Below are positions 1 to 64,000 of a stretch of 64,000 nt of DNA, one piece after another; position 1 is the first letter of the stretch; every line of letters begins with the position of its first letter. Source of the DNA: Thermus aquaticus (GTDB taxonomy: Bacteria; Deinococcota; Deinococci; Deinococcales; Thermaceae); contig NZ_LHCI01000106.1 of NCBI RefSeq assembly GCF_001280255.1, forward strand, positions 291,388 to 355,387, given 5' to 3'. A model generated the notes under the pieces. The model did no database searches and was not told where the DNA came from. It was given only the letters and a program-made list of their open reading frames with translations. Made by a program: the position numbers and the translations under genes.

Positions 1-523
1 GGTCCTGAAGCAGAGCCTCCGTCTTGCGGTAGGTGAGGTGGAAGAAGGCGCGGAAGAGAAGAAGGGCCAGGTAAAGGCCGTGGTCGTAGCGCCAGGGGCG
101 GCCCCGCTGGCCCTTGGGGGTGGGTGGAGCCACCTCCCGGGCCAGGCGCAGGCAGTGTTCCAGCACCTCCTTGGGGCTTGCCTCCCGGCGAAGGAACACA
201 AGCCGCGCGTGCCCCCGGACCAGCTCCCGGGAAAGCCTCTCCAGTAGGGCCTCCAGGAGCTTGAGGTCCAGGCGCTGCACCGCGTAGTGGGCCAAGGACT
301 GATGGGAGGGGAAGGGGGCTTCCATGAGGTCCTGAAGCAGAGCCTCCGTCTTGCGGTAGGTGAGGTGGAAGAAGGCGCGGAAGAGAAGAAGGGCCAGGTA
401 AAGGCCGTGGTCGTAGCGCCAGGGGCGGCCCCGCTGGCCCTTGGGGGTGGGTGGAGCCACCTCCCGGGCCAGGCGCAGGCAGTGTTCCAGCACCTCCTTG
501 GGGCTTGCCTCCCTGCGAAGGAA
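1..523. repeat. 327-bp-period direct repeat inside the transposase
   Basis: Bases 1-196 recur at 328-523 with one mismatch (g187 versus t514). The match ends at 196/523, which marks the junction of the duplication. The left copy runs off the window edge, so the true length may be greater. Confidence 0.9.
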
Positions 524-538
524 GCCTCGCTTGCCCAT
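1..538 (-). pseudogene. DDE-type transposase, partial, with internal tandem duplication
   Basis: The reading frame begins at ATG 538 (MGKRGFLRREASPKE) and stays open to the left edge. It has the look of the N-terminal part of a Thermus IS4/IS5-like transposase (WRYDHGLYLALLLFRAFFH, TYRKTEALLQDL). After residue V114 the protein restarts at FLRREASPKEV, so codons 6-114 are followed by a second copy of the same block. The 327-bp period is divisible by three, which keeps the frame open. The second copy lacks the MGKRG start. Family assignment is by general similarity only, and the catalytic DDE residues lie outside the window. A duplicated N-terminus makes activity unlikely. Confidence 0.7.
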
Positions 539-547
539 CAGGGCGGG

Positions 548-577
548 AATATACGCCCATTATCCCGACCTTTGCAA
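548..577 (-). promoter_or_regulatory. Candidate transposase promoter
   Basis: On the minus strand TTGCAA (572-577) and TATATT (548-553) are separated by 18 bp and lie just upstream of the transposase ATG at 538. This suits an IS-borne promoter near the element end. Confidence 0.4.
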
Positions 578-600
578 GGCAAGCCCAGGGACGCTTTGAC

Positions 601-880
601 AGAGCAAGACTAGAAAGGCTCTTTCAGGCCCTTTTTGACCTGAGCTTCCGCCGCTTTATCACCCTCAGGCTCACGGGGATTCTCTACGCCATCGCCCTAG
701 GCTGGAGCCTGGCCGGCTTCGGCGAGTCCTTGGGCCAGGGCCTTACTGGTGGTCCTGGCGCCTTTGGGCTTTCTCCTTTACGCCATCTGGTTGCGGATCC
801 TTCTGGAGGCCAGCGTCTCCCTGATCCGGGTGGCCCAGAACACCTCGGATATCCTGGAGGAACTCCGCAAGAAGCCCTAG
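601..880 (+). pseudogene. DUF4282-like membrane protein remnant (5' truncated, frameshifted)
   Basis: One frame reads RARLERLFQALFDLSFRRFI and continues through a membrane segment (ILYAIALGWSLAGF) to about position 735. The second half of the family pattern continues in another frame from about 741 (ALLVVLAPLGFLLYAIWL, then SLIRVAQNTSDILEELRKKP) to TAG 878-880. The order of short amphipathic start, two membrane segments and a basic tail is typical of DUF4282 proteins. No plausible start codon precedes it, and the IS-like sequence sits immediately upstream, so the 5' end was probably lost to the insertion. The shift could also be a sequencing error. Confidence 0.6.
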
Positions 881-1857
881 ACCCAAGAAAGCTCCAGCCT
901 GGCCTCCAGGTGCCCCACAGGAAGCCCCCGGTGGTTCCGCACCTCAGGCCGGTCCCAAGGGGTGGGGCCGGGCTCGAGGCCAAGAAGCCGCAAAAGGGCC
1001 ACCACCGCCACTTCCCGGGCCTGGGCGGAACCATCCTCCACCTTGAGGGCCACGCCCAAAGGTCCCCTGGGGCTTTCCAAAAGGGCCAGGCCGTAGTAGC
1101 CGTCCGCCCCCCGCTTGGCCAAAAGGGGAAGCCTCTCCATTAGGAAGGTGTCTATGCTCCCTGGCCCCGCCACCAGCTCGGGGTGGCGGCGCATGGCCTC
1201 CCCCACCCGGCGCAGGGGCTCCTGGTAGGGCTTTGGGGCCCGGTCGGGTTGGGCCAGGAGGTAGAAGGCCCGGGCGGCCCGGGCCAGGGGGAGGGCAAAG
1301 GTGGGCACGCTGCAGCCGTCGGTGGCCCAAAGGGGCTCGGCGCCGGAAAGCTCGGCCAGGGTCTTGCGGTTGAGGCGCTGGACCGGGTGCTCGGGGCGCT
1401 CGTAGCCCTCCACGGGGGCCCCCAGGGCCAAGGCGGCCGCCATCATGCCGGCGTGCTTGCCGGAGCAGTTGTGGTGGAGGGGGGTGGGGCTCTTCCCCGC
1501 CCTTTGCAAAGCCTCCCGGGCCTCCCGGGAGAAGGGCGGGTGGACCCCGCAGGCCAGGTGTTCAAGGCCCAGGCCCAGCTTTTCCAGGAAGCGGGCCGCC
1601 ACCTCCACGTGGCGGGGCGTGCCGTCGTGGCTGGCGGTGGCTAAGGCGATCTCCTCCTCCCCAAGCCCGAAGCGCTCCACCGCCCCCGAGAGGAAAAGGG
1701 CTAGGGCCTGAAAGGGCTTGGCCGAGGAGCGCAGGTAGCTCACTAGGGTGGGGTCCCCGCCGTAGGCCAGAAGCCCCTCCTCCCCGTAAAGGGCCAGGGA
1801 GACCCGGTGCCGGTTTTCCACCAGGTTGCCGCGGTAGACCAGGACCTCCGTCTTCAC
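877..1857 (-). CDS. L-asparaginase II family protein
   Basis: The 326-residue protein belongs to the thermolabile/Rhizobium-type asparaginase family (COG4448), which hydrolyses asparagine to aspartate and ammonia. Family landmarks are RSSAKPFQ (43-50), ATASHDGTPRH (73-83), HNCSGKHAGM (129-138) and DGCSVPTFALP. There is no signal peptide, so it should be cytosolic. The start ATG overlaps the stop of the DUF309 gene (ATGA), so the two are translationally coupled. Its last bases overlap the end of the convergent DUF4282 remnant. Length is normal for the family. Substrate specificity is not visible from the sequence. Confidence 0.85.
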   Translation of the reverse strand: MKTEVLVYRGNLVENRHRVSLALYGEEGLLAYGGDPTLVSYLRSSAKPFQALALFLSGAVERFGLGEEEIALATASHDGTPRHVEVAARFLEKLGLGLEHLACGVHPPFSREAREALQRAGKSPTPLHHNCSGKHAGMMAAALALGAPVEGYERPEHPVQRLNRKTLAELSGAEPLWATDGCSVPTFALPLARAARAFYLLAQPDRAPKPYQEPLRRVGEAMRRHPELVAGPGSIDTFLMERLPLLAKRGADGYYGLALLESPRGPLGVALKVEDGSAQAREVAVVALLRLLGLEPGPTPWDRPEVRNHRGLPVGHLEARLELSWV

Positions 1858-2126
1858 GCCCCAAGTCTACGCCGGGCCTCCTGCCAAAGGGGCTCCCAGT
1901 CCAGGCCCAGGTAGGGGGAAGGAAGGCCAGAAAGCTTGGCCTCCGCCTTCCTCAGGTTGCGGACTCCCCCCTTTCCCCGGTGCAGGGCCGCCGCCAGCAG
2001 GATGAGGCCCTGGAGGAAGCGCCGCTCCTCGCCCTCGGCCTTCCGCCAGGCCTCCTCCAGGACCTCGTGGGCCTCAAAGTAACGCCCCTCTTGAAAGTGG
2101 CGCACAAAGGCCTCCAGGGCTTCCAC
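1854..2126 (-). CDS. DUF309 domain protein
   Basis: This 90-residue all-helical protein contains the DUF309 signature: an early helix with YFEAHEVLEEAWR (about 16-28) and a second with FLQGLILLAAALHRGKGG. The two helices carry conserved E, H and R residues that could form a small binding site. The biochemical role of the family is not established as far as I know. It is the first gene of a two-gene unit with the asparaginase (4-nt overlap), but a functional link is not evident. The short distance to the divergent tupA remnant (start 2144) leaves little promoter space. Confidence 0.8.
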   Translation of the reverse strand: MEALEAFVRHFQEGRYFEAHEVLEEAWRKAEGEERRFLQGLILLAAALHRGKGGVRNLRKAEAKLSGLPSPYLGLDWEPLWQEARRRLGA

Positions 2127-2143
2127 GCCTATAGGCTAAGGCC

Positions 2144-2657
2144 ATGCGGGCTTTCTGGCTCCTTCTCCCCTTCCTCCTATGAGCTCAGGCCCTGAGGCTC
2201 GCCACCACCACCAGCGTGTACGACTCGGGGCTTCTGGACCGGCTCTTGGCCCCCTTCCCCCATCCGGTCCAGGTGCTGGCCGTGGGCACGGGGCAGGCCC
2301 TGAGGCTGGCGGAAAGGAAGGACGTGAACGCCGTTCTGGTCCACGCCCCCGATCTGGAAGGGGAGGCCCTGGCCAGGGGCCGGATCGCCCAGGGCCTCTG
2401 CCTGGCGGAGAACCACTTCCTCCTAGCGGGCCCCGAGGAGGACCCGGCCAGGGTGCGGGAGGCCAAGGGCCATCAGCGAGGTGGGGGCGGCCACCCTGGT
2501 GGGCGGGGACATCCGCCACCAGACCCGGGTCCTGACCACGGCCGTCGTGGTGGAGACCCGCAAGGGGGAGCTGGAGGCGGCGTTGGCCCTGGGCGGGGTC
2601 CTCCTGGGCCTGGCCCTTTTGGTCACCGCCCTCCTGGTTATCCTGGAGCGGGAATGA
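2144..2657 (+). pseudogene. tupA'-'tupB deletion fusion (tungstate transporter remnant)
   Basis: From ATG 2144 the sequence encodes a signal peptide (MRAFWLLLPFLL), an in-frame TGA at 2180-2182, then AQALRLATTTSVYDSGLL and about 100 residues of a TupA-type tungstate-binding protein up to ARVREAKG (about 2467). It then jumps, in a different frame from 2469, to AISEVGAATLVGGDIRHQTR, the C-terminal part of a TupB-type ABC permease, ending at TGA 2655-2657. Most of both genes is missing, about two thirds of tupA and three quarters of tupB. Two independent lesions (nonsense codon and out-of-frame deletion) make a functional product very unlikely. Confidence 0.85.
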
Positions 2658-3328
2658 AGCCGCTCCTAGCCGAGGGGATCCGCCACCGACACCCGGGGTT
2701 CGTCCTGGAGGTGGAGGGCCTTCTGGTCCACCCGGGGGAGGTTTTGGCCGTCCTTGGTCCTTCGGGAAGCGGCAAGACCACCCTCTTGCGCATCCTGGCG
2801 GGGCTCCTTTCCCCGGAGGCGGGCCGGGTGGAGGGCGGGTTCAGGGCCTACCTGCCCCAGACCCCGCCCCTTTTGCGCCGGAGCGTCCTGGAGAACGCCG
2901 CCTTCGGCCTCCTTCTCCACGGCACGCCCAGGAGGGAGGCCTTCCGCCGGGCGGAGGTCCTTCTAAAGCGGGTGGGGCTCTGGGAAAAGGCCCACCGCCC
3001 CGCCCGGGGGCTCTCCGGGGGGGAGGCGGTGCGCCTGGCCCTGGCCCGAACCCTTCTGGTGGAGCCCAGCGTCCTCCTCCTGGACGAGCCCACCGCCAGC
3101 CTGGACCCCGCCAACACCGCCCAGGTGGAGGCCCTCCTAAAGGAGGCTTCCAGGGAAGGGCGGGGCGTGGTCCTGGCCACCCACGACCTCTTCCAGGCCA
3201 GGCGCCTGGCCGACCGGGCCCTCTTCCTCCACCTGGGCCAGGTGGTGGAGGTGACCCCCGCCTCCCGTTTCTTCCAGGCGCCCCAAGACCCTAGGAGCCG
3301 GGCCTTTCTGGAAGGCAGGCTCTTCTAG
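2654..3328 (+). CDS. tupC: Tungstate-type ABC transporter ATPase (orphan TupC-like)
   Basis: The 224-residue ATP-binding subunit has an intact Walker A (GPSGSGKTT), Q-loop (YLPQTPP), signature (LSGGEAVRLALA), Walker B with catalytic Glu (LLLDEPTASLD) and switch His (ATHD). The ATG overlaps the stop of the permease remnant (ATGA), the normal coupling of a tupABC operon. Because the binding protein and permease are wrecked, this ATPase has no visible partner in the window. It may be a recently orphaned gene, or it may serve another permease elsewhere. The tungstate assignment rests on the TupA/TupB remnants rather than on the ATPase itself. Confidence 0.8.
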   Translation: MKPLLAEGIRHRHPGFVLEVEGLLVHPGEVLAVLGPSGSGKTTLLRILAGLLSPEAGRVEGGFRAYLPQTPPLLRRSVLENAAFGLLLHGTPRREAFRRAEVLLKRVGLWEKAHRPARGLSGGEAVRLALARTLLVEPSVLLLDEPTASLDPANTAQVEALLKEASREGRGVVLATHDLFQARRLADRALFLHLGQVVEVTPASRFFQAPQDPRSRAFLEGRLF

Positions 3329-3347
3329 GGCCCTTGCCGCGGCGTGC

Positions 3348-3860
3348 TTAGCCGCCCCCGCGGCTTGCGGCCAGGGCGATCCGGCCCCACCAGGCCTCGG
3401 CCTCCTCCCCCTCCACCTCCACCCGAAGCCGGGGGATGCGGAGGCTTCCCACCTCCAAAGGGGGCGCCTCGGCGAAGCGCACCCGGGCCCCGGGGAGGCG
3501 GAAGACCCCTTCGGCCTCCTTTTCGCCGCCCCAGGAGCGGAGGTAGGCCTCAAAAAGCCAGGGAGGCAGGGCCCCGAACTCCCCGCCCAGGCTTCCGCCG
3601 CCGGCCACCGGGGGAAAGAGGTCCAGGGTGGCCCCCTCTTCCAGGGGGGTGGCAAGACCTTCCAGGTAGCGCACGTCCCGGCCCTCCAGAAAGACGGAAA
3701 CGCGCTCCAAAAGCTCCTCCCCTTCAAAAAGCTCCGCTCCCAGGGCGGGGTAGCGGGCCACCAGGTCCTTCAGGGCCTCCCCCACGGTGCGGCCCCGCAC
3801 CTCCACCTGGGAAGCGCCCGTGAGGTCGCGGAAGGTGGCGTAGAGGTTCACCTTGGGCAT
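3348..3860 (-). CDS. MoaD-related ubiquitin-like protein with C-terminal DUF1952-type domain
   Basis: Residues 1 to about 88 form a MoaD/ThiS beta-grasp domain (MPKVNLYATFRDLTG, ending DLFPPVAGG, the diglycine at which MoaD is normally activated). Here the chain continues about 80 residues (FGALPPWLFEAYLRSW, then FRLPGARVRFAEAPP) and ends in SRGGG. The arrangement matches a MoaD-related T. thermophilus protein of solved structure whose second domain is called DUF1952 (from memory). Start ATG 3860 fits the MoaD N-terminus; upstream in-frame codons do not look coding. It is the gene directly downstream of the AOR gene, so a part in pterin-dithiolene cofactor supply for that enzyme is plausible. 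Confidence 0.82.
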   Translation of the reverse strand: MPKVNLYATFRDLTGASQVEVRGRTVGEALKDLVARYPALGAELFEGEELLERVSVFLEGRDVRYLEGLATPLEEGATLDLFPPVAGGGSLGGEFGALPPWLFEAYLRSWGGEKEAEGVFRLPGARVRFAEAPPLEVGSLRIPRLRVEVEGEEAEAWWGRIALAASRGGG

Positions 3861-3912
3861 GGGAAAAGTATAGGGGACCCGGGGCCCCAAAGCCCCAGGC
3901 CCCAAAAACCTC

Positions 3913-5736
3913 CTAGTCCGCCGCCTGGGGGAGGATGCCAAGCTCCTGAAGCTTGGCCGGAGGCACCACGCCCCGCTCCCAGCCCCGGGCGCGGTAGTAC
4001 TCCTCCAGCATGAGGTCCAGCTCGGTGAGCTGGCCCTTGGAGCCGGCGCAATCTGAGGGCTCCTGGAGGAAGCGCTGGGGCAGGTAGTCCGAGCCCTCGG
4101 CCCAGCCCGCCAGGTTGTTGTAGTGGCGCTCCAGGTTGTAGATGCGCTCCCCGATCCTGAGGATCTCCTCGGGGGTCACGGGCCGCCCCCAGTAGGCGGC
4201 GAGCTGCTTGGCGTACTCCTCGGGCCCCTCGGCGAACTGGCTGAACTTGCAGAGGTCCAGGGAGTCGGTGAAGGCCGAGAGGTCCTGGAAGAGCTTGGTA
4301 AGCTCACCCTTACCCTGCCAGGCCAGGGGGTCCGTCTTGTAGGGCACCCCCAGGATCTCCGAGGCGGGGGTGTAGGCCCGGAGGTGGCAGGCCCCCCGGT
4401 TGGAGGTGGCGTAGGCGATGCCCATGCCCTTGAGGCCCCGGGGGTCGTAGGCGGGGATGGACTGGCCCTTGACCTCCAGGGAGATCTCGGGGTGGCCGAT
4501 GGCCTTGGCGAAGCGGGCGGGGCCTTCGGCCAGCATGTCCCCCACGCCCCGGCGGAAGGCGATGGCCTCGAGGACCCGCACCTCCCCCTCCTTGTCGCCG
4601 AAGCGGAGGCCGTCCGCCCCCTGGTAGTACCCCTTCTCCGTGGCCTCCATGAGAACGGCGATGGCGTTGCCCGCCTCAATGGTGTCCATGCCGTAGGCGT
4701 TGCAGAGGTAGATGGCGTAGCCGGTCCAGTCGGTGTCGGTGTGGCCGGCGTGGGCGCCCAGAGCCCAGGCGGACTCGTACTCGTAGGACTCAAAGCGGAT
4801 GGTCTTGCCGTCCACGTGGACCTCCACCATCTTCTTGCAGGCCACGGGGCAGGCGTGGCAGGTGTTGTCCTTGATGAGGCGGTGCTCGCGAATGTACTCG
4901 CCGGAGATCTTCTCCGCCCCCTCAATGCAGGTGTGCTGGGCGTTGAAGGTGGGCAGGGCCCCCATGACGTTGGTGATGTTCATGAGGACGTTGGTGCCGT
5001 AGAGGGAGAGCCCGCCTTTCTTGGGGGCGGTCACGTTCTTGGGGTCGTTGATGGTGGCCGAGGCCAGGCGGTCCGCCTCCCGCCAAAGCTCGGGGTCCTT
5101 GGGCTGGGGCATGCGGTCCTGCTTGCCCACCACCACGATGGCCTTCAGCTTCTTGCTGCCCGCCACCGCCCCGGTGCCCCCGCGGCCCGCCGCCCGCTCG
5201 TCGTTGTTGATCCAGTTGGCGAAGCGGACCAGGTTCTCCCCGGCGGGGCCGATGGCCATGACGTCGGCCTCCTCGCCGTGCCGCTCCCGGAGGATGCGGT
5301 GGACCTCGTGGGTGGTCTTGCCCCAGAGGTCGGAGGCGTCGTGGATGGAGACCTCCCCGTCCTTGACCAGGAGGTAGACGGGCTTTTCCGAGGCCCCCTT
5401 GATGAGGAGGCCGTCAAACCCCGCCCACTTCAGCTTGGCGGCGGTCCACCCCCCCATGTGGCTGTCGGTGACCGTGCCGGTCAGGGGGCTTTTGGTGACC
5501 ACGGCCAGCCGTCCCGACATCTTGGCCCGGGTGCCGGAGAGGGGGCCATTCATGATGCAGAGGAGGTTCTCGGGGCCCAGGGGGTCCACCTTGGGGCCGT
5601 TTTCATACACGTACTTGACCCCCAGGCCCCGACCCCCCACGTACATCTCCAGGTCCTTGGGGTCGGGGGCGAAGTACTCCACGTGGCCGGTGGACAGGTC
5701 TATGCGGGCCAGCTTGTGGGCATATCCTCCAAGCAT
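3913..5736 (-). CDS. aor: Aldehyde:ferredoxin oxidoreductase (tungsten-type)
   Basis: The 607-residue enzyme starts MLGGYAHKLARIDLSTG, the AOR family N-terminus. It binds a bis-pterin tungsten (or Mo) cofactor and one 4Fe-4S cluster. Cluster ligands are visible as C293-X2-C296-X3-C300 (CHACPVAC) plus distal C496 (DLCKFSQF), in the spacing of archaeal AOR. It would oxidise aldehydes to acids and pass electrons to ferredoxin in the cytosol. A strong ribosome site (AGGAGGTG) precedes ATG 5736. The MoaD-DUF1952 gene follows 52 bp downstream, and tungstate transporter remnants lie just beyond. Metal identity and aldehyde range cannot be read from sequence. Confidence 0.9.
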   Translation of the reverse strand: MLGGYAHKLARIDLSTGHVEYFAPDPKDLEMYVGGRGLGVKYVYENGPKVDPLGPENLLCIMNGPLSGTRAKMSGRLAVVTKSPLTGTVTDSHMGGWTAAKLKWAGFDGLLIKGASEKPVYLLVKDGEVSIHDASDLWGKTTHEVHRILRERHGEEADVMAIGPAGENLVRFANWINNDERAAGRGGTGAVAGSKKLKAIVVVGKQDRMPQPKDPELWREADRLASATINDPKNVTAPKKGGLSLYGTNVLMNITNVMGALPTFNAQHTCIEGAEKISGEYIREHRLIKDNTCHACPVACKKMVEVHVDGKTIRFESYEYESAWALGAHAGHTDTDWTGYAIYLCNAYGMDTIEAGNAIAVLMEATEKGYYQGADGLRFGDKEGEVRVLEAIAFRRGVGDMLAEGPARFAKAIGHPEISLEVKGQSIPAYDPRGLKGMGIAYATSNRGACHLRAYTPASEILGVPYKTDPLAWQGKGELTKLFQDLSAFTDSLDLCKFSQFAEGPEEYAKQLAAYWGRPVTPEEILRIGERIYNLERHYNNLAGWAEGSDYLPQRFLQEPSDCAGSKGQLTELDLMLEEYYRARGWERGVVPPAKLQELGILPQAAD

Positions 5737-5799
5737 CCTGCACCTCCTATAAAGGACCTCACCGCGAAGGAAGGGGGTTTTCCCTAGGCGTTCTCGGCG

Positions 5800-5830
5800 A
5801 TTATACCACTTCTTCCCCCCGGAATGTAAA
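5800..5830 (-). promoter_or_regulatory. aor promoter
   Basis: On the minus strand TTTACA (5825-5830) and a consensus TATAAT (5800-5805) are spaced 19 bp, about 65 bp before the aor start. The -35 overlaps the TAAAGT -10 box (5827-5832) proposed for the divergent sugar kinase gene. Confidence 0.55.
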
Positions 5831-5840
5831 GTGGGGCATC

Positions 5841-6740
5841 ATGCTGGCCCTGGTGGGGGAAACCCTGGTGGACCTGGTCCTAGAGGAGGAAGACCCCTTG
5901 CGCTTCACGGGGGCCCTGGGGGGCTCGGTGCTGAACACGGCGAGCGCCCTGGCCCGGCTTGGCCTTCCCGTGCGCTTCTTCTCCGAGGTGGGGACGGACT
6001 GGCTTTCCCTCTGGTGCGAAGGGGAGATGGAAAGGCGGAGGCTAAACCCCAGGCTCTTCCGCCACCCTGCCCCCATGCCCCTGGCCCTGGTGCGCCTGGA
6101 CCGGGAGGGCAACGCACACTACAGCTTCCACCGGCCCTTCCAGGCCCCCTACCGGCCGGAGGCGGAGGCGGCGCGGGGGGCCTGGGCCTTTCACTTCGGC
6201 TCCCTCTTGGCCCTCGAGGCCCGGGCGCAAGAGGGCGTGGAGGCCCTCCTGGAGGCGACCCAAGGGGCTCTCCTCTCCTACGACCCCAACCTGCGCAACC
6301 CGCCCACCCCCCGGGAGCGGGCCCTGATCCTCGGGTATCTGGAGCGGGTGGACCTCCTCAAGCTCTCCTGGGATGACGCCCGCCTCCTCTTTGATGACCC
6401 CCTGGAGGCGGTGCGCGGCCTCCCCCCCACCCTCAAGGTCCTGACCCTGGGCCCCGAGGGGGCGGTGGCCTTCCTAGGGGAGGTGGAGGTGCGCGTTCCC
6501 GGGGAGAGGGTGGACGTGGTGGACACCGTGGGGGCCGGGGACACCTTCACCGCCGGGCTTCTCGCCCTCCTCTTTAGGAGGGGCCTCGTCAGGGAAAGCC
6601 TCCCTTCCATGGGAAAAGAAACCCTGGAAGAGGTCCTGAAGGGGGCCGTGGCCCTCTCGGCCCTGGCCTGCACCGTGCGGGGGGCGGGCCTGCCCGAGGA
6701 GGGCCTAAAGGCCTGGCGGGCCCGCTTCCTAGGGGATTAG
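5841..6740 (+). CDS. PfkB-family carbohydrate kinase
   Basis: This 299-residue ribokinase-fold kinase has the N-terminal glycine pair (GALGGSVLNTASALARLG, substrate lid region), an SYDPNLRN stretch and the PfkB signature 2 DTVGAGDTFTAG beginning at residue 228, where D234 is the expected catalytic base. It phosphorylates a sugar or nucleoside with ATP; fructose is a reasonable guess, but specificity is not determined. The -10-like TAAAGT (5827-5832) ends 8 nt before the ATG, suggesting a leaderless or near-leaderless transcript. It is divergent from aor and its 3' end overlaps the convergent quinone reductase by 12 bp. Confidence 0.85.
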   Translation: MLALVGETLVDLVLEEEDPLRFTGALGGSVLNTASALARLGLPVRFFSEVGTDWLSLWCEGEMERRRLNPRLFRHPAPMPLALVRLDREGNAHYSFHRPFQAPYRPEAEAARGAWAFHFGSLLALEARAQEGVEALLEATQGALLSYDPNLRNPPTPRERALILGYLERVDLLKLSWDDARLLFDDPLEAVRGLPPTLKVLTLGPEGAVAFLGEVEVRVPGERVDVVDTVGAGDTFTAGLLALLFRRGLVRESLPSMGKETLEEVLKGAVALSALACTVRGAGLPEEGLKAWRARFLGD

Positions 6741-7688
6741 GAGGACTTTGCCCACGGTCTTCCGCCCCTCCAGGGCCTCGTGGGCCTCTTTGGCCTTTTC
6801 CAGGGGGAACTCGGCCCCAACCCGCACCTTAAGCCACCCCTCCCGGAGGGCCCGAAAGACCTCCCCCGCCCGCCAAAGGAGCTCCCGGCGGCTAGCCGTG
6901 TAGTGGTGGAGGGTGGGCCGGGTGAGGTAGAGGCTTCCCTTGCGGTTCAGGACCTGGGGGTCCAGGGGGGGAACAGGCCCCGAGGCCTGGCCGAAGAGGA
7001 CCAGGAACCCCCGGGGCCGCAAAGCCTCCAGACTCCCCTCAAAGGTGTCCTTCCCCACCCCGTCGTAGACGGCGTCCACCCCGCCCCCGGAGAGGGCCTT
7101 CACCGCCTGGGCGAAGCCCTCGTAGGGGAGGGCGTAGTCGGCGCCGGCCTCGAGGGCCAGGGCCCGCTTCGCCTCCGTGCTGGCGGTGGCGTAGACCGTG
7201 GCCCCCTTGCGCTTGGCCCACTGGATGAAGAGGAGGCCCACGCCCCCCGCTCCGGCGTGGATGAGGACCTGGTCCCCGGGGCGGACGGGGTAGGCGCTCT
7301 CCAGGAGGTAGTGGACGGTCATCCCCTGGAGGAGGGCCGCCGCCGCCAGCTTCAGGTCCAGGCCCTCGGGGACGGGGACCAGCCTCTCGGCGGGCACCAC
7401 CTGGTACTGGGCGTAGGAGCCCTGGACGGTGGCGAAGGCCACCCGGTCCCCCACTCTCACCCCCACCACGCCCTCCCCCACCTTCTCCACCACCCCGGCG
7501 GCCTCCTCTCCCAGGGTGAAGGGAAGGGGCATGGGGTAGAGGCCCTTCCGCTTGTAGGTGTCAATGTAGTTGACCCCGCTGGCGAAAATCCGGACCAGGA
7601 CCTCCCCAGGACCCGGCTCGGGTACGGGAACCTCCTCGGGCCGCAAAACCTCCGGCCCGCCCACCTGGTGCACCCTTATGGCCTTCAT
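6729..7688 (-). CDS. qor: NADPH:quinone oxidoreductase (zeta-crystallin type)
   Basis: The 319-residue medium-chain dehydrogenase/reductase has a GroES-like N-terminal domain (GVNYIDTYKRKGLYP, about 38-52) and a Rossmann domain with HAGAGGVG (144-151). The structural- and catalytic-zinc cysteines of alcohol dehydrogenases are absent, which is characteristic of the quinone oxidoreductase branch. It reduces quinones or enones with NADPH in the cytosol. It is monocistronic, reading away from the membrane-protein operon that starts at 7776. Length is typical. The natural substrate is unknown. Confidence 0.88.
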   Translation of the reverse strand: MKAIRVHQVGGPEVLRPEEVPVPEPGPGEVLVRIFASGVNYIDTYKRKGLYPMPLPFTLGEEAAGVVEKVGEGVVGVRVGDRVAFATVQGSYAQYQVVPAERLVPVPEGLDLKLAAAALLQGMTVHYLLESAYPVRPGDQVLIHAGAGGVGLLFIQWAKRKGATVYATASTEAKRALALEAGADYALPYEGFAQAVKALSGGGVDAVYDGVGKDTFEGSLEALRPRGFLVLFGQASGPVPPLDPQVLNRKGSLYLTRPTLHHYTASRRELLWRAGEVFRALREGWLKVRVGAEFPLEKAKEAHEALEGRKTVGKVLLIP

Positions 7689-7725
7689 GGGGAAAGTTTA
7701 ACGGAAGGGGCCTGGCGCTGACCCC

Positions 7726-7754
7726 TTGACACGCACAGTACTCTGTGATACAAA
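7726..7754 (+). promoter_or_regulatory. Promoter with inverted-repeat operator in the spacer
   Basis: TTGACA (7726-7731) and TACAAA (7749-7754) are 17 bp apart. The spacer holds the inverted repeat CACAG-TACT-CTGTG (7734-7747). Such a site would let a dimeric repressor block polymerase. The winged-helix protein encoded third in the operon is the obvious candidate. Confidence 0.5.
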
Positions 7755-7775
7755 CCTATTTGTAGGAGGTGAGGC

Positions 7776-8195
7776 ATGCGAACCCTGGTCCTGAGTCTCG
7801 GCCTCCTGCTGGGCACGGCCCTGGCAGGCTCCTTGGGCTACGGCTTTGTGGGCTTCCAGGGGGGCCTCCAGGGAGGCGGCGGAGGGTTTGGCACCTTCCA
7901 GGGGATCGCCATAGGCGGGGAAGCCTGGGGTGGGCCTTCAGGTAGCGGCGGGGCCTTTCTGGTAGGTCCCCTGCTCCCCTGGGGGGAGGGGGTTTACCTC
8001 CTGCCCGTCCTGGGGTTTGGTGGGGAAAGCCGGGCGGGAGGCGGCTTTCTCCTGGACCTGGGGGTCCGGGCCTTCCTCCTCTCCGGGCGGGAGGGGGGCT
8101 GGCTCCTGGGCCTCGGCGGGGGGTACGCCCTTCCCCTGGGGTTTTCCGGAGGTGGCGGGTACTTGAGGGTGCTTTTCGGAGGAGGTGGGTTGTGA
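7776..8195 (+). CDS. Exported glycine-rich protein, function unknown
   Basis: The 139-residue protein starts with a clear signal peptide (MRTLVLSLGLLLGTALAG) and continues as a glycine- and aromatic-rich chain with alternating hydrophobic residues and GGG runs. The pattern could form a small beta-barrel or glycine-rich surface protein. A ribosome site (AGGAGGTG) lies just upstream. It is the first gene of a three-gene operon with a membrane protein (GTGA overlap) and a winged-helix regulator. I recognise no family. Confidence 0.65.
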   Translation: MRTLVLSLGLLLGTALAGSLGYGFVGFQGGLQGGGGGFGTFQGIAIGGEAWGGPSGSGGAFLVGPLLPWGEGVYLLPVLGFGGESRAGGGFLLDLGVRAFLLSGREGGWLLGLGGGYALPLGFSGGGGYLRVLFGGGGL

Positions 8196-8743
8196 AACAG
8201 GAAGAGGCTAAGGTGCTTTGGCGGAACCTGGAAGAGACCGAGCGGGAAACCAGGCTCAGGCTGGCCCTTCTAGGGGGCTGGATCCTGGTGCTCTGGGGCG
8301 GGATCTGGGCGATGGGTAGCCTCCTCACGGTGTGGAGCCCGGGGATGGCCGAGCGCTTCTGGACCGTGGCGAGCCCTCTGGGGGGTCTCCTTTCCTTCTA
8401 CCTGGGATTCCGGCAGGGGGTAAGCGTGCGGACTCCCCTGGGCCTGCAGACCTTCTACTTCTGGAGCTTGCTCACCCTCTTCTTCCTCCTCCACTGGATC
8501 TTTCTCCTGCCGCCCAAGGACCTCGAGGGGGAAAGCTTCCTCATCAGCCTGGTGGCCTTCGCCTACGCTTACGTGGGCACGCTCTGGCAGATTCCTGGGA
8601 TCACCTGGGCCGGGCTCGGCCTCTTCGCCTTAGACCTCCTTCTCTTCCGCCTATTCCCGGAGCACTTCCACCTGGGTATGGGCTTGGTGGGGCTATTGGG
8701 CCTGGCCTACGGGGGGAGGCTCCTGTGGCGCTGGACCCGGTAA
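8192..8743 (+). CDS. Polytopic membrane protein, function unknown
   Basis: Starts at GTG 8192 within the overlap GTGA, preceded by GGAGGAGGTGG. The 183-residue protein has a charged N-terminal helix (KQEEAKVLWRNLEETERETRLR) followed by roughly five or six membrane segments (for example LALLGGWILVLWGGIWAMGS and FYFWSLLTLFFLLHWIFLLP). It resembles small integral membrane proteins that are often encoded next to HTH_34/PadR-like regulators. I cannot name a family or substrate. The 3' end overlaps the next gene by 19 bp. Confidence 0.65.
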   Translation: MKQEEAKVLWRNLEETERETRLRLALLGGWILVLWGGIWAMGSLLTVWSPGMAERFWTVASPLGGLLSFYLGFRQGVSVRTPLGLQTFYFWSLLTLFFLLHWIFLLPPKDLEGESFLISLVAFAYAYVGTLWQIPGITWAGLGLFALDLLLFRLFPEHFHLGMGLVGLLGLAYGGRLLWRWTR

Positions 8744-9015
8744 TCCACCAGGAAACCCGCCTGAGGCTCATGGCCCTCCTGGCCTCGTTGGGGGAAGGAG
8801 CCCAGGTGGAGTTCACCTGGCTCAAGGAGGCCCTGGACCTCACGGAGGGCAACCTCTCCAGCCATCTCGCCAAGCTGGAGGAGGCCGGGTACGTGCAGGT
8901 GGAAAAGGGGTACCAGGGAAGGCGGCCCAGGACCTGGGTTCGCCTCACCCCCCAGGGGCGAGCGGCCTACCAGGCCCACCGCCAGGCCCTGTTGGAGCTC
9001 CTCAAAGGCGGTTAA
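8725..9015 (+). CDS. Winged-helix transcriptional regulator (HTH_34/MarR-like)
   Basis: The 96-residue protein is a single winged-helix domain: RLRLMALLASLGEGA, the recognition-helix region LTEGNLSSHLAKLEEAGYV, and the wing KGYQGRRPRTWVRLTPQGR. This is the pfam13601-like stand-alone DNA-binding fold, usually a dimeric repressor. I place the start at GTG 8725 because GGGGGGAGG lies 5-10 bp upstream and the residues before HQETRLRL still fit the fold. It is the last gene of the operon beginning at 7776, whose promoter contains an inverted repeat, so autoregulation is the simplest idea. Confidence 0.78.
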   Translation: MALDPVIHQETRLRLMALLASLGEGAQVEFTWLKEALDLTEGNLSSHLAKLEEAGYVQVEKGYQGRRPRTWVRLTPQGRAAYQAHRQALLELLKGG

Positions 9016-9018
9016 GTG

Positions 9019-9049
9019 CCCCGCCGTGGCCAGGGCGGGGTATTTAAAA
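9019..9049. terminator. Bidirectional terminator
   Basis: CCCCGCC (9019-9025) pairs with GGCGGGG (9034-9040), followed by TATTTAAAA, between the convergent regulator and Old Yellow Enzyme genes. The first strand starts 4 nt after the stop codon of the regulator. Confidence 0.6.
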
Positions 9050-10093
9050 GCCCCGCAGGTACTGGGGCGGGACCCCCGCCTCTGCCCCCAGGGCCTTGGC
9101 CGCCTTCAGGGGGAAGTAGGGGTCCCGGAGGAGGACCCGGCCCAGGAGGACGAGGTCGGCGCTCCCCGCCTGGAGGATGGTCTCCGCCTGCTCCGGGGTG
9201 GTGATGAGGCCCACCGCCCCCGTGGCCAGGCCCACCCGCTTCCGCACGGCGTCGGCGAAGGGCACCTGGAAGCCCGGGGCGGCGGGGACCCTGACCCCCG
9301 GCACCACCCCCCCGCTGGAGAGGTCCAGGAGGTCCACCCCTAGGACCTTGAGCCTTTCGGCGAAGGCCAGGGTGTCCTCGAGGGCCCACCCCCCTTCCGC
9401 CCAGTCCGTGGCCGAGACCCGCACCAAAAGGGGAAGCTCCGGAGGCAGGGCTTCCCGCACCGCCTTGGCTACCTCCAGGGGAAAGCGCATCCGGTTCTCC
9501 CGGCTTCCCCCGTAAAGGTCCTCCCTCCGGTTGGCAAGGGGCGAGAGGAAGGAGGAGAGGAGGTAGCCGTGGGCCATGTGGAGCTCCACCACCTGGAAGC
9601 CCGCCCGGAGGGCCCTTTTGGCCCCTTCCACGAAGGCCTCCAAAACCCTCGCCATCCCCTCCTCCGTCGGGGCCTCGGGCACGGGGTAGCCCTCGGCGAA
9701 GGGGATGGGGCTTGGCCCCACCACCCGCCACCCCAGGGGCTTGCCTCCCTCCCAGGGCCGGGCCGTCCCCGCCTTGCGCCCGGCGTGGGCCAGCTGGATG
9801 CCGGGCACCGCCCCCGCCTCCCGGATGCGGCGGGCGAGCTCGGTGAGGCCCGCAACGTGCTCCTCGGACCAGATGCCCAGGTCAAAGGGGCTGATCCTGC
9901 CCTCGGGGAGGACCGCCGTGGCCTCCACCATCACCAGCCCCACCCCGCCCAGGGCCCGGGTGGGGTAGTGGAGGAGGTGCCAGTCCGTGACCTGGCCTTC
10001 CAGGGTGGCCGAGTACTGGCACATGGGGGACATGGCCAGGCGGTTTTTGAGGCGGAGCGCCCGTAGCTCAAGAGGCTTGAAAAGAAGGACCAT
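9044..10093 (-). CDS. Old Yellow Enzyme family NADH:flavin oxidoreductase (CrS/YqjM type)
   Basis: The 349-residue TIM-barrel flavoprotein closely resembles Thermus CrS, the thermophilic-like ene-reductase first described as a chromate reductase (from memory). Features are MSPMCQYSA with the redox-tuning Cys at residue 25, [11 protein letters not shown] with a substrate-binding His, [17 protein letters not shown] and the C-terminal [18 protein letters not shown] phosphate-binding part. It reduces activated C=C bonds with NAD(P)H and FMN. The gene is monocistronic and divergent from the alpha-glucan operon. The physiological substrate is unknown. Confidence 0.92.
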
Positions 10094-10102
10094 GCCCCCA
10101 TA

Positions 10103-10129
10103 TTGACAAAGCCGGGTGCGGGATATAAT
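10103..10129 (+). promoter_or_regulatory. Strong-consensus promoter of the alpha-glucan operon
   Basis: TTGACA (10103-10108) and TATAAT (10124-10129) are both perfect matches, with an unusually short 15-bp spacer. The -10 box ends 9 nt before an ATG (10139) that opens a 16-codon ORF. A short spacer on consensus hexamers is typical of promoters that need a DNA-twisting or other activator, but that is inference. Confidence 0.65.
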
Positions 10130-10138
10130 GAAGGAGCC

Positions 10139-10189
10139 ATGAAAGTGGAACCCCTTCCACAGGGGCTCCCGAAGGAGGTGGAGCTATGA
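10139..10189 (+). CDS. Possible 16-codon leader peptide
   Basis: ATG AAA GTG opens a frame coding [16 protein letters not shown]. Its stop TGA overlaps the start codon of the lipoprotein gene as ATGA. The first codon lies about where transcription should start, so the leader could be translated from a leaderless mRNA and hand ribosomes on to the lipoprotein gene by coupling. Within the leader, AAGGAGGTGGAG doubles as the ribosome site of the lipoprotein gene. No regulatory amino-acid run is evident, and it may be a chance ORF. Confidence 0.3.
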
Positions 10190-10953
10190 AAAAGCCGGCT
10201 TTCTGGGCAGTTGGCCTTTTGATGCTGGGGCTCGCCGCCTGCACGCCCCCTGTAGGAACTGGGGACAAGGTAGAGGTCACCTTCAAGGTGACCAACGTGC
10301 CCCAAGACTACACCGCGGTTTACCTGGCAGGGGACTTCACAAGCTGGAACACAAGCCCCATTAAGATGAGCCCTGTACCGGGAGAAACGGGGAGCTTCCA
10401 GACCAAAGTGACCCTGGACACGGGGATGCGCATCCACTACAAGTACGTGGGGAGCACCGATGGCAACTTTAACTGGGCTGGCGCTGAAAGCTTTGACCGG
10501 GGTATCAACCGGAGCAGCCTGATCACCGATGAGGGGAATGGCAAGGCCACCATCGTCAACGAGTGGAACAAACAGGGCCGGGCGAACAAGACCCCCTTTA
10601 CGGTGAATGCGATCCGCCTCGAGGCCACCCCGCCCCAGGGCTTCACGGGCACGGTGCACGTGGCTGGGGTCATGAACGGCTGGAACCACGAGGCCATGAC
10701 CCAGGTTGGTGGCAAGTGGGTCAAGGAAATCACCCTTGACCAGCCCGTGGAGGTCTTGCCCGACGCCGCCATCCAGGTCAACCGGGTGGACTATTCGCCC
10801 TGGCTGGAGTACAAGTACACCGCTGGGAGCTGGGACGACGTGGAAGACCCCACCCCGCCTACTGGCCAAGGCGACGGCAACCGCATCGCCTACGCCTACA
10901 AGGTGGAGAATGAGGTCCTGATCATGGAGGACACCATTAAGGGCTTTAAGTAA
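10186..10953 (+). CDS. Lipoprotein with two starch/glycogen-binding-like (CBM48/CBM20-type) domains
   Basis: The 255-residue lipoprotein has a signal peptide and lipobox LAAC with Cys at residue 19. Two immunoglobulin-like units follow: about 30-110 (VYLAGDFTSWN, then IHYKYVGS) and about 150-240 (VHVAGVMNGWN, then LEYKYTAGSWDDVEDP). The pair of motifs, G-x-[FM]-x-x-W-N and a Y-K-Y strand, is the core of CBM48/CBM20 carbohydrate-binding folds. It probably tethers alpha-glucan at the cell envelope for the downstream GH57 enzyme. It is first in the operon, with AAGGAGGTGG before ATG 10186. Binding is predicted from motifs only. Confidence 0.75.
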   Translation: MKKPAFWAVGLLMLGLAACTPPVGTGDKVEVTFKVTNVPQDYTAVYLAGDFTSWNTSPIKMSPVPGETGSFQTKVTLDTGMRIHYKYVGSTDGNFNWAGAESFDRGINRSSLITDEGNGKATIVNEWNKQGRANKTPFTVNAIRLEATPPQGFTGTVHVAGVMNGWNHEAMTQVGGKWVKEITLDQPVEVLPDAAIQVNRVDYSPWLEYKYTAGSWDDVEDPTPPTGQGDGNRIAYAYKVENEVLIMEDTIKGFK

Positions 10954-10962
10954 AGCCTTCTT

Positions 10963-10986
10963 GGGGCCCCGGCTTCCCGGGGCTCC
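10963..10986 (+). other. Intra-operon hairpin
   Basis: GGGGCCCCGG (10963-10972) pairs with CCGGGGCTCC (10977-10986) across a CTTC loop, 10 nt after the lipoprotein stop codon. There is no following T-run, so it may stabilise the upstream message 3' end or partly attenuate rather than terminate. Confidence 0.5.
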
Positions 10987-10998
10987 ATTAGGAGTTCT

Positions 10999-12243
10999 AT
11001 GTGGAAGCGATTCACCGCCATCGGTGCTTTTCTAGGCCTGGCCCTGGCCGGGGGGCTTTCTGGAAGCTACGAGTTCTCCACGGGCTGGGTCCAGGACCCG
11101 GAAAGCGGCAGCTTCTTCCAGGGAGAGGCCACCCACAAACTCAACCTCAACCTGCGCTTCGCCGGTGGGGCCGCCGAGGGTCGGGCCTACTTCTATGGAG
11201 GGGCTAGGGAGCCCCTAGCTTTGGGGGATGCCGAGCTCCGTTTCCGGGGAGAGGGGTTTAGCCTCCGCCTTTTTTACAACCTCAAGGAGGGCCAGGCGGG
11301 GGACCTTCTAGGGGTTTCCCAAGCCGAAGGCTGGGGGAGTGGCACCGGGTTCCGCCTGGACCTTCGGCCCTTGGAGGTCCACGTGGCCCGCCTGGGTCAG
11401 GATACAGGCTTCCTCACCCTTTACCGCGACCGGGTGGAGACCGTGGACCTCCTGGGCCTTTACGCCTACAAGGCCTACGGGGACCAGCTTCACCACGCCC
11501 TAGCCTTGCAAGCAGGGACAGACCTGAGCGGACACCGCCTGCTGGGTGAGGTGGCCTACGGCACTGCAGAGGGCGTGGGGGGTGTGGCCGTGGAAGCCCA
11601 ACTCCAGGGACCAAGCCCCCTAACTGGCTTTCGCTACCTCTTGGGCTTCCGCCATGTGGCCCCTGAGTACCGGGCCTACCTCTCCCAACGCTGGGCCTCG
11701 GAAACCCGCCTCTTTGGCGAACCCTGGCGGGAAAACGCCCAGGCGGAGGTGTATGGGGAACTGAAGAACGAGGACCTGGCGGGCTTCACCCTGAAGGCCT
11801 TCGGCCTCACCTATACCGGGAGCGCCAGGCGCACCTTTGGGCTTGGCCTCGAGGGGTGGAAGAACACCTACCAGGACCTGAGACCCTACGCCAAGCTGGA
11901 ATACGCCGCCAGCCCGAGCCAAAACCGCCTTTCTGGGCTCCTGGAGCTGGCCTGGTACGGCAAGGCGGAGGGGTATGACCTGGCCCTCAAGGCCAACACC
12001 GGCTTCAGCCTCAGCGACACCCTTGGCTACACCCTCTACCTGGAGGGTGAGGCCCGCAAGGCCCCCTGGCGGTTCTTCGCCAAGAGCCTTCTGAGACCCA
12101 CGGAGAGCCTGGCCACCTTTTACGCCCAGGCCGACCTCAGCCTGGAGCGCCTCACCCTGAGCCTGAGCCTGGGAGAGGGCGATTTTGACGCGTACAAGAG
12201 CTTCCGCCCCGTATTCCGGGTGAGCACGGCGGTGAGCTTCTAG
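10999..12243 (+). CDS. Predicted outer-membrane beta-barrel protein
   Basis: The 414-residue protein carries a signal peptide (MWKRFTAIGAFLGLALAGG). The rest consists of alternating polar/aromatic strands such as GSYEFSTGW, LNLNLRFAGG, GFSLRLFYNL and LTLSLSLGEG, and it ends in a C-terminal Phe (STAVSF), the usual barrel-terminal signal. It sits between the glycan-binding lipoprotein and a second barrel with glycan-binding domains, so it may be a porin for maltooligosaccharides or a binding platform. It is not clearly related to SusC, LamB or other named porins that I can recognise. Confidence 0.65.
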   Translation: MWKRFTAIGAFLGLALAGGLSGSYEFSTGWVQDPESGSFFQGEATHKLNLNLRFAGGAAEGRAYFYGGAREPLALGDAELRFRGEGFSLRLFYNLKEGQAGDLLGVSQAEGWGSGTGFRLDLRPLEVHVARLGQDTGFLTLYRDRVETVDLLGLYAYKAYGDQLHHALALQAGTDLSGHRLLGEVAYGTAEGVGGVAVEAQLQGPSPLTGFRYLLGFRHVAPEYRAYLSQRWASETRLFGEPWRENAQAEVYGELKNEDLAGFTLKAFGLTYTGSARRTFGLGLEGWKNTYQDLRPYAKLEYAASPSQNRLSGLLELAWYGKAEGYDLALKANTGFSLSDTLGYTLYLEGEARKAPWRFFAKSLLRPTESLATFYAQADLSLERLTLSLSLGEGDFDAYKSFRPVFRVSTAVSF

Positions 12244-12255
12244 GAGGTGTTGACG

Positions 12256-13953
12256 GTGAAAAGAACCCTTTTCCTACTGGTTTTGGTTTTGGTTTTGGTT
12301 TTGGTCTTGGCCCAGGCCTGGGCCGCCCCACCCCGCATCACGCCGGAAGGGGTGGTCTTCTGCTACTACGCTCCCGAGGCCAAGCTGGTCACCCTACCCG
12401 CCAGCTTCAACAACTGGGACCCTGGGGCGCTCCCCATGACCAAACAGCCCGACGGCAACTGGTGCGTCACCGTAAAGCTAGCTCCGGGGGTTTATCAGTA
12501 CAAGTACTTCGTAGACGGCGCCTGGAAAGAGGACCCGGACGCTCTGGAAACCACCGATGATGGCTATGGTGGGCGCAACGGGGTAATCCGGGTCCCTGGG
12601 GAAGAGGCCACCGCCAGCTATGAGGCGGGGCCACCCCGGCTGGTGGAGGGTAAGGTACTTTTCACCTACCACGCTCCCCAGGCCCGGAGCGTCAGCCTCA
12701 GAGGAAGCTTCAACGGCTGGGGCGAAACCCCCATGTATAAAGGGGCCAACGGGGTCTGGTACATCCTTCTGGACCTGCCTCCGGGCCGGCATCAATACAA
12801 GTACTACGTAGACGGGGTCTGGACCGAAGACCCCAACGCTCTGGACACCACCGATGACGGCTTTGGCGGCAAAAACGCTGTGGTGGAGCTCGTTCGGGAA
12901 AACGGGGTCCTCAAGATCAAGAGCGGAGCCCAGGGCCTGGGCCTGAAAGGCTTCCTCCACGGGAGGATCGACGTGGAGGGGCTCAAGGTCCAGGAAGGGC
13001 AGGCCTTCTTGCACCTGACCTACCAGGCAGAGGACCTACACCTGGCCTTCAGCCTGGCAGGCCAAAGCGGGGGAGGCCTCCTCTTCCAGTCCGGCAGAAT
13101 CGGTACCCGGTACCAGGATCTGAACCTGGCCATGGGCTTCAACGCGCCCCTCTTCTCCCGCCCTTTCCTGAGCTACGTGGACAGCTTTGGCGTGGGCCTC
13201 ACCACCCTGGGCCTCAGCACTCGGGCCGGGGAGTATGACCTAGGCCTCTACTTTGGGGCCGTGCCTGGCCAGAACGCCTACGTTCTGGGGAGCCTGGGGG
13301 GCAAGCTAGAGGGCTTTTCCTTCTTTGTGGACGCAGTCTTCGCCACCGGGGGCTGGCATCTTCCCTCCGGGGCCACGGGAGGCGGGGCCTTCCTGGCCCT
13401 AAACCTCCCCCAGTTTGGAGCCCTCCAGCCCACCCTGAACCTAGGGGCCACCTTCGGCCAGAGCGTGACCGGCTTCACCGCCGGACAAGGCCTGGGGGCC
13501 CGGCTGGCCTTGGGCTACAAGGAGAAGGACCTGGAGGCGGAGCTCTACCTGGCCTCCACCCTGGGAGATTTCAGCCTAGACCTGGCGGGCAGCGAGCCCA
13601 CAGGGTTTGGCCTTTCCCGCTTGTTCTTCCGCAACCAAAGCGTCTTCGTCTTGGAAGGCCCCAGGAATGGCTTTGTGGGGCTAAAAGAGGCGCGCCTGCA
13701 GCTCCTCTACCGCGCCCTGGAACCCGCACCCTTTCTCCGCCTCTCCACCGATTACCAAACCCTGGCCGCACAAGTGGGCTTCCAGGGGCAGGTTCTAGGC
13801 TTCTCTGGCGAAGCGGGACTGGCATGGAACAACGGGCTTGGCCTCTATGCCCAAGGGCAGCGCAAGATAGGCTTGGGCACGCTCTACCTGGGCCTCGAGG
13901 TGTCCGCCGATCTCACCCCGCGCCTCACGCTAGCAGGCCTCGTTCCCTTCTAA
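12256..13953 (+). CDS. Outer-membrane protein with two N-terminal CBM48-like domains and a beta-barrel
   Basis: Start GTG 12256 is chosen because GGAGGTG (12243-12249) lies 6 bp upstream; an earlier in-frame GTG at 12247 falls inside that site. After an unusual signal peptide with alternating L/V come two glycogen-binding-like domains, about 25-105 (ASFNNWDPG, YQYKYFVDGAWKEDPDA) and about 125-205 (GSFNGWGETP, HQYKYYVDGVWTEDPNA), each ending DTTDDGFGGKN-like. Residues from about 220 form a long strand-rich region ending LAGLVPF with a terminal Phe. The layout implies a barrel displaying binding modules, though on which membrane face is not determined. It precedes the GH57 gene by 20 bp. Confidence 0.72.
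   Translation: MKRTLFLLVLVLVLVLVLAQAWAAPPRITPEGVVFCYYAPEAKLVTLPASFNNWDPGALPMTKQPDGNWCVTVKLAPGVYQYKYFVDGAWKEDPDALETTDDGYGGRNGVIRVPGEEATASYEAGPPRLVEGKVLFTYHAPQARSVSLRGSFNGWGETPMYKGANGVWYILLDLPPGRHQYKYYVDGVWTEDPNALDTTDDGFGGKNAVVELVRENGVLKIKSGAQGLGLKGFLHGRIDVEGLKVQEGQAFLHLTYQAEDLHLAFSLAGQSGGGLLFQSGRIGTRYQDLNLAMGFNAPLFSRPFLSYVDSFGVGLTTLGLSTRAGEYDLGLYFGAVPGQNAYVLGSLGGKLEGFSFFVDAVFATGGWHLPSGATGGGAFLALNLPQFGALQPTLNLGATFGQSVTGFTAGQGLGARLALGYKEKDLEAELYLASTLGDFSLDLAGSEPTGFGLSRLFFRNQSVFVLEGPRNGFVGLKEARLQLLYRALEPAPFLRLSTDYQTLAAQVGFQGQVLGFSGEAGLAWNNGLGLYAQGQRKIGLGTLYLGLEVSADLTPRLTLAGLVPF
12279..12308 (+). repeat. GGTTTT hexanucleotide tandem repeat in signal-peptide region
   Basis: Four perfect GGTTTT units (12279-12302) and one GGTCTT unit encode the V-L-V-L run of the signal peptide. 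Gain or loss of a unit keeps the frame and changes the hydrophobic core by two residues. Confidence 0.9.
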
Positions 13954-13973
13954 TCTAAAGGAGGAGAGAAGAC

Positions 13974-16907
13974 ATGAAAAGAACCTTCTTCACACTCGTC
14001 TTGGCCTTGGGCGCTGTCTTTGCCCAGCCCCTCAAGGTGGCCATCCTGTGGCACCAGCACCAGCCCCCCTACGAGAACCCTGTCACCGGGCAATACGAGG
14101 GGCCATGGGTGCGCATGCACGGGACGAACAGCTACCCCTGGATGGCCGAGGTCCTCAAGGAGTTCCCCGAGATCAAGGTCACCTTTGACTACACTTCCAC
14201 CCTCCTCAAGCAGATTGAGGACTACCTCTCGGGGAAGGCCAAAGACGCCTACTGGCGGGTCTCGGAAAAGCCCCTGGGCCAGCTTTCCCAAGAGGAGCGG
14301 GCCTTCATCGTGGAGCGTTTCTTTGACATCAACCCCCGCTTCGTGGAAAAAAGCCCCCGCTACAAGGAGCTCCAGGCCAAGAAAATCCGGGGCGAGACCT
14401 TCGCCGACCAGGACCTGCAGGACCTGCGGGTGCTCTGGAACCTCTACTGGATCAACGTGGATTACATTGAGCGGGACCCTGGGCTGAAGGCCCTTTACCG
14501 CAAGGACCGGGGCTTCACCCAGGAGGACCTGGCCTACGTCCTCAAGAAGCACCTGGAGCTCATGGCCACCATCCTGCCCCTCCACAGGGAGCTCTGGGAG
14601 CGGGGCCAGATTGACCTCATCACCACCCCCTACTACCACCCCATCCTGCCCATCCTGATAGACAAGGAGGCCATCCGCGAGTCCAACCCCGCCCTGGCCC
14701 TGCCCAAAGAGCCCATCGCCTGGCCGGAGGACGCCCGCTGGCAGGTCCGGGCCGGGCGGGACTACTTCCAGAAGCTCTTCGGCAAGGCCCCCAAGGGGAT
14801 GTGGCCTCCCGAAGGGGCCGTGAGCCAGAAGGCCGCGGAGCTCTACGCCGAGGAGGGCATCGGCTTCCTGGTGACGGACGAGGCCATCCTGGGCAAGAGC
14901 GGCTTCCCCGTGAACCCCGCCACCCTCACCCGGCTTTACCGGGTGGAGAAAAACGGCAAGCAGGTGGTCCTCTTCTTCCGGCACCGGGACCTCTCGGACC
15001 GCATCGGCTTCAGCTACAGCCAGATGCCCGCCGAGCGGGCGGTGGAGGACTTCATCGGCACCCTCCTGGAGATCCGCCGCCAGGTGATCGGCCAGAACCC
15101 CAACGCTGTCCTCACCATCGCCCTGGACGGGGAGAACGCCTGGGAGAACTACCCGAATAACGGCAACGACTTCCGCCGCCTCCTCTACAAGCGCCTGGCG
15201 GAGGAGCAGAAGAAGGGCACGCTGGAAACCGTGCTCTTCTCCGAGGTCCTGAACCTCCCCTCCCTGCCCATCGCCAGGCTGGGCACCGGGGGCTGGGCCG
15301 GGGACTTCGCCATGTGGGCCGGGGAGCCGGAGGAAAACGAGGCCTGGGACCGGCTGAGCCGGGCCCGGCAGGCGGTGATGGCCTACAAGGACCAGGGTGG
15401 CGACCCCCAGGTGGTGGAGAAGGCCATGGGCCTCATCTACGCCGCCCAGGCCTCCGACTGGTTCTGGTGGTACGGCCAGGACACCGGCTTCCCCAACCAC
15501 CCCCCCTTTGATGAGGCCTTCCGCTCCATCCTCCAGGCGGTCTACAAAACCCTGGGCCAGAAGCCCCCGGAGGAGCTCTACATCGCCGTGCGCCCCCCCG
15601 TGCAACCCCAGGGAACCCCAGGGCGGTTGAAGCCCAACCTGGACGGGCGGGCCGAGGCGGAGGAGTGGAAAGGGGCCGCCTACCTCCCCGACGCCGACGG
15701 CACCACCATGCAGACCCCGGACGACCTCATCAAAGGCCTCTACCTGGGGTTTGACGAGCAGAACGTCTACCTCCGGGTGGACCTGCGGGACGGGACCAGA
15801 GCCCTGGACCTGGTGGGCCAGGGGTATCGCCTCCACGTCTACGCCACCACCCCCAGGGAGGAGGGCGGGGCCGCCTTCCCCGAGGGCGGGGAGGTTTCCT
15901 TGGGCTTTCCTTTGCAACAACGGATCACTCTAGATTTCAACCAGGTACGGGAGGGTCAGGGGGTGCTGGTGCGCTACGCCTACCGGGACGGGGCCTGGGT
16001 TCTGGCCAGCTCCCCCGCCGACCTGGCGGGTAGGCGGGCCTTCGTGGGCGACGTGGTGGAGATGCGCATCCCCTACACCACCCTCAAGGCGGAGGCCGGG
16101 GACACCCTTCGCCTGGCCATAGTCCTAGAAAAAGAGGGTCGCATCCTGGACATCGCCCCGAACGGCAACCCCCTGGCCCTGAGCCTCCCCCAGCGCCTGG
16201 CGGGCAAGGAGGTGCTGGTGGTCAAGGACCCCGAGGGGGACGAGCATGGCCCCGGCACCTACACCTACCCCAAGGACCAGGCCTTCGCTCCCTTTAAGGG
16301 GCTCTTTGACCTCCTGGAGATGCGCATCCTGGACGGCGGGGCCACCTGGACCTTTGTCTTCACCTTCAAGGAGATGACCAACCCCTGGGGCGCCCCTGCC
16401 GGCTTCAGCCACCAGCTCATCAACGTCTACATAGACTACAAGGAAGGGGGCAAAACCGAGACCTTCGCCAAAGGGGCCAAGGTGGCCTTTGACCCCGAGC
16501 ACCCCTGGGACCTCTTCCTCAAGGCGGCGGGCTGGCCCCAGTACGGCCAGCGGGTGGGCTTCCCCGACGGCACCGACACGGCGGACGGGGTGGTGGTGGC
16601 CAGCAACCCGGCGGACAAGCAGGTCATCCTGCAAGTGGACAAGAAGTACTTCAACCCCGCTTCCGGCCAGAAGGTCTGCTTCTACGTGCTGGTGGGGAGC
16701 CAGGACGGCTATGGTCCCGACCACTTCCGCCCCGTGGGCAAGGAGGCGGGCCCCTGGAACCTGGGCGGGGCAGGGAACGAGGACGCCCCCCTGGTGGTGG
16801 ACTACCTGTGGCCGGAGAAGGGGGTCCAGGAGGCCATGCTCTCCCAGTACGGAGGCGGCAAGTATGCGGTCCTCAAGCCCTACTGCGTGACCTGGCCCGC
16901 GCCCTGA
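13974..16907 (+). CDS. Exported GH57 amylopullulanase-like glycoside hydrolase with glucodextranase-type C-terminus
   Basis: The 977-residue enzyme has a signal peptide (MKRTFFTLVLALGAVFA) followed by a GH57 catalytic domain, about 19-480: WHQHQPPY (26-33), nucleophile region GMWPPEGAVS with E280, and acid/base region TIALDGENAWENY with D385. After a linker there is a region about 535-720 of beta-strands, then a pfam09985-like domain from about 740 (VVKDPEGDEHGPGTYTYP, MTNPWGAPAGFSHQLINVYI). Enzymes of this layout hydrolyse alpha-1,4 and often alpha-1,6 bonds of starch or pullulan outside the cytoplasm. It is the last gene of the operon, preceded by AAAGGAGGAG and followed by a strong terminator. 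Confidence 0.88.
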   Translation: MKRTFFTLVLALGAVFAQPLKVAILWHQHQPPYENPVTGQYEGPWVRMHGTNSYPWMAEVLKEFPEIKVTFDYTSTLLKQIEDYLSGKAKDAYWRVSEKPLGQLSQEERAFIVERFFDINPRFVEKSPRYKELQAKKIRGETFADQDLQDLRVLWNLYWINVDYIERDPGLKALYRKDRGFTQEDLAYVLKKHLELMATILPLHRELWERGQIDLITTPYYHPILPILIDKEAIRESNPALALPKEPIAWPEDARWQVRAGRDYFQKLFGKAPKGMWPPEGAVSQKAAELYAEEGIGFLVTDEAILGKSGFPVNPATLTRLYRVEKNGKQVVLFFRHRDLSDRIGFSYSQMPAERAVEDFIGTLLEIRRQVIGQNPNAVLTIALDGENAWENYPNNGNDFRRLLYKRLAEEQKKGTLETVLFSEVLNLPSLPIARLGTGGWAGDFAMWAGEPEENEAWDRLSRARQAVMAYKDQGGDPQVVEKAMGLIYAAQASDWFWWYGQDTGFPNHPPFDEAFRSILQAVYKTLGQKPPEELYIAVRPPVQPQGTPGRLKPNLDGRAEAEEWKGAAYLPDADGTTMQTPDDLIKGLYLGFDEQNVYLRVDLRDGTRALDLVGQGYRLHVYATTPREEGGAAFPEGGEVSLGFPLQQRITLDFNQVREGQGVLVRYAYRDGAWVLASSPADLAGRRAFVGDVVEMRIPYTTLKAEAGDTLRLAIVLEKEGRILDIAPNGNPLALSLPQRLAGKEVLVVKDPEGDEHGPGTYTYPKDQAFAPFKGLFDLLEMRILDGGATWTFVFTFKEMTNPWGAPAGFSHQLINVYIDYKEGGKTETFAKGAKVAFDPEHPWDLFLKAAGWPQYGQRVGFPDGTDTADGVVVASNPADKQVILQVDKKYFNPASGQKVCFYVLVGSQDGYGPDHFRPVGKEAGPWNLGGAGNEDAPLVVDYLWPEKGVQEAMLSQYGGGKYAVLKPYCVTWPAP

Positions 16908-16922
16908 GCCCGTGAACTTTGG

Positions 16923-16958
16923 GTCTACCCCGGGAAGGCCTTCCCGGGGTAGACTTTT
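16923..16958 (+). terminator. Rho-independent terminator of the alpha-glucan operon
   Basis: A 14-bp perfect stem, 16923-16936 with 16941-16954 (GTCTACCCCGGGAA and its complement), has a GGCC loop and is followed by TTTT. The distal strand also contains the TAGACT -10 box of the next gene. Confidence 0.9.
16950..16955 (+). promoter_or_regulatory. -10 box for leaderless zinc-ribbon gene
   Basis: TAGACT ends 6 nt before ATG 16962 and is embedded in the 3' arm of the upstream terminator. Confidence 0.45.
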
Positions 16959-16961
16959 GCC

Positions 16962-17627
16962 ATGGACCCAGGCCTCGAGGCCGCCTTCAAGCATGTGGAG
17001 CGCCTCCTTTACGGAGATTCTGGCCGCCTGGGCCTCACCATCTACGACCTGGAGCGCCTGGTGGGCTACCCCGCCCGGGGGGAAGGCCCTTTGAGCTACA
17101 CCCTGCCCAAGACCCAGGCCCTTTCCGGGGTGCAGGCGGTGCGGCTCTACTACTACCCCAAGGACCCCAACCTCCAGCTCATCGTGGAGATTGAGGACCG
17201 GGAGGGGAAGAAGCACCTCCGCCACTTCCGCTGGAACGGCCTCACCTGGGAGGTCCCCGAGGGGAAGCGGGGGGAGCTGAAGAGCACCGAGGAAACCCCG
17301 GGCCTCCTCAAGGTGGGGGAGGACTACTTCCTGGGCTTCCCCCGGGAGGAGGCCGTGGAGCTGGAAAAGGAGGTGCGCAAGGGAGAGGCCCTGGGGGCCA
17401 AGTACCTCCTCTGCCCCCGGTGCGGGGCCCGCATCTTCTACGCCCCCTCGGTCCGCCCCGAAGGCATCGCCTGCCCCAGGTGCGGCAACACCACCCTGCT
17501 TTTCAAGACCTTATCCGGCCTCGAGCCCCACAAGGACCCCCTGGAGGCCCTGGCCGAGGAGCAAAGGGCCCTCCGCAAGGCCATAGAGGAGCTTGTGGCT
17601 TACCTGAAGCGAAAGCTGGGGCCCTAG
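16962..17627 (+). CDS. Zinc-ribbon protein, function unknown
   Basis: The 221-residue soluble protein has a mixed alpha/beta N-terminal part (about 1-140, with repeated Y/W-containing strands). It then has a zinc ribbon made of [10 protein letters not shown] (about 154-163) and [10 protein letters not shown] (about 175-184), and a C-terminal helix rich in E, L and K. The four cysteines in two CPxCG knuckles strongly suggest one zinc. No signal peptide is present. The gene is flanked by a terminator upstream, and its last 4 bp overlap the convergent Nudix gene. I recognise no characterised homolog. Confidence 0.7.
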
Positions 17628-18091
17628 ACCCTAACCCCCTCCAGGCCCCACCCCGGGTAGGCGTAAAACCGCCCCCGCTCGCCCTGAAGGTAGTCCATGA
17701 GGGGCTCCTGGAGGGGGCGGTGGCCCGCAAGCTTCTGGGCCACCTCCTCCAGGGTGAAGAAGCGGGCCTCCACGATGTGGCCGTCGGGGTCCCTTGGGTT
17801 CAGAAGCCCCTCGTAGCTGGCCCTAAAGGCCAGGGCCAGGGTGCGCTCGTTCTTGCGGCGGTCCTCCACCTGGATCACGTAGGCCAGGTGCTCAATGGCC
17901 TTCACCCTTAGGCCGGTCTCCTCCCGCACCTCCCGCACCAGGGCCTCGGGAACCGTCTCCCCGGGCTCCACCGTTCCCCCGGGGAGGGTGTAGCGCACCA
18001 GGCCCTTGCGCCCCCAGTCATTGCCCACCAGGAGGACCCGCCCCTGGCGGTCCATGAGGATGGCCGCCACCACCAGGATCTCGCGGCGCAT
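17624..18091 (-). CDS. Nudix hydrolase
   Basis: The 155-residue protein contains a full Nudix box ([14 protein letters not shown] followed by [12 protein letters not shown], about residues 38-63), with the REVxEE metal-binding glutamates intact. Such enzymes hydrolyse nucleoside diphosphates linked to another group; the substrate is not evident here. The ATG (18091) shares one base with the prfA stop in TGATG, so it is co-translated with prfA. An alternative GTG one codon upstream is less likely. Confidence 0.82.
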
Positions 18092-19155
18092 CACGCTTCC
18101 GTCATGGCCTCCAGCTGGCGCTCCTGGTCGGCCCGCTTGAGGGCCTCCAGAAGGGGCTGGAGCTTACCCGAGAGGACGCCCTCCAGGTCGTGGGTGGTGA
18201 AGCCGATGCGGTGGTCCGTGACCCGGGACTGGGGGAAGTTGTAGGTGCGGATCTTCTCCGAGCGCTCCCCGGTGCCGATCTGGGCCAGGCGGGCCTGGCG
18301 GAGCTTTTCCGCCTCCTCGGCCCGCTTCATCTCCAGAAGGCGGCTACGGAGGATCATGAGGGCCTTCTCCCGGTTCTTGATCTGGCTCCTTGAGTCCTGG
18401 CAGGTGACCATGATGCCCGTGGGCAGGTGGACCACCCGCACCGCCGAGTCGGTGGTGTTGACCCCCTGGCCCCCGGGCCCCGAGGCCCGCATCACATCAA
18501 TGCGGACCTCGTCCATGTTGAGCTGGAAGTCGGACTCCTCCGCCTTGGGCAAAACGGCCACCGTGGCCGTGGAGGTGTGGATGCGCCCCTGGGTCTCCGT
18601 GGCCGGTACCCGCTGCACCCGGTGAACCCCGCTCTCGTACTTGAAGGTGCCGTAGGCCCCGGGGCCCCTTACCTCAAAGACCACCTTGGAGAAGCCGCCC
18701 AGGTCCGTGGGGTTGGAGTCCAGGATCTCGGTTTCCAGCCCCATCTCCTCGGCGAAGCGCAGGTACATCTCCAAAAGGTCGCGGGCGAAAAGGGCCGCTT
18801 CCTCGCCCCCGGTGCCGGCCCGGATTTCCACGATGGCGTCCCGCTCGTCCATGGGGTCTTTGGGCAGGAGGTGGCGCTCAAGCTCCCGTTCCAGGGCCTC
18901 CTTGCGGGCCAAAAGCGCCTCCCTCTCCGCCTTGGCCACCTCCCGGAGCTCGGGGTCCTCCAGGAGGCTTTCCACCCCCTCCAGGTCCTCGAGGACCTTG
19001 CGGTACTCCCGGATGAGGGCGATGATCTCCCCCATCTCGGCGTAGCGCCGGGAAAGGGCCTGGTAGCGCTTCTGGTCCTTCAGGACCTCGGGATCGGCGA
19101 GAAGGGCCTCCAGCTCCCGGTACTCCTCCTCTAAGCGCGCGAGCTTATCCAGCAT
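18091..19155 (-). CDS. prfA: Peptide chain release factor 1
   Basis: The 354-residue class I release factor carries the universal GGQ motif at residues 228-230 ([16 protein letters not shown]), which triggers peptidyl-tRNA hydrolysis. It also carries the RF1-type stop-codon reading motif PAT ([10 protein letters not shown]), so it reads UAA and UAG. Helical domain 1 (about 1-100) is present in full. Length and order are standard. It forms a coupled pair with the downstream Nudix gene and is divergent from the ZIP transporter gene. Confidence 0.97.
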
Positions 19156-19184
19156 ACCTGATTCCAGGATACCCCAAGGGGGGC

Positions 19185-19213
19185 TTGCCGGGGGATTTAG
19201 GCTCCCCTAAAAT
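19185..19213 (+). promoter_or_regulatory. Promoter of leaderless ZIP transporter gene
   Basis: TTGCCG (19185-19190) and TAAAAT (19208-19213) have a 17-bp spacer. The -10 box ends 7 nt before ATG 19221, leaving no room for a ribosome site. Confidence 0.6.
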
Positions 19214-19220
19214 CGGGGCC

Positions 19221-20018
19221 ATGGAAGCGCCCCTCCTCTACGCCCTTTTGGGCGGGCTCTTCACCTGGGGCCTCACCGCCTTGGGAGCGGCCAGCGTCTT
19301 CCTGGCCCGGGAGCCCAGCCGCAAGCTCCTGGACGGGATGCTGGGCTTCGCCGCCGGGGTGATGCTGGCGGCTAGCGTCTTCTCCCTCCTCGTCCCCGGC
19401 ATGGAGATGGCCGAGGCCCAGGGCGTGACCCCCTGGGTCCCCGCCGTGGTGGGCTTCCTGGCGGGAGGGGCCCTTCTCCGGCTTCTGGACCGCCTCCTGC
19501 CCCACCTGCACCTGGGCTTTCCCATGGAGGCCCGGGAAGGGATCCCCACCCCCTGGCGGCGCACCACCCTCCTTATCCTGGCCATCACCCTGCACAACTT
19601 CCCCGAGGGCCTGGCGGTGGGGGTGGCCTTCGGGGCGGCTGGCCTGGACCCCACGGGGGCGGCCACCCTGGGCGGGGCCATCGCCCTGGCCCTGGGAATC
19701 GGCCTGCAGAACCTGCCCGAGGGCCTGGCCGTGGCCTGGCCCCTGAGGCGGGCCGGGGTGGGGGCGGGCCTGGCCTGGTTCTACGGCCAGCTTTCCGCCA
19801 TCGTGGAACCCATCGGGGCGGTCCTGGGAGCGCTTTTGGTCCAGGAGATGCTGGTCCTTCTCCCCTACCTCATGGCCCTGGCGGCCGGAGCCATGGTCTT
19901 CGTGATCGTGGAGGAGGTCATCCCCGAAAGCCAAAGGGAGGGCAACGGGGACGTCTCCACCTTCGGGGTGATGATGGGCTTCGCCCTGATGATGGCCCTG
20001 GACGTGGCCTTGGGCTAA
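19221..20018 (+). CDS. ZIP-family metal transporter
   Basis: The 265-residue protein has about eight membrane segments. The two diagnostic metal-site helices read HNFPEGLAVG (M1/M2 region, TM4) and QNLPEGLAV (TM5), with E/H residues later (VEPIGA). An internal histidine-poor loop (HLHLGFPMEAREGIPTP) separates TM3 and TM4. It belongs to the ZupT/GufA branch that imports zinc and other divalent metals into the cytosol. I start at ATG 19221 because the -10 box lies 7 nt upstream and an earlier in-frame start would extend into the promoter. Confidence 0.88.
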   Translation: MEAPLLYALLGGLFTWGLTALGAASVFLAREPSRKLLDGMLGFAAGVMLAASVFSLLVPGMEMAEAQGVTPWVPAVVGFLAGGALLRLLDRLLPHLHLGFPMEAREGIPTPWRRTTLLILAITLHNFPEGLAVGVAFGAAGLDPTGAATLGGAIALALGIGLQNLPEGLAVAWPLRRAGVGAGLAWFYGQLSAIVEPIGAVLGALLVQEMLVLLPYLMALAAGAMVFVIVEEVIPESQREGNGDVSTFGVMMGFALMMALDVALG

Positions 20019-20083
20019 GTACCCCAGAAAAGCCTTCAGCCCGGGCTTGGGCACCTCATGTGGCGAAACCAAAGTGCGGGCAC

Positions 20084-20410
20084 CTACTCGCCCTTACCCA
20101 GGCGCTCCCTGAGGAGGTGGGCGGCCTCCTCGGCCTTGGCCTTGGCGGTTTCCGCCGCCTTCTTGGCCAGCTCGGAGACCTCCTTCAGCTTGTCGGGAAC
20201 GCCGTCCTTGTCCTGGTCCAGGTCCGCCAGGCGGCTTTTGGCCTCATGCAAGGCCTTTTCCGCCTCCTCCAGGGCCTTTTCCAGGACGTCGGGCCGCCCG
20301 TCCTTGTCCTGGTCCAGCTTCTCCTTGATCTCCTGAAGCCGCTTCTCGGCCTCCTGGGCCACCGACCTGGCCGCCTCTTTGGCCTTCTCCAAAAGTCCCT
20401 TGAAATCCAT
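20084..20410 (-). CDS. Small coiled-coil protein with two Ca-binding-like DxDxDG loops
   Basis: The 108-residue highly charged protein is helical throughout, with heptad-like A/E/K patterns. Two near-identical loops interrupt the helices: LDQDKDGRPDVLEKAL (about 32-47) and LDQDKDGVPDKLKEV (about 64-78). The D-x-D-x-D-G-x-x-D pattern is the calcium loop of EF-hand, dockerin or thrombospondin type-3 repeats. No signal peptide is present, so if it binds calcium it would do so in the cytosol unless exported by another route. It lies alone between the ZIP and sco genes. I do not know a characterised homolog. Confidence 0.7.
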   Translation of the reverse strand: MDFKGLLEKAKEAARSVAQEAEKRLQEIKEKLDQDKDGRPDVLEKALEEAEKALHEAKSRLADLDQDKDGVPDKLKEVSELAKKAAETAKAKAEEAAHLLRERLGKGE

Positions 20411-20422
20411 CGTGCCCTCAGC

Positions 20423-21025
20423 TTACAGGAGGGCCCGCAGGTCCGCCACCACCTTGGGAAGATAACCCGGGTTCTGGGCGAAGTTGAGCTTGTCGGGGCT
20501 TAGGAGTAAGACCAGCCTGCCCCCCTGGACCACGAAGGTGGTGGCGGTGTGGTCCACCAGGTACGCCCCGGGGCCCCGGTAGGCGGTCTTCTGGTAGTAA
20601 ACGCCGAAGGCGCGGGCCACCTCCTGGACCTCCTCGGGGCTTCCCGTGAGGCCCAGGAAGGCGGGGTGGAAAGCCTTGGCGTACTGGTCGGCGATCTCCG
20701 GGGTGTCCCGCTCGGGGTCCACGCTGATGAAGATAACCTGGACGCGCCTCTGCTCCTCGGGGGAGAGGTTCTCGTAGACCTGCTTCAGGGAGATCATGGT
20801 GGTGGGGCAGACGTCGGGGCAGTGCACGAAGCCGAAGAAGATGAGGACCAGCTTGTCCCTGAAGTCGGCCAGGCGCACGGGGCCCTTGGGGCCCTCGAGG
20901 GTGAAGTCCACGGGCTTGGGGTTCAGGAGGCGGGTGCCGAAAAAGCTGTGGCTACCCTTGGGCACGAGGAGGTAGCCTAAGCCCAAAAGCCCCAGGATTA
21001 GGAAGGCCGGCCAAAAGCGCTTCAT
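20423..21025 (-). CDS. sco: Sco1/SenC-type copper chaperone
   Basis: The 200-residue membrane-anchored thioredoxin-fold protein begins with an N-terminal segment (FWPAFLILGLLGLGYLLVP). It contains the copper-binding CPDVC motif (C69, C73) and the third ligand H159 in YLVDHTATTF. Sco proteins reduce and metallate the CuA site of cytochrome oxidase on the outer face of the membrane. In Thermus, Sco works with PCuAC on the ba3 oxidase CuA site (from memory), and the pcuAC gene directly precedes it with a 4-bp overlap. Confidence 0.93.
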   Translation of the reverse strand: MKRFWPAFLILGLLGLGYLLVPKGSHSFFGTRLLNPKPVDFTLEGPKGPVRLADFRDKLVLIFFGFVHCPDVCPTTMISLKQVYENLSPEEQRRVQVIFISVDPERDTPEIADQYAKAFHPAFLGLTGSPEEVQEVARAFGVYYQKTAYRGPGAYLVDHTATTFVVQGGRLVLLLSPDKLNFAQNPGYLPKVVADLRALL

Positions 21026-21444
21026 CGCCTCTCCACGGGCAAGACTACCTTAACCTTCAAGCCCCCTTGGAAGAGGAGGGTGAGCTCCACCTTCTCCCCC
21101 GCCTTCAGGGGCCGCTTGAGACCCTCCAGCATCAGGTGGTAGCCCCCGGGGCGGAAGGCCACCTTACCCCCCGGGGGAACCTCCACGTAGGGCAGGGGGC
21201 GCATGCCCAAGACCGCGTGCCCCCCCTTGTGCTCCTGGTGGTCCCGGTGGAGGGAGACCCGGCTGGCCACGGGGGTCTCGGCCCCCACAAGCCTTAAGGG
21301 GGTCTGGCCCCGGTTCACCAGGGTGAGGTAGGCGGCGGTGTCCGGGACCACCGGGGGCACCAGGCGCACCCAGCCCGGCTCCACCACCACCACCTGGGCC
21401 AGGGCGGGGAAGAGGAAGAGGAGAATAGGGAGAAGGCGCCTCAC
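21022..21444 (-). CDS. PCuAC copper chaperone
   Basis: Starts at GTG 21444. The 140-residue exported protein has a signal peptide (MRRLLPILLFLFPALAQ). It has the PCuAC copper(I) motif H66-X14-M81-X21-H103-X-M105, visible in SLHRDH, LGMRPLP and GYHLML. It delivers Cu(I) in the periplasm to CuA centres with Sco as partner. The gene is first of a two-gene unit with sco. It is transcribed divergently from nosD across an 89-bp region that holds a 38-bp palindrome. A TAGACT -10 box (21452-21457) lies 7 nt before the start. Confidence 0.9.
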   Translation of the reverse strand: MRRLLPILLFLFPALAQVVVVEPGWVRLVPPVVPDTAAYLTLVNRGQTPLRLVGAETPVASRVSLHRDHQEHKGGHAVLGMRPLPYVEVPPGGKVAFRPGGYHLMLEGLKRPLKAGEKVELTLLFQGGLKVKVVLPVERR

Positions 21445-21469
21445 AGGGAAGAGTCTAGACCCCGGGACC

Positions 21470-21507
21470 GGGACAAATGTACTTTCCGCCGGAAGTACGA
21501 ATGTCCC
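21470..21507. promoter_or_regulatory. 38-bp hyphenated palindrome between pcuAC and nosD
   Basis: Outer arms GGGACA (21470-21475) and TGTCCC (21502-21507) and inner arms GTACTT (21479-21484) and AAGTAC (21493-21498) are perfectly paired; 14 of 19 positions match in total. The centre (21488.5) is 31.5 bp from the near edge of both divergent -10 boxes (TAGACT 21452-21457, TAGCCT 21520-21525). This places it over both -35 positions, where neither promoter has a recognisable -35 hexamer. That is the geometry of an activator site. Confidence 0.75.
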
Positions 21508-21533
21508 ACCCCCCTGCCCTAGCCTGGCGGTGT

Positions 21534-22706
21534 ATGGGCCCCCTTCTCCTGAGCCTGGCCCTGGCCGCCCCGGTCCTGAAGCTCACCGGGGAGGTGGAGG
21601 GCCCTCTGGTCCTCAGCGCCCCGGGCCTGGTGGTGGAGGGGGAGGGGGCGGTCCTTCGGGGGACGAGGGGGCACACCCTGAGCCTCCTGGCCCCGGGAAT
21701 ACGGGTGAGGGGCCTCGAGGTGGTGGGGGCCGGGAAGGAGGAGGACTTCTTTGAGCCCGACGCCGCCATCTACCTGAAGGGGTGCGAGGGATGCCTTCTG
21801 GAAGGGGTGGAGGTGCAAGGGGCCCCCACGGCGGTCAGGGTGGAGGACTCCCCGAAGGCCCAGGTGCGGGGCCTGAAGGCCCGGGGCCTGGGCCGCTCCC
21901 CTGGGGTCCTGGTCTACCGGAGCCCGGAGGCGGGGGTGGAAGGGAGCCAACTCTCGGGCTACATGGATGCCATCTATGTGGAGTACAGCCCCGGGATGCG
22001 GATCCACAAGAACCTGCTGGAGCGAAATGGCCGCTACGGCTTTCATGTGATGTTCTCCTGGGAGGTGCGGGTGGAGGCGAACCTGAGCCGGGAAAACGCC
22101 GTGGGCAACGCCGTCATGCACGGGGCCGCCAACCTGGTGGCCAAAAACCGGCTCCTGGACCACAAGACCCCCATCGGCTACGGCCTTCTGGTCCAGGACG
22201 AGCGACAAAGCCGGGTGGAGGCCAACCTCTTCCTGGGCAACACCCTGGGCCTGGTCCTCCTGGACGCCAAGGAGGTGGCGGTGAGGGCAAACCGCTTCCT
22301 GGAAAACGGCACCGCCCTCCGCATCACCCGGGAGCGGGGGGAGAACTCGGCGGAGGTGGTGGAAAACGCCTTTTCGGGCAACCTCTACGACCTCCTGGTG
22401 GACGCCCCCAAGGCCAAGGCCCGGGTGCGGGGCAACGCCTACGACCGGGCCCCGGCTCTTCCCGTACCCCACCTCCCCAGCGGGAGCTTCGCCCTCCTCC
22501 TCGCCCGGCAGCCGGAGCTCTCCCTTTTTGCCCTCTCTCCCGGGGTGGTCCTCTGGGAAAGCGCCGAGACCCAGGTGCCGGGCCTGAGGCTTCTCGGCCT
22601 GGCGGACCCGGAGCCGAGGCCCCTTCCCCAGGAGAAAAAGCCCAACCCGGCCCCCCTTCTCCTGGGGCTTGGCGGAGGTCTTCTATGGTGGCGGTGGAGG
22701 CGCTAG
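21534..22706 (+). CDS. nosD: NosD-like periplasmic copper-site maturation protein
   Basis: The 390-residue exported protein starts with signal peptide MGPLLLSLALAAP. It then has a right-handed parallel beta-helix of NosD/carbohydrate-binding type: repeated turns such as DAIYVEYSPGMRIHKN, GRYGFHVMFSW, ENAVGNAVMHGA and YGLLVQDERQS. A single C-terminal anchor LLLGLGGGLLWWRWRR closes the chain, unusual against soluble NosD. I chose ATG 21534 because it begins the signal peptide and lies 8 nt after a TAGCCT -10 box. It acts with NosF and NosY in assembling the copper site of nitrous oxide reductase in other bacteria. The nosF start lies 22 bp inside its 3' end. Confidence 0.85.
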   Translation: MGPLLLSLALAAPVLKLTGEVEGPLVLSAPGLVVEGEGAVLRGTRGHTLSLLAPGIRVRGLEVVGAGKEEDFFEPDAAIYLKGCEGCLLEGVEVQGAPTAVRVEDSPKAQVRGLKARGLGRSPGVLVYRSPEAGVEGSQLSGYMDAIYVEYSPGMRIHKNLLERNGRYGFHVMFSWEVRVEANLSRENAVGNAVMHGAANLVAKNRLLDHKTPIGYGLLVQDERQSRVEANLFLGNTLGLVLLDAKEVAVRANRFLENGTALRITRERGENSAEVVENAFSGNLYDLLVDAPKAKARVRGNAYDRAPALPVPHLPSGSFALLLARQPELSLFALSPGVVLWESAETQVPGLRLLGLADPEPRPLPQEKKPNPAPLLLGLGGGLLWWRWRR

Positions 22707-23365
22707 TCAAGCGGGGGAGGCTCTTCGGCCTGAACCTCCGGGCCGAAGGCGGGGTGGTGGGGCTTCTCGGCCCCAACGGGGCGGGCAAGAGCACCCTTCT
22801 GGCCGTCCTGGCGGGGAGGCTCAAGCCCGATGGGGGAAGGGCTTCCCTCCTGGGCCACGACCCCAGGGACCCCAAGGCCCTGGCCCTCCGGGCCTACCTG
22901 CCCCAGGCCCCCAGGCTCTTCCCCCACCTGAAGGCCCTCGAGGTCCTGAAGGGGGCCCAGGAGGTGAAGGGCCTGACCCGGGAGGCCCTGGACGAGGCCG
23001 TCTTCCGCATGGGCATAGAGGCCCTCCTGCCCAGGCGGGTGGGGGAGCTCTCCGGGGGGCAGGCCAAGCGCCTGGCCATCGCCGCAAGCCTCATGGGAAA
23101 CCCCACCGTCTGGCTTCTGGACGAGCCCACCGCCGCCCTGGACCCCAGGGGGCGGGAGCGGTTTTGGAACTGGGTCAGGGACAAGGGGGAAGGGGTGGTC
23201 CTCCTGGCCCTCCACGACCTCGAGGAGGCCGCCCTGGCCCAGCGGCTTGTTCTCCTCAAGGGGGGAAGGCTTCTGGAGGAAGGCCCCCCGGAAGAGGTCT
23301 TGGGCCCAAGGGGAGAGCGCCTCCCCTGGCTAATGGAGGTGGTCTATGGCGAAGACGCGGCGTGA
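22685..23365 (+). CDS. nosF: NosF-like ABC transporter ATPase
   Basis: The 226-residue ATPase has Walker A GPNGAGKST, Q-loop YLPQAPRL, signature LSGGQAKRLAIA, Walker B LLDEPTAALD and switch His ALHDLEE. With NosD upstream and a NosY-like permease downstream it completes a NosDFY-type set. That set is thought to power sulfur or copper-site assembly across the membrane. Both ends overlap neighbours (nosD by 22 bp, nosL by 20 bp), so the genes are tightly coupled. Function is inferred from the neighbourhood, because ABC ATPases of this branch look alike. Confidence 0.85.
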   Translation: MVAVEALVKRGRLFGLNLRAEGGVVGLLGPNGAGKSTLLAVLAGRLKPDGGRASLLGHDPRDPKALALRAYLPQAPRLFPHLKALEVLKGAQEVKGLTREALDEAVFRMGIEALLPRRVGELSGGQAKRLAIAASLMGNPTVWLLDEPTAALDPRGRERFWNWVRDKGEGVVLLALHDLEEAALAQRLVLLKGGRLLEEGPPEEVLGPRGERLPWLMEVVYGEDAA

Positions 23366-24050
23366 GGTTTTGGCGGCTTTAGGCGGTTTGGCGCTGGCGG
23401 CCCCGGCCCTGGCCCATATGGGGCACAGCCAGATGGGCATGTCCCCCGGGATGGGCAGGGACCTCATCCCCCCGAAGCCCATTCCCTGGGAGGAGGCCAC
23501 CTGCGCCTTCTGCGGCATGCCCATCAAGACCCCGGAGGGAGAGTGGCGGGGGCGCACCTTCGCCAAGGGCTTCTTTGAGCAGACCTACAGCCAGATCTCC
23601 TTCAAGGCACCCCGGCCCGCCCCCCACAACCCCAAGGAGACCGTGGAGGCCCTCCACTTTGAGAGCCTCGCCTGCATGGTGAACTACGCCTGGGTCCACG
23701 GCCTGAAAGACGGGGAAGGGGCCACCTTCTACGTGACCGATCGGGGAAGCTACGATCCCCAGAACCCTCAGGGAAGCGTGCGCCTCATCCCCGCCCGGAG
23801 GGCCACCTACTACTTTGGGGAGCGGATGATGGTGGTGATGAACGCCAAGCTCGTGGCCTTTGATAGCCCCGCCAAGGCCCGGGCCTTCGCCGAGGCCCAC
23901 AAGGCCCAGCACGGCCGGCAGAACTTCTTCACCTTCCAGACCCTCCTAGACCTGGCCCCCCTGCCCGAGATGAACCTGGTAGCCCTCCTGGCCCGGCATG
24001 CGGGGCTTCTGGGCGGGGAGAAAGACCACGGGCACGGCCACAGCCATTAG
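23346..24050 (+). CDS. nosL: NosL-family copper chaperone with His-rich tail
   Basis: The 234-residue exported protein has a twin-Arg-like signal (TRREVLAALGGLALAAPALA), a Met/His-rich segment (HMGHSQMGMSPGMG) and the NosL copper motif CAFCGMPI (C53, C56, M58). A NosL core follows (FESLACMVNYAWVHG, ERMMVVMNAKLVAF), and the tail ends DHGHGHSH. NosL binds Cu(I) and passes it to the NosD/F/Y machinery. The Met- and His-rich additions at both ends could store or capture extra copper. No lipobox Cys is present, unlike many NosL proteins. Confidence 0.85.
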   Translation: MAKTRREVLAALGGLALAAPALAHMGHSQMGMSPGMGRDLIPPKPIPWEEATCAFCGMPIKTPEGEWRGRTFAKGFFEQTYSQISFKAPRPAPHNPKETVEALHFESLACMVNYAWVHGLKDGEGATFYVTDRGSYDPQNPQGSVRLIPARRATYYFGERMMVVMNAKLVAFDSPAKARAFAEAHKAQHGRQNFFTFQTLLDLAPLPEMNLVALLARHAGLLGGEKDHGHGHSH

Positions 24051-24069
24051 GCGCTAAGGAGGTAAGGCC

Positions 24070-24504
24070 ATGATGGGAATCAGGAGGCTCTTAACCGCTC
24101 TTCTCGTGGCTTTGGCGGCCTTGGCTCTAGCCCACGAGAGCCGTCAGGTGGGACCATATAGGATCGTGATCGGCTTCCTCTACAACCCGGCCTTCGCCGG
24201 CTTTCCCAACTCCCTGGACCTTAGGGTCACGGAAGGGGACAAACCCGTGGAGGGGCTGGAAAAGACCCTCATTGTGGAGATCATCGCCCCCAACGGGGAG
24301 GCCTTCCAGGTGGACCTGCGACGGGCCCACGGCCAGCCCGGGTACTACCGGGGCTGGTTCATCCCCGGGGTGAGCGGGAACTACGTCTGGAGGGTGCGCG
24401 GAAGGATCGGCGATCTAGAGGTCAACGAAACCTTCTCCAAGTTCTTCCACTCCAAGGAAGCCGTCCTTGACCCCAGGGAGTACACCGTTCCCAAGGGGCG
24501 CTAA
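24070..24504 (+). CDS. Exported beta-sandwich protein of the Nos cluster (YtkA/FixH-like)
   Basis: The 144-residue protein has a signal peptide (LLTALLVALAALALAHES) and an all-beta mature part: GPYRIVIGFLYNPAFAG, NSLDLRVTEGDKPVEGL, GYYRGWFIPGVSGNYVWRV. The features (a mature N-terminal His and an ending in charged loops) recall CopC/YtkA/FixH-like periplasmic domains involved in copper handling, but the match is loose. It lies between two nosL genes with AGGAGGTAAGG before ATG 24070 and is followed by a terminator. A role in copper delivery is inferred from position. Confidence 0.65.
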   Translation: MMGIRRLLTALLVALAALALAHESRQVGPYRIVIGFLYNPAFAGFPNSLDLRVTEGDKPVEGLEKTLIVEIIAPNGEAFQVDLRRAHGQPGYYRGWFIPGVSGNYVWRVRGRIGDLEVNETFSKFFHSKEAVLDPREYTVPKGR

Positions 24505-24514
24505 CCCGATCTTG

Positions 24515-24547
24515 GGCCACCCCGGGACCTTCCGGGGTGGCCTTCTT
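24515..24547 (+). terminator. Terminator within the Nos cluster
   Basis: GGCCACCCCGG (24515-24525) pairs with CCGGGGTGGCC (24532-24542), followed by TTCTT. It separates nosDFL from the second nosL-nosY pair. Confidence 0.75.
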
Positions 24548-24567
24548 GGTAGAGTGGAGGTGAACCC

Positions 24568-25074
24568 ATGGAACGCCGCCGCTTTTTGGCCCTCTTGGCC
24601 CTCCCCCTCCTCCCCAAGGCCCTGGCCGCCCCCAGGGCCCTCCGGGTGGGGGTGGAGGCCTGCCCCTACTGCTTCATGACCATCCTGGATGCCCGCCACG
24701 CCGCCCAGGCGGTGAACCCCCAGGGCAAGGCCTTCTTCTACGATGACCTCGCCTGCCTCCTGGACCAGCTTTCGGGCTGGGGCGGGCCCCAACTCAAGGC
24801 CCAGGAGGTCTACCTGGCGGACTTCCTGGAAAGCACCCGCACCCAGCCCCTCTGGGTGGAGGCGGAAAGGGCCGTCCTCTACCACAACCCCAAGGTCCGC
24901 ACCCCCATGGGCTCGGGGCTTCTGGCCTTCAAGAGCCGGGAGAACCTGGAGCGGCACCTCAAGGAGCGGCCGGAGCGGCGGGGAGGCCGGGTCCTCACCT
25001 GGAAGGAGGCCTTGAAGGAGGGGGAAAAGCGCCCCTGGGTCCCCACGGACTTCCTCCCACCCCCTAGGCCGTGA
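24568..25074 (+). CDS. Second NosL-like protein
   Basis: The 168-residue exported protein has signal peptide ERRRFLALLALPLLPKALA and a NosL-type core with CPYCFMTI (C32, C35, M37). The usual Gly after the second Cys of CxxCGM is replaced by Phe. Further family features are GKAFFYDDLACLLDQL, YLADFLES and HNPKVRTPMGSGLLAF. It probably binds copper. It is coupled to the NosY-like permease (GTGA overlap), suggesting these two form a unit separate from nosDFL. Confidence 0.8.
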   Translation: MERRRFLALLALPLLPKALAAPRALRVGVEACPYCFMTILDARHAAQAVNPQGKAFFYDDLACLLDQLSGWGGPQLKAQEVYLADFLESTRTQPLWVEAERAVLYHNPKVRTPMGSGLLAFKSRENLERHLKERPERRGGRVLTWKEALKEGEKRPWVPTDFLPPPRP

Positions 25075-25820
25075 CCGCCCTCTTCCTCAAGGAGGTGGCC
25101 CGCAACCCCTGGACCGCGGGCCTTTTCCTCCTGCCCCCCCTTCTGGCCCTGGGCTTCCAGGGCCGGGGGGAGGGGGTGGGCCTGGTGGGCCTCTACTCCG
25201 GGCTTTCCCTCCTCCTCCCCCCTCTGGTCCTGGCCCTGGCGGTGCCCCTTCTCGCCTCCCGGGAGGAGTGGGCCTTTCTCCTGGGCTTCCCTGTGCGCCC
25301 CTTTTTGGCCTTCCTGCAGGGGGTTCTTGGGGTCCTCCTGGGCCTGGCGCCGCCCCTTCTTCTGGGCCTCCTTCTGGGAGCGGGCCTCCTGGGCTTCTCC
25401 TGGGAAGCGGGGCTCTGGCTTCTCCTTTCGGGCATGGGGCTTCTCCTCTTCTGGCTGGGGCTTGCCGCCCTCCTCTCGGCCCTCCTTCTGGAGGAGAGGC
25501 GGGCCCTGGCCCTAGGCTTTGGCCTTTTTTGCCTTCTGAACGTCCTTTATGGCCCTTTGGCGGTGGCCTTGGCCGTGAGGCTTAGGGACTACCCCCTCGA
25601 GGGCCTCCTCACCCTGGCCCTCCTCCTCAACCCCCAGGAGATCCACCGGGTGGGCCTCCTCCTGGGCCTGAAGGCCCCCGTCCTCACCGGCCCCGTGGGC
25701 TATTTGGTGGCCGAAAGGCTGGGGACGGTGGGGCCCCTTCTCGGCCTCGGCTACCTGGTCCTCTTTGGCCTTCTCCTCACCCTTCTCGCCGCCACCCTTT
25801 TCGCCCGGCGGGACCGGTAG
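25071..25820 (+). CDS. nosY: NosY-like ABC permease
   Basis: Starts at GTG 25071, overlapping the stop of the upstream nosL. The 249-residue protein has about six membrane helices (for example LYSGLSLLLPPLVLALAVPL and VLGVLLGLAPPLLLGLLLGA) and the ABC-2 permease element ASREEWAFLLGFPVRPF after the second helix, as in NosY/CcmB-like transporters. It would pair with NosF. Separation from nosF by the terminator at 24515 is unusual, because nosF and nosY are normally adjacent. Confidence 0.8.
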   Translation: MTALFLKEVARNPWTAGLFLLPPLLALGFQGRGEGVGLVGLYSGLSLLLPPLVLALAVPLLASREEWAFLLGFPVRPFLAFLQGVLGVLLGLAPPLLLGLLLGAGLLGFSWEAGLWLLLSGMGLLLFWLGLAALLSALLLEERRALALGFGLFCLLNVLYGPLAVALAVRLRDYPLEGLLTLALLLNPQEIHRVGLLLGLKAPVLTGPVGYLVAERLGTVGPLLGLGYLVLFGLLLTLLAATLFARRDR

Positions 25821-25829
25821 CATAGAAGG

Positions 25830-26276
25830 GTGCTCCGCCTGGCCGCTTTCCTCCTCATCCTCCCCTTCTTCCTCCAGATTCTGGGCTTTGGGGAGACCCC
25901 TCTGGGCGGGGGGCTTTGCGGGGAGGTCTTCCGCCTGAAGGACCCCGCCCTGGCCCTGCAGAGCCCGGGCTTATGGTACGGCCTCCTCTTCATGGTCCTC
26001 CTGGCGTTGGAGCTGGGCTTTGGCCTGGCCCTCCTTCTCCTCCCCCTCCTGGAGGTGCCCCTGGGCCCCGGGTGGCTCAAGGCCGGGCGGTACCTGGTGG
26101 GGGCTTTGGTCCTCCTCTTCCTCCTCACCCGCACCACGGGCCTCCCCGTCCCGGGGGAAGGGGGGCTGGTCCTGGAAAGGGCCCCCCTGGACCCCCTGTC
26201 CCTGCTCCTGGTGGGCCTGTCCCTGGCGGGGGGGCTCCTCTTAAGGGAGAATGGGGGGCATGGAGCGGCTTCTTGA
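25830..26276 (+). CDS. Small polytopic membrane protein, function unknown
   Basis: GTG 25830 follows AGAAGGG. The 148-residue protein has about four hydrophobic segments (LRLAAFLLILPFFLQILGFG, LWYGLLFMVLLALELGFGLA, YLVGALVLLFLLTRTTG, LSLLLVGLSLAGGLLL). It is 9 bp downstream of nosY and overlaps the start of mazG, so it is probably in the same transcript as the Nos genes. I do not recognise the family. Confidence 0.6.
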   Translation: MLRLAAFLLILPFFLQILGFGETPLGGGLCGEVFRLKDPALALQSPGLWYGLLFMVLLALELGFGLALLLLPLLEVPLGPGWLKAGRYLVGALVLLFLLTRTTGLPVPGEGGLVLERAPLDPLSLLLVGLSLAGGLLLRENGGHGAAS

Positions 26277-26844
26277 GGTCATGCGCCGCCTGCGGGGGCC
26301 CGGGGGGTGCCCCTGGGACCGGGCTCAGACCCACGAGAGCCTGGTCCCCTACCTGCTGGAGGAGGCGGGCGAGGCGGCGGACGCCATCCTGGAGGGGGAC
26401 CCCAGGGCCATGGCCGAGGAGCTGGGGGACGTCCTCCTCCAGGTGGCCTTCCACAGCGTCATCGCCGAGGAAAGGGGCACCTTCACCTACGCCGACGTGG
26501 AGGGCCGCATCGTGGAAAAGCTCATCCGCCGCCACCCCCACGTCTTCGGGGAAGCCACGGCCAAGACCCCGGAGGAGGTCAAGGCCCGCTGGGAGGAGCT
26601 GAAGGCCATGGAGGGCAAGGAGGAAGACCCCTGCGGCCCCAGGTCCTTACCCGCCCTCCTCAAGGCCTACGAGCTGCAGAAGAAGGGCCTAGACCGGGGA
26701 AGCGAGGAGGGGCTTAGGCGGGCTTTGGCGGCAGGGGACCTGGAGGAGGCCTTGTGGAACCTGGTGGGGCTTTTCGTGGAAAGGGGCCTGGACCCCGAGA
26801 GCGCCTTAAGGCGGCGCTCCCTCAAGGCCTGCCGCAAGGCCTAG
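26260..26844 (+). CDS. mazG: Nucleoside triphosphate pyrophosphohydrolase MazG
   Basis: The 194-residue all-alpha NTP pyrophosphohydrolase starts MERLLEVMRRLRGPGGCPWDRAQTH, the classic MazG N-terminus. Metal-binding EExxE/ExxD elements are LLEEAGEAADAI and AEELGDVLLQVAFH. The length is shorter than the E. coli two-domain form, consistent with one complete catalytic domain plus a partial second (SLPALLKAYELQKK). It converts NTPs to NMPs, cleaning aberrant nucleotides. Start 26260 is preferred over 26251 because AAGGGAG lies at normal spacing. Confidence 0.9.
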   Translation: MERLLEVMRRLRGPGGCPWDRAQTHESLVPYLLEEAGEAADAILEGDPRAMAEELGDVLLQVAFHSVIAEERGTFTYADVEGRIVEKLIRRHPHVFGEATAKTPEEVKARWEELKAMEGKEEDPCGPRSLPALLKAYELQKKGLDRGSEEGLRRALAAGDLEEALWNLVGLFVERGLDPESALRRRSLKACRKA

Positions 26845-27344
26845 AGCCGCCAAGGGGCTTTCGGCTTGCGGCGGTGGCCGTGCCCCTTTTGGGGGAGCGG
26901 CTCCTTTTCACCCGCAGGAGCCCCCACCTGCCCACCCACGCCGGGCAAGTGAGCTTCCCCGGAGGGGTGGTGGAGCCGGGGGAAGGGGTGGTGGAGGCGG
27001 CCTTGCGGGAGGCTATGGAGGAGGTGGGGCTTGGGGGCCTCGAGCCCCTGGGCTTCCTCTCCCCCACCCTCTCCCCCCAGGGCTTTCTGGTCCAGCCCGT
27101 GGTGGTCTTCCGCCCGGACCTTCCCCCCTTGAGGCCCAACCCCCTGGAGGTGGCGGAGGTCCTCCTGCCCCCCCTGGCCGAGCTCCTGGCCCTCACCCCC
27201 TGGAGCGAGGTGCGCCAGGGCAGGCGGGTGTGGCACTTCCCCTGGCGGGGGGTGGACATCTGGGGGGTGACGGGGAATATCCTGAAGGAGTTCCTGGAGG
27301 TGTGGCGTGCGGCGCATCGGGATTCTGCCAGCGGACCTCTTTGA
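26754..27344 (+). CDS. CoA pyrophosphatase-type Nudix hydrolase
   Basis: The protein (up to 196 residues) has the NuCoA motif LLFTRRSPHLPTHAGQVSFPGG-like region (before and including the box) and a Nudix box GGVVEPGEGVVEAALREAMEEVG with the metal-binding glutamates. Enzymes of this type split CoA to 4'-phosphopantetheine and 3',5'-ADP. The only standard start in frame is GTG 26754, which overlaps mazG by 91 bp; a nonstandard start nearer 26820 is possible. The 3' end overlaps a PfpI-like fragment. Confidence 0.8.
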   Translation: MEPGGAFRGKGPGPRERLKAALPQGLPQGLEPPRGFRLAAVAVPLLGERLLFTRRSPHLPTHAGQVSFPGGVVEPGEGVVEAALREAMEEVGLGGLEPLGFLSPTLSPQGFLVQPVVVFRPDLPPLRPNPLEVAEVLLPPLAELLALTPWSEVRQGRRVWHFPWRGVDIWGVTGNILKEFLEVWRAAHRDSASGPL

Positions 27345-27474
27345 CGAGGACGACCTGGTCAACGCCGGGGGGCTCTACCAGGAGGCGGGGGTGGTGGTGG
27401 ACGGCCACCTGGTCACCGCCCAGGGGCCCAAGGACCTCCCCGCCTTCCTGGCGGCCTTCCTCAGGCTTCTTTGA
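27307..27474 (+). pseudogene. C-terminal fragment of a DJ-1/PfpI family gene
   Basis: The frame GTG 27307 to TGA 27474 encodes 55 residues, including DDLVNAGGLYQEAGVVVDGH, LVTAQGPKDLPAFL and AAFLRLL. This is the C-terminal third of PfpI/DJ-1 proteins (normally about 170-190 residues), which carry DLxNAGAxWxDxxVVVDGNLxTSRxPxDLPAF. The glutamine-amidotransferase-like core and catalytic Cys are missing. The fragment lies inside and after the end of the Nudix gene, as if a deletion had joined the two. It is probably non-functional. Confidence 0.65.
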
Positions 27475-28210
27475 AGAGGGTCCCGGCCTCGCCTAAAAGG
27501 ACCGCCCGCAAGACCCCCTCCCGCCCCCTGGCGATGGCCGACCAGGGGGCCCCCTGGCGGAGGGCGAAGAGGGCCGCCTCCACCTTGGGGATCATCCCCC
27601 CCTGGACCACCCCTTCCTCCTTAAGGCGGGAAGCCTCCTCCGGGGTGAGGCGGGGAAAGCGGGTGGAGGGGTCCTTGGGGTCCTTATAGACCCCTTCCAC
27701 ATCGGTCAGGAAGACCGCGGGCCAGCCCAGAGCCCCGGCCACCGCCCCGGCGGCGGTGTCGGCGTTGACGTTTAAAGCCCCCGCCTCGTCCAGGGCGATG
27801 GGGCTCACCACCGGGGTGTAGCCCCCTTCCAGGAGGAAGCGGAGGAGGGCCTTTTCCACCCCCACCACCTCCCCCACCCGGCCCAGGTGGGGCAGGGCCC
27901 TCCCTCGGAGGAGGAGGGCGTCCTGGCCCGAGAGGGCGACGGCCTTCCGCCCCCTTCGGGAAAGCCCCCCGGCCAGGCGCTTGCCGATGGCGGTGAGGAC
28001 CATTTCCACCACCTCCATGGCCTCGGGGGGCGTGACCCTCAGGCCCCCCTCAAAGCGGCTTTCCAGGCCCAATCGGGAAAGCCACGCCCCGATCTCCGGT
28101 CCCCCGCCGTGGACCAGGACCAAGGGCCCCGGGTAGCGGCCCAGTTCCTCCAAAAGGGCCTCCGGGGCCCGCAGGCTCCCCCCCATCTTGACCACCAGGG
28201 GCTCACTCAA
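27461..28210 (-). CDS. argB: Acetylglutamate kinase family protein (ArgB-like)
   Basis: The 249-residue amino-acid kinase has the N-terminal VVKMGGSL lysine loop, the glycine-rich VLVHGGGPEIGAWL acylglutamate-binding motif, DALLLRGRALPH, NVNADTAAGAVAGALG, VFLTDVEGVYKD and the GGMIPKVEAALFAL ATP-site motif. It phosphorylates N-acetylglutamate in arginine synthesis. It is not LysZ, whose arrangement (VHGGSAETN) differs. The gene follows a 162-residue unknown protein with an 8-bp overlap. Confidence 0.85.
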   Translation of the reverse strand: MSEPLVVKMGGSLRAPEALLEELGRYPGPLVLVHGGGPEIGAWLSRLGLESRFEGGLRVTPPEAMEVVEMVLTAIGKRLAGGLSRRGRKAVALSGQDALLLRGRALPHLGRVGEVVGVEKALLRFLLEGGYTPVVSPIALDEAGALNVNADTAAGAVAGALGWPAVFLTDVEGVYKDPKDPSTRFPRLTPEEASRLKEEGVVQGGMIPKVEAALFALRQGAPWSAIARGREGVLRAVLLGEAGTLFKEA

Positions 28211-28691
28211 GGTAGACCACCTCCTCGGGCAGGCCCTCCTCCTCCTCGGCCTCCAGGAGGTCCAAAAAGCCCAAAGCGGCGTGGTCCGGGTGGAGGCCGA
28301 AGTGGGAGGCCAGGGCCATGGTGGCGCTCACCGGGGGCATGGCCCGAGCCTGGGCGAGGAGGGAAAGGAGGTCTTCGGGGCCAAAGAGGTCCTCCCCCAG
28401 CTCGGGGCCCTTCTTGAGGAGGGCCCGCACCTTCCCCCCTTGGGCCAGGAGGAAGAGGAGGTTCTCCTCCTCCCCCACAAAGAAGGCCAGGGCCTGGCCC
28501 AGGTGGGAAAGCTCTTCCAGGAAGGCCCGCGCCGCTTCCGGGTCCTCCTGGGCCTCGAGGGCCTCGTGGTAGAGGCTGGTCCAAGGAGGGTCGGGCACCA
28601 GGTAGACCCCGGCCCCTCCCGTGCGCCCCTCGGCGAAGGCGGCCACCCTTTCCAGGGGGGCCTTGACGTGAAAGGAGAGGAAGCTCCGCAC
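28203..28691 (-). CDS. Conserved-looking soluble protein, function unknown
   Basis: The 162-residue acidic protein has no signal peptide or membrane helix. Notable stretches are VYLVPDPPWTSLYHEAL, a helical ARAFLEELSHLGQALAFFVG and an acidic tail LEAEEEEGLPEEVVYLE. I prefer GTG 28691, because a TAGTAT -10 box (28698-28703) ends 6 nt before it; TTG 28694 is the alternative. It is coupled to argB and divergent from dnaX, with only 20 bp between starts. No family recognised. Confidence 0.6.
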   Translation of the reverse strand: MRSFLSFHVKAPLERVAAFAEGRTGGAGVYLVPDPPWTSLYHEALEAQEDPEAARAFLEELSHLGQALAFFVGEEENLLFLLAQGGKVRALLKKGPELGEDLFGPEDLLSLLAQARAMPPVSATMALASHFGLHPDHAALGFLDLLEAEEEEGLPEEVVYLE

Positions 28692-28711
28692 CAAGCCCTA
28701 TACTAGCCCCT

Positions 28712-30334
28712 GTGGGCGCCCTCTACCGGACTTTTCGCCCCCTCACCTTCCAGGAGGTGGTGGGCCAGGAGCACGTGAAGGAGCCCCTCCTGCGGGCCAT
28801 ACGGGAAGGGCGCTTGGCCCAGGCCTACCTCTTCTCCGGCCCCCGGGGGGTGGGCAAGACCACCACCGCCCGCCTCCTGGCCATGGCCGTGGGGTGCCAG
28901 GGGCCCGAGCGCCCTTGCGGGGTCTGCCCCCACTGCCAGGCGGTGCAGAAGGGCGCCCACCCCGACGTGGTGGAGATTGACGCCGCCAGCAACAACTCCG
29001 TGGAGGACGTGCGGGAGCTGAGGGAGAGGATCCTTTTGGCCCCCCTTACCGCCCCCAAAAAGGTCTTCATCCTGGACGAGGCCCACATGCTCTCCAAAAG
29101 CGCCTTCAACGCCCTCCTGAAGACCCTGGAGGAACCCCCGCCCCACGTCCTCTTCGTCTTCGCCACCACCGAGCCCGAGAGGATGCCCCCCACCATCCTC
29201 TCCCGGGTCCAGCACTACCGCTTCCGCCGCCTTAGGGAGGAGGAGATCGCCCTGAAGCTTCGGCGCATCCTGGAGGAAATGGGTAGGGAGGCCGAGGAGG
29301 AGGCCCTCCTCCTCATCGCCAGGCTTTCGGACGGGGCCATGCGGGACGCCGAAAGCCTCCTGGAGCGCCTTTTGCTCCTCGAGGGCCCCCTCACCCGAAC
29401 CCAGGTGGAGGCGGCTTTGGGCCTCCCCCCAAAGGAGGCCCTCGCCCGCCTGGCCGAGGCCCTCCTCCTGGGAAAGGTCCCCGAGGCCTTAAAGGAGGCC
29501 AGGCGGCTTTACGGCCTGGGCTTCGCCCCGAGGAGCCTGGTGGGGGGGCTCATGGAGGTCCTCAGGGAGGGGCTTTACGCCGCCTACGGCCTCGGTGGGG
29601 CCAGGCTTCCCGCCGGGCCCGAGGAGCTTCTCCAGGCCCTCACCCGCCTGGACGAGGCCCTGGAGCGCTTGAGCCGGCGCTCGGACCTTCTGGCCCTGGA
29701 GGCCGCCCTCCTCAACCTCCTCAACCTGGCCCCCACCGGGCCCACCCCACCCCCCGAGCCCGCCTCGGCCTCAGGCCCGGTCCCCGAGTTTGACCCCCAC
29801 GCCCCCGCCAGGCCCAAGGCGCCCCCCGAGGCGGGGGAAGCCCAGGACCTGGCCGAGGGGTGGCGGGCCTTCCTGGAGGCTTTGAAGCCCACCCTAAGGG
29901 CCTTCGTGCGGGAGGCCAGGCCCCACCTGGAGGGGAAGACCCTCGTCCTCCGCTTCCCCGAGAGCAAGGCCTTCCACCACAAGAAGGCCGAGGAGCAGAA
30001 GGCCCACCTCCTCCCCCTGGCCCGGGCCCAGTTCGGGGTGGAGGAGCTGGCCTTCGTCCTGGAAAAAAAAAGCCTGAGTGGGGCTAGCCCCCCACCCCCC
30101 ACCAAGCCGGTCCCCCCAAGAGAAGCCCCTCCCCCGGTGGCCGCTCCCCCGCCCGAACCGGAGCCTCCCCTGGAGGACCCTCCATGGGAAGCGGAGGAGG
30201 GAGAGGATCCTAGCGAAGAGCTTCGCCGCCTGGCCCGTCTGCTGGGAGGGCGGCTTCTTTGGGTGCGGAAGCCCAAGGCCCCGGAGGCCGAGGAACCCGT
30301 GAGCGAGGACGGCATAGGGGGTAATGGTATATAA
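28712..30334 (+). CDS. dnaX: DNA polymerase III subunits tau and gamma
   Basis: GTG start. The 540-residue tau protein is a AAA+ clamp loader: Walker A GPRGVGKTTTAR, zinc module C-X8-C-X2-C-X2-C (GCQGPERPCGVCPHC), Walker B LDEAHML, sensor 1 FATTEPERMPPTILSR and sensor 2 region LSDGAMRDAESLL. A proline-rich linker and C-terminal domain follow (RRLARLLGGRLLWVR). At 30063-30071 there is a run of nine A residues. Loss of one A in the transcript puts GCC TGA in frame, ending the short gamma form after about 454 residues. This matches the known Thermus transcriptional slippage. The final codons overlap the csoR-like promoter. Confidence 0.96.
   Translation: MGALYRTFRPLTFQEVVGQEHVKEPLLRAIREGRLAQAYLFSGPRGVGKTTTARLLAMAVGCQGPERPCGVCPHCQAVQKGAHPDVVEIDAASNNSVEDVRELRERILLAPLTAPKKVFILDEAHMLSKSAFNALLKTLEEPPPHVLFVFATTEPERMPPTILSRVQHYRFRRLREEEIALKLRRILEEMGREAEEEALLLIARLSDGAMRDAESLLERLLLLEGPLTRTQVEAALGLPPKEALARLAEALLLGKVPEALKEARRLYGLGFAPRSLVGGLMEVLREGLYAAYGLGGARLPAGPEELLQALTRLDEALERLSRRSDLLALEAALLNLLNLAPTGPTPPPEPASASGPVPEFDPHAPARPKAPPEAGEAQDLAEGWRAFLEALKPTLRAFVREARPHLEGKTLVLRFPESKAFHHKKAEEQKAHLLPLARAQFGVEELAFVLEKKSLSGASPPPPTKPVPPREAPPPVAAPPPEPEPPLEDPPWEAEEGEDPSEELRRLARLLGGRLLWVRKPKAPEAEEPVSEDGIGGNGI
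30063..30077 (+). promoter_or_regulatory. dnaX transcriptional slippage site
   Basis: Nine A residues followed by GCCTGA. In frame zero it reads GAA AAA AAA AGC CTG; with one A fewer (or two more) it reads GAA AAA AAA GCC TGA, which yields the gamma subunit. Confidence 0.85.
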
Positions 30335-30335
30335 T
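30330..30335 (+). promoter_or_regulatory. -10 box of leaderless csoR-like gene
   Basis: A perfect TATAAT inside the last codons of dnaX ends 6 nt before ATG 30342. No convincing -35 is seen. Confidence 0.6.
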
Positions 30336-30341
30336 GCCCCC

Positions 30342-30623
30342 ATGACCAGGACCACCGAGCTGGGACCGGATACCGTGGAGAACATCCTGAAGCGGCTTCG
30401 GCGCATTGAGGGCCAGGTGCGGGGCCTGCAGAAGATGGTGGCCGAGGGGCGCCCCTGCGACGAGGTCCTCACCCAGATGACCGCCACCAAGAAGGCCATG
30501 GAGGCGGCGGCTACCCTGATCCTCCACGAGTTTCTGAACGTCTGCGCCGCCGAGGTCTCCGAGGGCAAGGTGGACCCCAAGAAGCCCGGGGAGATCGCCA
30601 ACATGCTGAAGAAGTTCATCTAA
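30342..30623 (+). CDS. CsoR/RcnR/CstR-family transcriptional repressor
   Basis: The 93-residue all-helical protein has the family core ILKRLRRIEGQVRGLQKMV. Candidate ligands are C39 (GRPCDEVL) and C68 (LHEFLNVC). In copper-sensing CsoR a His lies four residues before the second Cys; here that position is F64, and the nearest His is H62. Two Cys without the usual His is the pattern of the persulfide sensor CstR, so the inducer may not be copper. Start ATG 30342 is set by the adjacent TATAAT. It is followed without a gap by an HD-domain gene. Confidence 0.82.
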   Translation: MTRTTELGPDTVENILKRLRRIEGQVRGLQKMVAEGRPCDEVLTQMTATKKAMEAAATLILHEFLNVCAAEVSEGKVDPKKPGEIANMLKKFI

Positions 30624-31088
30624 ATGGGGCTTGGGAAGAGGCTTGCCCGCCTCTTCCGGGCCCTTCTGGCCCAGGAGGCCCCCGACGACGCCTTCGCCCT
30701 GGCCCTCCTCGAGGAGGAGGAGCGGGAGCTTTACCTCGCCATGGACCCCCGGGACCGGGCCCACGGGGTGCGGGTGGCCAAGCGCCTCCTGGCCCGCTAT
30801 CCCGAGGCCCCGGAGGCGGTTTTGCGGGCCGCCCTCCTCCACGACGCCGGCAAGGCCTTGAGGCCCTACCGCCCCTGGGAGCGGGTCCTGGTGGGCCTCC
30901 TGGCCCCGCCCCTGCCCCCTTATCCCTTGCGCCAGGGCCTCCTGGGAGCCTTCCAGGTGCGCCGCCACCACCCCCTCTACGCGGCGGAACGCATAAAAGA
31001 CCCCCAGGTGCGGGCCCTGGTTCTGGAGCACCACGCCCCCCAAAGCCTCTGGGGAAGGCGGCTTCACGAGGCGGACCGGGAGGAGTGA
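30624..31088 (+). CDS. HD-domain phosphohydrolase
   Basis: The 154-residue protein carries the metal-binding H...HD...H...D pattern: DRAHGVRVAKRLL (His), RAALLHDAGKALRPY (HD), RRHHPLYAAE and LEHHAPQS. The ATG follows the stop of the CsoR-like gene directly (TAAATG). HD proteins of this size hydrolyse phosphomonoesters or cyclic nucleotides; the substrate is not evident. A copy of the 100-bp repeat starts 2 bp after its stop codon. Confidence 0.78.
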   Translation: MGLGKRLARLFRALLAQEAPDDAFALALLEEEERELYLAMDPRDRAHGVRVAKRLLARYPEAPEAVLRAALLHDAGKALRPYRPWERVLVGLLAPPLPPYPLRQGLLGAFQVRRHHPLYAAERIKDPQVRALVLEHHAPQSLWGRRLHEADREE

Positions 31089-31090
31089 GG

Positions 31091-31190
31091 CCACCCCATG
31101 CTGGCTTGCGCCAGCATGGGGGCCCCGGCAAAAGGTTCCTGGGGAAGTTACCAGGCATGGTGGGCCGAAGGAAACAGGAAACAAGGGTAT
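31091..31190 (+). repeat. 100-bp interspersed repeat, copy 1
   Basis: Begins CCACCCCATGCTGGC, with stem CCCCATGCTGGC/GCCAGCATGGGG (loop TTGC). It continues through CCCCGGCAAAAGG and GGTGGGCCGAAGGAAAC to CAAGGGTAT. Same orientation as the flanking genes, 2 bp after the HD gene stop. Related copies are at 38831-38930, 39873-39938 and 51882-51976. Confidence 0.85.
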
Positions 31191-31255
31191 GAGACCCTTG
31201 TCCCTACTCATGAGGGCCCAAAAGGAGTAGCCTATCCCTGAACAAAGGAGGCCTT

Positions 31256-33106
31256 ATGGATGACTTCACCTGGCGCGTGGGCGGCCCCCAAGGGGGCGGG
31301 ATAGAGACCGCGGCCACCCTCTTCGCCCGGGCCGTGGGCAAGGGAGGGTGGTGGGTGGCCACCAAGCGGGAGTACCACTCCAACATCATGGGGCGGCACT
31401 CCTACCTGGACGTGCGGCTGGGGCGAAAACCGGTCCAGGCCTTCCGGGAGAGGGTGGACTTCCTGGTGGCCCTGGACGGGGAGACCCTGGCCCGCCACCT
31501 GGGGGAGGTGCGGGAAGGGGGCGTCCTCCTCTACGACCCCAAGGTCCTGGAGCTTTCCCTCCACAAGCTCCCCATGCTGGACCACCGGGTGGCGGAAAGC
31601 CTCGCGGAGCGCTTCGGCAAGCGGGACCCGAGCCTAAAGGACATCCTAGGGGCTTACGTGGAGGCCGGGGTGAGGCCCATCCCCTACCCCTACGAGGAGG
31701 TGGCGGACCGCATCGGGGCCGAGCTAGGGGTGCCCTCCCTCCAGGCCCGGCGCACCCTGAACACCATCGCCGTGGCGGCGAGCCTCCACCTTTTGGGCTA
31801 CCCCCTGGAGCCCCTCCTCGAGGCCCTGGCCCTGCAGTTTAGGGGCAAGGTCCTGGAGCTCAACCAGAAGGTGGCCGAGGCCGTCTACCGCGAGGAGGTA
31901 CCTGAGCTTCCCTTCCGCCTCCACCTGAACGGCTACGAGCCGGGCCGGGTCTACCTCACCGGGGCCCAGGCCGCCGCCTTAGGGAAACTGGCCGGGGGCC
32001 TCCGCTTCCAGACCTACTACCCCATCAGCCCGGCCACGGACGAGTCCACCTACCTGGAGGCCCACACCGCCTTCCCGGGCGCCGACGTGGCCGTGGTCCA
32101 GACCGAGGACGAGATCGCCGCCGTGACCATGGCCATCGGGGCCGCCCTCACCGGGGCCAAGGCGGCCACCGCCACCAGCGGCCCCGGCTTCAGCCTCATG
32201 GCCGAGGGGATGGGCTTCGCCGGGATGATTGAGGCCCCCCTGGTGGTGACCCTCTACCAGCGGGGCGGGCCCTCCACCGGGCTTCCCACCCGCACCGAGC
32301 AAGGGGACCTGATGTTCGCCATCCGGGGCGGGCACGGGGAGTACCCCAGGCTCGTCCTGGCCTCCGGGGACATCCTGGACGCCTTCCTGGACGCCCAGAA
32401 GGCCCTGGCCTGGGCCTGGCGCTACCAGACGGTGGTGGTCCACCTCCTGGACAAGTTCCTGGCCAGTAGCGGCCAAAGCCTGCCCAAGGAGGCCTTCCAG
32501 GTTCTGAAGCTGGACGGGGAAAAGCGGGCACTTCCCAAAGAGGAGTTCGGTCCCTACGAGCGCTACAGCGAAAGCGAAGACGGCATCTCCCCCTTCGTCC
32601 CCATCGGCACCCCGGGCGGCTTCTACTGGATGACCTCCGACGAGCACGACCCCGTGGGCCACATCACCGAGGACCCCGTCCTCCGGGAAGGGCAGATGGA
32701 AAAGCGCATGCGGAAACTGGAGACCGCCAGGAAGGAGATCCCCCTCGAGGACCAGTACACCCTCTACCGGGACGGGGAGGTTCTGGTCCTGGGCTTTGGC
32801 ACGGTGAAGGGGACCATGCTGGAGGCCCTAGACCACTTGGAAGGCGTTGGGTATCTGCACCTTAGGCTCCTCTGGCCCTTCCCGGAGATCGGCCACCTCC
32901 TGGAGGGCAAGCGGCTGGTCACGGTGGAGCACAACTTCTCCGGCCAGCTGGCCGACCTGGTCCAGCAGGAGACCCTGAAGAAGGTCCACCACCGGGTGGT
33001 GAAGTACAACGGCCGCCCCATCACCCTGGACGAGGCGGTGGAGGCTCTGAAGGCCATTAAGCGGGGCCAGGCCCCGGCAAAGCTGGTGCTCAGGAAGGGG
33101 GTTTAG
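31256..33106 (+). CDS. 2-oxoacid:ferredoxin oxidoreductase, fused gamma-alpha subunit
   Basis: The 616-residue protein joins an N-terminal gamma domain (VGGPQGGGIETAATLFARA, about 7-180) to an alpha domain (from about 190) with YYPISPATDEST, the pyrimidine-binding QTEDEIAAVTMAIGAALTGA, and ATSGPGFSLMAEGMGFAG. It acts with the TPP-binding beta subunit (next gene, 1-bp gap) to convert 2-oxoacids such as 2-oxoglutarate or pyruvate to acyl-CoA with reduction of ferredoxin. The fused form is the Kor-like type common in Thermus and archaea. The exact 2-oxoacid is undetermined. AAAGGAGG precedes the ATG. Confidence 0.9.
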   Translation: MDDFTWRVGGPQGGGIETAATLFARAVGKGGWWVATKREYHSNIMGRHSYLDVRLGRKPVQAFRERVDFLVALDGETLARHLGEVREGGVLLYDPKVLELSLHKLPMLDHRVAESLAERFGKRDPSLKDILGAYVEAGVRPIPYPYEEVADRIGAELGVPSLQARRTLNTIAVAASLHLLGYPLEPLLEALALQFRGKVLELNQKVAEAVYREEVPELPFRLHLNGYEPGRVYLTGAQAAALGKLAGGLRFQTYYPISPATDESTYLEAHTAFPGADVAVVQTEDEIAAVTMAIGAALTGAKAATATSGPGFSLMAEGMGFAGMIEAPLVVTLYQRGGPSTGLPTRTEQGDLMFAIRGGHGEYPRLVLASGDILDAFLDAQKALAWAWRYQTVVVHLLDKFLASSGQSLPKEAFQVLKLDGEKRALPKEEFGPYERYSESEDGISPFVPIGTPGGFYWMTSDEHDPVGHITEDPVLREGQMEKRMRKLETARKEIPLEDQYTLYRDGEVLVLGFGTVKGTMLEALDHLEGVGYLHLRLLWPFPEIGHLLEGKRLVTVEHNFSGQLADLVQQETLKKVHHRVVKYNGRPITLDEAVEALKAIKRGQAPAKLVLRKGV

Positions 33107-33107
33107 C

Positions 33108-34022
33108 ATGGTGGAGCTCAAGCTTGCGGACTACAAGGCGGAGAAACAGCCCGACTGGTGCCCCGGGTGCGGGGACTACGGCATCCTCTCCGCGCTGCAA
33201 ATGGCCCTTTTTGAACTCAAGAGGGACCCTTCGCAGACGGCCGTCTTCTCGGGCATCGGCTGCTCGGCCAAGACCCCCCACTACCTCAACGTCTACGGGG
33301 TCCACACCCTCCACGGCCGGGTTCTGCCCGTGGCCCAGGGGGCCAAACTGGCCAACCCCCACCTCACGGTGGTGGCCGTGGGCGGGGACGGGGACGGGCT
33401 CGGCATTGGGGCCGGGCACTTCGTGGCGGCGGGCCGGAGAAACGTGGACATGCTCTACATCCTCTACGACAACGAGGTCTACGGCCTCACCAAGGGGCAG
33501 GCGGGGCCCACCCTGGGCCTTTGGGAAAAGACCAAAAGCCTCCCCAAGCCCAACCCCCAAAGCCGCCTCAACCCCCTGCTCCTAGCCTTCGCCGCCGGGT
33601 ACACCTGGATCGGGCGAGGCTACGCCTACGATGTGAAGGGCCTAAAGGAGCTCATCAAGGAGGGGATCACCCACAAGGGCCTGGCCTTCCTCCACGTCCT
33701 CCAACCCTGCCCCACCTACAACGACCTCCACACCAAGGAGTGGTTCGCCCCCCGCCTCTACAAGCTCCAGGAGGAGGGGTACGACCCTCATGTGCCTGAA
33801 GGCCTCCCCCCGGAGGAGCTGGACCGCAAGATGTCTCTATTCCAAGAGAAGGCCCTGGAGTGGGGGGAGCGCATCCCCGTGGGGGTCTTCTGGAAGGCGG
33901 AGGTGCCCACCTTTGGGGAGCGCCTCAAGGCCTACCTGCCCCGCTACCCCGAGGTCTACCCGGCCCAGGGGCAGACCGAGGCCTTGGACCTCGAGGGCCT
34001 CCTGAAGGAGTTCGCCCTTTAG
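33108..34022 (+). CDS. 2-oxoacid:ferredoxin oxidoreductase beta subunit
   Basis: The 304-residue TPP- and Fe4S4-binding subunit has WCPGCGDYG and [16 protein letters not shown] cysteines, the TPP motif [34 protein letters not shown] and, later, QPCPTYND with a further Cys. It catalyses decarboxylation of the 2-oxoacid and electron transfer to ferredoxin. Length and motif order are typical. It is coupled to the alpha subunit gene. A -10 box for moaC lies just after its stop. Confidence 0.92.
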
Positions 34023-34033
34023 AGCTGGGCTAC

Positions 34034-34039
34034 TACACT
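34034..34039 (+). promoter_or_regulatory. -10 box of leaderless moaC
   Basis: TACACT ends 6 nt before ATG 34046, in the 23-bp gap after the oxidoreductase beta gene. Confidence 0.45.
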
Positions 34040-34045
34040 GAGGCC

Positions 34046-34519
34046 ATGGACCTCACCCACTTCAAGGACGGCAAGCCCCATATGGTGGACGTGACGGAGA
34101 AGCCCGCCACCTTCCGCACCGCCACCGCCGAGGCCTTCGTGGAGCTCACCGAGGAGGCCCTGAAGGCCCTCGAGGCGGGCGGGGTGGGCAAGGGGGACCC
34201 CCTCAGCGTGGCCCAGCTGGCGGGCATCATGGCCGCCAAGAAGACCTCGGACCTGATCCCCCTCTGCCACCCCCTGCCCCTCACCGGGGTGGAGGTGAAG
34301 GTGGAGCTTTTGCGGGAGGCCAGGCGGGTGCGCATAGAGGCCACGGTGCGCACCAAGGCGGAGACCGGGGTGGAGATGGAGGCCTTAACCGCCTGCGCCG
34401 TGGCCGCCCTCACCGTCTACGACATGCTGAAGGCCGCTTCCAAGGGCCTGGTGATCCAAGAAGTCCGCCTCCTCCACAAGGCGGGGGGCAAAAGCGGGGA
34501 GTGGCGGCGGGAAGCGTAG
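34046..34519 (+). CDS. moaC: Cyclic pyranopterin monophosphate synthase
   Basis: The 157-residue protein has the MoaC signature: [50 protein letters not shown] (AAKKTS and [10 protein letters not shown] are the diagnostic parts), [21 protein letters not shown]. It converts 3',8-cyclo-GTP to cyclic pyranopterin, the first pterin intermediate of molybdenum/tungsten cofactor. It would supply the aor and molybdopterin enzymes elsewhere in the window. The downstream NifX-like gene begins 24 bp later. Confidence 0.96.
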
Positions 34520-34542
34520 GGTTTACCCTGGGGGTGTATCCT

Positions 34543-34881
34543 ATGGCCTTGCGCCTCGCCATCGCCCTGGCCAAAAACGACCCCGGCCGGGTCTACCCCG
34601 GCCCCTTCGGCCACGCCCCCCGCTTCGCCATCTACGAGGTGGAGGAAGGGGAGGTTCGCCTGGTGGAGGTGCGGGAAAACCCCTACGCCGCCATGGAGGG
34701 GGGAAGGAAGCACGAGCTCATGCGGGCGCTCCTCAAGGATGTGGACCTGCGGGTGGGGGCCCGCTTCGGCCACGGCGGGTCCATGGGGGCCTTCCCCATG
34801 GCGGACCGCCTCGAGGTGGGGCCCGTAAGCGTGGCCGAGGCCATGGAAAAGGTCATGGCCCGCCGAAATAGCGCCGGATGA
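34543..34881 (+). CDS. NifX/NifB-domain (dinitrogenase FeMo-cofactor binding) protein
   Basis: The 112-residue protein matches the small NifX-like family: MALRLAIALAKNDPGRVYPG, FGHAPRFAIYEVEEGEVRLVEVRENPYA, and a second half VDLRVGARFGHGGSMGAF. Such proteins bind metal-sulfur or molybdate-containing clusters or their precursors. Adjacent moaC supports a molybdenum/tungsten link. I prefer ATG 34543; GTG 34501 would overlap moaC and adds residues that do not fit the fold. Its end overlaps the convergent gene at 34853. Confidence 0.75.
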   Translation: MALRLAIALAKNDPGRVYPGPFGHAPRFAIYEVEEGEVRLVEVRENPYAAMEGGRKHELMRALLKDVDLRVGARFGHGGSMGAFPMADRLEVGPVSVAEAMEKVMARRNSAG

Positions 34882-35806
34882 GCTCCCGGGCCTCCGGGGG
34901 AAGGGGGGTGCGCTCCAGGTAGACCTCGGCCCCCCGGCGCACCCGTTCTGGCGGCCTTCCCCCGGGCCAGGGGGAGGGCAGAGCCCCTTCCCCGCCCTCC
35001 CCACCGGGCTCCAGGAGGCCCTGGCTCGGCCCCTCCAAGGCCGGAGGGAGAACCTGGGGGGCCTCCCCCAGCTCCGGGGCGGGCCCCCCAAGGCCTGGCC
35101 CGGCTCCCCCGCCGGGTTCCTCCCCTTGGGGTCCTGGGCCCTTAGCCCCGGAGTCTGCGGGGGCGGCGTTCTCAAAACCCCTTCCCTGGCCTTCCCCGGG
35201 CCCCTTGCCACCCTGCCCTTCTTCCTGTCCTGGGCCTGCGGGGGCGGCGCCCTCGAGGCCCCTTTCCTGGCCCTCTACCCCCCCGCCTTCAAGACCCCCT
35301 TGCTGGGCCTCTGTGGCCTCCCCCCCGGTCCGGGTGGCCCCTTCTCCCTGGCCTGGCTCTCCCTCCTGGACCTGAGGAGGAGCCGTACTCCCAGGGGCGG
35401 GCTCACCGGGAGGACGAAGGGGCCGCTCCACCCCGGGCAGGCTCCAGGCCCCTCCCTCCCCTCCTCCCGGCCGCCAGGCGGCAAGGGCCAAGAGGAAAAG
35501 GAGGACGAGGAGGTAGGCCAGGAGGAGCCCCCAGGGAAAAGGGGGAAGCTCTAGCCGCACCCGCCTGGCCTCGGCCCAGAGCCGCTCCTCCCCGTAGGCC
35601 AGGGCGGTGGCGTAGGCCAGGCTCACCCGGGAGATCTCCCTCAAGGCCCGGCGGGCGAAGAGGCGGGCGGGGAGGAGAAGGGCCAGAGGGGAGGCCAGGG
35701 CGAAGCCCGGGTGGAGGAGGCCCAGGAGGGCGAGGCCCAGGGCGAAAAGGAGCCGGTAGCGCCAGGCCAGCCGCCCGGCGTAGCGGAGGTGGAAGCCGGG
35801 CTCCAC
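34853..35806 (-). CDS. Membrane-anchored protein with long Gly/Pro/Glu low-complexity tail
   Basis: The 317-residue protein has two hydrophobic segments near the start (LLFALGLALLGLLHPGFALA and ASPLALLLPARLF) and one at about 92-112 (GLLLAYLLVLLFLLALAAW). About 170 residues of G, P, E, Q and A repeats follow (EGEPGQGEGATRTGG, GPGQEEGQGGKGPGEGQG). It ends in a short ordered part with RRGAEVYLERTPLPPEARELIRRYFGGP. The last element resembles the C-terminus of DUF4129-like or transglutaminase-associated proteins, but I am not certain. It lies 7 bp after the phosphodiester glycosidase gene and is probably co-transcribed. Confidence 0.6.
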   Translation of the reverse strand: MEPGFHLRYAGRLAWRYRLLFALGLALLGLLHPGFALASPLALLLPARLFARRALREISRVSLAYATALAYGEERLWAEARRVRLELPPFPWGLLLAYLLVLLFLLALAAWRPGGGEGGAWSLPGVERPLRPPGEPAPGSTAPPQVQEGEPGQGEGATRTGGEATEAQQGGLEGGGVEGQERGLEGAAPAGPGQEEGQGGKGPGEGQGRGFENAAPADSGAKGPGPQGEEPGGGAGPGLGGPAPELGEAPQVLPPALEGPSQGLLEPGGEGGEGALPSPWPGGRPPERVRRGAEVYLERTPLPPEARELIRRYFGGP

Positions 35807-35813
35807 AAGGCCA

Positions 35814-37274
35814 TTATGGGGCGTAAAGGGCCAAGGCGCTCACCACCGGCCTAGGACTCCCCTGGTAGGGGCTTCGCAGCCTCCCCTTTACCCAGAGCTG
35901 GGCCGAGCCGCCCCCGTCCATCCGCAGGGCGTTCCAGGCCCCAAGGGCGAGGAGGCCCCGGGCCAGGACCCTGGGGGTGGTGGGCTCGGAGACCAGAAGC
36001 CAAAGCCTTCCCTCCCTGGTCCAGGCCACGGCCGCCTGGGGGGCCACCGCCTGGAGGGGCCTCGGGTCCTTGAAGTTCTCCCGGGCGGGATCAAAGGCGT
36101 ACCGCCCCTCCCGCACCAGGAGGGGGCCCCCCTCGAGGGCGTAGCGGAACGGGGGGTCCAGCCGCCCGTAGAGGGAAAGCCGGTCCCCCACCTTTAGGGG
36201 GAAGGGGGGAAGCCCCCTGGGGAAGGTGAGGGCCCAGGCCCCGGCGGGAAGGTCCAGGGGGGCGGGAAGAAGGGCCTGGACCCGGTCCGCCACCACCACC
36301 GCCCCCTCCTCCCCCTCCCGGCCCACCACCCCGGGGACGGTGTGGGCCGTGTAGCGGGCCCGGGAGGCGTTCACCCCCACCCGCACCCGCTCCCTGCCCG
36401 GCCCGGCCACCACCGCCTCAAACCGGGGAAGGCCCAGGAAGAACTGGAAGCCATCCCACATGAGGGCCACCCGGCCAAAGGGGTAGGAGACCGTGACCCC
36501 GTCCTGGACCCAGAGGCCGATGGGGGCGCCCGTCTTGGGGTCAAAGTACCCCCCGTTGAGGACGGCCAGGGCATCCGGGGCCAGGTCCTTGGGCAGGGCC
36601 CGCTTGAGGGGGGTCCCCACGGGGAGGAGGCGGCCCCTCTCCGCCTCCACCAGGTAAAGCCTCAGGGGCTCGGGCGTGAAGGCGTAGACCTCCCGGTAGC
36701 GGACCCCCGGGGCCAAGGCCTCCTCCACCTCGGGAAGGAGGAGGTAGAGGTCCAGGACCAGCCTGGGCGGGTTCTCCAGGGGGAAAAGCCGGTAGCGGAG
36801 GAGGCTTCCCGGGGCCTTCAGGGTGAGCCGGGTGCCCCGGGGGAGGAGGCGCACCTCGGCGGACAGGCCCTGGGGCCAGGGAGCGCTCAGCAGGCCCGGG
36901 ACCAGGTAGGGAAGGCCCCCCCCCAGGCTCCCCCCCCCCCCCCCTCCCCCCGGGCTTCCCAGGTGGGGGGCGGGAAGGTCCAAGACCAGCCGGAAGAGGC
37001 GTCCCTGGCCCCCATAGCGCGCCCCCGCCTCGGGGACCTGGAAGTAGCCCAGGGCTTTGAGGACCTCGAGGGGAAGCCTCTCCCTTTCCGGAGGCGGCAG
37101 CTCCAGGGGAGGCTCCGCCCAGCCCACCCCGGGCACGTAGACCAGGCGCACCCCCTCCCCCTCGTAAACCCAGGCCCCGCCCTCCTCCCGGAACTCTAGG
37201 CCAAAGGTGCGGGCGGGAAGGAGGGTCTGGCCCAGGGCCAGGGAGAGGAAGAGGAGAAGGGCGAAAAGCCTCAT
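35814..37274 (-). CDS. Exported phosphodiester glycosidase (NAGPA/DUF2233) domain protein
   Basis: The 486-residue protein has a signal peptide (MRLFALLLFLSLALGQ). The N-terminal half of about 210 residues is beta-rich (AMIN-like, LRLVLDLP), with a glycine run. The C-terminal NAGPA domain (about 230-486) has VLNGGYFDPKTGAPIGLWVQ, VGVNASRARYTAHTVPG, APQAAVAWTREGRLWLLV and ALRMDGGGSAQLWVKG, the hallmark of phosphodiester-alpha-N-acetylglucosaminidase-like proteins that act on cell-wall or glycan phosphodiesters. A C15 tract on the plus strand (36930-36944) lies in the glycine run and is prone to slippage. Confidence 0.82.
   Translation of the reverse strand: MRLFALLLFLSLALGQTLLPARTFGLEFREEGGAWVYEGEGVRLVYVPGVGWAEPPLELPPPERERLPLEVLKALGYFQVPEAGARYGGQGRLFRLVLDLPAPHLGSPGGGGGGGSLGGGLPYLVPGLLSAPWPQGLSAEVRLLPRGTRLTLKAPGSLLRYRLFPLENPPRLVLDLYLLLPEVEEALAPGVRYREVYAFTPEPLRLYLVEAERGRLLPVGTPLKRALPKDLAPDALAVLNGGYFDPKTGAPIGLWVQDGVTVSYPFGRVALMWDGFQFFLGLPRFEAVVAGPGRERVRVGVNASRARYTAHTVPGVVGREGEEGAVVVADRVQALLPAPLDLPAGAWALTFPRGLPPFPLKVGDRLSLYGRLDPPFRYALEGGPLLVREGRYAFDPARENFKDPRPLQAVAPQAAVAWTREGRLWLLVSEPTTPRVLARGLLALGAWNALRMDGGGSAQLWVKGRLRSPYQGSPRPVVSALALYAP
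36930..36944. repeat. C15/G15 homopolymer in coding sequence
   Basis: Fifteen consecutive C on the plus strand, then T and six more C, encode the glycine run of the NAGPA protein. The current length keeps the frame open over all 486 codons. Confidence 0.9.
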
Positions 37275-37308
37275 CCCCCCATGAAAGCGGAAAAGGGTGA
37301 GAAGAGGC

Positions 37309-38739
37309 TTAGCCCTTGACCACGATTAGGGGCCTGAGCCGGGCCACCTTCCGCCCGATCCCCGCCCCCTGGACCGCCTCCACCACCAGGGAAACGTCCT
37401 TGTAGGCCTCGGGCATCTCCTCGTCCACCGTGGCCCGGGTGGCGGCCCGCACCAGAATGCCCCTTTCGGCCAGCTCCTTGACCAGGTTCCGCTCCCGGGC
37501 CACCTTCTTGGCCTGGTGGCGGCTCATCTTGCGCCCGGCCCCGTGGCAGCTGCTGCCGAAGGAGACCTCCATGGCCCTTTGCGTGCCTGCAAGGACGTAG
37601 GAGTAGCGGCCCATGTCCCCCGGCACCAGGACGGGCTGGCCCACCTTCCGGTACTCCAGGGGGATCTCGGGGTGCCCGGGGCCGAAGGCCCGGGTGGCCC
37701 CCTTGCGGTGGACCAGGACCCGCCTTCCCCGGTGCTCCTCAAACTTGGCGTTGTTGTGGGCCAGGTCGTAGAGGACCCGAAGGCCGTGGTCCCTCGGAGC
37801 GAAGCCCACCCGTTCAAAGGCCTCCCGCACGAAGTGGGCGATGAGCTGGCGGTTGGCGAAGGCGAAGTTGGCGGCGGCGGCCATGGCCTGCAGGTAGTCC
37901 TCCCCCTCGGGGCTCCTGATGGGGGCCGCCGCAAGCTGCTTGTCCACCAGCTCAATGCCGTAGCGGGGAGCCACCTTAAGGAAGCGCTCCACGTAGTCCT
38001 GGCAGACCTGGTGCCCCAGACCCCGGCTCCCCGTGTGGATGAGGACGGTGATCTGGCCGGGGAAGAGGCCAAAGGCCTCGGCCGCCTCCTCGTCGTAGAC
38101 CTCGTCCACGTACTGGACCTCCAGGAAGTGGTTCCCGCTCCCCAGGGTGCCGATCTGCGGGACCCCCCGCTCAAAGGCCCGGTCGGAGACCTTCTCGGGG
38201 TTGGCCCAGGGAAGGCGGCCCTCGGACTCTATGAAGCGGAGGTCCTCGGGGTAGCCAAAGCCCCTCCTGATGAGCCAGCCCGCCCCCTCCTTCAGGATCT
38301 CCTTCAGCTCCCTCTTGCTGAAGCGCACGTCCTTCCGCTCGCTCCCCACCCCCGAGGGCACCAGGCGGTAAAGGGTGTCCGCCAGGTCCCGCTGCCGGGG
38401 GAGGAGGTCCTCGAGGGTCAGGTTGGAGGCGAGGAGACGGACGCCGCAGTTGACGTCAAAACCAACCCCGCCTGGGCTCACCACGCCCCCCTCTTCCGGG
38501 TCAAAGGCCGCCACACCGCCGATGGGAAAGCCGTAGCCCCAGTGGATGTCGGGCATGGCCAGAGCGGGCTCCACGATGCCGGGCAGGGTGGCCACGTTCA
38601 TGAGCTGCTGCAAGGAGGCGTAGCCTTCAGCCTCGAGGTCCTTTAAGATCTCTTCCGAGGCGAAAAAGACCGCGTCCACCCGCATCTTCCCCTGTTTGGG
38701 GATGCGGTAGGTGTAGGGGGCGATCTTTTCCAAGCGCAT
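37309..38739 (-). CDS. rtcB: RNA-splicing ligase RtcB
   Basis: The 476-residue protein is a complete RtcB: GGVGFDVNCGVRLL with metal-binding Asp and Cys, LGSGNHFLEVQ, LIHTGSRGLGHQVC, LAHNNAKFEEH, LVPGDMGRYSYVL and SSCHGAGRKMSR with the guanylated His of the ligase. It joins 2',3'-cyclic phosphate and 5'-OH RNA ends using GTP and Mn2+ in the cytosol. I start at ATG 38739 (MRLEKIAPYTYRIPK), preceded by GGAGG; the frame is open 18 codons further through a leader hairpin but is unlikely to be coding. Confidence 0.95.
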   Translation of the reverse strand: MRLEKIAPYTYRIPKQGKMRVDAVFFASEEILKDLEAEGYASLQQLMNVATLPGIVEPALAMPDIHWGYGFPIGGVAAFDPEEGGVVSPGGVGFDVNCGVRLLASNLTLEDLLPRQRDLADTLYRLVPSGVGSERKDVRFSKRELKEILKEGAGWLIRRGFGYPEDLRFIESEGRLPWANPEKVSDRAFERGVPQIGTLGSGNHFLEVQYVDEVYDEEAAEAFGLFPGQITVLIHTGSRGLGHQVCQDYVERFLKVAPRYGIELVDKQLAAAPIRSPEGEDYLQAMAAAANFAFANRQLIAHFVREAFERVGFAPRDHGLRVLYDLAHNNAKFEEHRGRRVLVHRKGATRAFGPGHPEIPLEYRKVGQPVLVPGDMGRYSYVLAGTQRAMEVSFGSSCHGAGRKMSRHQAKKVARERNLVKELAERGILVRAATRATVDEEMPEAYKDVSLVVEAVQGAGIGRKVARLRPLIVVKG

Positions 38740-38760
38740 GGCGCCCTCCAAAACAAAACC

Positions 38761-38780
38761 GCCGGGCGTTTCGCCCGGGC
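38761..38780 (-). other. Hairpin in the rtcB 5' leader
   Basis: GCCGGGCG/CGCCCGGGC-type stem (GCCGGGCGTTTCGCCCGGGC) lies just downstream of the predicted start of transcription and upstream of the ribosome site. A T-rich stretch (AACAAAACC complement, GGTTTTGTTTT on the minus strand) follows it, so it could act as an attenuator. Confidence 0.6.
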
Positions 38781-38788
38781 TTATTTTC

Positions 38789-38817
38789 ACCATACCCCGC
38801 TATGCGGTATGCGTCAA
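38789..38817 (-). promoter_or_regulatory. rtcB promoter
   Basis: On the minus strand TTGACG (38812-38817) and TATGGT (38789-38794) have a 17-bp spacer. An inverted repeat GCATACCGC/GCGGGGTATG-like lies in the spacer. Confidence 0.6.
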
Positions 38818-38830
38818 GGCTATGCAGCAA

Positions 38831-38930
38831 TACCCTTGTTTCCCGTTCCCTTCGGCCCACCATGCCTGGTGACTTCCCCAAAGAACCTTTTGCCGGGGCC
38901 CCCATGCTGGCTTGGGCCAGCATGGGGTGG
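38831..38930 (-). repeat. 100-bp interspersed repeat, copy 2
   Basis: Full-length inverted copy of the element at 31091. The minus strand reads CCACCCCATGCTGGC through GGTGGGCCGAAGGGAACGG to CAAGGGTA. The 12-bp stem is conserved while the loop differs. It fills the space between the divergent rtcB and PP2C genes. Confidence 0.85.
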
Positions 38931-38938
38931 TATAAAAT
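38931..38938 (+). promoter_or_regulatory. -10 box of leaderless PP2C gene
   Basis: TATAAAAT (TATAAA or TAAAAT) directly abuts the repeat hairpin and ends 6 nt before GTG 38945. Confidence 0.6.
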
Positions 38939-38944
38939 CCCCCC

Positions 38945-39871
38945 GTGCCCAGCCTCTCCTTCGCCCTGGAAACCCACCCCGGCCGCAAGCGGCCCAAAAA
39001 CGAGGACGCCGTGGGCCACGCCCTCACCCCCTGGGGCGGGGTTTTCGTGGTGGCGGACGGGATGGGGGGGCACCGCACGGGGGAGGTGGCCGCCAGGCTG
39101 GCGGTAGAGGCCATCCTGGAAAGCCTCAAGGAGGCCGAGCCCTCCCCCAAGGCCCTCCTGGAGGCCTTTGAGCGGGCCAACGCCCTCATTTACGCCGAGG
39201 CCCAGCGCCCGGAGAACCGGGGCATGGGCACCACGGCCACCTGCCTCCTCTTGGACCTCCCCTACGCCCTCATCGCCCACGTGGGGGACTCTCGGGCCTA
39301 CCTCCTCCGGGGGGAGGAGTTCACCCTCCTGACCGAGGACCACTCCTGGGTGGCGGAAAGGGTGCGCCAGGGCCTCCTCTCCCCCGAGGAGGCCAGGACC
39401 CATCGCTGGCGCAACGTGATCACCAACGCCCTGGGCTCCTTTCCCCAGGCCCGGGTAGACCTCCTGGGCCTCAAGCTCTTCCCCGAGGACACCTTCCTCC
39501 TCTGCTCCGACGGGCTTTCCGGGGTGCTGGAGGACCGCACCCTGAAGGAGGTGCTGAAGAACTTCCCCCCCGAGGAGGCGGCCAGGAGGCTAGTGGAGCT
39601 GGCCAACGAGTGGGGCGGGCCCGACAACGTGAGCGCCGTCGTGGTGCGCCTACCCAAGGAGCTCCCCCAGGGCCAGAGGCCCTACGCCCTCCCCCTCGAG
39701 GCCGCCCAGGGCTCCCCGGTGCGCCTCAAGCTGGGGGAGGAGCCGGAGGAGCTTCCCACCCAGGTCCTGGAGCCCCCCAAAAGGCCCCGGGTAAGCTGGC
39801 GGGACGCCCTCCTCATCCTGCTCTGGATCGTGGTGGTGGCCTACATCCTCCTGGGCTACTTCCGCCCCTAA
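38945..39871 (+). CDS. PP2C-family serine/threonine phosphatase with C-terminal membrane anchor
   Basis: GTG start. The 308-residue protein has an N-terminal PP2C domain (about 1-238) with metal-binding motifs KNEDAVGHA, VFVVADGMGGHRTGE, MGTTATCLLL, HVGDSRAYLL, LLCSDGLSGVL and GGPDNVSAVVVRL. A linker and a single C-terminal membrane helix (ALLILLWIVVVAYILLGYF) follow. It dephosphorylates Ser/Thr residues, normally opposing PASTA/Hanks-type kinases. No kinase gene is adjacent. It is flanked on both sides by copies of the interspersed repeat. Confidence 0.9.
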   Translation: MPSLSFALETHPGRKRPKNEDAVGHALTPWGGVFVVADGMGGHRTGEVAARLAVEAILESLKEAEPSPKALLEAFERANALIYAEAQRPENRGMGTTATCLLLDLPYALIAHVGDSRAYLLRGEEFTLLTEDHSWVAERVRQGLLSPEEARTHRWRNVITNALGSFPQARVDLLGLKLFPEDTFLLCSDGLSGVLEDRTLKEVLKNFPPEEAARRLVELANEWGGPDNVSAVVVRLPKELPQGQRPYALPLEAAQGSPVRLKLGEEPEELPTQVLEPPKRPRVSWRDALLILLWIVVVAYILLGYFRP

Positions 39872-39872
39872 C

Positions 39873-39938
39873 ACCCTTGCCTGTTTCCTTCAGCCCACCG
39901 GCCCCGGTAAGTTCCCCAGGAGCCTTTTGCCGGGGTGG
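39873..39938 (-). repeat. Interspersed repeat, copy 3 (lacks first hairpin)
   Basis: The minus strand reads CCACCCCGGCAAAAGG, then GGTGGGCTGAAGGAAACAGG and CAAGGGTG. The stem-loop of the other copies (about 30 bp) is missing, joining CCACCCC directly to GGCAAAAGG. It lies between the PP2C and ndk genes. Confidence 0.75.
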
Positions 39939-39965
39939 CATAAGACCTGCTAGACTCCAGGAGGT

Positions 39966-40379
39966 ATGGAGCGCACCTTCGTGATGGTGAAACCCGACGG
40001 CTTCCGGCGCGGCCTGGTGGGCGAGATCCTGGCCCGCTTTGAGCGCAAGGGCTTCCGCATCGTGGGCCTCAAGGCCCTCAGGATCTCCCAGGAGCTTGCG
40101 GAAAGGCACTACGCCGAGCACCGGGAAAAGCCCTTCTTCCCCTCCCTGGTGGGCTTCATCACCTCGGGGCCGGTGGTGGCCATGGTCCTGGAGGGCCCCA
40201 ACGCCGTGGCCGAGGTGCGCAAGATGATGGGGGCTACCCACCCCAAGGACGCCCTGCCCGGCACCATCCGCGGCGACTACGCCACCACCATTGACGAGAA
40301 CGTGATCCACGGCTCGGCCACCCTCGAGGACGCCCAGAGGGAGATCGCCCTCTTCTTCCGGCCGGAAGAGCTTTTATAG
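39966..40379 (+). CDS. ndk: Nucleoside diphosphate kinase
   Basis: The 137-residue enzyme has the standard NDK layout: [65 protein letters not shown] and the phosphorylated His H115 in [13 protein letters not shown]. It transfers gamma-phosphate between NTPs and NDPs. AGGAGGT precedes ATG 39966, with a TAGACT -10 box further upstream (39952-39957). Confidence 0.97.
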
Positions 40380-40380
40380 T

Positions 40381-40409
40381 GCCCCACGGGGCCAAAGCCG
40401 CGGTGGGGC
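40381..40409. terminator. Bidirectional terminator
   Basis: GCCCCAC (40381-40387) pairs with GTGGGGC (40403-40409) in the gap between the convergent ndk and NYN genes. Confidence 0.55.
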
Positions 40410-40411
40410 GC

Positions 40412-40957
40412 TTAGCCTTCGGCCTCGGGGGCCTGGGGGAGGCTGGTAGCCCGGAGGCGCTCCCAGGGGAAGTCGTCCAGGGGGTAGAAGCGGTCCGCCT
40501 GCTGGGCCAGGCGGTGGGAGGATAGGGCGTGGAAGGTGGTGTTCTCCACCTGCTTGCCCATGTCCTGCACCACCCGCACCACCTCGGCGAAGTCCCCGTC
40601 CCCCGAGACCAGGATGGCGATGTCGTAGGCGTCGGCGTAGGCCAGGCGCAGGATGTCAATGGCGATCTGGATGTCCACCCCTTTCTCCACGAACCCCTCG
40701 GCCCGCCGCTCCAGCCTGCCCAGGCGCACGGCCACGTAGGGCACCCGCTTTAGGTAGTTGAGGAAGCTCTGGTGGGCCTTGGCCGCCGGGTCCTCCGGGG
40801 GCAGGGGGGCGTTGTAGTAGTAGGCCCGGAGGAGCTTCCTCCCGGCGGTGAGGAGGGTGATGAACTCCACAAAGTTGAGCCGATAGTCCGAGCCCAGGTG
40901 CTGCACCAACCCCTTGTACAGGTTGGAGCCGTCAATAAATATGGCTACCCTTTCCAT
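40412..40957 (-). CDS. NYN-domain (LabA/DUF88) putative ribonuclease
   Basis: The 181-residue protein contains the PIN-like NYN domain: RVAIFIDGSNLYKG (D9, first acidic residue), a central EKGVDIQIAIDILRLAY (second set) and ILVSGDGDFAEVVRVVQDMGK (third set, D residues). These acidic clusters bind Mg2+ for RNA cleavage in the family. A C-terminal helix and short tail complete it. It is monocistronic, convergent with ndk. RNA target unknown. Confidence 0.85.
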   Translation of the reverse strand: MERVAIFIDGSNLYKGLVQHLGSDYRLNFVEFITLLTAGRKLLRAYYYNAPLPPEDPAAKAHQSFLNYLKRVPYVAVRLGRLERRAEGFVEKGVDIQIAIDILRLAYADAYDIAILVSGDGDFAEVVRVVQDMGKQVENTTFHALSSHRLAQQADRFYPLDDFPWERLRATSLPQAPEAEG

Positions 40958-40984
40958 AGCAGGCCCGCCCCTTTACGGGCACCC

Positions 40985-41060
40985 TCAGTTTAGCCCAAGG
41001 GCGTGAGAAGTTTTATAGCCCACCGCTCAAAGGAGCGGTGGGGGCAGGGATACGCCTTTT
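40985..41060. mobile_element. Possible solo IS200/IS605-type right end
   Basis: AAGGGCGTGAGAAG is followed by a 10-bp perfect hairpin, CCCACCGCTC (41019-41028) with GAGCGGTGGG (41033-41042). A GTGAGAAG tract before a perfect subterminal hairpin is typical of the tail of tnpB and the right end of IS605-group elements, but no tnpA or tnpB coding sequence is present. It lies in a 176-bp gene-free gap and may instead be a terminator. Confidence 0.4.
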
Positions 41061-41133
41061 CCTTGGCCCTTTCGGGCGGGGCCATGCTACCACACCCCTT
41101 CCATGAGCGCAAGATGAGCCAAAGAAACGCCCT

Positions 41134-41490
41134 CTAGGAGCGGGTTTTTCGCGTTTCGGCGTACACGTCGCGGAAGACCCCGGGGATGGGGGCGTGGGGC
41201 TTGTGCACCCTTACCCGGACGGCGAGAAGTCTGGGAAAAGCCTGAAGGAGCGTCTCCGCCAGGTGGTCGGCCAGGGCCTCTATGAGGTAGAAGCGCCGGT
41301 GGCGCACGGCCTCCTCCACCAGGGCGTAGACCTTGGCGTAGTCCACGGTCTCCTCCAGGCAGTCCCCCTTGCCCTCAAAGGCCACCTCCAGCCAGAGGTC
41401 CACCACGAACCGGGCCCCAAGCCGCCCCTCCTCGGGCATGACCCCGTGCCGTCCGTAGAACTCCAGGCCCAGAAGGGCGATCTCCCCCAT
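41134..41490 (-). CDS. folB: Dihydroneopterin aldolase
   Basis: The 118-residue protein has the FolB pattern: IALLGLEFYGRHGVMPEE (with the GHGxxxxE-type start), the ETVDYAKVYALVEEAV region with catalytic Tyr, FYLIEALADHLAETLL, and the C-terminal VRVHKPHAPIPG with catalytic Lys. It cleaves dihydroneopterin to 6-hydroxymethyldihydropterin in folate synthesis. It follows folP by 3 bp. Confidence 0.92.
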   Translation of the reverse strand: MGEIALLGLEFYGRHGVMPEEGRLGARFVVDLWLEVAFEGKGDCLEETVDYAKVYALVEEAVRHRRFYLIEALADHLAETLLQAFPRLLAVRVRVHKPHAPIPGVFRDVYAETRKTRS

Positions 41491-41493
41491 CCC

Positions 41494-42312
41494 TCACCCC
41501 CAGAGGGCCTCCCAGACCAGAAGGGCCTCCCGGTGGGCCTTCACGTCGTGCACCCGAAGGAGCCTGGCCCCCTTCATGGCGGCGTAGAGGTGGGCGGCCA
41601 CGGAGCCAAAGACCCGCTCCTGGGGGGCCTCCACCCCCGTGAGCTCCCCGATCATCCGCTTGCGGGAAAGGCCCACCAGAACGGGGTGGCCCAGCTCCAC
41701 GATGGCCTCCAGGTGGCGGAGGAGGGCCAGGTTGTGGGGGAGTAGCTTGCCGAAGCCAAAGCCGGGGTCCAGGACCACCTGGGGCACGCCGGCTTTCAGG
41801 GCCCTCTCCGCCTGGGCCTTGAGAAAGGCCCGGACCTCGGCCACCACGTCCCCGTAATGGGCGTGGGCCATCATGGTCCTGGGGTCGGGGACGGGCATGT
41901 GCATGATGACCGCAGGGACCCCGTAGCGGGCGGCCAGGGCCAGCATGCGCTCGTCCCTTAGGCCGGTGACGTCGTTCAGGAGGTGGGCCCCAAGCTTGAG
42001 GGCCTCCTCGGCCACCTCGGGCTTGCGGGTGTCCACGGAGACCGGCACGCCCAGGGAGAGGACGGCCTCGAGGACGGGCAAAAGCCTCCGCTTCTCCTCC
42101 TCCACCGGCACGGGCTCGGCCCCGGGACGGGTGGACTCGGCCCCCAGGTCCAGGAGGTCCGCCCCCTCGGCCACCATGGCCTTGGCCCTTAAGAGGGCCC
42201 TTTCCGGGTCCAGGTAGAGCCCGCCGTCGGAGAAGGAGTCCGGGGTCAGGTTGAGGATCCCCATGATCCGGGGCTTTGAGAGGTCCAGGAGGTGGTCGCC
42301 AAGCCGGAGCAC
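41494..42312 (-). CDS. folP: Dihydropteroate synthase
   Basis: The 272-residue TIM-barrel enzyme has GILNLTPDSFSDGG, DLLDLGAESTRPGA, VPVSVDTRKPEVAEEAL, LLNDVTGLRD, VVLDPGFGFGKLLPHN, PVLVGLSRKRMIGELTG and the C-terminal LLRVHDVKAHREALLVW. It joins the pterin to p-aminobenzoate. I place the start at GTG 42312, because a perfect TATAAT (42320-42325, minus) ends 7 nt before it; the open frame runs 40 codons further, but through the divergent gene's start region. Confidence 0.93.
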   Translation of the reverse strand: MLRLGDHLLDLSKPRIMGILNLTPDSFSDGGLYLDPERALLRAKAMVAEGADLLDLGAESTRPGAEPVPVEEEKRRLLPVLEAVLSLGVPVSVDTRKPEVAEEALKLGAHLLNDVTGLRDERMLALAARYGVPAVIMHMPVPDPRTMMAHAHYGDVVAEVRAFLKAQAERALKAGVPQVVLDPGFGFGKLLPHNLALLRHLEAIVELGHPVLVGLSRKRMIGELTGVEAPQERVFGSVAAHLYAAMKGARLLRVHDVKAHREALLVWEALWG

Positions 42313-42319
42313 GCCTAGG

Positions 42320-42325
42320 ATTATA
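42320..42325 (-). promoter_or_regulatory. -10 box of leaderless folP
   Basis: TATAAT on the minus strand, 7 nt before GTG 42312. Confidence 0.6.
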
Positions 42326-42344
42326 GTGGGCGCAGGAGGTGCTC

Positions 42345-42690
42345 GTGGCGAGGCTCTTGGCGGCGGTGGACCTGGGAGAGACCCTGGAATGGATGGTGGC
42401 CACGGCCCGGTACCTGCAAGGGGGCTAGGCATGCCCGCCGAGCTTTTGCACGTGGTCCCCAGCGCCTACTTTGAGGCCCTGGCCCGGGGCGGCCTCGCCC
42501 GCTACCTCCTCCACCGGGGCGAGGTCCCGGTCCTCCCCCGCCTGGCCCAGGACCGGGGGGCGGACCTCCTGGTCCTGGGCTCCAAGGCCAGGAGCACCTG
42601 GCGCCATCGCCTGGGGCGGATGGTGGAGGTCCTCGTGTCCAGGAAAGCCCCCTGCCCCTTCTGGTGGTCCCCGAGGCCGCGGTTTGGTAA
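42345..42690 (+). pseudogene. Universal stress protein (UspA family), frameshifted
   Basis: GTG 42345 follows AGGAGGT. The first frame gives VARLLAAVDLGETLEWMVAT and stops at TAG 42427-42429. A second frame gives MPAELLHVVPSAYFEALARG and continues with DRGADLLVLGSKARSTWRHR, the UspA ATP-binding G-x2-G-like stretch. A further shift of one base after CPF restores PLLVVPEAAVW and TAA 42688-42690. Two frameshifts within 350 bp argue for a decayed gene or base-calling errors in homopolymers (GGGGG, CCCC). The stop overlaps the -10 of the MFS gene. Confidence 0.7.
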
Positions 42691-42693
42691 AGT
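42688..42693 (+). promoter_or_regulatory. -10 box of leaderless MFS gene
   Basis: TAAAGT ends 6 nt before ATG 42700. Confidence 0.45.
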
Positions 42694-42699
42694 GCCCCC

Positions 42700-43908
42700 A
42701 TGGCCCACGGACCGGGCTTTTTCCTGCGCCTCTCCGCCTACTGGTTCGCTACCAGCTTCAAGTGGTTCCTGGTCCTTCTGGTCCTCCTCCCGGCCAAGGT
42801 GGCCGAGCTCTCCCCCCCGGAGGAGAAGGCCTCCAGGCTGGGCTTCCTCTTCGGCCTGGGGGCGGCCATGGCCATCCTGGGGCCCCCCATCATGGGCTAC
42901 CTCTCCGACCGCCTGGGGCGGAGGCGGCCCTTTTTGCTCTGGGGAAGCCTCCTCACCGCCTTCGCCCTCGTCCTTTTGGCCCACGCCCCAAGCTACGGCC
43001 TTCTCCTCCTGGCCTACCTCCTCCTCCAAGTAGCCGACGACCTGGCCACCGGGCCCTACTCGGCCCTCATCCCCGACCTGGTCCCCAGAGGGGAGAGGGG
43101 AACGGCCTCGGGGTACATGGGGGTGCTCCAGGTCTCGGGACAGGTCCTGGGGGGCGTGGTGGGCTTCCTCCTCGCCCTACAGCCCCAGGCCTACCTGGCG
43201 GCCCTCCTAAACCTCCTGGGGGCCGCTTTTAGCCTCTCCCTGGTGCCGGACCGCCTGCCCAGGGCCAACCCCCGCCCTTTCTCTTCCGCCATGGCCGCTC
43301 CCTGGCGGGACCGGGACTTTCTCCTCGTCTACCTCACCCGCTTTCTGGTGATGCTGGGCTTCTACCTGGCCCAGACCTACCTCCAGTACTTCCTGGCCGA
43401 CGTGGTGCGGGCCTTCCAGGCCCTGGGGCAGACCATCACGGAGGAGCCCTTCCAGGCGGTGGCCCTCCTGGGTCTCCTCATCTCCCTGGGGGCGGCCCTG
43501 GCCAGCGTGCCCGCCGGGCGGGCCTCGGACCGGGTGGGGCGGAAGCCCCTCATCTACCTCTCTGGCGCGGGGCTCGGCCTCCTCATGCCCTTCATCCTCC
43601 TCTTCCCCCGCTACGACCTCCTCCTCTTCCTCGCCCTTTTCTTCGGCCTCTTTTACGGGGTCTACCTGGCGGTGGACTGGGCCCTGGTGGCCGACGTCCT
43701 CAAGGACCCCGAGGCCCACGCCACGGACATGGGCCTGTGGCAGACCTCCATCGTGGTGCCCCAGGTCCTGGCCGGGGCCTTTGGCCGCCCCCTGGACCTC
43801 CTCAACGCGGCAAGCCCGGGCCTGGGCTACACGGTCCTCTTCCTCCTGGCGGGGCTTTTCTTCCTCCTGGGGGCCTTTCTGGTGGCCGGCATAAGGCGGG
43901 CCCGGTAG
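42700..43908 (+). CDS. MFS transporter
   Basis: The 402-residue protein has about twelve membrane helices and the MFS loop 2-3 signature GYLSDRLGRRRPF, with a related SDRVGRKPLIY in the second half. The loop and charge distribution (LGRRRP) and the central VADDLATGPYSALIPDLVP are like sugar/cation symporters of the GPH or SUT group and unknown-substrate Thermus MFS members. A maltose- or sugar-type substrate is only a guess. It is downstream of the broken universal stress protein gene and has its own apparent -10 box. Confidence 0.8.
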   Translation: MAHGPGFFLRLSAYWFATSFKWFLVLLVLLPAKVAELSPPEEKASRLGFLFGLGAAMAILGPPIMGYLSDRLGRRRPFLLWGSLLTAFALVLLAHAPSYGLLLLAYLLLQVADDLATGPYSALIPDLVPRGERGTASGYMGVLQVSGQVLGGVVGFLLALQPQAYLAALLNLLGAAFSLSLVPDRLPRANPRPFSSAMAAPWRDRDFLLVYLTRFLVMLGFYLAQTYLQYFLADVVRAFQALGQTITEEPFQAVALLGLLISLGAALASVPAGRASDRVGRKPLIYLSGAGLGLLMPFILLFPRYDLLLFLALFFGLFYGVYLAVDWALVADVLKDPEAHATDMGLWQTSIVVPQVLAGAFGRPLDLLNAASPGLGYTVLFLLAGLFFLLGAFLVAGIRRAR

Positions 43909-43941
43909 CGCATATTTGTGCGGGCTTTGGAAAAGCCCGTG

Positions 43942-43971
43942 TTGACGGCCTCTTCCCCCCTCCCTTAGGAT
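43942..43971 (+). promoter_or_regulatory. Promoter of TRAP permease operon
   Basis: TTGACG (43942-43947) and TAGGAT (43966-43971) are spaced 18 bp; a ribosome site TTGGAGGT follows before ATG 43995. Confidence 0.55.
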
Positions 43972-43994
43972 GGGGCGGGTTTTGGAGGTAAAAC

Positions 43995-44534
43995 ATGCGC
44001 CTGCTCCTCGGTCTGGCCAAAGCCATAGACGCCCTCAGCGAAGGGGTGGGCCGGATCATCGCCTGGCTCACGCTTCTGGTAGCCCTTCTCTCGGCGGGGA
44101 ACGCCCTCATGCGCTACGGCCTCAGCTACAGCTCCAACGCCTACCTCGAGGCCCAGTGGTACATGTTCAGCCTCATCTTCCTCCTGGGAGGGGCCTACGC
44201 CTTGAAGAAGAACGCCCACGTGCGCATTGACCTCATCTACGGCCGCCTCTCCCCGCGAACCCGGGCCTGGATAGACCTCCTGGGCACCCTCCTCTTCCTC
44301 ATCCCCATGGCCCTCGGGGTCCTCTACCTAGCCTGGCCCTGGGCCATGACCAGCCTGGCCATCCGGGAAACCTCCCCCGACGCGGGCGGGCTTCCCCGCT
44401 GGCCCATCAAGCTGGCCCTCCTCGTGGGCTTCGCCCTCCTGGCCCTCCAGGGCCTCTCCGAGCTCATCAAGCGCATCGCCTTCCTGGCAGGGGTCTACGC
44501 TCTGGCAGAGGAAAAGGGGAGGGGGGTGGAGTGA
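43995..44534 (+). CDS. dctQ: TRAP transporter small permease (DctQ)
   Basis: The 179-residue protein has four membrane segments with the family pattern: N-terminal helix (IIAWLTLLVALLSAGNALMRYG), then NAYLEAQWYMFSLIFLLGGAYALKKNAHVRID (the AHVRVD-like motif), and the third and fourth helices. It pairs with the large permease DctM to import organic acids using a sodium gradient, with a periplasmic binding protein. The stop overlaps the dctM start (TGATG). Confidence 0.9.
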   Translation: MRLLLGLAKAIDALSEGVGRIIAWLTLLVALLSAGNALMRYGLSYSSNAYLEAQWYMFSLIFLLGGAYALKKNAHVRIDLIYGRLSPRTRAWIDLLGTLLFLIPMALGVLYLAWPWAMTSLAIRETSPDAGGLPRWPIKLALLVGFALLALQGLSELIKRIAFLAGVYALAEEKGRGVE

Positions 44535-46024
44535 TGGACCTCCATGCCCTCATGCCCCCCTTGATGTTCCTGGCCCTCATCCTCTTTCTCCTCTCCGGCT
44601 ACCCGGTGGCCTTCGCCCTGGGGGCCACGGGGATCGTCTTCGGCTTTTTGGGCATCGCCCTGGACATCTTCCCGCCCGCCCTCCTCCGGGCCATGCCCGA
44701 CCGCATCTTCGGCATCATGTCCAACCAGCTCCTCCTGGCCATCCCCTTCTTCACCCTCATGGGCATCCTCCTGGAACGGAGCGGCCTGGCAGAGGACCTC
44801 CTGGACACCATGGGCAAGCTCTTCGGGCCCCTTAGGGGCGGGCTTGCCCTGAGCGTGGTCTTCGTGGGGGCCATCCTGGCGGCCACCACGGGGGTGGTGG
44901 CGGCCAGCGTCATGGCCATGGGCATCATCTCCCTGCCCATCATGCTCAAATATGGCTACAACCCCCGCTTCGCCAGCGGGGTGATCCTGGGCTCCGCCAC
45001 CCTGGCCCAGATCATCCCCCCCAGCGTGGTCCTCATCGTTCTGGCGGATCAGCTGGGGGTGAGCGTGGGGGACATGTACCGGGCGGCCCTGGTCCCCGCG
45101 GGCCTCACCGTGGGCCTTTACTTCCTCTACGTCATCTACGTGGCCCTCTTCCGGCCCACGTGGGCCCCGGCCCTGCCCCTCGAGGCCCGCCCCGACGCCG
45201 GCAAGGAGCCCGAGGCCGCCTTCGCCCTCCTCTCTTACCTCCTGGTAGGGGTGGGATCCTGGAAGCTGGGGGAGTTCCTCCAGTTGCCTGGCTGGCTTGA
45301 GGGCCTCGAGGTCCTCCTGGGGCTTTTCCTCTGGACCCTCTTCCTCCTCCCCCGTATCCGCCAAAACCCCCTCCTCCGGCGGGCCCTCCTCTCCATGGTC
45401 CCCCCCTTGGTCCTCATCTTCTTGGTCCTGGGCACCGTCCTCCTGGGGGTGGCCACCCCCACGGAGGCCGGGGCCATGGGGGTGGTGGGGGCCCTGGTCC
45501 TGGCGGCCCTGAACCGCCGCCTCTCCTTCCGGGTCCTCTACCAGGCCATGGAGCAAACGGCCACCCTCACCGCCTTCGTCATCTTCATCCTCATCGGATC
45601 CACCCTCTTCAGCCTGGTCTTCCGGGGGGTGGACGGGGACCTGTGGGTGGAGGGCTTCCTCACGGGGCTTCCCGGGGGAGAAGTGGGCTTTGTCCTCTTC
45701 GTCATGGTCCTGGTCTTCCTCCTGGGCTTCTTCATAGACTTCTTTGAGATCGCCTTCATCGCCCTGCCCCTCCTGGCCATCGGGGCGGAGGCCTTGGGGA
45801 TCAACAAGCTCTGGTTCGGCCTCCTGGTGGGGGTGAACCTTCAGACCTCCTTCCTCACCCCCCCCTTCGGCTTCGCCCTCTTCTACCTCCGGAACGTGGC
45901 CCCCAAGGAGGTTAAGACCGGGGACATCTACCTGGGGGGCATCCCCTTCATCCTCCTGCAGCTTCTGGTCCTGGTCTTGGTCTACTTCCTGCGGGAGCCC
46001 ATCCTGCGCTTCGTGGGGAGTTAA
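44534..46024 (+). CDS. dctM: TRAP transporter large permease (DctM)
   Basis: The 496-residue protein has about twelve hydrophobic segments, including LLAIPFFTLMGILLERSGLAEDLLDT, GAILAATTGVVAASVMAMGIISLP, GSATLAQIIPPSVVLIVLADQ, GVATPTEAGAMGVVGALVLA and LQTSFLTPPFGFALFYLRNVAP, all typical of DctM/SiaM. It forms the transport channel with DctQ. The central insertion (about 200-255) is longer than in classic DctM. It is convergent with the binding-protein gene dctP, across a double hairpin. Confidence 0.93.
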   Translation: MDLHALMPPLMFLALILFLLSGYPVAFALGATGIVFGFLGIALDIFPPALLRAMPDRIFGIMSNQLLLAIPFFTLMGILLERSGLAEDLLDTMGKLFGPLRGGLALSVVFVGAILAATTGVVAASVMAMGIISLPIMLKYGYNPRFASGVILGSATLAQIIPPSVVLIVLADQLGVSVGDMYRAALVPAGLTVGLYFLYVIYVALFRPTWAPALPLEARPDAGKEPEAAFALLSYLLVGVGSWKLGEFLQLPGWLEGLEVLLGLFLWTLFLLPRIRQNPLLRRALLSMVPPLVLIFLVLGTVLLGVATPTEAGAMGVVGALVLAALNRRLSFRVLYQAMEQTATLTAFVIFILIGSTLFSLVFRGVDGDLWVEGFLTGLPGGEVGFVLFVMVLVFLLGFFIDFFEIAFIALPLLAIGAEALGINKLWFGLLVGVNLQTSFLTPPFGFALFYLRNVAPKEVKTGDIYLGGIPFILLQLLVLVLVYFLREPILRFVGS

Positions 46025-46025
46025 G

Positions 46026-46075
46026 TACCCCACCGCGGCGGGGTATATAAAGGCCCCCGGGGTAGCCCCGGGGGT
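46026..46075. terminator. Double-hairpin bidirectional terminator
   Basis: TACCCCaCCG/CGGcGGGGTA (46026-46045), TATATAAAGG, then CCCCCGGGG/CCCCGGGGG (46054-46074). It separates the convergent dctM and dctP genes. The first hairpin follows the dctM stop by 1 nt and resembles the one at 9016. Confidence 0.7.
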
Positions 46076-46091
46076 TCCCGTGTCCCAGGGT

Positions 46092-47171
46092 CTAGACAGC
46101 GGGGAAGGCGAACTGCTCGTAGCCCAGCTCGGCCACCCCAAACCAGCGGTACTGCTCCTCCCGGAACCTCTTCCAGGCGGTGTAGACCCTGCGGTAGGTG
46201 GCGTCCTTGGCCGCCTCCTCCTCGTACCAGTCAAAGGCCGCCTTCTGGGCCGCCTTCATCACCTCGGCGGGCCACTTCCGGAGCCGGACCCCGGCCTTGA
46301 GGAGGCGCTGGAGGGCAGGCGGGTTCACCTGGTCGTACTTGGCCATCATGGCCTGGTTGGCCTCGGCGGCGGCCACCTCAAAGGCCTGCTGGTACTCCTT
46401 GGGAAGCTTCTGCCACTCCTTGAGGTTCACGTAGAAGGAGAGCATGGGGCCGGGCTCGTGCCAGCCGGGATAGTAGTAGTACTTGGCCACCTTGTAGAAA
46501 CCCAGCTTCTCGTCGTCGTAGGGCCCCACCCACTCGGCGGCGTCCACCACGCCCCGCTCCAGGGCCGGGTAGATGTCCCCGCCCGCGAGGACCTGGGGCA
46601 CCACGCCGAGCCGGCTCATCACCTGGCCCCCGGGCCCGGGGATGCGCATCTTGAGGCCCTTCATATCCGCCAGGCCCTTGATCTCCTTGCGGAACCAGCC
46701 GCCCATCTGGACCCCGGTGTTGCCCCCAGGGAACTGGATGATGCCGAAGTCGGCGAAGACGGAGCGGAAGAGCTCAATGCCGCCCCCGTAGTACATCCAG
46801 GCGTTCTGCTGCCTGGCGGTGAGGCCGAAGGGCACAGCCGTGTCAAAGGCCAGGACCTGGGCCTTGCCCACGTAGTAGTAGCTCGCCGTGTGCCCCGCCT
46901 CCACCGTGCCCTGCTGGACAGCGTCCATCACCTGGAGGCCGGGAACGATCTCCCCTGCCTGGTAGGGGCGGATCTGGAACTTGCCCCCGGTGAGCGCGGA
47001 AACCCGCTCCGCCAGGACCTCCGCCGCCCCGTAGATGGTGTCCAGGCTCTTGGGGAAGCTAGAGGCCAAACGCCAGCGCACCGTGGGGCTCGCCTGGGCG
47101 AACGCGGGGCCGAAGGCCGCGCTGGCCGCTACGCCGATGCCTGCCTTCTTCAAAAAGTCACGCCGCTTCAT
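46092..47171 (-). CDS. dctP: TRAP transporter substrate-binding protein (DctP), Tat-type signal
   Basis: The 359-residue periplasmic protein starts MKRRDFLKKAGIGVAASAAFG, a twin-arginine signal. The mature part carries DctP features: WRLASSFPKSLDTIYGAAEVLA, GGKFQIRPYQAGEIVPGLQ, GTVEAGHTASYYYVGK, KGLKMRIPGPGGQVMSRLGVVPQVLAGGDIYPALERG and DAAEWVGPYDDEKLGF. It resembles the Thermus TRAP protein known to bind lactate with calcium (from memory). It is encoded opposite to its permease genes, with its own promoter. AAGGAGGT precedes the ATG. Confidence 0.92.
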   Translation of the reverse strand: MKRRDFLKKAGIGVAASAAFGPAFAQASPTVRWRLASSFPKSLDTIYGAAEVLAERVSALTGGKFQIRPYQAGEIVPGLQVMDAVQQGTVEAGHTASYYYVGKAQVLAFDTAVPFGLTARQQNAWMYYGGGIELFRSVFADFGIIQFPGGNTGVQMGGWFRKEIKGLADMKGLKMRIPGPGGQVMSRLGVVPQVLAGGDIYPALERGVVDAAEWVGPYDDEKLGFYKVAKYYYYPGWHEPGPMLSFYVNLKEWQKLPKEYQQAFEVAAAEANQAMMAKYDQVNPPALQRLLKAGVRLRKWPAEVMKAAQKAAFDWYEEEAAKDATYRRVYTAWKRFREEQYRWFGVAELGYEQFAFPAV

Positions 47172-47197
47172 TTTGACCTCCTTCGCGGTCCGGAGGA

Positions 47198-47228
47198 ATT
47201 ATACCCCAACACCCAGGGCCCTTGACAA
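47198..47228 (-). promoter_or_regulatory. dctP promoter
   Basis: On the minus strand TTGTCA (47223-47228) and a perfect TATAAT (47198-47203) have a 19-bp spacer, about 27 bp before the ATG. Confidence 0.6.
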
Positions 47229-47252
47229 GCCCCTCGGGAATAAAGTTGCAGC

Positions 47253-47726
47253 TCAGTAGAGGTAGAAGTGGGTCTCCGCCACCTGGTACCCCCGGGCCCC
47301 GGAGGCCTCCAGGTAGACCCTAAGCCGGGCGTCCCAGTCGGTGAAGACCCCCTCCAGCCGCACCCTATCCGCTGGGGGGGCCTCGGTGTAGACCGCCCGG
47401 ACCCGGTGGAGGCCCCTGGGGGGAACCAGGCGGTAGCGGTAGGCCCCGGGGGGCAGGACGTGGGTGCCCCGTTCCAGGTAGAAGCGGTCTAGCTCGTAGG
47501 CGCGCCCGTCGGGGTCTATGACCACCAGGCTCACCCAACCCGGACGGCCCAGGGTGAGGAGGAAGCGGATCTCCTCCCCCACGAAGTAGCTGGCCCCCGC
47601 CCCCCGGTCGGGCTCAAAGCGCAGGATGGCCGGGGTGAGGTCCAGGCGGTAGGAGAGGGTGACGCCCTCGAGGGTGATGGTGCAGGCGGAAAGAAGCCCA
47701 ACCAGAAGAACCCACAAAAGCCGCAT
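47253..47726 (-). CDS. Lipoprotein with DUF4384-like domain
   Basis: The 157-residue lipoprotein (ATG 47726) has a lipobox LLSAC early and a beta-sandwich mature domain. It contains GASYFVGEEIRFLLTLGRPGWVSLVVIDPDGRAYEL and DRFYLERGTHVLPPGAYRY, the DUF4384 pattern found in Thermus/Deinococcus S-layer and secretion-associated proteins. A GGGGAGGAGGTG ribosome site fixes the start. It is probably anchored on the outer face of a membrane. Its role is unknown. Confidence 0.75.
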   Translation of the reverse strand: MRLLWVLLVGLLSACTITLEGVTLSYRLDLTPAILRFEPDRGAGASYFVGEEIRFLLTLGRPGWVSLVVIDPDGRAYELDRFYLERGTHVLPPGAYRYRLVPPRGLHRVRAVYTEAPPADRVRLEGVFTDWDARLRVYLEASGARGYQVAETHFYLY

Positions 47727-47760
47727 AGGCACCTCCTCCCCAGCCTAACCCCATAGAGGC

Positions 47761-48363
47761 TTAGGGGTCTTGGGGAAACCTTAAGGAAGCCCGTACGGGG
47801 GTGAAGCGGCGCCGGTGCACCGGGGAAGGCCCCAGGGCGAGGAGGGCCTCCTGGTGCTCGGGGGTGCCGTAGCCCTTGTGCTTGGCGAAGCCGTAGCCGG
47901 GGTAGAGGCGGTCCAGCTCGGCCATGAGCCGGTCCCGGTGGACCTTGGCCAGGATGCTGGCGGCGGCCACGCTGGGGCTTTCCCGGTCCGCCCGTGGGGG
48001 AGCGAGGAGGGGAAGGGGGATGGAGAGGGGAAGGTAGTCCGTCACCAGGGCCTCTGGGGGAAGGGCCAGGGCGGAGAGGGCCCTCTTGGCCGCCAGGAGG
48101 GTGGCCCTATAGACCCCAAGCCGGTCCACCTCTTCCACCTCGGCCAGGCCCAGGGCGTGGGCCAGGGCCACCCGCCTCACCTCCTCGGCCAGGGCCTCCC
48201 GGGCCTTGGGGGTGAGGAGCTTGGAGTCCTTAAAGGGATAGCGGCCTGGGGGGAGGATCACCGCCCCCACCACGATGGGCCCGGCCCAGGCCCCCCGGCC
48301 CGCCTCGTCCACCCCGGCCACCCGGAGGCCCAGGGCCCAGAAGCCCGCCTCGAGGCCCTCCAT
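47761..48363 (-). CDS. rnhB: Ribonuclease HII
   Basis: The 200-residue enzyme has the RNase HII signature VAGVDEAGRGAWAGPIVVGAV with D19 and E20, LTDYLPL-like third acidic position (VTDYLPLSIPLP), SVAAASILAKVHRDRLM, and YPGYGFAKHKGYGTPEH. It removes RNA from RNA-DNA hybrids, such as ribonucleotides in DNA, using Mg2+/Mn2+. It is monocistronic and divergent from the esterase gene. Confidence 0.95.
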   Translation of the reverse strand: MEGLEAGFWALGLRVAGVDEAGRGAWAGPIVVGAVILPPGRYPFKDSKLLTPKAREALAEEVRRVALAHALGLAEVEEVDRLGVYRATLLAAKRALSALALPPEALVTDYLPLSIPLPLLAPPRADRESPSVAAASILAKVHRDRLMAELDRLYPGYGFAKHKGYGTPEHQEALLALGPSPVHRRRFTPVRASLRFPQDP

Positions 48364-48383
48364 CTTTGTGGGATTATAAGCCC

Positions 48384-49871
48384 ATGCGCTGGCTCCTCCT
48401 TTTCCTCCTCTCCCCCGCCCTGGCGGCGGAGCTTTTCCTCTTCACCCCGGAAGGCCCCCTCCGGGGCGAGGCCCGGGACGGGGTGGGGGCGGTGTACGGC
48501 CTGGCCTACGGGGAGGCGGGGCGCTTTACCGCCCCCAGGCCCGTGGAGGGCCTGAGGCAGGGGCCGGTCCGGGCCTGCCCCCAGCCCCCCGGCCTCACGG
48601 CCCGGTTCGGGGGGTCTATGCCGCCCCAGGAGGAGGACTGCCTCCAGGTCCAGGTCTACTTTCCCCTGAGGCCCCCACCCCCTGGGGGGTTTCCGGTCAT
48701 GGTCTTTTTCCATGGGGGAAGCTTCCTCTCGGGAAGCGGGGCCGAGCCCATCTACGCCGCTTGGCGGCTGGCGCGGGAGGGGGCGGTGGTCTTTCTGCCC
48801 AACTACCGCCTGGGGGCCCTGGGGTTTCTAGCCCTCCCCGCCCTCCGGGAAGAGGACCCTGTGGCCGTGGGCAACTACGGCCTCCTGGACGCCCTCCTCG
48901 CCCTGCGCTTCGCCCAGAGGGTGGCCCCCTACTTCGGGGGGAGTCCCGAGGGCCTCACCCTCTTGGGCCAGTCGGCGGGAAGCATGCTCACCTGCACCCT
49001 CCTGGCCCTGCCCGAGGCGAGAAGGCTCGTCAAGGGGGCCATCCTCCAGTCCGGGGGGTGCGCCGAGGTGCGCCCTCTGGAAAAGGACCTGGAGGTGGGG
49101 GAGAAGGTGGCGGCCAAGGCGGGGTGCGACCCCAAGGACCTCACCTGCCTGAGGCGGGCTCCGGTCGGGGACCTGGTGCCCGGGGGCGGGGGGAGCCTCG
49201 AGGCCACCTTCTTCCTCTCCTCCCCCTTCAAGCCCCACCTAAACCCCCGCCTCCTGCCCAAAAGCCCCCTGGAGGCCCTAGTGGATGGGGAGGCCCGAGG
49301 GATTCCCCTCCTCGCCGGGGCCACGGCGGAAGAGGTGCCCCCGGGGGAAGGCCCCAGGAGCTGGGCGGGCTTCGCCGAGGCCTTGAAGGGGGAAAAGCCG
49401 GGGGTGCGGGAAGCCCTTCTCGCCCACTACCAAGGCCGCTTCCGGGACCCCAGGAGGGCCTACGCCGCCTACCAGACGGAACGCACCCTCCTCTGCCCCA
49501 CCCTAAAGGCGGCCCGGGTCCAGAGGGCCTTCGCCCCCACCCACGCCTACCTCTTCACCTTCCGGGTGCCGGGCCTCGAGGGCCTGGGGGCCTTCCACGG
49601 CCTGGACCTGGCCCCCCTTTTCGGCAACCTCCAGGAGATGCCCTTCCTCCCCCTCTTCCTGACCCAGGAGGCCCGGGCCAAGGCCGAGGCCCTGGGCGCC
49701 AGGATGCGCCGCTACTGGGTCGCCTTCGCCCGGGAAGGGGAGCCCAAAGGCTGGCCCCGCTGGCCCCTCTACCGGGAGGGCTTCGTCCTGCGCCTGGACG
49801 AGCCCTTAGGCCTCCTCCCCGACCCCTACGAGGAAAGGTGCGCCCTTTTGGAGAAACTTGGGCTACTATAG
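48384..49871 (+). CDS. Exported type-B carboxylesterase
   Basis: The 495-residue alpha/beta-hydrolase has a signal peptide (MRWLLLFLLSPALAA) and the carboxylesterase-B pattern: EEDCLQVQVYFPLRP, MVFFHGGSFLSGSG (oxyanion hole), NYRLGALGFLALP, NYGLLDALLALRFAQRVAPYFGG, nucleophile S197 in LLGQSAGSML, and the His region GAFHGLDLAPLFGN. Two cysteine pairs (RACPQPPG, EDCLQV; AGCDPKDLTC) suit an exported protein. It cleaves carboxylic esters at the cell surface or periplasm. I start at ATG 48384, where the signal peptide begins. Confidence 0.88.
   Translation: MRWLLLFLLSPALAAELFLFTPEGPLRGEARDGVGAVYGLAYGEAGRFTAPRPVEGLRQGPVRACPQPPGLTARFGGSMPPQEEDCLQVQVYFPLRPPPPGGFPVMVFFHGGSFLSGSGAEPIYAAWRLAREGAVVFLPNYRLGALGFLALPALREEDPVAVGNYGLLDALLALRFAQRVAPYFGGSPEGLTLLGQSAGSMLTCTLLALPEARRLVKGAILQSGGCAEVRPLEKDLEVGEKVAAKAGCDPKDLTCLRRAPVGDLVPGGGGSLEATFFLSSPFKPHLNPRLLPKSPLEALVDGEARGIPLLAGATAEEVPPGEGPRSWAGFAEALKGEKPGVREALLAHYQGRFRDPRRAYAAYQTERTLLCPTLKAARVQRAFAPTHAYLFTFRVPGLEGLGAFHGLDLAPLFGNLQEMPFLPLFLTQEARAKAEALGARMRRYWVAFAREGEPKGWPRWPLYREGFVLRLDEPLGLLPDPYEERCALLEKLGLL
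49864..49869 (+). promoter_or_regulatory. -10 box of leaderless molybdopterin oxidoreductase gene
   Basis: TACTAT ends 6 nt before ATG 49876, inside the last codons of the esterase gene. Confidence 0.45.
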
Positions 49872-49875
49872 GCCC

Positions 49876-51879
49876 ATGCGGGCCACCTGTCCCCTGGACT
49901 GCCCGGACGCCTGCAGCCTCCGCCTCACCTTCAGGGAGGGGAGGCTTCTCAAGGTGGAGGGGGACCCCCGCCACCCCATCACCCGGGGCTTCGCCTGCGC
50001 CAAGACCTACCGCTACCCGGAACGGGTCCAGGAGAGGCTCCTTTACCCCATGCGCCGCATTGGGCGGAAAGGGGAAGGGCGCTTTAGGCGGGTCTCCTGG
50101 GAGGAGGCCCTGGACGGCATCGCCCAGAGGCTCATGGAGGTCTTGGACCGGGAGGGGGGCGAGGCCGTCCTCCCCTACCACTACGCCGGGACCATGGGCC
50201 TCATAGAGAACCAGCACCCCCTGGCCTTCTTCCGGGCCATCGGGGCGAGCGAACTCCTGGAGACCATCTGCGCCACGGCGGGGAGCGCCGCCTGGGAGAT
50301 GACCTACGGGCCCCGCCTGGCCCCAGACCCCGAGGACATTCCTGAAGCCCGCCACATCGTCCTCTGGGGCATCAACAGCCTCTCCACCAACAGCCACCTG
50401 ACCCCCTTCCTCAAGGAGGCCCGGCGAAGGGGGGCCAGGATCGTCCACATTGACCCCTACGAGAACCTCACCAGCCGCTTCGCCGACTGGCACATCAAAA
50501 TCCGCCCCGGCACCGACGCCGCCTTAGCCTACGGCCTGGCCCACGTCCTCTTCCGGGAGGGCCTGGTGGACGGGGAGTACCTGGAAAAGGCCGCTTTGGG
50601 CCTCGAGGCCTACCGGGAGGAGGCCGAGAGGTGGACCCCGGAAAGGGCGAGCGCCCTCACCGGGGTGCCCCCGGAGGCCATCCTCCGCCTGGCCCGGGAG
50701 ATGGGGGAGGCGAAAAGGGTCTTCCTCCGGGTGGGCTACGGCATGACCCGCCACCCGGGGGGCGGGAACGCCCTAAGGGCGGTCATCCTCCTCCCCGCCC
50801 TCCTCGGGGCCTGGCGCTACCCGGGGTGCGGGGCCATGCTCTCCACCAGCGGGGCCTTCTTCCTCAACAAGCGCTTCCTGGGCGGGCGGCACCTCCTAGA
50901 GGGGACGCACCCCCCCGAAGGCTACTTCCGCCCCAACCCCAGGGTGCGGGCCGTCAACATGAACCAGCTGGGCACCGCCCTCACGGCCCTGGACCCCCCC
51001 ATCAAGGCTCTCTTCGTCTTCAACGCTAACCCCCTGGTGGTGGCCCCAAACGCCGGGAAGGTGAAGGCGGGCCTGGAGCGGGAGGACCTCTTCACCGTGG
51101 TCCTGGAGCAGGTGATGACGGAAACCGCCCTCTACGCCGACTACCTCCTCCCCGCCACCCTCTTCTACGAGCACCCGGACCTCTACACCAGCTACGGCCA
51201 CTACTACCTCTCCTGGAACGAACCCCTGGCGGAGCCGGAAGGGGAGGCTAGGCCCAACACCTGGGTCTTCCGGGAGCTGGCGAAGCGGCTTGGCCTGAAG
51301 GAACCCACCCTCTTTTGGAGCGCCGAGGAGGTGGCCCGAAGCCTCCTCCAGACCGACCACCCCTTCCTCCAGGGGATCACCCTGGAAAGGCTCAAGGAGG
51401 AGGGCTTCCTGAAGCTCAACCTCCCCAAGCCCTTCCTCCCCTTCGCCCAAGGGAAGGTGCGCTTCAGCCCGCCCCCTCTGGTCATCCCCACCGAGCCCCT
51501 GCCCGGCTACCCCCTGATCCTCATCACCCCCCCGGCCCACCGCTTCCTCAACACCACCTACGGGGACGTCCGGGCCCTGGTGGAGGCGGAAGGGGGGGAG
51601 CCCCGGCTCCTCATCCACCCCGAGGACGCCCTGGCCCGGGGGATCGGGGACGGGATGCTGGTCCACATCCGTTCTCCTTGGGGCCGCATCACCCGGAAGG
51701 CGGTGGTGACCGAGGCCCCCATGCCGGGGACGGTGGTCCTCGAGGGCACCTGGTGGGAGAAGTGGGCCATAGACGGCAAGGGGGTAAACCACCTCACCTC
51801 GGAGAGGCTCACGGACCTGGGGGGCGGGAGCACCTTCCACAGCACCCCGGTGGAGGTGGAGCCCCTGCGCCTGGCCTAA
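49876..51879 (+). CDS. Molybdopterin-dependent oxidoreductase with N-terminal 4Fe-4S site
   Basis: The 667-residue protein is a complete bis-MGD enzyme of the assimilatory/DMSO reductase superfamily. Its N-terminus has the cluster ligands C5-X3-C9-X3-C13-X27-C41 (ATCPLDCPDACS, GFACAK), followed by SWEEALDGIAQRL, NTHxTPF-like ILWGINSLSTNSHLTPFL, GARIVHIDPYENLTS and RIVFVF-like LFVFNANPLVV. No signal peptide is visible, so it is cytosolic. The substrate is not evident. The gene is followed within 3 bp by a repeat copy. Confidence 0.85.
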   Translation: MRATCPLDCPDACSLRLTFREGRLLKVEGDPRHPITRGFACAKTYRYPERVQERLLYPMRRIGRKGEGRFRRVSWEEALDGIAQRLMEVLDREGGEAVLPYHYAGTMGLIENQHPLAFFRAIGASELLETICATAGSAAWEMTYGPRLAPDPEDIPEARHIVLWGINSLSTNSHLTPFLKEARRRGARIVHIDPYENLTSRFADWHIKIRPGTDAALAYGLAHVLFREGLVDGEYLEKAALGLEAYREEAERWTPERASALTGVPPEAILRLAREMGEAKRVFLRVGYGMTRHPGGGNALRAVILLPALLGAWRYPGCGAMLSTSGAFFLNKRFLGGRHLLEGTHPPEGYFRPNPRVRAVNMNQLGTALTALDPPIKALFVFNANPLVVAPNAGKVKAGLEREDLFTVVLEQVMTETALYADYLLPATLFYEHPDLYTSYGHYYLSWNEPLAEPEGEARPNTWVFRELAKRLGLKEPTLFWSAEEVARSLLQTDHPFLQGITLERLKEEGFLKLNLPKPFLPFAQGKVRFSPPPLVIPTEPLPGYPLILITPPAHRFLNTTYGDVRALVEAEGGEPRLLIHPEDALARGIGDGMLVHIRSPWGRITRKAVVTEAPMPGTVVLEGTWWEKWAIDGKGVNHLTSERLTDLGGGSTFHSTPVEVEPLRLA

Positions 51880-51881
51880 TA

Positions 51882-51976
51882 CCACCCCATGCTGGCTTGC
51901 GCCAGCATGGGGGCCCCGGAAAAAGGCTCCCGGGATCACCAGGGCTGGTGGGCCGAAGGAAAGGGGAAGCAAGGGT
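51882..51976 (+). repeat. Interspersed repeat, copy 4
   Basis: CCACCCCATGCTGGCTTGCGCCAGCATGGGG-type hairpin, then CCCCGGAAAAAGGCTCC, GGTGGGCCGAAGGAAA and CAAGGGTA. Same orientation as copy 1 and likewise placed 2 bp after the stop codon of the preceding gene. Confidence 0.85.
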
Positions 51977-51996
51977 AGTGGGATTTGCGCCCAGGC

Positions 51997-52002
51997 TACA
52001 AT
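51997..52002 (+). promoter_or_regulatory. -10 box for the 52020 operon
   Basis: TACAAT ends 17 nt before ATG 52020, downstream of repeat copy 4. No clear -35 was found. Confidence 0.4.
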
Positions 52003-52019
52003 CCTGATAGGCTTGGGGA

Positions 52020-52430
52020 ATGGTGAAGCGTTCCGTGGCCCTGGCCGCCTGGGGAGAGGAGGGGCTTCTTCTGGTGAAAAGGCCCGAGGAGGACCCGGAG
52101 TTCCCCGGGGTCTACGGCCTCCCCGCCGTGAGCCAGGAGGAGGGGGAAAGCCTGGAGGCGGCCGCCAGGAGGGTGGCCCGGGAAAAGCTGTCCACCGAGG
52201 TCCGGCTCCGCTACCCCGTGGCCTTCGGCAGGGAGGAGCGGCCCGGGTACACCCTGGAGCTTTGGGTCTACGAGGCCGACCTCCTCTTCCCCCCAAGCCT
52301 GCCCGAGCCCAGGCCGGGCAAGACCTACTACACCGCCTTCCGCTTCGGCCGCCCCGAGGACCTCAAGGAGGCGGCCAGGACGGGCTCCTTGTGCAGCCGC
52401 CTCTACCTGGCGGTGAAGGTGGGGTGCTGA
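52020..52430 (+). CDS. Nudix-fold protein with degenerate Nudix box
   Basis: The 136-residue protein has a Nudix fold: [20 protein letters not shown], then [21 protein letters not shown] and, at the catalytic helix, [13 protein letters not shown]. The canonical REVxEExG helix is altered: REV becomes RVA and EE becomes RE, so two of the metal-binding glutamates are missing. It may bind nucleotides without hydrolysis, or use the remaining acidic residues. It is followed after 1 bp by thiI, so a link to tRNA thiolation is possible, but speculative. Confidence 0.7.
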
Positions 52431-52431
52431 G

Positions 52432-53652
52432 ATGGAACACCTCTTGGTGAACCTCTTCCACGAGCTGGCCCTCAAAGGGGAAAACCGGCCCCTCTTCCTG
52501 AAGAAGGCCAAGGCCCACGTCAAGCGGGCCCTGAAGGGATTGGAGGCCAGGCTGGAGGCCCAGTGGCCCATGGCCCTCCTCTTCCGCCTCCCCCAGGGGG
52601 CCTGGCCCGAAGCCCAGGAGCGCCTTTCCACCACCCTGGGCGTGGAAACCTTCGCCCAGGTGCTGCGCCTCCCCCCAGACCTTAAGGCCATAGAGGCCGC
52701 TTTGGCGAAGGCTTTGGAAGGCGAAAGCTTCGCCACCTTCCGGGTGACGGCCAAGCGCGCCGACAAGACCTTCCCTCTCACCTCCCCGGAGCTGGAGCGG
52801 CGCCTGGGGGCCTTCATCCAGGAGAGGACCGGGGCCAAGGTGCGCCTCAAGGGGGCGGAAAGGGAGTTCGTGGTCCGCATCCTGCCCGGGGCGGCCCTTC
52901 TGGAGGTGGCCCGCCACCCGGGGCCCGGGGGGCTTCCTCCCGGGGTTTCCGACAAGGTGGTGGCCCTCCTCTCGGGGGGCATAGACTCCCCCGTAGCTGC
53001 CTACCGCCTCATGCGCCGGGGGGCGGAGGTGGTCCTGGTCCACTTCCACCCCTTCCCCCTCCTCTCGGGGGCCAGCCGGGAGAAGGCCAGGGCCATCGCC
53101 GAGAGGCTGGCCCGCTTCCAGCACCGCGTCCGCCTGCACCTGGTCCCCTTCAGCGAGGTCCAGCGGCGCATCATCCTCGAGGCCCCCAAGGCCTACCGGG
53201 TGGTCCTCTACCGCCGCTACATGCTCCGCCTGGCCGAGGCCATCGCCAAGGAGGAGGGGGCCTTGGCCCTGGTCACCGGGGACAGCCTGGGCCAGGTGGC
53301 CTCGCAGACCCTGGAAAATCTCTATGTGGTCAACCAGGCGGCCACCCTCCCCGTCTTCCGCCCCCTCATCGGCCTGGACAAGGGGGAGATCGTGAAGGAG
53401 GCCCAGAAGATCGGCACCTACCCCATCTCCATCCTGCCCGACGAGGAGTGCTGCACCCTCTTCGCCCCCAAGCACCCGGTGACCCGCGCGGAGCTCTCCG
53501 TGGTCCTGGACACCGAAGCCCGCCTCCCCACCGAGGAGCTTCTGGAGCTGGCCCTGAAGGACCGGGAGGTGGCCCTCTTCACCTGGCCGGGGCGGAAGGC
53601 CCTGGAGGAAGGGGCTTCCCGGGCTTTTATAATGGAGCATGGACCTGCTTGA
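52432..53652 (+). CDS. thiI: tRNA 4-thiouridine sulfurtransferase ThiI (no rhodanese domain)
   Basis: The 406-residue enzyme has an N-terminal ferredoxin-like and THUMP part (about 1-160, [18 protein letters not shown]) and a PP-loop ATPase domain: [60 protein letters not shown]. The C-terminal [20 protein letters not shown] has a paired Cys. It adenylates U8 of tRNA for sulfur insertion. E. coli ThiI has a C-terminal rhodanese domain that is lacking here, as in many thermophiles, so sulfur comes from another carrier. Confidence 0.93.
53628..53633 (+). promoter_or_regulatory. -10 box of leaderless amidase gene
   Basis: A perfect TATAAT inside the last codons of thiI ends 5 nt before ATG 53639. 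Confidence 0.6.
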
Positions 53653-54943
53653 AGCCAAGCACCTCCTGGAAACGGGCAAAACCACCCCCCTGGCCCTTTT
53701 AGAAGAGGCCCTGGAACGGGCCAAAGCCTACGCCGACCGCAACGCCCTGGCCTATTTGGACGAGGAGAGGGCCAGGGAGGAGGCCCTCCGCCTCACCGAG
53801 GAGCTAAAGCGGGGCCAGACGAGGGGCCCCCTTCACGGGCTTCCCCTCACGGCCAAGGACCTCTTCCCGGTGAAGGGGATGCCCACCCGGGCCGGGACCC
53901 GGGCTCCCCTCCCGCCCCTGCCCGAGGAGGCTTTGGCGGTGGGGCGGCTTAAGGAGGCCGGGGCCCTCATCTTCGCCAAGACCAACATGCACGAGGTGGC
54001 CCTGGGCATAACCGGGGAGAACCCCTGGACCGGGCCCGTCAGGAACGCCGTTGACCCCACCCGCCAGGCCGGGGGAAGCAGCGGCGGGAGCGCCGTGGCC
54101 GTGGCCCTGGGGATCGGCCTGGCCTCCTTGGGCTCGGACACGGGGGGGTCCATCCGCATCCCCGCCGCCTTCAACGGGGTGGTGGGCTTCAAGCCCTCCT
54201 ACGGCCGGGTGAGCCTGGAAGGGGCCCTCCCCCTCTCCCGCTCCACCGACCACGGGGGGCCCCTCGCCAAGACGGTGCGGGACGCCCACTTCCTTACGGA
54301 GATCCTGGCCGGGGAGAGCATCCCCTTAGAAGGCCCCCAGAACCCCACCTTCGGCGTCCCCCTGGACTTTTTGGAGGGGCGGCTGGGCGTGGGGGTGCGG
54401 AAAGCCTTTACCAGGCTTCTGGAAGACCTCCCGGGCCTCAGGGCCACGGTGAAGGAGGTCTCCTTGCCCCTCGAGGGGGCCTACGAGGTCTACACCCGCC
54501 TGGTGCGCTACGAGGCGGCCCGCATCCACGAGAAGGCCCTTAAAGAGCACCCCGAGGGCTTCTCCCCCCAGGTGCGGGAGGCCCTCCTGGCCGGGCTCGC
54601 CCTCACCGAGAAGGACTACCGGGACGCCGTGGCCGAGCGGGAGGTCTTAAGGCTAAAGCTGGTGAAGGCCCTTAGGGGGGTGGACGCCCTCCTCCTTCCC
54701 GCCCAGCCCCTCCCCGCTCCCCCCCTGGGCGCGGAGGAGGTGGAGCTGGAGTCGGGCAGGAAGAGCCACCGGGAGGCCTTCATCACCCTGACCCTGCCCT
54801 TCAGCCTCCTGGGGGTGCCCGCCCTCGCCCTGCCCTTCGCCAAGGTGGAGGGGATGCCCGTGGGCCTCCAGGTGGTGGGCCCCTACGCCGAGGACGGCAG
54901 GGTGCTGGCCATCGGGGGCTGGCTGGAGGCCCGCCTCAGGTGA
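53639..54943 (+). CDS. Amidase-signature family hydrolase
   Basis: The 434-residue enzyme carries the Ser-cisSer-Lys triad: K73 ([11 protein letters not shown]), cis-Ser in [10 protein letters not shown] (147/148) and nucleophile S171 ([12 protein letters not shown]). The N-terminal helix with substrate-gate residues and the C-terminal [16 protein letters not shown] are typical. It is shorter than GatA (about 470-485), and no gatB or gatC lies nearby, so it is more likely a free amidase than a tRNA amidotransferase subunit. It overlaps the end of thiI by 14 bp and has its own -10 box. Confidence 0.85.
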
Positions 54944-56126
54944 GCCAGAGGTAGAGGAAGGCCAGGGTCAGAAGGGTGAGGGGAAGGCCGAAGCGGAGGT
55001 GCTCGGCAAAGGAGATCCTCACCCCCTCCTTCCCCGCCCCCTCGGCCACGATCAGGTTGGCCACGCTGGCGAGAAGGGTGAGGTTGCCCGCCAGGGTGCT
55101 GGCCCCGGCCAGGAGGAGCCAGGAGGCCTCCCCCTTTACGTGGTGGGCCAGGAGGAGGACGGCGGGCACGTTGGAGATGAGGAGGGAAAGAAGGGTGGCG
55201 GAAAGGAGAAGGCCCAAAGGGCTTTGGGCCAGGGGAAGAAGCCCCTCGGCGAGCCCAAGCCGCCTCACCCCCTCGGTCACCACAAAAAGCCCCGAGAACA
55301 TCACCAGAAGCTCCCAGTCCACCCTCAGGAAGAAGCGCTCGGAGCGGAGCCTGCGGGTAAAGAGGAGGAGGCCCGCCGCCACCATGGCCCCCTGGGCCAT
55401 GGGGTAGCCCAGGAGGAAGGCCACAAGAAGGCCCAGGGCCACCAGAAGCCCCTTGCGGAGAAGGGCGGGGTAGACCCTGGAGCGCACCGGGGGCAGGGGC
55501 GGGAGGGGCTTCAGGCTCCTGACCTCGGGGTAGAGGAGGGCGAGGAGGAGGACCTGGAGGGCCAGGCCCAAGAGGGCCACGGGCCACAGCGCTGCCAGAA
55601 AGCCCAGATAGGAGATCCCCGAGAGGCTCGCCACCAGGATGTTCTGGGGGTTGCCGGTGGGGGTCATGAGGCTTCCCGTGTTGACCGCCCCCATGAGGGC
55701 GAGGAGGTAGGGCACGGGGTTCAGGTCCAAGGCCTTGAGGAGGCGGAGGAGGAGGGGGGTGAGGAGGAGGGCCATGGTGTCGTTGAGGAAGAGGGCGGAA
55801 AGCCCCCCGGCCCCGAAGGTGAGGAGGACCAAAAGGGCCAAAGGGCTTCGGGCCAGGCGCAAGAGCCCCTGGGCGGCCAGGGCGAAGAAGCCGGCGTAGG
55901 AGAGCTGGGCGTTCAGCACCATGACCCCGAAGAGGAAAACCAGGGTGGGGGCGTCTAGGGCCTCCCAGGCGGCCTCCAGATCCAGGGTGCCGAGAAGCAG
56001 AAGGAAGCTCGCCCCCACCAGGGCCACCCCGGCCCGGTTCATGCGGTAGCCGGGAAGCCCTCCCAGAGCCAGGCCCAGGTAGGTGAGGAGGAGGACGAGG
56101 AGGCTAAGGGCGGCCCTCGGGTCCAT
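54936..56126 (-). CDS. SLC13/ArsB/NhaD-superfamily anion or ion transporter
   Basis: The 396-residue protein has ten to twelve membrane helices. The conserved pair of SNVPAVLLLAHHV-like and NTGSLMTPTGNPQNILVAS motifs, each with the family TPxGNPQN/SN signature, points to the ion transporter (IT) superfamily (CitMHS, ArsB, NhaD). The first half carries FLNDTMALLLTPLLL. Substrate could be dicarboxylate, arsenite or Na+/H+. It overlaps the GNAT gene start by 23 bp. Confidence 0.8.
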   Translation of the reverse strand: MDPRAALSLLVLLLTYLGLALGGLPGYRMNRAGVALVGASFLLLLGTLDLEAAWEALDAPTLVFLFGVMVLNAQLSYAGFFALAAQGLLRLARSPLALLVLLTFGAGGLSALFLNDTMALLLTPLLLRLLKALDLNPVPYLLALMGAVNTGSLMTPTGNPQNILVASLSGISYLGFLAALWPVALLGLALQVLLLALLYPEVRSLKPLPPLPPVRSRVYPALLRKGLLVALGLLVAFLLGYPMAQGAMVAAGLLLFTRRLRSERFFLRVDWELLVMFSGLFVVTEGVRRLGLAEGLLPLAQSPLGLLLSATLLSLLISNVPAVLLLAHHVKGEASWLLLAGASTLAGNLTLLASVANLIVAEGAGKEGVRISFAEHLRFGLPLTLLTLAFLYLWLT

Positions 56127-56712
56127 AGAGCCTGGCCAGAAGCCGGGCCTTCACCCCCGGCCACTCCTCGTGGAGGAGGCTGTAGACCACGTCGTCGCGG
56201 AAGCCCCCGTCGGGGAGCCTGCGGTTTCGCCGCAAGACCCCCTCCCGCACCGCCCCCAGGGCCTCGAGGGCCCTTTGGCTCCTCTCGTTCCTCAGGTCCA
56301 CCTTGAACTGGACCCGCTGGGCCTTCAGGACCTCAAAGGCGTGGGCCAGGAGGAGGTACTTGGCCTCCTTGTTGGCGGGGCTACCCCAGAAGGGCTTGAA
56401 GATCAGGGTGCCCAGCTCCAGCCTGGCGTTTGCCTCATCGGGCGCGATCACCGAGATCCTGCCCACCAGGCCGGGAAAAGGCCTCAGGGCCGGGAGGGCG
56501 GGCGTGGGGCGTATGGCCCAGTTGACCCGGCCGGGCTCGGCCAAAAGGGCCTCGAGGTGGGCCCTCATGGCCTCCTCCGTCCCCTCGGGCGAGCGGCTCA
56601 TGTAGCGGAAGACCTCGGGGTCGTACCGCTTGAGAAACTCGGGGAGGTGGGCCAGGGAAAGGGGCTCGAGGCGCACGTACCGCCCAGTGAGGACCTCGGG
56701 AAAGGTCCACAT
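56104..56712 (-). CDS. GNAT-family N-acetyltransferase (RimJ-like)
   Basis: The 202-residue protein has the RimJ/RimL-type GNAT fold: LTGRYVRLEPLSLAHLPEFL, WAIRPT, LVGRISVIAPDEANARLELGT and the acetyl-CoA site FKVDLRNERSQRALEALGAVREGVLRR. It would acetylate an amino group of a protein or small molecule; the target is unknown. It is the first gene of a two-gene unit with the ion transporter, and its start is divergent from the M28 peptidase gene (20 bp). Confidence 0.85.
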   Translation of the reverse strand: MWTFPEVLTGRYVRLEPLSLAHLPEFLKRYDPEVFRYMSRSPEGTEEAMRAHLEALLAEPGRVNWAIRPTPALPALRPFPGLVGRISVIAPDEANARLELGTLIFKPFWGSPANKEAKYLLLAHAFEVLKAQRVQFKVDLRNERSQRALEALGAVREGVLRRNRRLPDGGFRDDVVYSLLHEEWPGVKARLLARLYGPEGRP

Positions 56713-56732
56713 GGCACCATTATCCTGGAAGG

Positions 56733-57776
56733 GTGAACCCCCTGGAAGAGGTTTTGGCGCTCCTCAAGCTACCCCACCGGGGAAGCGCCACGCCCCTGGA
56801 GGCCGAGGCCTTCCGCCGCCTCCGGGCCCTTCTGGAGGAAAGGGGTCTGGCCCCGGCCGCCATCCCCTTCCGGGGAGTGCCCAGTTACGGGTGGGAACTC
56901 CTTTTCATCAGCCTCCTCCTGGCCCTCACCCCCTTCTCCCCCCTCTTCCCCCTCCTGGGGGCCTTGGGGTTTTTCCTCTACTTCCACGGGATCCGCCCCT
57001 GGGCCTTCCTCCTGGACCGCTTTCCCTCCCAGAACCTCCTAGCCTGGAAGGGTGAGGGGGAAAGGGCTTTGGTCCTCATGGCCCACGTGGACACGGCCAA
57101 GACCTACTTCCTCTACCACCCCGGGAGGGTCCGGGGCTTCCGGCTGGCCTTTTTGGTCAACGCGGGCCTGGCCTTTCTGGCCCCCTTCCTGGCCTTCACC
57201 GCCCTGGCCTGGCCCTTGGGCCTTTACTTCCTCCTCCAGGCCGCTCTCCTCCTCCACCGGGAGCTTTCCGCCCCCTACGTGGAGGGGGGCAACGACAACG
57301 GAAGCGGGGTAGCCGTGGCCACCGCCCTCTTCCTGGAGGCCGAGCCCCCTCCCGGGTGGCGCCTCGGCCTGGCCCTTACGGGGTGCGAGGAGGTGGGGGC
57401 CCTGGGGGCCAAGGCCCTCCTCCCCCACCTGCCCACGGGGGCCCTCGTCCTCAACCTGGACAACGTGGGCTGGGGAGAGCTCTTTTATGCCGAAGGGGAG
57501 GGGATGCTCCTCTTTTTCCCCTACCGGGGTCCCCTCCTGGAGGCGGCGCGGAAGACCCCGGGAGCCAGGCCCGTCCGCTACCGCCTGGCCTACTTTGACA
57601 CCCTGCCCCTCACGCAGCGGGGGTTTTCCTGCCTGACCCTGGTCCGCCTCGAGGGCGGCCTCCCCCCGGACTGGCACTGGCCCACCGACACCTTCGCCCG
57701 CCTGGACGAGGGAGCCCTGGAGGGCACCCTGGTCTACGCCAGAAGCCTTCTTGAAAAGGTCTTCCGGGAATCGTGA
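56733..57776 (+). CDS. M28-type membrane-anchored peptidase
   Basis: GTG start. The 347-residue protein has a short N-terminal cytosolic part, then hydrophobic segments (LLFISLLLALTPFSPLFPLLGALGFFLYF and LAFLAPFLAFTALAWPLGLYFLLQAALLL). The M28 zinc site is split between them and after them: LVLMAHVDTAK (first His and Asp), EGGNDNGSGVAVATALFLE (bridging Asp), LTGCEEVGALGAK (Glu/catalytic Glu) and LDNVGWGEL, with WHWPTDT providing the final His. Aminopeptidases of this family remove N-terminal residues. The membrane topology would place the site on one face; which one is uncertain. Confidence 0.8.
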   Translation: MNPLEEVLALLKLPHRGSATPLEAEAFRRLRALLEERGLAPAAIPFRGVPSYGWELLFISLLLALTPFSPLFPLLGALGFFLYFHGIRPWAFLLDRFPSQNLLAWKGEGERALVLMAHVDTAKTYFLYHPGRVRGFRLAFLVNAGLAFLAPFLAFTALAWPLGLYFLLQAALLLHRELSAPYVEGGNDNGSGVAVATALFLEAEPPPGWRLGLALTGCEEVGALGAKALLPHLPTGALVLNLDNVGWGELFYAEGEGMLLFFPYRGPLLEAARKTPGARPVRYRLAYFDTLPLTQRGFSCLTLVRLEGGLPPDWHWPTDTFARLDEGALEGTLVYARSLLEKVFRES

Positions 57777-57782
57777 TAGGCT
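57777..57782 (+). promoter_or_regulatory. -10 box of leaderless mogA-like gene
   Basis: TAGGCT ends 7 nt before ATG 57790 and overlaps the stop region of the peptidase gene. Confidence 0.4.
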
Positions 57783-57789
57783 AAGGGCA

Positions 57790-58284
57790 ATGTTCCGCGT
57801 GGGCATTCTCACCATCTCCGACAAGGGCTACCGGGGGGAGCGGGAGGACACCACCCACCTGGCCATCCGGGAGGCCCTGAGGGGCGGGCCCTACGAGGTG
57901 GTCCTCTACGAGCTGGTCCCCGACGAGCCCCCCATGATCAAGAAGGTCCTCAGGCTCTGGGCGGACCGGGAGGGGCTGGACCTCATCCTCACCAACGGGG
58001 GCACGGGCCTCGCCCCCCGGGACCGCACCCCCGAGGCCACCAAGGAGGTCCTGGAGCGGGAGGTCCCGGGCCTGGCCGAGCTCATGCGCCTTAAGGGCCT
58101 GGAGAAGACCCCCATGGCCGCCCTCTCCCGGGGCGTGGCCGGGGTGCGGGGGAGGACCCTGATCCTGAACCTTCCGGGAAGCCCCAAGGGGGCCCGGGAG
58201 TCCTTAGAGGCCGTCCTCCCCGCCCTGCCCCACGCCCTCTCCCTGGTGACCGGCAAGGCGTGGCGGGAGGGGCACCATGAGTAG
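57790..58284 (+). CDS. Molybdopterin adenylyltransferase (MogA/MoaB type)
   Basis: The 164-residue protein has the MogA/MoaB pattern: VGILTISDKGYRGEREDTT, LILTNGGTGLAPRDRTPEAT and a C-terminal LILNLPGSPKGARESLEAVLPALPHAL. It adenylates molybdopterin before metal insertion, serving the tungsten and molybdenum enzymes in the window. The start is fixed by the -10 box and by the frame; the open frame 13 codons further is spurious. Its end overlaps the aminotransferase start by 8 bp. Confidence 0.92.
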   Translation: MFRVGILTISDKGYRGEREDTTHLAIREALRGGPYEVVLYELVPDEPPMIKKVLRLWADREGLDLILTNGGTGLAPRDRTPEATKEVLEREVPGLAELMRLKGLEKTPMAALSRGVAGVRGRTLILNLPGSPKGARESLEAVLPALPHALSLVTGKAWREGHHE

Positions 58285-59407
58285 GGTGCCCGAGGCCTCG
58301 GTCTTTCTGGTGGTGGACGAGGCCAAAAGGAAGGCCCGGGAGAGGGGGGTTCCCCTCATAGACCTCTCCATCGGCTCCACCGACCTCCTCCCCCCAAAGG
58401 CCCCCCTGGAGGCGCTAAGGGAGGCCCTCGAGGACCCCGCCACCTACGGCTACTGCCTGAAAAGCTGCACCCTCCCTTTCCTGGAGGAGGCGGGCCGCTG
58501 GTACGAGGGGCGCTACGGGGTGCGGCTTGACCCCAGGCGGGAAGCCTTAGCCCTCATCGGAAGCCAGGAGGGCCTGGCCCACCTCCTCCTGGCCCTCACC
58601 GAGCCCCATGACCTCCTCCTCCTTCCCGCCGTGGCCTACCCCAGCTACTTCGGGGCGGCCCGGGTGGCCTCCCTGGAAACCTTTTACATCCCCCTCCGCT
58701 CGGATGGCCTCGCCGACCTCGCCCAGGTCCCCGAAGAGGTCTGGAAAAGGGCCAGGGTCCTCCTCCTCAACTACCCCAACAACCCCACGGGGGCCGTGGC
58801 CGACTGGGCCTACTTTGAGGAGGCCCTGGCCCTCGCCCGAAGGCACGGGCTTTGGCTGGTCCACGACAACCCCTATGTGGACCAAGTCTATGACGGAGAG
58901 GCCCCCTCCCCCCTGGCCCTCCCCGGGGCCAGGGAGCGGGTGGTGGAGCTCTTCTCCCTCTCCAAGAGCTACCACCTGGCGGGCTTCCGCCTGGGCTTCG
59001 CCCTGGGGAGCGAGGAGGCCATCGCCAGGCTGGAGCGGGTCAAGGGGGTCATAGACTTCAACCAGTACGCCGGCATCCTGCGGATGGGGGTGGCGGCCCT
59101 GAAAATCCCCAGGGAGGCGCTAAGGGGCTACGCCCGGGTCTACCGGGAGCGGGCCTTGGGCATGGCCGAGGCCCTTAAGGGAGCCCTGGACCTCCTTCCC
59201 CCCAAGGCCACCATGTACCTCTGGGGAAGGCTTCCCAAGGGGGTGGACGACCTGGAGTTCGCCCTAAGCCTCGTGGAAGAGGGGGTGGCCCTCGCCCCCG
59301 GGCGGGGGTTCGGGCCCGGGGGGAGGGGGTTTGTCCGCATCGCCCTGGTGCGGCCCTTGGCGGAGCTTCTTCAGGCGGCGCAGGTTATCCGAGAGGCTTT
59401 GAGTTAA
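58277..59407 (+). CDS. PLP-dependent class I/II aminotransferase
   Basis: The 376-residue aminotransferase has the fold-type I pattern: IDLSIGSTDLLPP, GYCLKSCTLPFLEEAGRWY, NYPNNPTGAVADW with the cofactor-site Asn, HDNPYVDQVYDG, and the Schiff-base Lys in FSLSKSYHLAGFRLGF. Overall it resembles LL-diaminopimelate or aspartate aminotransferases of the DapL/AlaC group, but specificity cannot be set from sequence. It overlaps the mogA-like gene by 8 bp and is followed by a hairpin. Confidence 0.85.
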   Translation: MSRVPEASVFLVVDEAKRKARERGVPLIDLSIGSTDLLPPKAPLEALREALEDPATYGYCLKSCTLPFLEEAGRWYEGRYGVRLDPRREALALIGSQEGLAHLLLALTEPHDLLLLPAVAYPSYFGAARVASLETFYIPLRSDGLADLAQVPEEVWKRARVLLLNYPNNPTGAVADWAYFEEALALARRHGLWLVHDNPYVDQVYDGEAPSPLALPGARERVVELFSLSKSYHLAGFRLGFALGSEEAIARLERVKGVIDFNQYAGILRMGVAALKIPREALRGYARVYRERALGMAEALKGALDLLPPKATMYLWGRLPKGVDDLEFALSLVEEGVALAPGRGFGPGGRGFVRIALVRPLAELLQAAQVIREALS

Positions 59408-59424
59408 GCCTGGGCAAAAGTTTG

Positions 59425-59454
59425 TGGAGAGGGCCCAGACTCTGACCCTCTCCA
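59425..59454. terminator. Bidirectional terminator
   Basis: TGGAGAGGG (59425-59433) pairs with CCCTCTCCA (59446-59454) between the convergent aminotransferase and lipoprotein genes. Confidence 0.65.
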
Positions 59455-59467
59455 TGTAACTTCTAAC

Positions 59468-60601
59468 CTACGGCTGGCAGCAGGGGAAGCCCAAGGTTAT
59501 GCGAAGACGCTTCCCCCCTTGTCCAGAGGTATTTCCCATGGTAGTAACCGTTGAGTTGCTTCCGTCTATAGCGTTGACCACGCTCAGGGGTAGGAAGTTA
59601 TCCCCCAGACCTACAAAGCTCATAACGGAATCCGCAGCTAAGCTTCCCGTGGTGGTGTTGAGTAGAACCTTGGCGATGTTCAGGCCTCCCCCCGCTGGCA
59701 GCTGACGCTCGTAAGTTGCTTCCACAGTGATGAAGGCTCCATTGGGATTGGGAGTTCCATCCCAATCAGAGTAGAAGACATCGTAAAACTCCGCACTCTG
59801 AACTCCCTCAAAATCCCGGTTGGCCGGACCCAAGTTGCCCGTGAGCCTCGTGGTCAGCTGCGCCGATCCGCTAGGGAAGGTAACAGTTTGGACAGCGCCA
59901 GACTTTTCCAAAAAGCTCAACGACTGCAAGCCGCTCCTCGTGCGGATGGGCTCGCGGCAACAATCGGTGTAGCGAACCGAGCCCTCAACGATAAGGCCGG
60001 TGCTACTGCGGTAAGTGTCCCTTACCCGAACCTGGAGAATGTTTATCTGGGCACCGAAGTTGAACAAGGCAGGGTTGCTGATAGAAATCGCGACGAAGTC
60101 CTGCAACATGTTGCCTGGGTTGCTAGGAGAGAAGGTGTGAAGAACGTTCCCATTAAGGCGAACCTCCTCTATTGCGTCATCGGCCGAGAGCTTAAGGTTG
60201 AGACTCGGGGATGAAGCGCCGTTGGGAAGGGTGAAGTAGTAGGTGTACTCGTAAATGATGGGGTTGGGGGGAGGATTGTTTGGATCGTTGTAGGCCGTCC
60301 CGTTAGGGTTGATGCCTATGTACTGGGCGTTGGGGAAGCTAATGGGAAAGCTGAGGCTGGTAACGTGGGCTTGGCGCGGAACTGTGGCCCCTGGGGTCGG
60401 ATCCACCGTGACCCACCACTCATTATCCAGTTGCCCGCCAGGGATAATGGTCCCCGCAGACTGATCGTACCCCGTGTTCAGGTTGAGCTGCACTGTAGCC
60501 CGGGTGCACTGTGTACCGGTACCCCCGCCCGGCCCATTGGGCCCGCACCCTGCCAGGAGCAGGGCCGCCAAAAGGGCTATAGCCGTCCACTTCTTCCACA
60601 T
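59468..60601 (-). CDS. Lipoprotein of unknown function, compositionally unlike its neighbours
   Basis: The 377-residue lipoprotein has a lipobox LLLAGC (C19) and a mature chain that is beta-rich and Asn/Thr/Ser-rich: TGYDQSAGTIIPGGQLDNEWW, NAQYIGINPNGTAYNDPNNPP, LKLSADDAIEEVRLNGNVL and VRYTDCCREP. A double Cys (CC) occurs twice. GC content and codon choice are visibly lower than around it. The DDAIEEVRLNGNVL section recalls GLEYA/lectin-like adhesin domains. It is preceded by SARP-type direct repeats and follows the subtilase gene on the same strand. Confidence 0.75.
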   Translation of the reverse strand: MWKKWTAIALLAALLLAGCGPNGPGGGTGTQCTRATVQLNLNTGYDQSAGTIIPGGQLDNEWWVTVDPTPGATVPRQAHVTSLSFPISFPNAQYIGINPNGTAYNDPNNPPPNPIIYEYTYYFTLPNGASSPSLNLKLSADDAIEEVRLNGNVLHTFSPSNPGNMLQDFVAISISNPALFNFGAQINILQVRVRDTYRSSTGLIVEGSVRYTDCCREPIRTRSGLQSLSFLEKSGAVQTVTFPSGSAQLTTRLTGNLGPANRDFEGVQSAEFYDVFYSDWDGTPNPNGAFITVEATYERQLPAGGGLNIAKVLLNTTTGSLAADSVMSFVGLGDNFLPLSVVNAIDGSNSTVTTMGNTSGQGGKRLRITLGFPCCQP

Positions 60602-60675
60602 GGCTTTCTCCTCTCTGAGGAGCCTAGGCGGATTTTGGGGGAAGCTCGGTTCGCCTTAAGCTGGCCTCGAGGCCA

Positions 60676-60721
60676 AAGGTAGCGCAGACCCCCTTAACGG
60701 AGCCTGAACGGTGGATGAACG
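60676..60721 (-). promoter_or_regulatory. SARP-type direct repeats and -10 upstream of the 59468 lipoprotein
   Basis: On the minus strand CGTTCA (60716-60721), CGTTCA (60705-60710) and CGTTAA (60694-60699) recur every 11 bp, separated by TCCAC and GGCTC. The last repeat is 12 bp before a TACCTT -10 box (60676-60681). The same arrangement occurs at 62148-62182. Confidence 0.75.
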
Positions 60722-60740
60722 CCTAAGGGAACAAAGGAAA

Positions 60741-60763
60741 CCCCCGGGGAGGGCCCCCGGGGG
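60741..60763 (-). terminator. Terminator of the subtilase gene
   Basis: CCCCCGGGG pairs with CCCCGGGGG around an AGGG-type loop. On the minus strand it is followed by TTTCCTTT, about 18 bp after the subtilase stop. Confidence 0.7.
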
Positions 60764-60780
60764 CCTTGGGAGGCAGGACC

Positions 60781-62085
60781 TCAGGGCTTCTGAGAGAGGT
60801 CCAGCATCCCCTTCCCCACCTCCTGCGGGGGGAAGGGTAGGGGCTGGGCGTTCTCCTCCAGGCGCTGCTGGAGCTGGGCCGGGGTGAGGTTCAGCTGGGC
60901 CGAAAGCCACAGGGCCATAGCCCCAGCCACCAGGGGGGTGGCGAAGGAGGTGCCGGTGCAAAGCCTTTGTCCACCACCTGGGGTCATGCATTCCAAATCC
61001 GTACCCGGGGCCGCCAGATCCACGTAGGTCCCCCGGGTGCTGTAGGGAGCCGGACGCAGGTCCTTGTCCAGCGCCCCCACCGCCACCAGCCCCGGCAGGT
61101 CAAAGGCAGCAGGATAGTGGGCCGGACTTCCCTGGTTCCCCTGGTTGCCCGCGGCCGCGGCCACCGGGATGCCCTGGGAGAGGGCCGCCTCCAGGGCCAG
61201 CTTCAGGGCCTCCACCGGGGTGTCGCCCCCCAGGCTCAGGTTGAGGACCGTGGGCCCCTGACGGTTTTGCACCACCCAGCACACCCCCCGCACCACCCGG
61301 CTTGCCCGGCAGACGCCGCTTTGGTCGCAGACCCGCACCGGGAGGATATCTGCATCCGGGGCTACCTCCTTCACCAGGCCCGCCGCCCCGGTGCCATGGC
61401 CGCCGGGAAAAGCGTCCTGGGGCACGGTGTCGTCTTCCACGAAGTCGTAGCCGAGAAGCTGAGGGACTACGGGGTCCACCCCGGTGTCCAGGACGGCCAC
61501 GGCCACCCCTTGGCCGGAAAGGCCTCGCTGGTGGGCCCGGAAAGCCCCTATGGCCTCCGCACCCCAGCTGTCAAAGCTCCACAGGCTTTCCGGGTCGGCC
61601 TTGTAGCTGGGGTCCAGGGCCTCCAGCTCCTCCAGGGCGCGGCCCAGGGCCTCCCCGGTGTAGCCCAGCTCCGCCAGGGCGAAGCCGCAGCCCCTAAGGT
61701 CATCCCTCCGGATGAGGGAAAAGCCCTGGGGTAGGTCGCGGAGGGCTTGGCCCAGGGGCAGGCGCAGGAGGACCCGGTCCCGGGCCACCTGGCCCAGGAC
61801 CCCCAGGGTGGCGGTGGCGGTGCCCCTCGAGGTCTGGACCTCCACCTCTTTAGGACCCCCCGCCACCGCCGGCACCCGGAAGACCAGGGCGCTTCCCGAG
61901 GCCCGCACCACCTCCGCCTCCTCACCCCCCACCCAAACCCTCGCCCCCTCCGCCCGGGCCCCGGTGAGGGTAGCCGTCACCTCCTCCCCCACCAAGGCCC
62001 TTTGCGGGGAAAGGCTCACCTGCAAGGGGGTCGGACCGCAGGCCGAAGAGAAAAGCAAGGCGAGAAACAGAAAAAGCTTCCTCAT
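60781..62085 (-). CDS. Lipoprotein S8 family subtilase with IPT/TIG-like N-terminal domain
   Basis: The 434-residue protease has a lipobox FSSAC (C16), then an immunoglobulin-like IPT/TIG domain (about 20-100). A prodomain-like section with TGEALGRALEELEAL and the S8 catalytic domain (about 190-420) follow: D200 in VAVAVLDTGVDP, H230 in PGGHGTGAAGLV, oxyanion N314 in AAAGNQGNQGS, and S380 in CTGTSFATPLVAGA. All three catalytic residues are present. It would act in the periplasm or at the surface. SARP-type repeats precede its promoter, and the regulator gene lies immediately upstream. Confidence 0.9.
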   Translation of the reverse strand: MRKLFLFLALLFSSACGPTPLQVSLSPQRALVGEEVTATLTGARAEGARVWVGGEEAEVVRASGSALVFRVPAVAGGPKEVEVQTSRGTATATLGVLGQVARDRVLLRLPLGQALRDLPQGFSLIRRDDLRGCGFALAELGYTGEALGRALEELEALDPSYKADPESLWSFDSWGAEAIGAFRAHQRGLSGQGVAVAVLDTGVDPVVPQLLGYDFVEDDTVPQDAFPGGHGTGAAGLVKEVAPDADILPVRVCDQSGVCRASRVVRGVCWVVQNRQGPTVLNLSLGGDTPVEALKLALEAALSQGIPVAAAAGNQGNQGSPAHYPAAFDLPGLVAVGALDKDLRPAPYSTRGTYVDLAAPGTDLECMTPGGGQRLCTGTSFATPLVAGAMALWLSAQLNLTPAQLQQRLEENAQPLPFPPQEVGKGMLDLSQKP

Positions 62086-62147
62086 ACCACCACCTCCGCG
62101 GGGAAGCTGTAGCCGTCCAGGTCCCAGAGGCTTAGGGGCATGAAGGG

Positions 62148-62182
62148 AGGATAGGGAAAGGGGTCTGAACGGAGCCTGAACG
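62148..62182 (-). promoter_or_regulatory. SARP-type direct repeats and -10 upstream of the subtilase gene
   Basis: On the minus strand CGTTCA (62177-62182) and CGTTCA (62166-62171) are 11 bp apart with GGCTC between. A TATCCT -10 box (62148-62153) follows 12 bp after the second repeat. The GGCTC spacer and 12-bp distance are identical to those at 60676-60721. Confidence 0.8.
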
Positions 62183-62183
62183 C

Positions 62184-63863
62184 CTAGAGGTCCTGCAAGC
62201 GGGCCCGGTAGCGCTGGGCCAGGGCCTGGTGGCCGGCTTCCTCCAGAACCCTTATGGCCTCTTCCAGAAGGGCCCGGTCCCCGCGGAGCTCCGCCCAGTT
62301 GGCCAGGGCCGCCGCCAGAAGGAGGTGTTCCCCCGCCCTTTGGGCCAGCTCCAGGGCCTTCTCGTAGGCACTCTGGGCTTCCTCCTTCCTGCCTTGGCGG
62401 TGGTAGAGGGCCCCCAGGTTGTTCCAGGCCCGGCCCATGGCCTCCAGGTTCCCCACCCTTTCCGCCAGGGCCAAAGCCTCTCGGTAAAGCCCCTTGGCCT
62501 CCTCTATAAGGCCCTGGCGCTCCTTGACCACCCCCAGGTTCAAAAGAAGGCGGGCCTGCAGGAGGGGATGGTCCGCCGCCGCCTCTAGGACCTCCCGGAA
62601 GGACTCCTCCCCCTGGCCCAGCTCCGCCAGGGCCACGGCCCGGTTCCCCAGGGCCCCCAGGTGGCGGACCCTTTCCCCCGCCAGCAGGAAGCGCACCGCC
62701 GCCCGGCTAAAGGCCTCGGCGGCCTCCTGGAAGCGCCCCTCCCCCATATGGAGGAGGCCTAGGAGGTTCCACCCCTCCCCTTGCGCGTAGGCGTCGCCCT
62801 TTAGCGCCTTTTCCGCCTCCGCCGCCGCTTTTGGCCGATCCCCCATGCGGAAGGCGAGGACCCCCTTGAGGGCGCTCTTTCCCGGGCTCTCGGGCACCTC
62901 CTCCAGCAAGGAGAGGGCCTCGGCGTACCGCCCCAGGCGCTCCAGGACCCGGGCCCGGAGGAGGAGGACCTCGAGGTCGGGGGCCAGTTCCAGGAGGAGC
63001 TCCAGGGCCTCCTTGGGATTCTCCTCCACCTCCTTCCGGGCCAGGTCCAGAAGGGCCCTTTTCCCCCGGGCTGCGTCCTCCTCCTGCCAGAGGGGAAGGC
63101 TCAGGCGGTAGTAGGGGGCGGCCTCAGGCAGGGGGAGCCTCCGGGCCAGCTCCAGGGCCACCCTGCGGGCCTCGAGGGTAAGGGTCGGCCGGAAGGTGGG
63201 CTCACCCGTGGAGGTGAGAAGGCCCCGCTTCCAGAGAAGCTCCAGGGCCTCCGCGCTCACCTCCAGGACCTCACCCGCCTGAACCGGCCCCAGGAAGGCC
63301 ACCCCGTAAAAAGCCCGGCGCGCCTCCGGGGGCAGGAGCTCCCGGCGAGGCGCCTCCTCCGCCACCTCGGCCACCCCGGGCAGGGCCAGCGCCGCCCGCC
63401 AAAGGGCTTCGCCCTCCTCCTCTAACCCCAGGGCGAAGCGCTTTCCCGCCTCCCGGAGGTGGGCGCTATAGAGGGCCTCGGCCAACGCCTCCCGGGTGGA
63501 CCAGACCCACTCCTCCAGCTCCTCGGAAAGGTCTTCGTCAGCCCCTTCCAGGAAGCGGCCCCGGTAGAGGGCCCGGGCCTCGTCCAAGCGGCCCTGGGCC
63601 AGGACCTCCTTAAGGAGGAGGGCGTCGCAGGCTACCCGGGCCTCCAGGACCTCATTCCCCACGATCGCCACCCCGGCCCGCTTGAGTTGGGAAAGGGCCA
63701 CGGAGAGGCTGTTCTTTTGGTCTTCGGCCCGGGGCCAGAAGAGCTCCTGGAGGTGGCGGCGGGACTTGGGGCCCTCGAGGGCCAGGTAGGCCGTCAGGAG
63801 GAGGGGCTTTTTCTTGCTAAAAGAGGCCCCCTCTAACCTCAGTCCCCCCAGGGTGCGGAGCAC
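62184..63863 (-). CDS. SARP/BTAD-family transcriptional activator with TPR domain
   Basis: Starts at GTG 63863. The 559-residue protein has an N-terminal winged-helix region (MLRTLGGLRLEGASF, KSRRHLQELFWPRAEDQKN, SLSVALSQLKRAG; about 1-85). It continues with a bacterial transcriptional activation domain (about 90-165: LEARVACDALLLKEVLAQG, LSEELEEWVWSTREALAE). A third, mostly helical section follows, and about 330-559 contains repeated TPR helices (AMGRAWNNLGALYHRQGRKE, AQSAYEKALELAQRAGE). No NB-ARC ATPase is present. Its stop codon abuts the 11-bp direct repeats of the subtilase promoter. It lies 9 bp from the folC end. Confidence 0.82.
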   Translation of the reverse strand: MLRTLGGLRLEGASFSKKKPLLLTAYLALEGPKSRRHLQELFWPRAEDQKNSLSVALSQLKRAGVAIVGNEVLEARVACDALLLKEVLAQGRLDEARALYRGRFLEGADEDLSEELEEWVWSTREALAEALYSAHLREAGKRFALGLEEEGEALWRAALALPGVAEVAEEAPRRELLPPEARRAFYGVAFLGPVQAGEVLEVSAEALELLWKRGLLTSTGEPTFRPTLTLEARRVALELARRLPLPEAAPYYRLSLPLWQEEDAARGKRALLDLARKEVEENPKEALELLLELAPDLEVLLLRARVLERLGRYAEALSLLEEVPESPGKSALKGVLAFRMGDRPKAAAEAEKALKGDAYAQGEGWNLLGLLHMGEGRFQEAAEAFSRAAVRFLLAGERVRHLGALGNRAVALAELGQGEESFREVLEAAADHPLLQARLLLNLGVVKERQGLIEEAKGLYREALALAERVGNLEAMGRAWNNLGALYHRQGRKEEAQSAYEKALELAQRAGEHLLLAAALANWAELRGDRALLEEAIRVLEEAGHQALAQRYRARLQDL

Positions 63864-63869
63864 GCACCC

Positions 63870-63875
63870 ATTCTA
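63870..63875 (-). promoter_or_regulatory. -10 box of leaderless SARP-like gene
   Basis: TAGAAT on the minus strand ends 6 nt before GTG 63863 and overlaps the folC stop codon. No CGTTCA repeats precede it. Confidence 0.4.
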
Positions 63876-64000
63876 TTGCCAGCGTTCCTCCGGGGGGAGG
63901 CCCCTCAGGGCCCTCAGGACCTCCCCCACCAGGTAGAGGCTCCCCGCCACCACCGCCCGGTCCGCAAACCCAAAGGCCCGCTCTAGGGCCTTGAGGGGGT
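63873..64000 (-). CDS. folC: Folylpolyglutamate/dihydrofolate synthase, C-terminal end
   Basis: The 42 codons in view read GFADRAVVAGSLYLVGEVLR and end RGLPPEERWQ before TAG 63873-63875. VVAGSLYLVGE is the characteristic C-terminal strand-helix of FolC (Mur-ligase family), which adds glutamate to folates. The rest lies beyond the window. With folB and folP at 41-42 kb the folate pathway is represented twice in the window. Confidence 0.85.
   Translation of the reverse strand, partial: PLKALERAFGFADRAVVAGSLYLVGEVLRALRGLPPEERWQ

Follow-up and report, generated by a model that had tools for sequence, protein, structure and literature searches.

A divergent SARP-type regulator and predicted AfsR-like operator repeats at a subtilase/lipoprotein locus of Thermus aquaticus

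On the minus strand of a 64,000-nt stretch of the Thermus aquaticus genome (contig NZ_LHCI01000106.1, positions 291,388 to 355,387; hereafter the window), the gene for a putative transcriptional activator is followed by genes for a subtilase and a lipoprotein, both of which are preceded by short direct repeats with an 11-bp period. The question raised by this locus is whether the regulator encoded there is the protein that reads the repeats. The reading favoured here, with a probability of about 0.8, is that an AfsR-like activator drives the subtilase/lipoprotein module, the regulator and its two target promoters forming a compact unit.

The regulator gene (62184..63863, minus strand) begins with GTG and encodes 559 aa. 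It is followed by operator 1 (62166..62182, minus strand), which comprises two repeats with an 11-bp period (CGTTCA-GGCTC-CGTTCA) and is separated by 12 bp from a predicted -10 box, TATCCT (62148..62153, minus strand). The ATG of a short ORF, MPLSLWDLDGYSFPAEVVV (62082..62141, minus strand), lies exactly 6 nt past this -10 box, a spacing from which its start is predicted to be leaderless, and the end of the ORF overlaps the start of the subtilase gene by 4 nt (ATGA). The short ORF is kept in relatives and had no evident signal sequence. The S8 subtilase (60781..62085, minus strand) possesses all of the motifs DTGVD, GHGTG and GTSFATP, together with an N-terminal signal, a lipobox-like Cys and a weak TIG match. 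Between its end and operator 2 there is a terminator-like hairpin (60738..60766, minus strand), a type of match whose frequency in the region was not above that in shuffles. Operator 2 (60694..60721, minus strand) consists of three repeats with the same period (CGTTCA-TCCAC-CGTTCA-GGCTC-CGTTAA), again 12 bp from a predicted -10 box, TACCTT (60676..60681, minus strand). The predicted lipoprotein downstream (59468..60601, minus strand; 377 aa, lipobox LLAGC) had no informative family match, and its GC3 was 0.68 compared with 0.85–0.88 for its neighbours. A search from 59300 to 64000 revealed no sigma-70 promoter-like site (TTGACA/TATAAT). The SARP-type promoter design, i.e. 11-bp repeats, a fixed distance to the -10 box and no good -35 element, is found here, with binding of a protein to the repeats as the prediction. 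An earlier note on this DNA had described the regulator, the repeats, the subtilase, the lipoprotein and the 12-bp spacing to the -10 boxes, and every coordinate was borne out.

The repeats occur far above the level of chance. The whole 2.25-Mb genome contained four CGTTMA-N5-CGTTMA pairs compared with none for a reversed-pattern control, and the window contained no pairs besides operators 1 and 2. The full element, CGTTMA-N5-CGTTMA-N12-YAnnnT, was found twice in the whole genome, only at the two promoters described above; with up to two mismatches allowed, there were five genome sites compared with one in the control. The small, self-contained regulon proposed for the locus thus holds for this genome. 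A scan of 27 Thermus genomes gave 71 pairs compared with none in the control.

The geometry of the element was also investigated in 27 regulator loci of the Thermaceae, which were scanned from -60 to +2000 relative to the regulator stop using a slightly looser box ([ACG]GTT[AC]A-N5-NGTT[AC]A) and spacers from 0 to 15. The repeat spacer was 5 in 23 cassettes (41 sites) and 10 in two; the remaining values gave no pair. The distance to TAnnnT was 12 in 22, 23 in five (triple repeats), and 7, 11 and 18 in one each; in G018, the closest relative, the gap between repeat and -10 box at the first promoter is 11 bp instead of 12. Dinucleotide shuffles gave averages of 0.02 and 0, and a chance origin of the repeats was ruled out by the whole-genome control counts and these shuffles.

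The regulator comprises an OmpR-type winged helix (about residues 1–78), BTAD-like helices and a C-terminal TPR region. AF2 models were obtained with a pLDDT of 93.9 for the whole protein and 94.4 for residues 1–245. Since the full-length fold search returned a list filled by TPR proteins (NprR, Z 20.9; Rap, about 20; Tom71, Z 22.1), a separate model of the SARP domain was built and used as the query. The best PDB match of this N-terminal model was AfsR in a transcription complex (8k60_J; Z 12.0, 139 residues, rmsd 2.3), together with EmbR (Z 11.6–11.2), the next fold scoring 7.7. The aligned part covered about residues 1–143 for AfsR and 1–175 for EmbR, and so included helices that come after the DNA-binding domain. 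The OmpR-type winged helix that characterizes the SARP family is accordingly present at the N-terminus of the modelled protein.

Sequence searches were less informative. Pfam and NCBIfam recognized only TPR families in the regulator, and Pfam BTAD was not recognized in the ~560-aa family itself; a SARP-domain profile gave matches in all 27 Thermus genomes and matched larger proteins carrying Pfam BTAD and AAA domains (one at E 5e-17), among the relatives being a 1115-aa protein of G019 with BTAD, AAA and TPR. A domain-profile sequence search of the PDB gave no SARP match, the G019 relative matched AfsR at 6.6e-6 among TAL-repeat matches, and its first 140 residues gave nothing useful. The AfsR DNA-contact residues Q48, W74, P79, T88, R94 and K95 were compared by eye only, with no residue-level alignment: W43 of the regulator seems to correspond to W74, and K61/R62 to R94/K95, whilst T88 and R92 seem to be replaced. 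Taken from the model, the assignment of the regulator as a divergent SARP-type protein is supported. The SARP-type reading of the earlier note agrees with the AfsR and EmbR fold matches, with the BTAD domains of the profile relatives and with the core and geometry of the published AfsR box (PMC10972967, PMC10936776).

AfsR of Streptomyces coelicolor is a large SARP with an OmpR-type DNA-binding domain, BTA, NOD and TPR parts, and resembles the regulator in its N-terminal fold and C-terminal TPR. AfsR has a NOD/ATPase domain and a BTA domain, whereas Pfam recognized neither an ATPase domain nor BTAD in the 559 aa of the Thermus regulator; past the SARP-like region the model was all helical and TPR-like. 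Identity as an AfsR orthologue was rejected because the ATPase (NOD) domain between the SARP and TPR parts was not recognized. AfsR binds CGTT(T/C)ATCGNN repeats (PMC10972967), the afs box extending from -40 to -19 (PMC10936776). Like it, the Thermus operator has two CGTT(C/T)A-type repeats with an 11-bp period and a distance to the -10 box that agrees within 1 bp; the fifth base of the box is C or A in Thermus, but C or T in the AfsR box. With the Thermus -10 box set at -12 to -7, because the predicted leaderless ATG lies 6 nt after it, the first bases of the repeats would fall at -41 and -30, offset by one base from those of AfsR and thus within 1 bp of their position in the afsS promoter. 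The systems differ in their targets, AfsR controlling afsS and antibiotic regulation, whereas the Thermus protein, in a different phylum, would control a subtilase/lipoprotein module. EmbR of Mycobacterium tuberculosis shares the N-terminal winged helix and BTA helices, but has a C-terminal FHA domain (PMC10936776) where the regulator has TPR. The TPR fold is also like that of the NprR/Rap peptide receptors, a match that is generic since TPR proteins of eukaryotes reach similar scores (Tom71, Z 22.1); compared with the RRNPP peptide-sensing regulators, which combine an HTH and TPR with a gene for a cognate secreted pro-peptide, the regulator has a TPR region like that of NprR/Rap and many others, and a DNA-binding domain that matches SARP proteins best.

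The ~560-aa regulator family was found by pairwise search in 18 of the 27 Thermus genomes, some of the matches being weak or broken, and also in Meiothermus and Calidithermus, where the same layout of regulator and boxes occurs. Absence of the repeats from orthologous promoters, which according to the earlier note would have refuted its reading, was not observed, the repeats proving to be kept in all three genera. Nearly every intact locus had a box pair, placed where the regulator gene ends, just past that point or in the promoters that follow; the flanks and spacer sequence have diverged, whilst spacer length and core are kept. In several cassettes the operator shares sequence with the final codons of the regulator, stop included, so that coding constraint might account for some of its conservation there; the boxes of the window and those of the second promoters are clear of this constraint. 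The chromosomal site of the cassette differs between species, its neighbours being folC-like, polX-like, truB-like or other genes (names assigned by eye), and the boxes move together with it. In the A2 subfamily (G010, G011 and G021) the subtilase is present and no operator was detected beside it.

A CGTTCA-first pair with a correctly placed -10 box was found in 11 of the 13 Thermus genomes with an intact regulator, compared with one of the 14 without (Fisher p ~7e-5, from a tabulation by hand in which the genomes are related, so that the value is indicative and not a literal probability). The single exception in this tabulation was a 65 %-complete genome.

In two related Thermus genomes (G012 and G013), GGTTCA replaces the box at both cassette promoters. 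Residue 59 in the recognition helix, which is Gln in most regulators, is Ala in these two cassettes, and two Meiothermus-type loci whose boxes are altered have Arg, yet G015 also has Ala and lacks a clear G-first box. With few independent events and this counter-case, there is only a hint that residue 59 acts as a box-specificity code.

An S8 subtilase was encoded downstream on the same strand, mostly by the next gene, in every intact locus of the ~560-aa family (family A) that was examined, and in 11 of the 12 loci examined of ~800-aa relatives from elsewhere in the Thermaceae and from further families of the phylum; none was found beside the 900–1100-aa relatives examined. Twelve pairs at spacer 5 were found in eight of 20 loci of the larger relatives, 10 of them with a -10 box at 12, compared with 0.1 and 0, respectively, in shuffles and with three or fewer at other spacers; no box was found at some ~800-aa loci. 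CGTTCA-type pairs with a -10 box at 12 hence recur beside relatives in other families of Deinococcota. The genes directly after the boxes mostly encode predicted lipoproteins, and in the closest relative a different lipoprotein occupies the place of the last one in the window. Regulator and subtilase are the conserved core of the loci examined, and the downstream lipoproteins vary. A role in anti-phage defence was considered and rejected, since only TPR and subtilase models of a general kind and, weakly, IetS were matched.

The protein that reads the boxes might be encoded elsewhere. Direct repeats with an 11-bp period are likewise bound by regulators of the OmpR/PhoB type, and PhoP of Streptomyces competes with AfsR for sites that overlap (PMC10972967), so a chromosomal response regulator could in principle share such boxes. 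The regulator of the cassette is not itself one, an identity that was rejected because it opens directly with the winged helix and has no receiver domain. Genomes lacking this regulator have CGTTAA pairs, equally far from the -10 box, before a yqeG-pilF-like operon and before a putative GGDEF gene, as well as CGTTAA pairs before a capD-like gene; other proteins therefore read near-identical boxes. CGTTCA-type sites, however, go with the cassette to different chromosomal places and track the intact regulator across genomes, both promoters of one cassette type have switched to GGTTCA, and the genome has just two full sites, both at this locus. A chromosomal response regulator is accordingly an unlikely reader of the boxes. 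A different SARP-like protein of Thermus might instead bind the repeats, with the cassette regulator acting elsewhere or as a co-regulator. Candidates are an AfsR-size BTAD-ATPase-TPR protein, such as the 1115-aa protein of G019, or the core ~500- and ~900-aa regulators; SARP-domain profile matches are found in every Thermus genome, and CGTTAA boxes flank a second (family-B) SARP-like gene in genomes without this regulator. The core regulators, however, occur in genomes without CGTTCA-type sites and so do not track the sites, and the linkage to the cassette and the joint change of its boxes favour the local regulator, which makes a reader of this kind quite improbable.

That the repeats have no regulatory role, and reflect chance, codon conservation at the C-terminus of the regulator or the end of a mobile element, is scarcely credible. 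The box does span the regulator codons EAFRPR-stop in many cassettes, but it is non-coding in this genome and several others, the second promoter sits between other genes, and the spacer varies in sequence with length and core constant; shuffles give about none, and with the whole-genome count they largely refute this explanation.

The favoured reading, in which the local AfsR-like activator binds the boxes, suggests the following course of events. Judged from the fold of the N-terminal winged helix, every CGTT[C/A]A repeat would receive a recognition helix of the regulator, neighbouring helices being aligned along the same DNA face in the manner of AfsR. Given the 12 bp between the last repeat and the TAnnnT -10 box, and with no sigma-70 promoter-like site with a -35 element found, the bound regulator may take the role of the -35 element and bring RNA polymerase to the promoter. 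The secreted, predicted lipid-anchored subtilase would then be turned on via the predicted leaderless short ORF that overlaps its start, and the surface lipoprotein separately from the second promoter. The C-terminal TPR region may replace the NOD-TPR part of AfsR and sense a ligand, possibly a peptide or a partner protein tied to the protease. Rather more speculative, and on balance doubtful, is the proposal of a surface-proteolysis signalling circuit formed by a SARP-TPR regulator that reads an AfsR-type operator and has, in much of Deinococcota, a lipid-anchored subtilase as its stable partner, the TPR region sensing a product of the protease or the conserved leaderless leader peptide.

BTAD-type proteins outside the Actinobacteria are not new, since DnrS of Thermus thermophilus, a BTAD-containing activator needed for nar and dnr transcription, has already been described (PMC5748679). 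DnrS has an N-terminal GAF and a C-terminal BTAD and acts in oxygen and nitrate control (PMC5748679); its domain order differs from that of the cassette regulator, a putative activator with BTAD-like helices, and an 11-bp repeat box of this kind is not described for DnrS in the passages covered. No SARP-type operator in Thermus or its phylum and no regulator–subtilase pairing was found in the literature covered, which included few subscription journals. Nor did that literature describe such boxes outside actinomycetes, and the earlier note knew of no report of the arrangement outside Actinobacteria.

The SARP promoter design, familiar from the control of antibiotic production in actinomycetes, is extended by these results to a deep-branching phylum in which the box is almost identical. 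This suggests a mechanism of activation that either arose before it was put to use in antibiotic clusters or passed from one phylum to another. The results also provide a concrete predicted operator for the SARP-like regulators of Thermus and a thermostable minimal activator, with no ATPase domain recognized, for structural work, and they point to a widespread surface module of regulator and subtilase.

Box pairs of the CGTTAA type were found at several other Thermus promoters (loci L083-L122, for example L090, L112 and L118), where the sequence CAnnnT lies 12 bp downstream of the pair. In these other Thermus genomes, such pairs are located upstream of a yqeG-like gene, behind which lies a pilF-like gene, and also upstream of a gene that follows speA and putatively encodes a GGDEF protein; capD-like genes are preceded by boxes as well; the names yqeG-like, pilF-like, GGDEF and capD-like were assigned by eye from the N-terminal sequence. 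CGTTAA-type pairs also occur in Thermus genomes that lack a regulator of the 559-aa type.

The genome of the window has a box pair after speA as well, outside the window (L105, position 4324; G000:C106:264323). The sequence directly 3' of this pair (DEALYRAKRAGKNRLETA) looks like the terminal codons of a GGDEF-like gene, as if the body of the gene had been deleted.

A second SARP-like family, of approximately 560 aa, possesses a SARP-type N-terminus followed by a region that matches AAA weakly and contains a Walker A motif. It is present in about half of the Thermus genomes (L086, L088, L097, L103, L115, L117 and others), is absent from the genome of the window, and has a divergent promoter region that carries CGTTAA boxes, some of them with a 12-bp step.

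Two copies of the 559-aa-type regulator are broken: in genome G007 (L081) the first part alone is kept, with no subtilase at the remnant, and in genome G024 (L080) the gene is split across two frames. Neither the G007 nor the G024 genome contains CGTTCA-first pairs.

CGTTCA-type boxes were also found divergent from thrS (L089, L093 and L107), and an ORF downstream in L107 appears to encode a lipoprotein containing Ig-like sequence; these boxes possibly represent a third target in other Thermus genomes.

Ahead of the subtilase, a short ORF (MPLSLWDLDGYSFPAEVVV; 62082-62141, minus strand) has its ATG exactly 6 nt past the predicted -10 and overlaps the subtilase start at its 3' end. Similar leaders beginning MPxS occur at the same distance from the -10 in other genomes (L064-L067, L244, L247, L248, L250 and L257), and the ORF is predicted to encode a leaderless leader peptide. 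The lipoprotein gene (59468-60601, minus strand) has a GC3 of 0.68, compared with 0.85-0.88 in its neighbours, and in the closest relative the equivalent position is occupied by a lipoprotein that looks unrelated, which suggests that this position is a variable surface gene slot.
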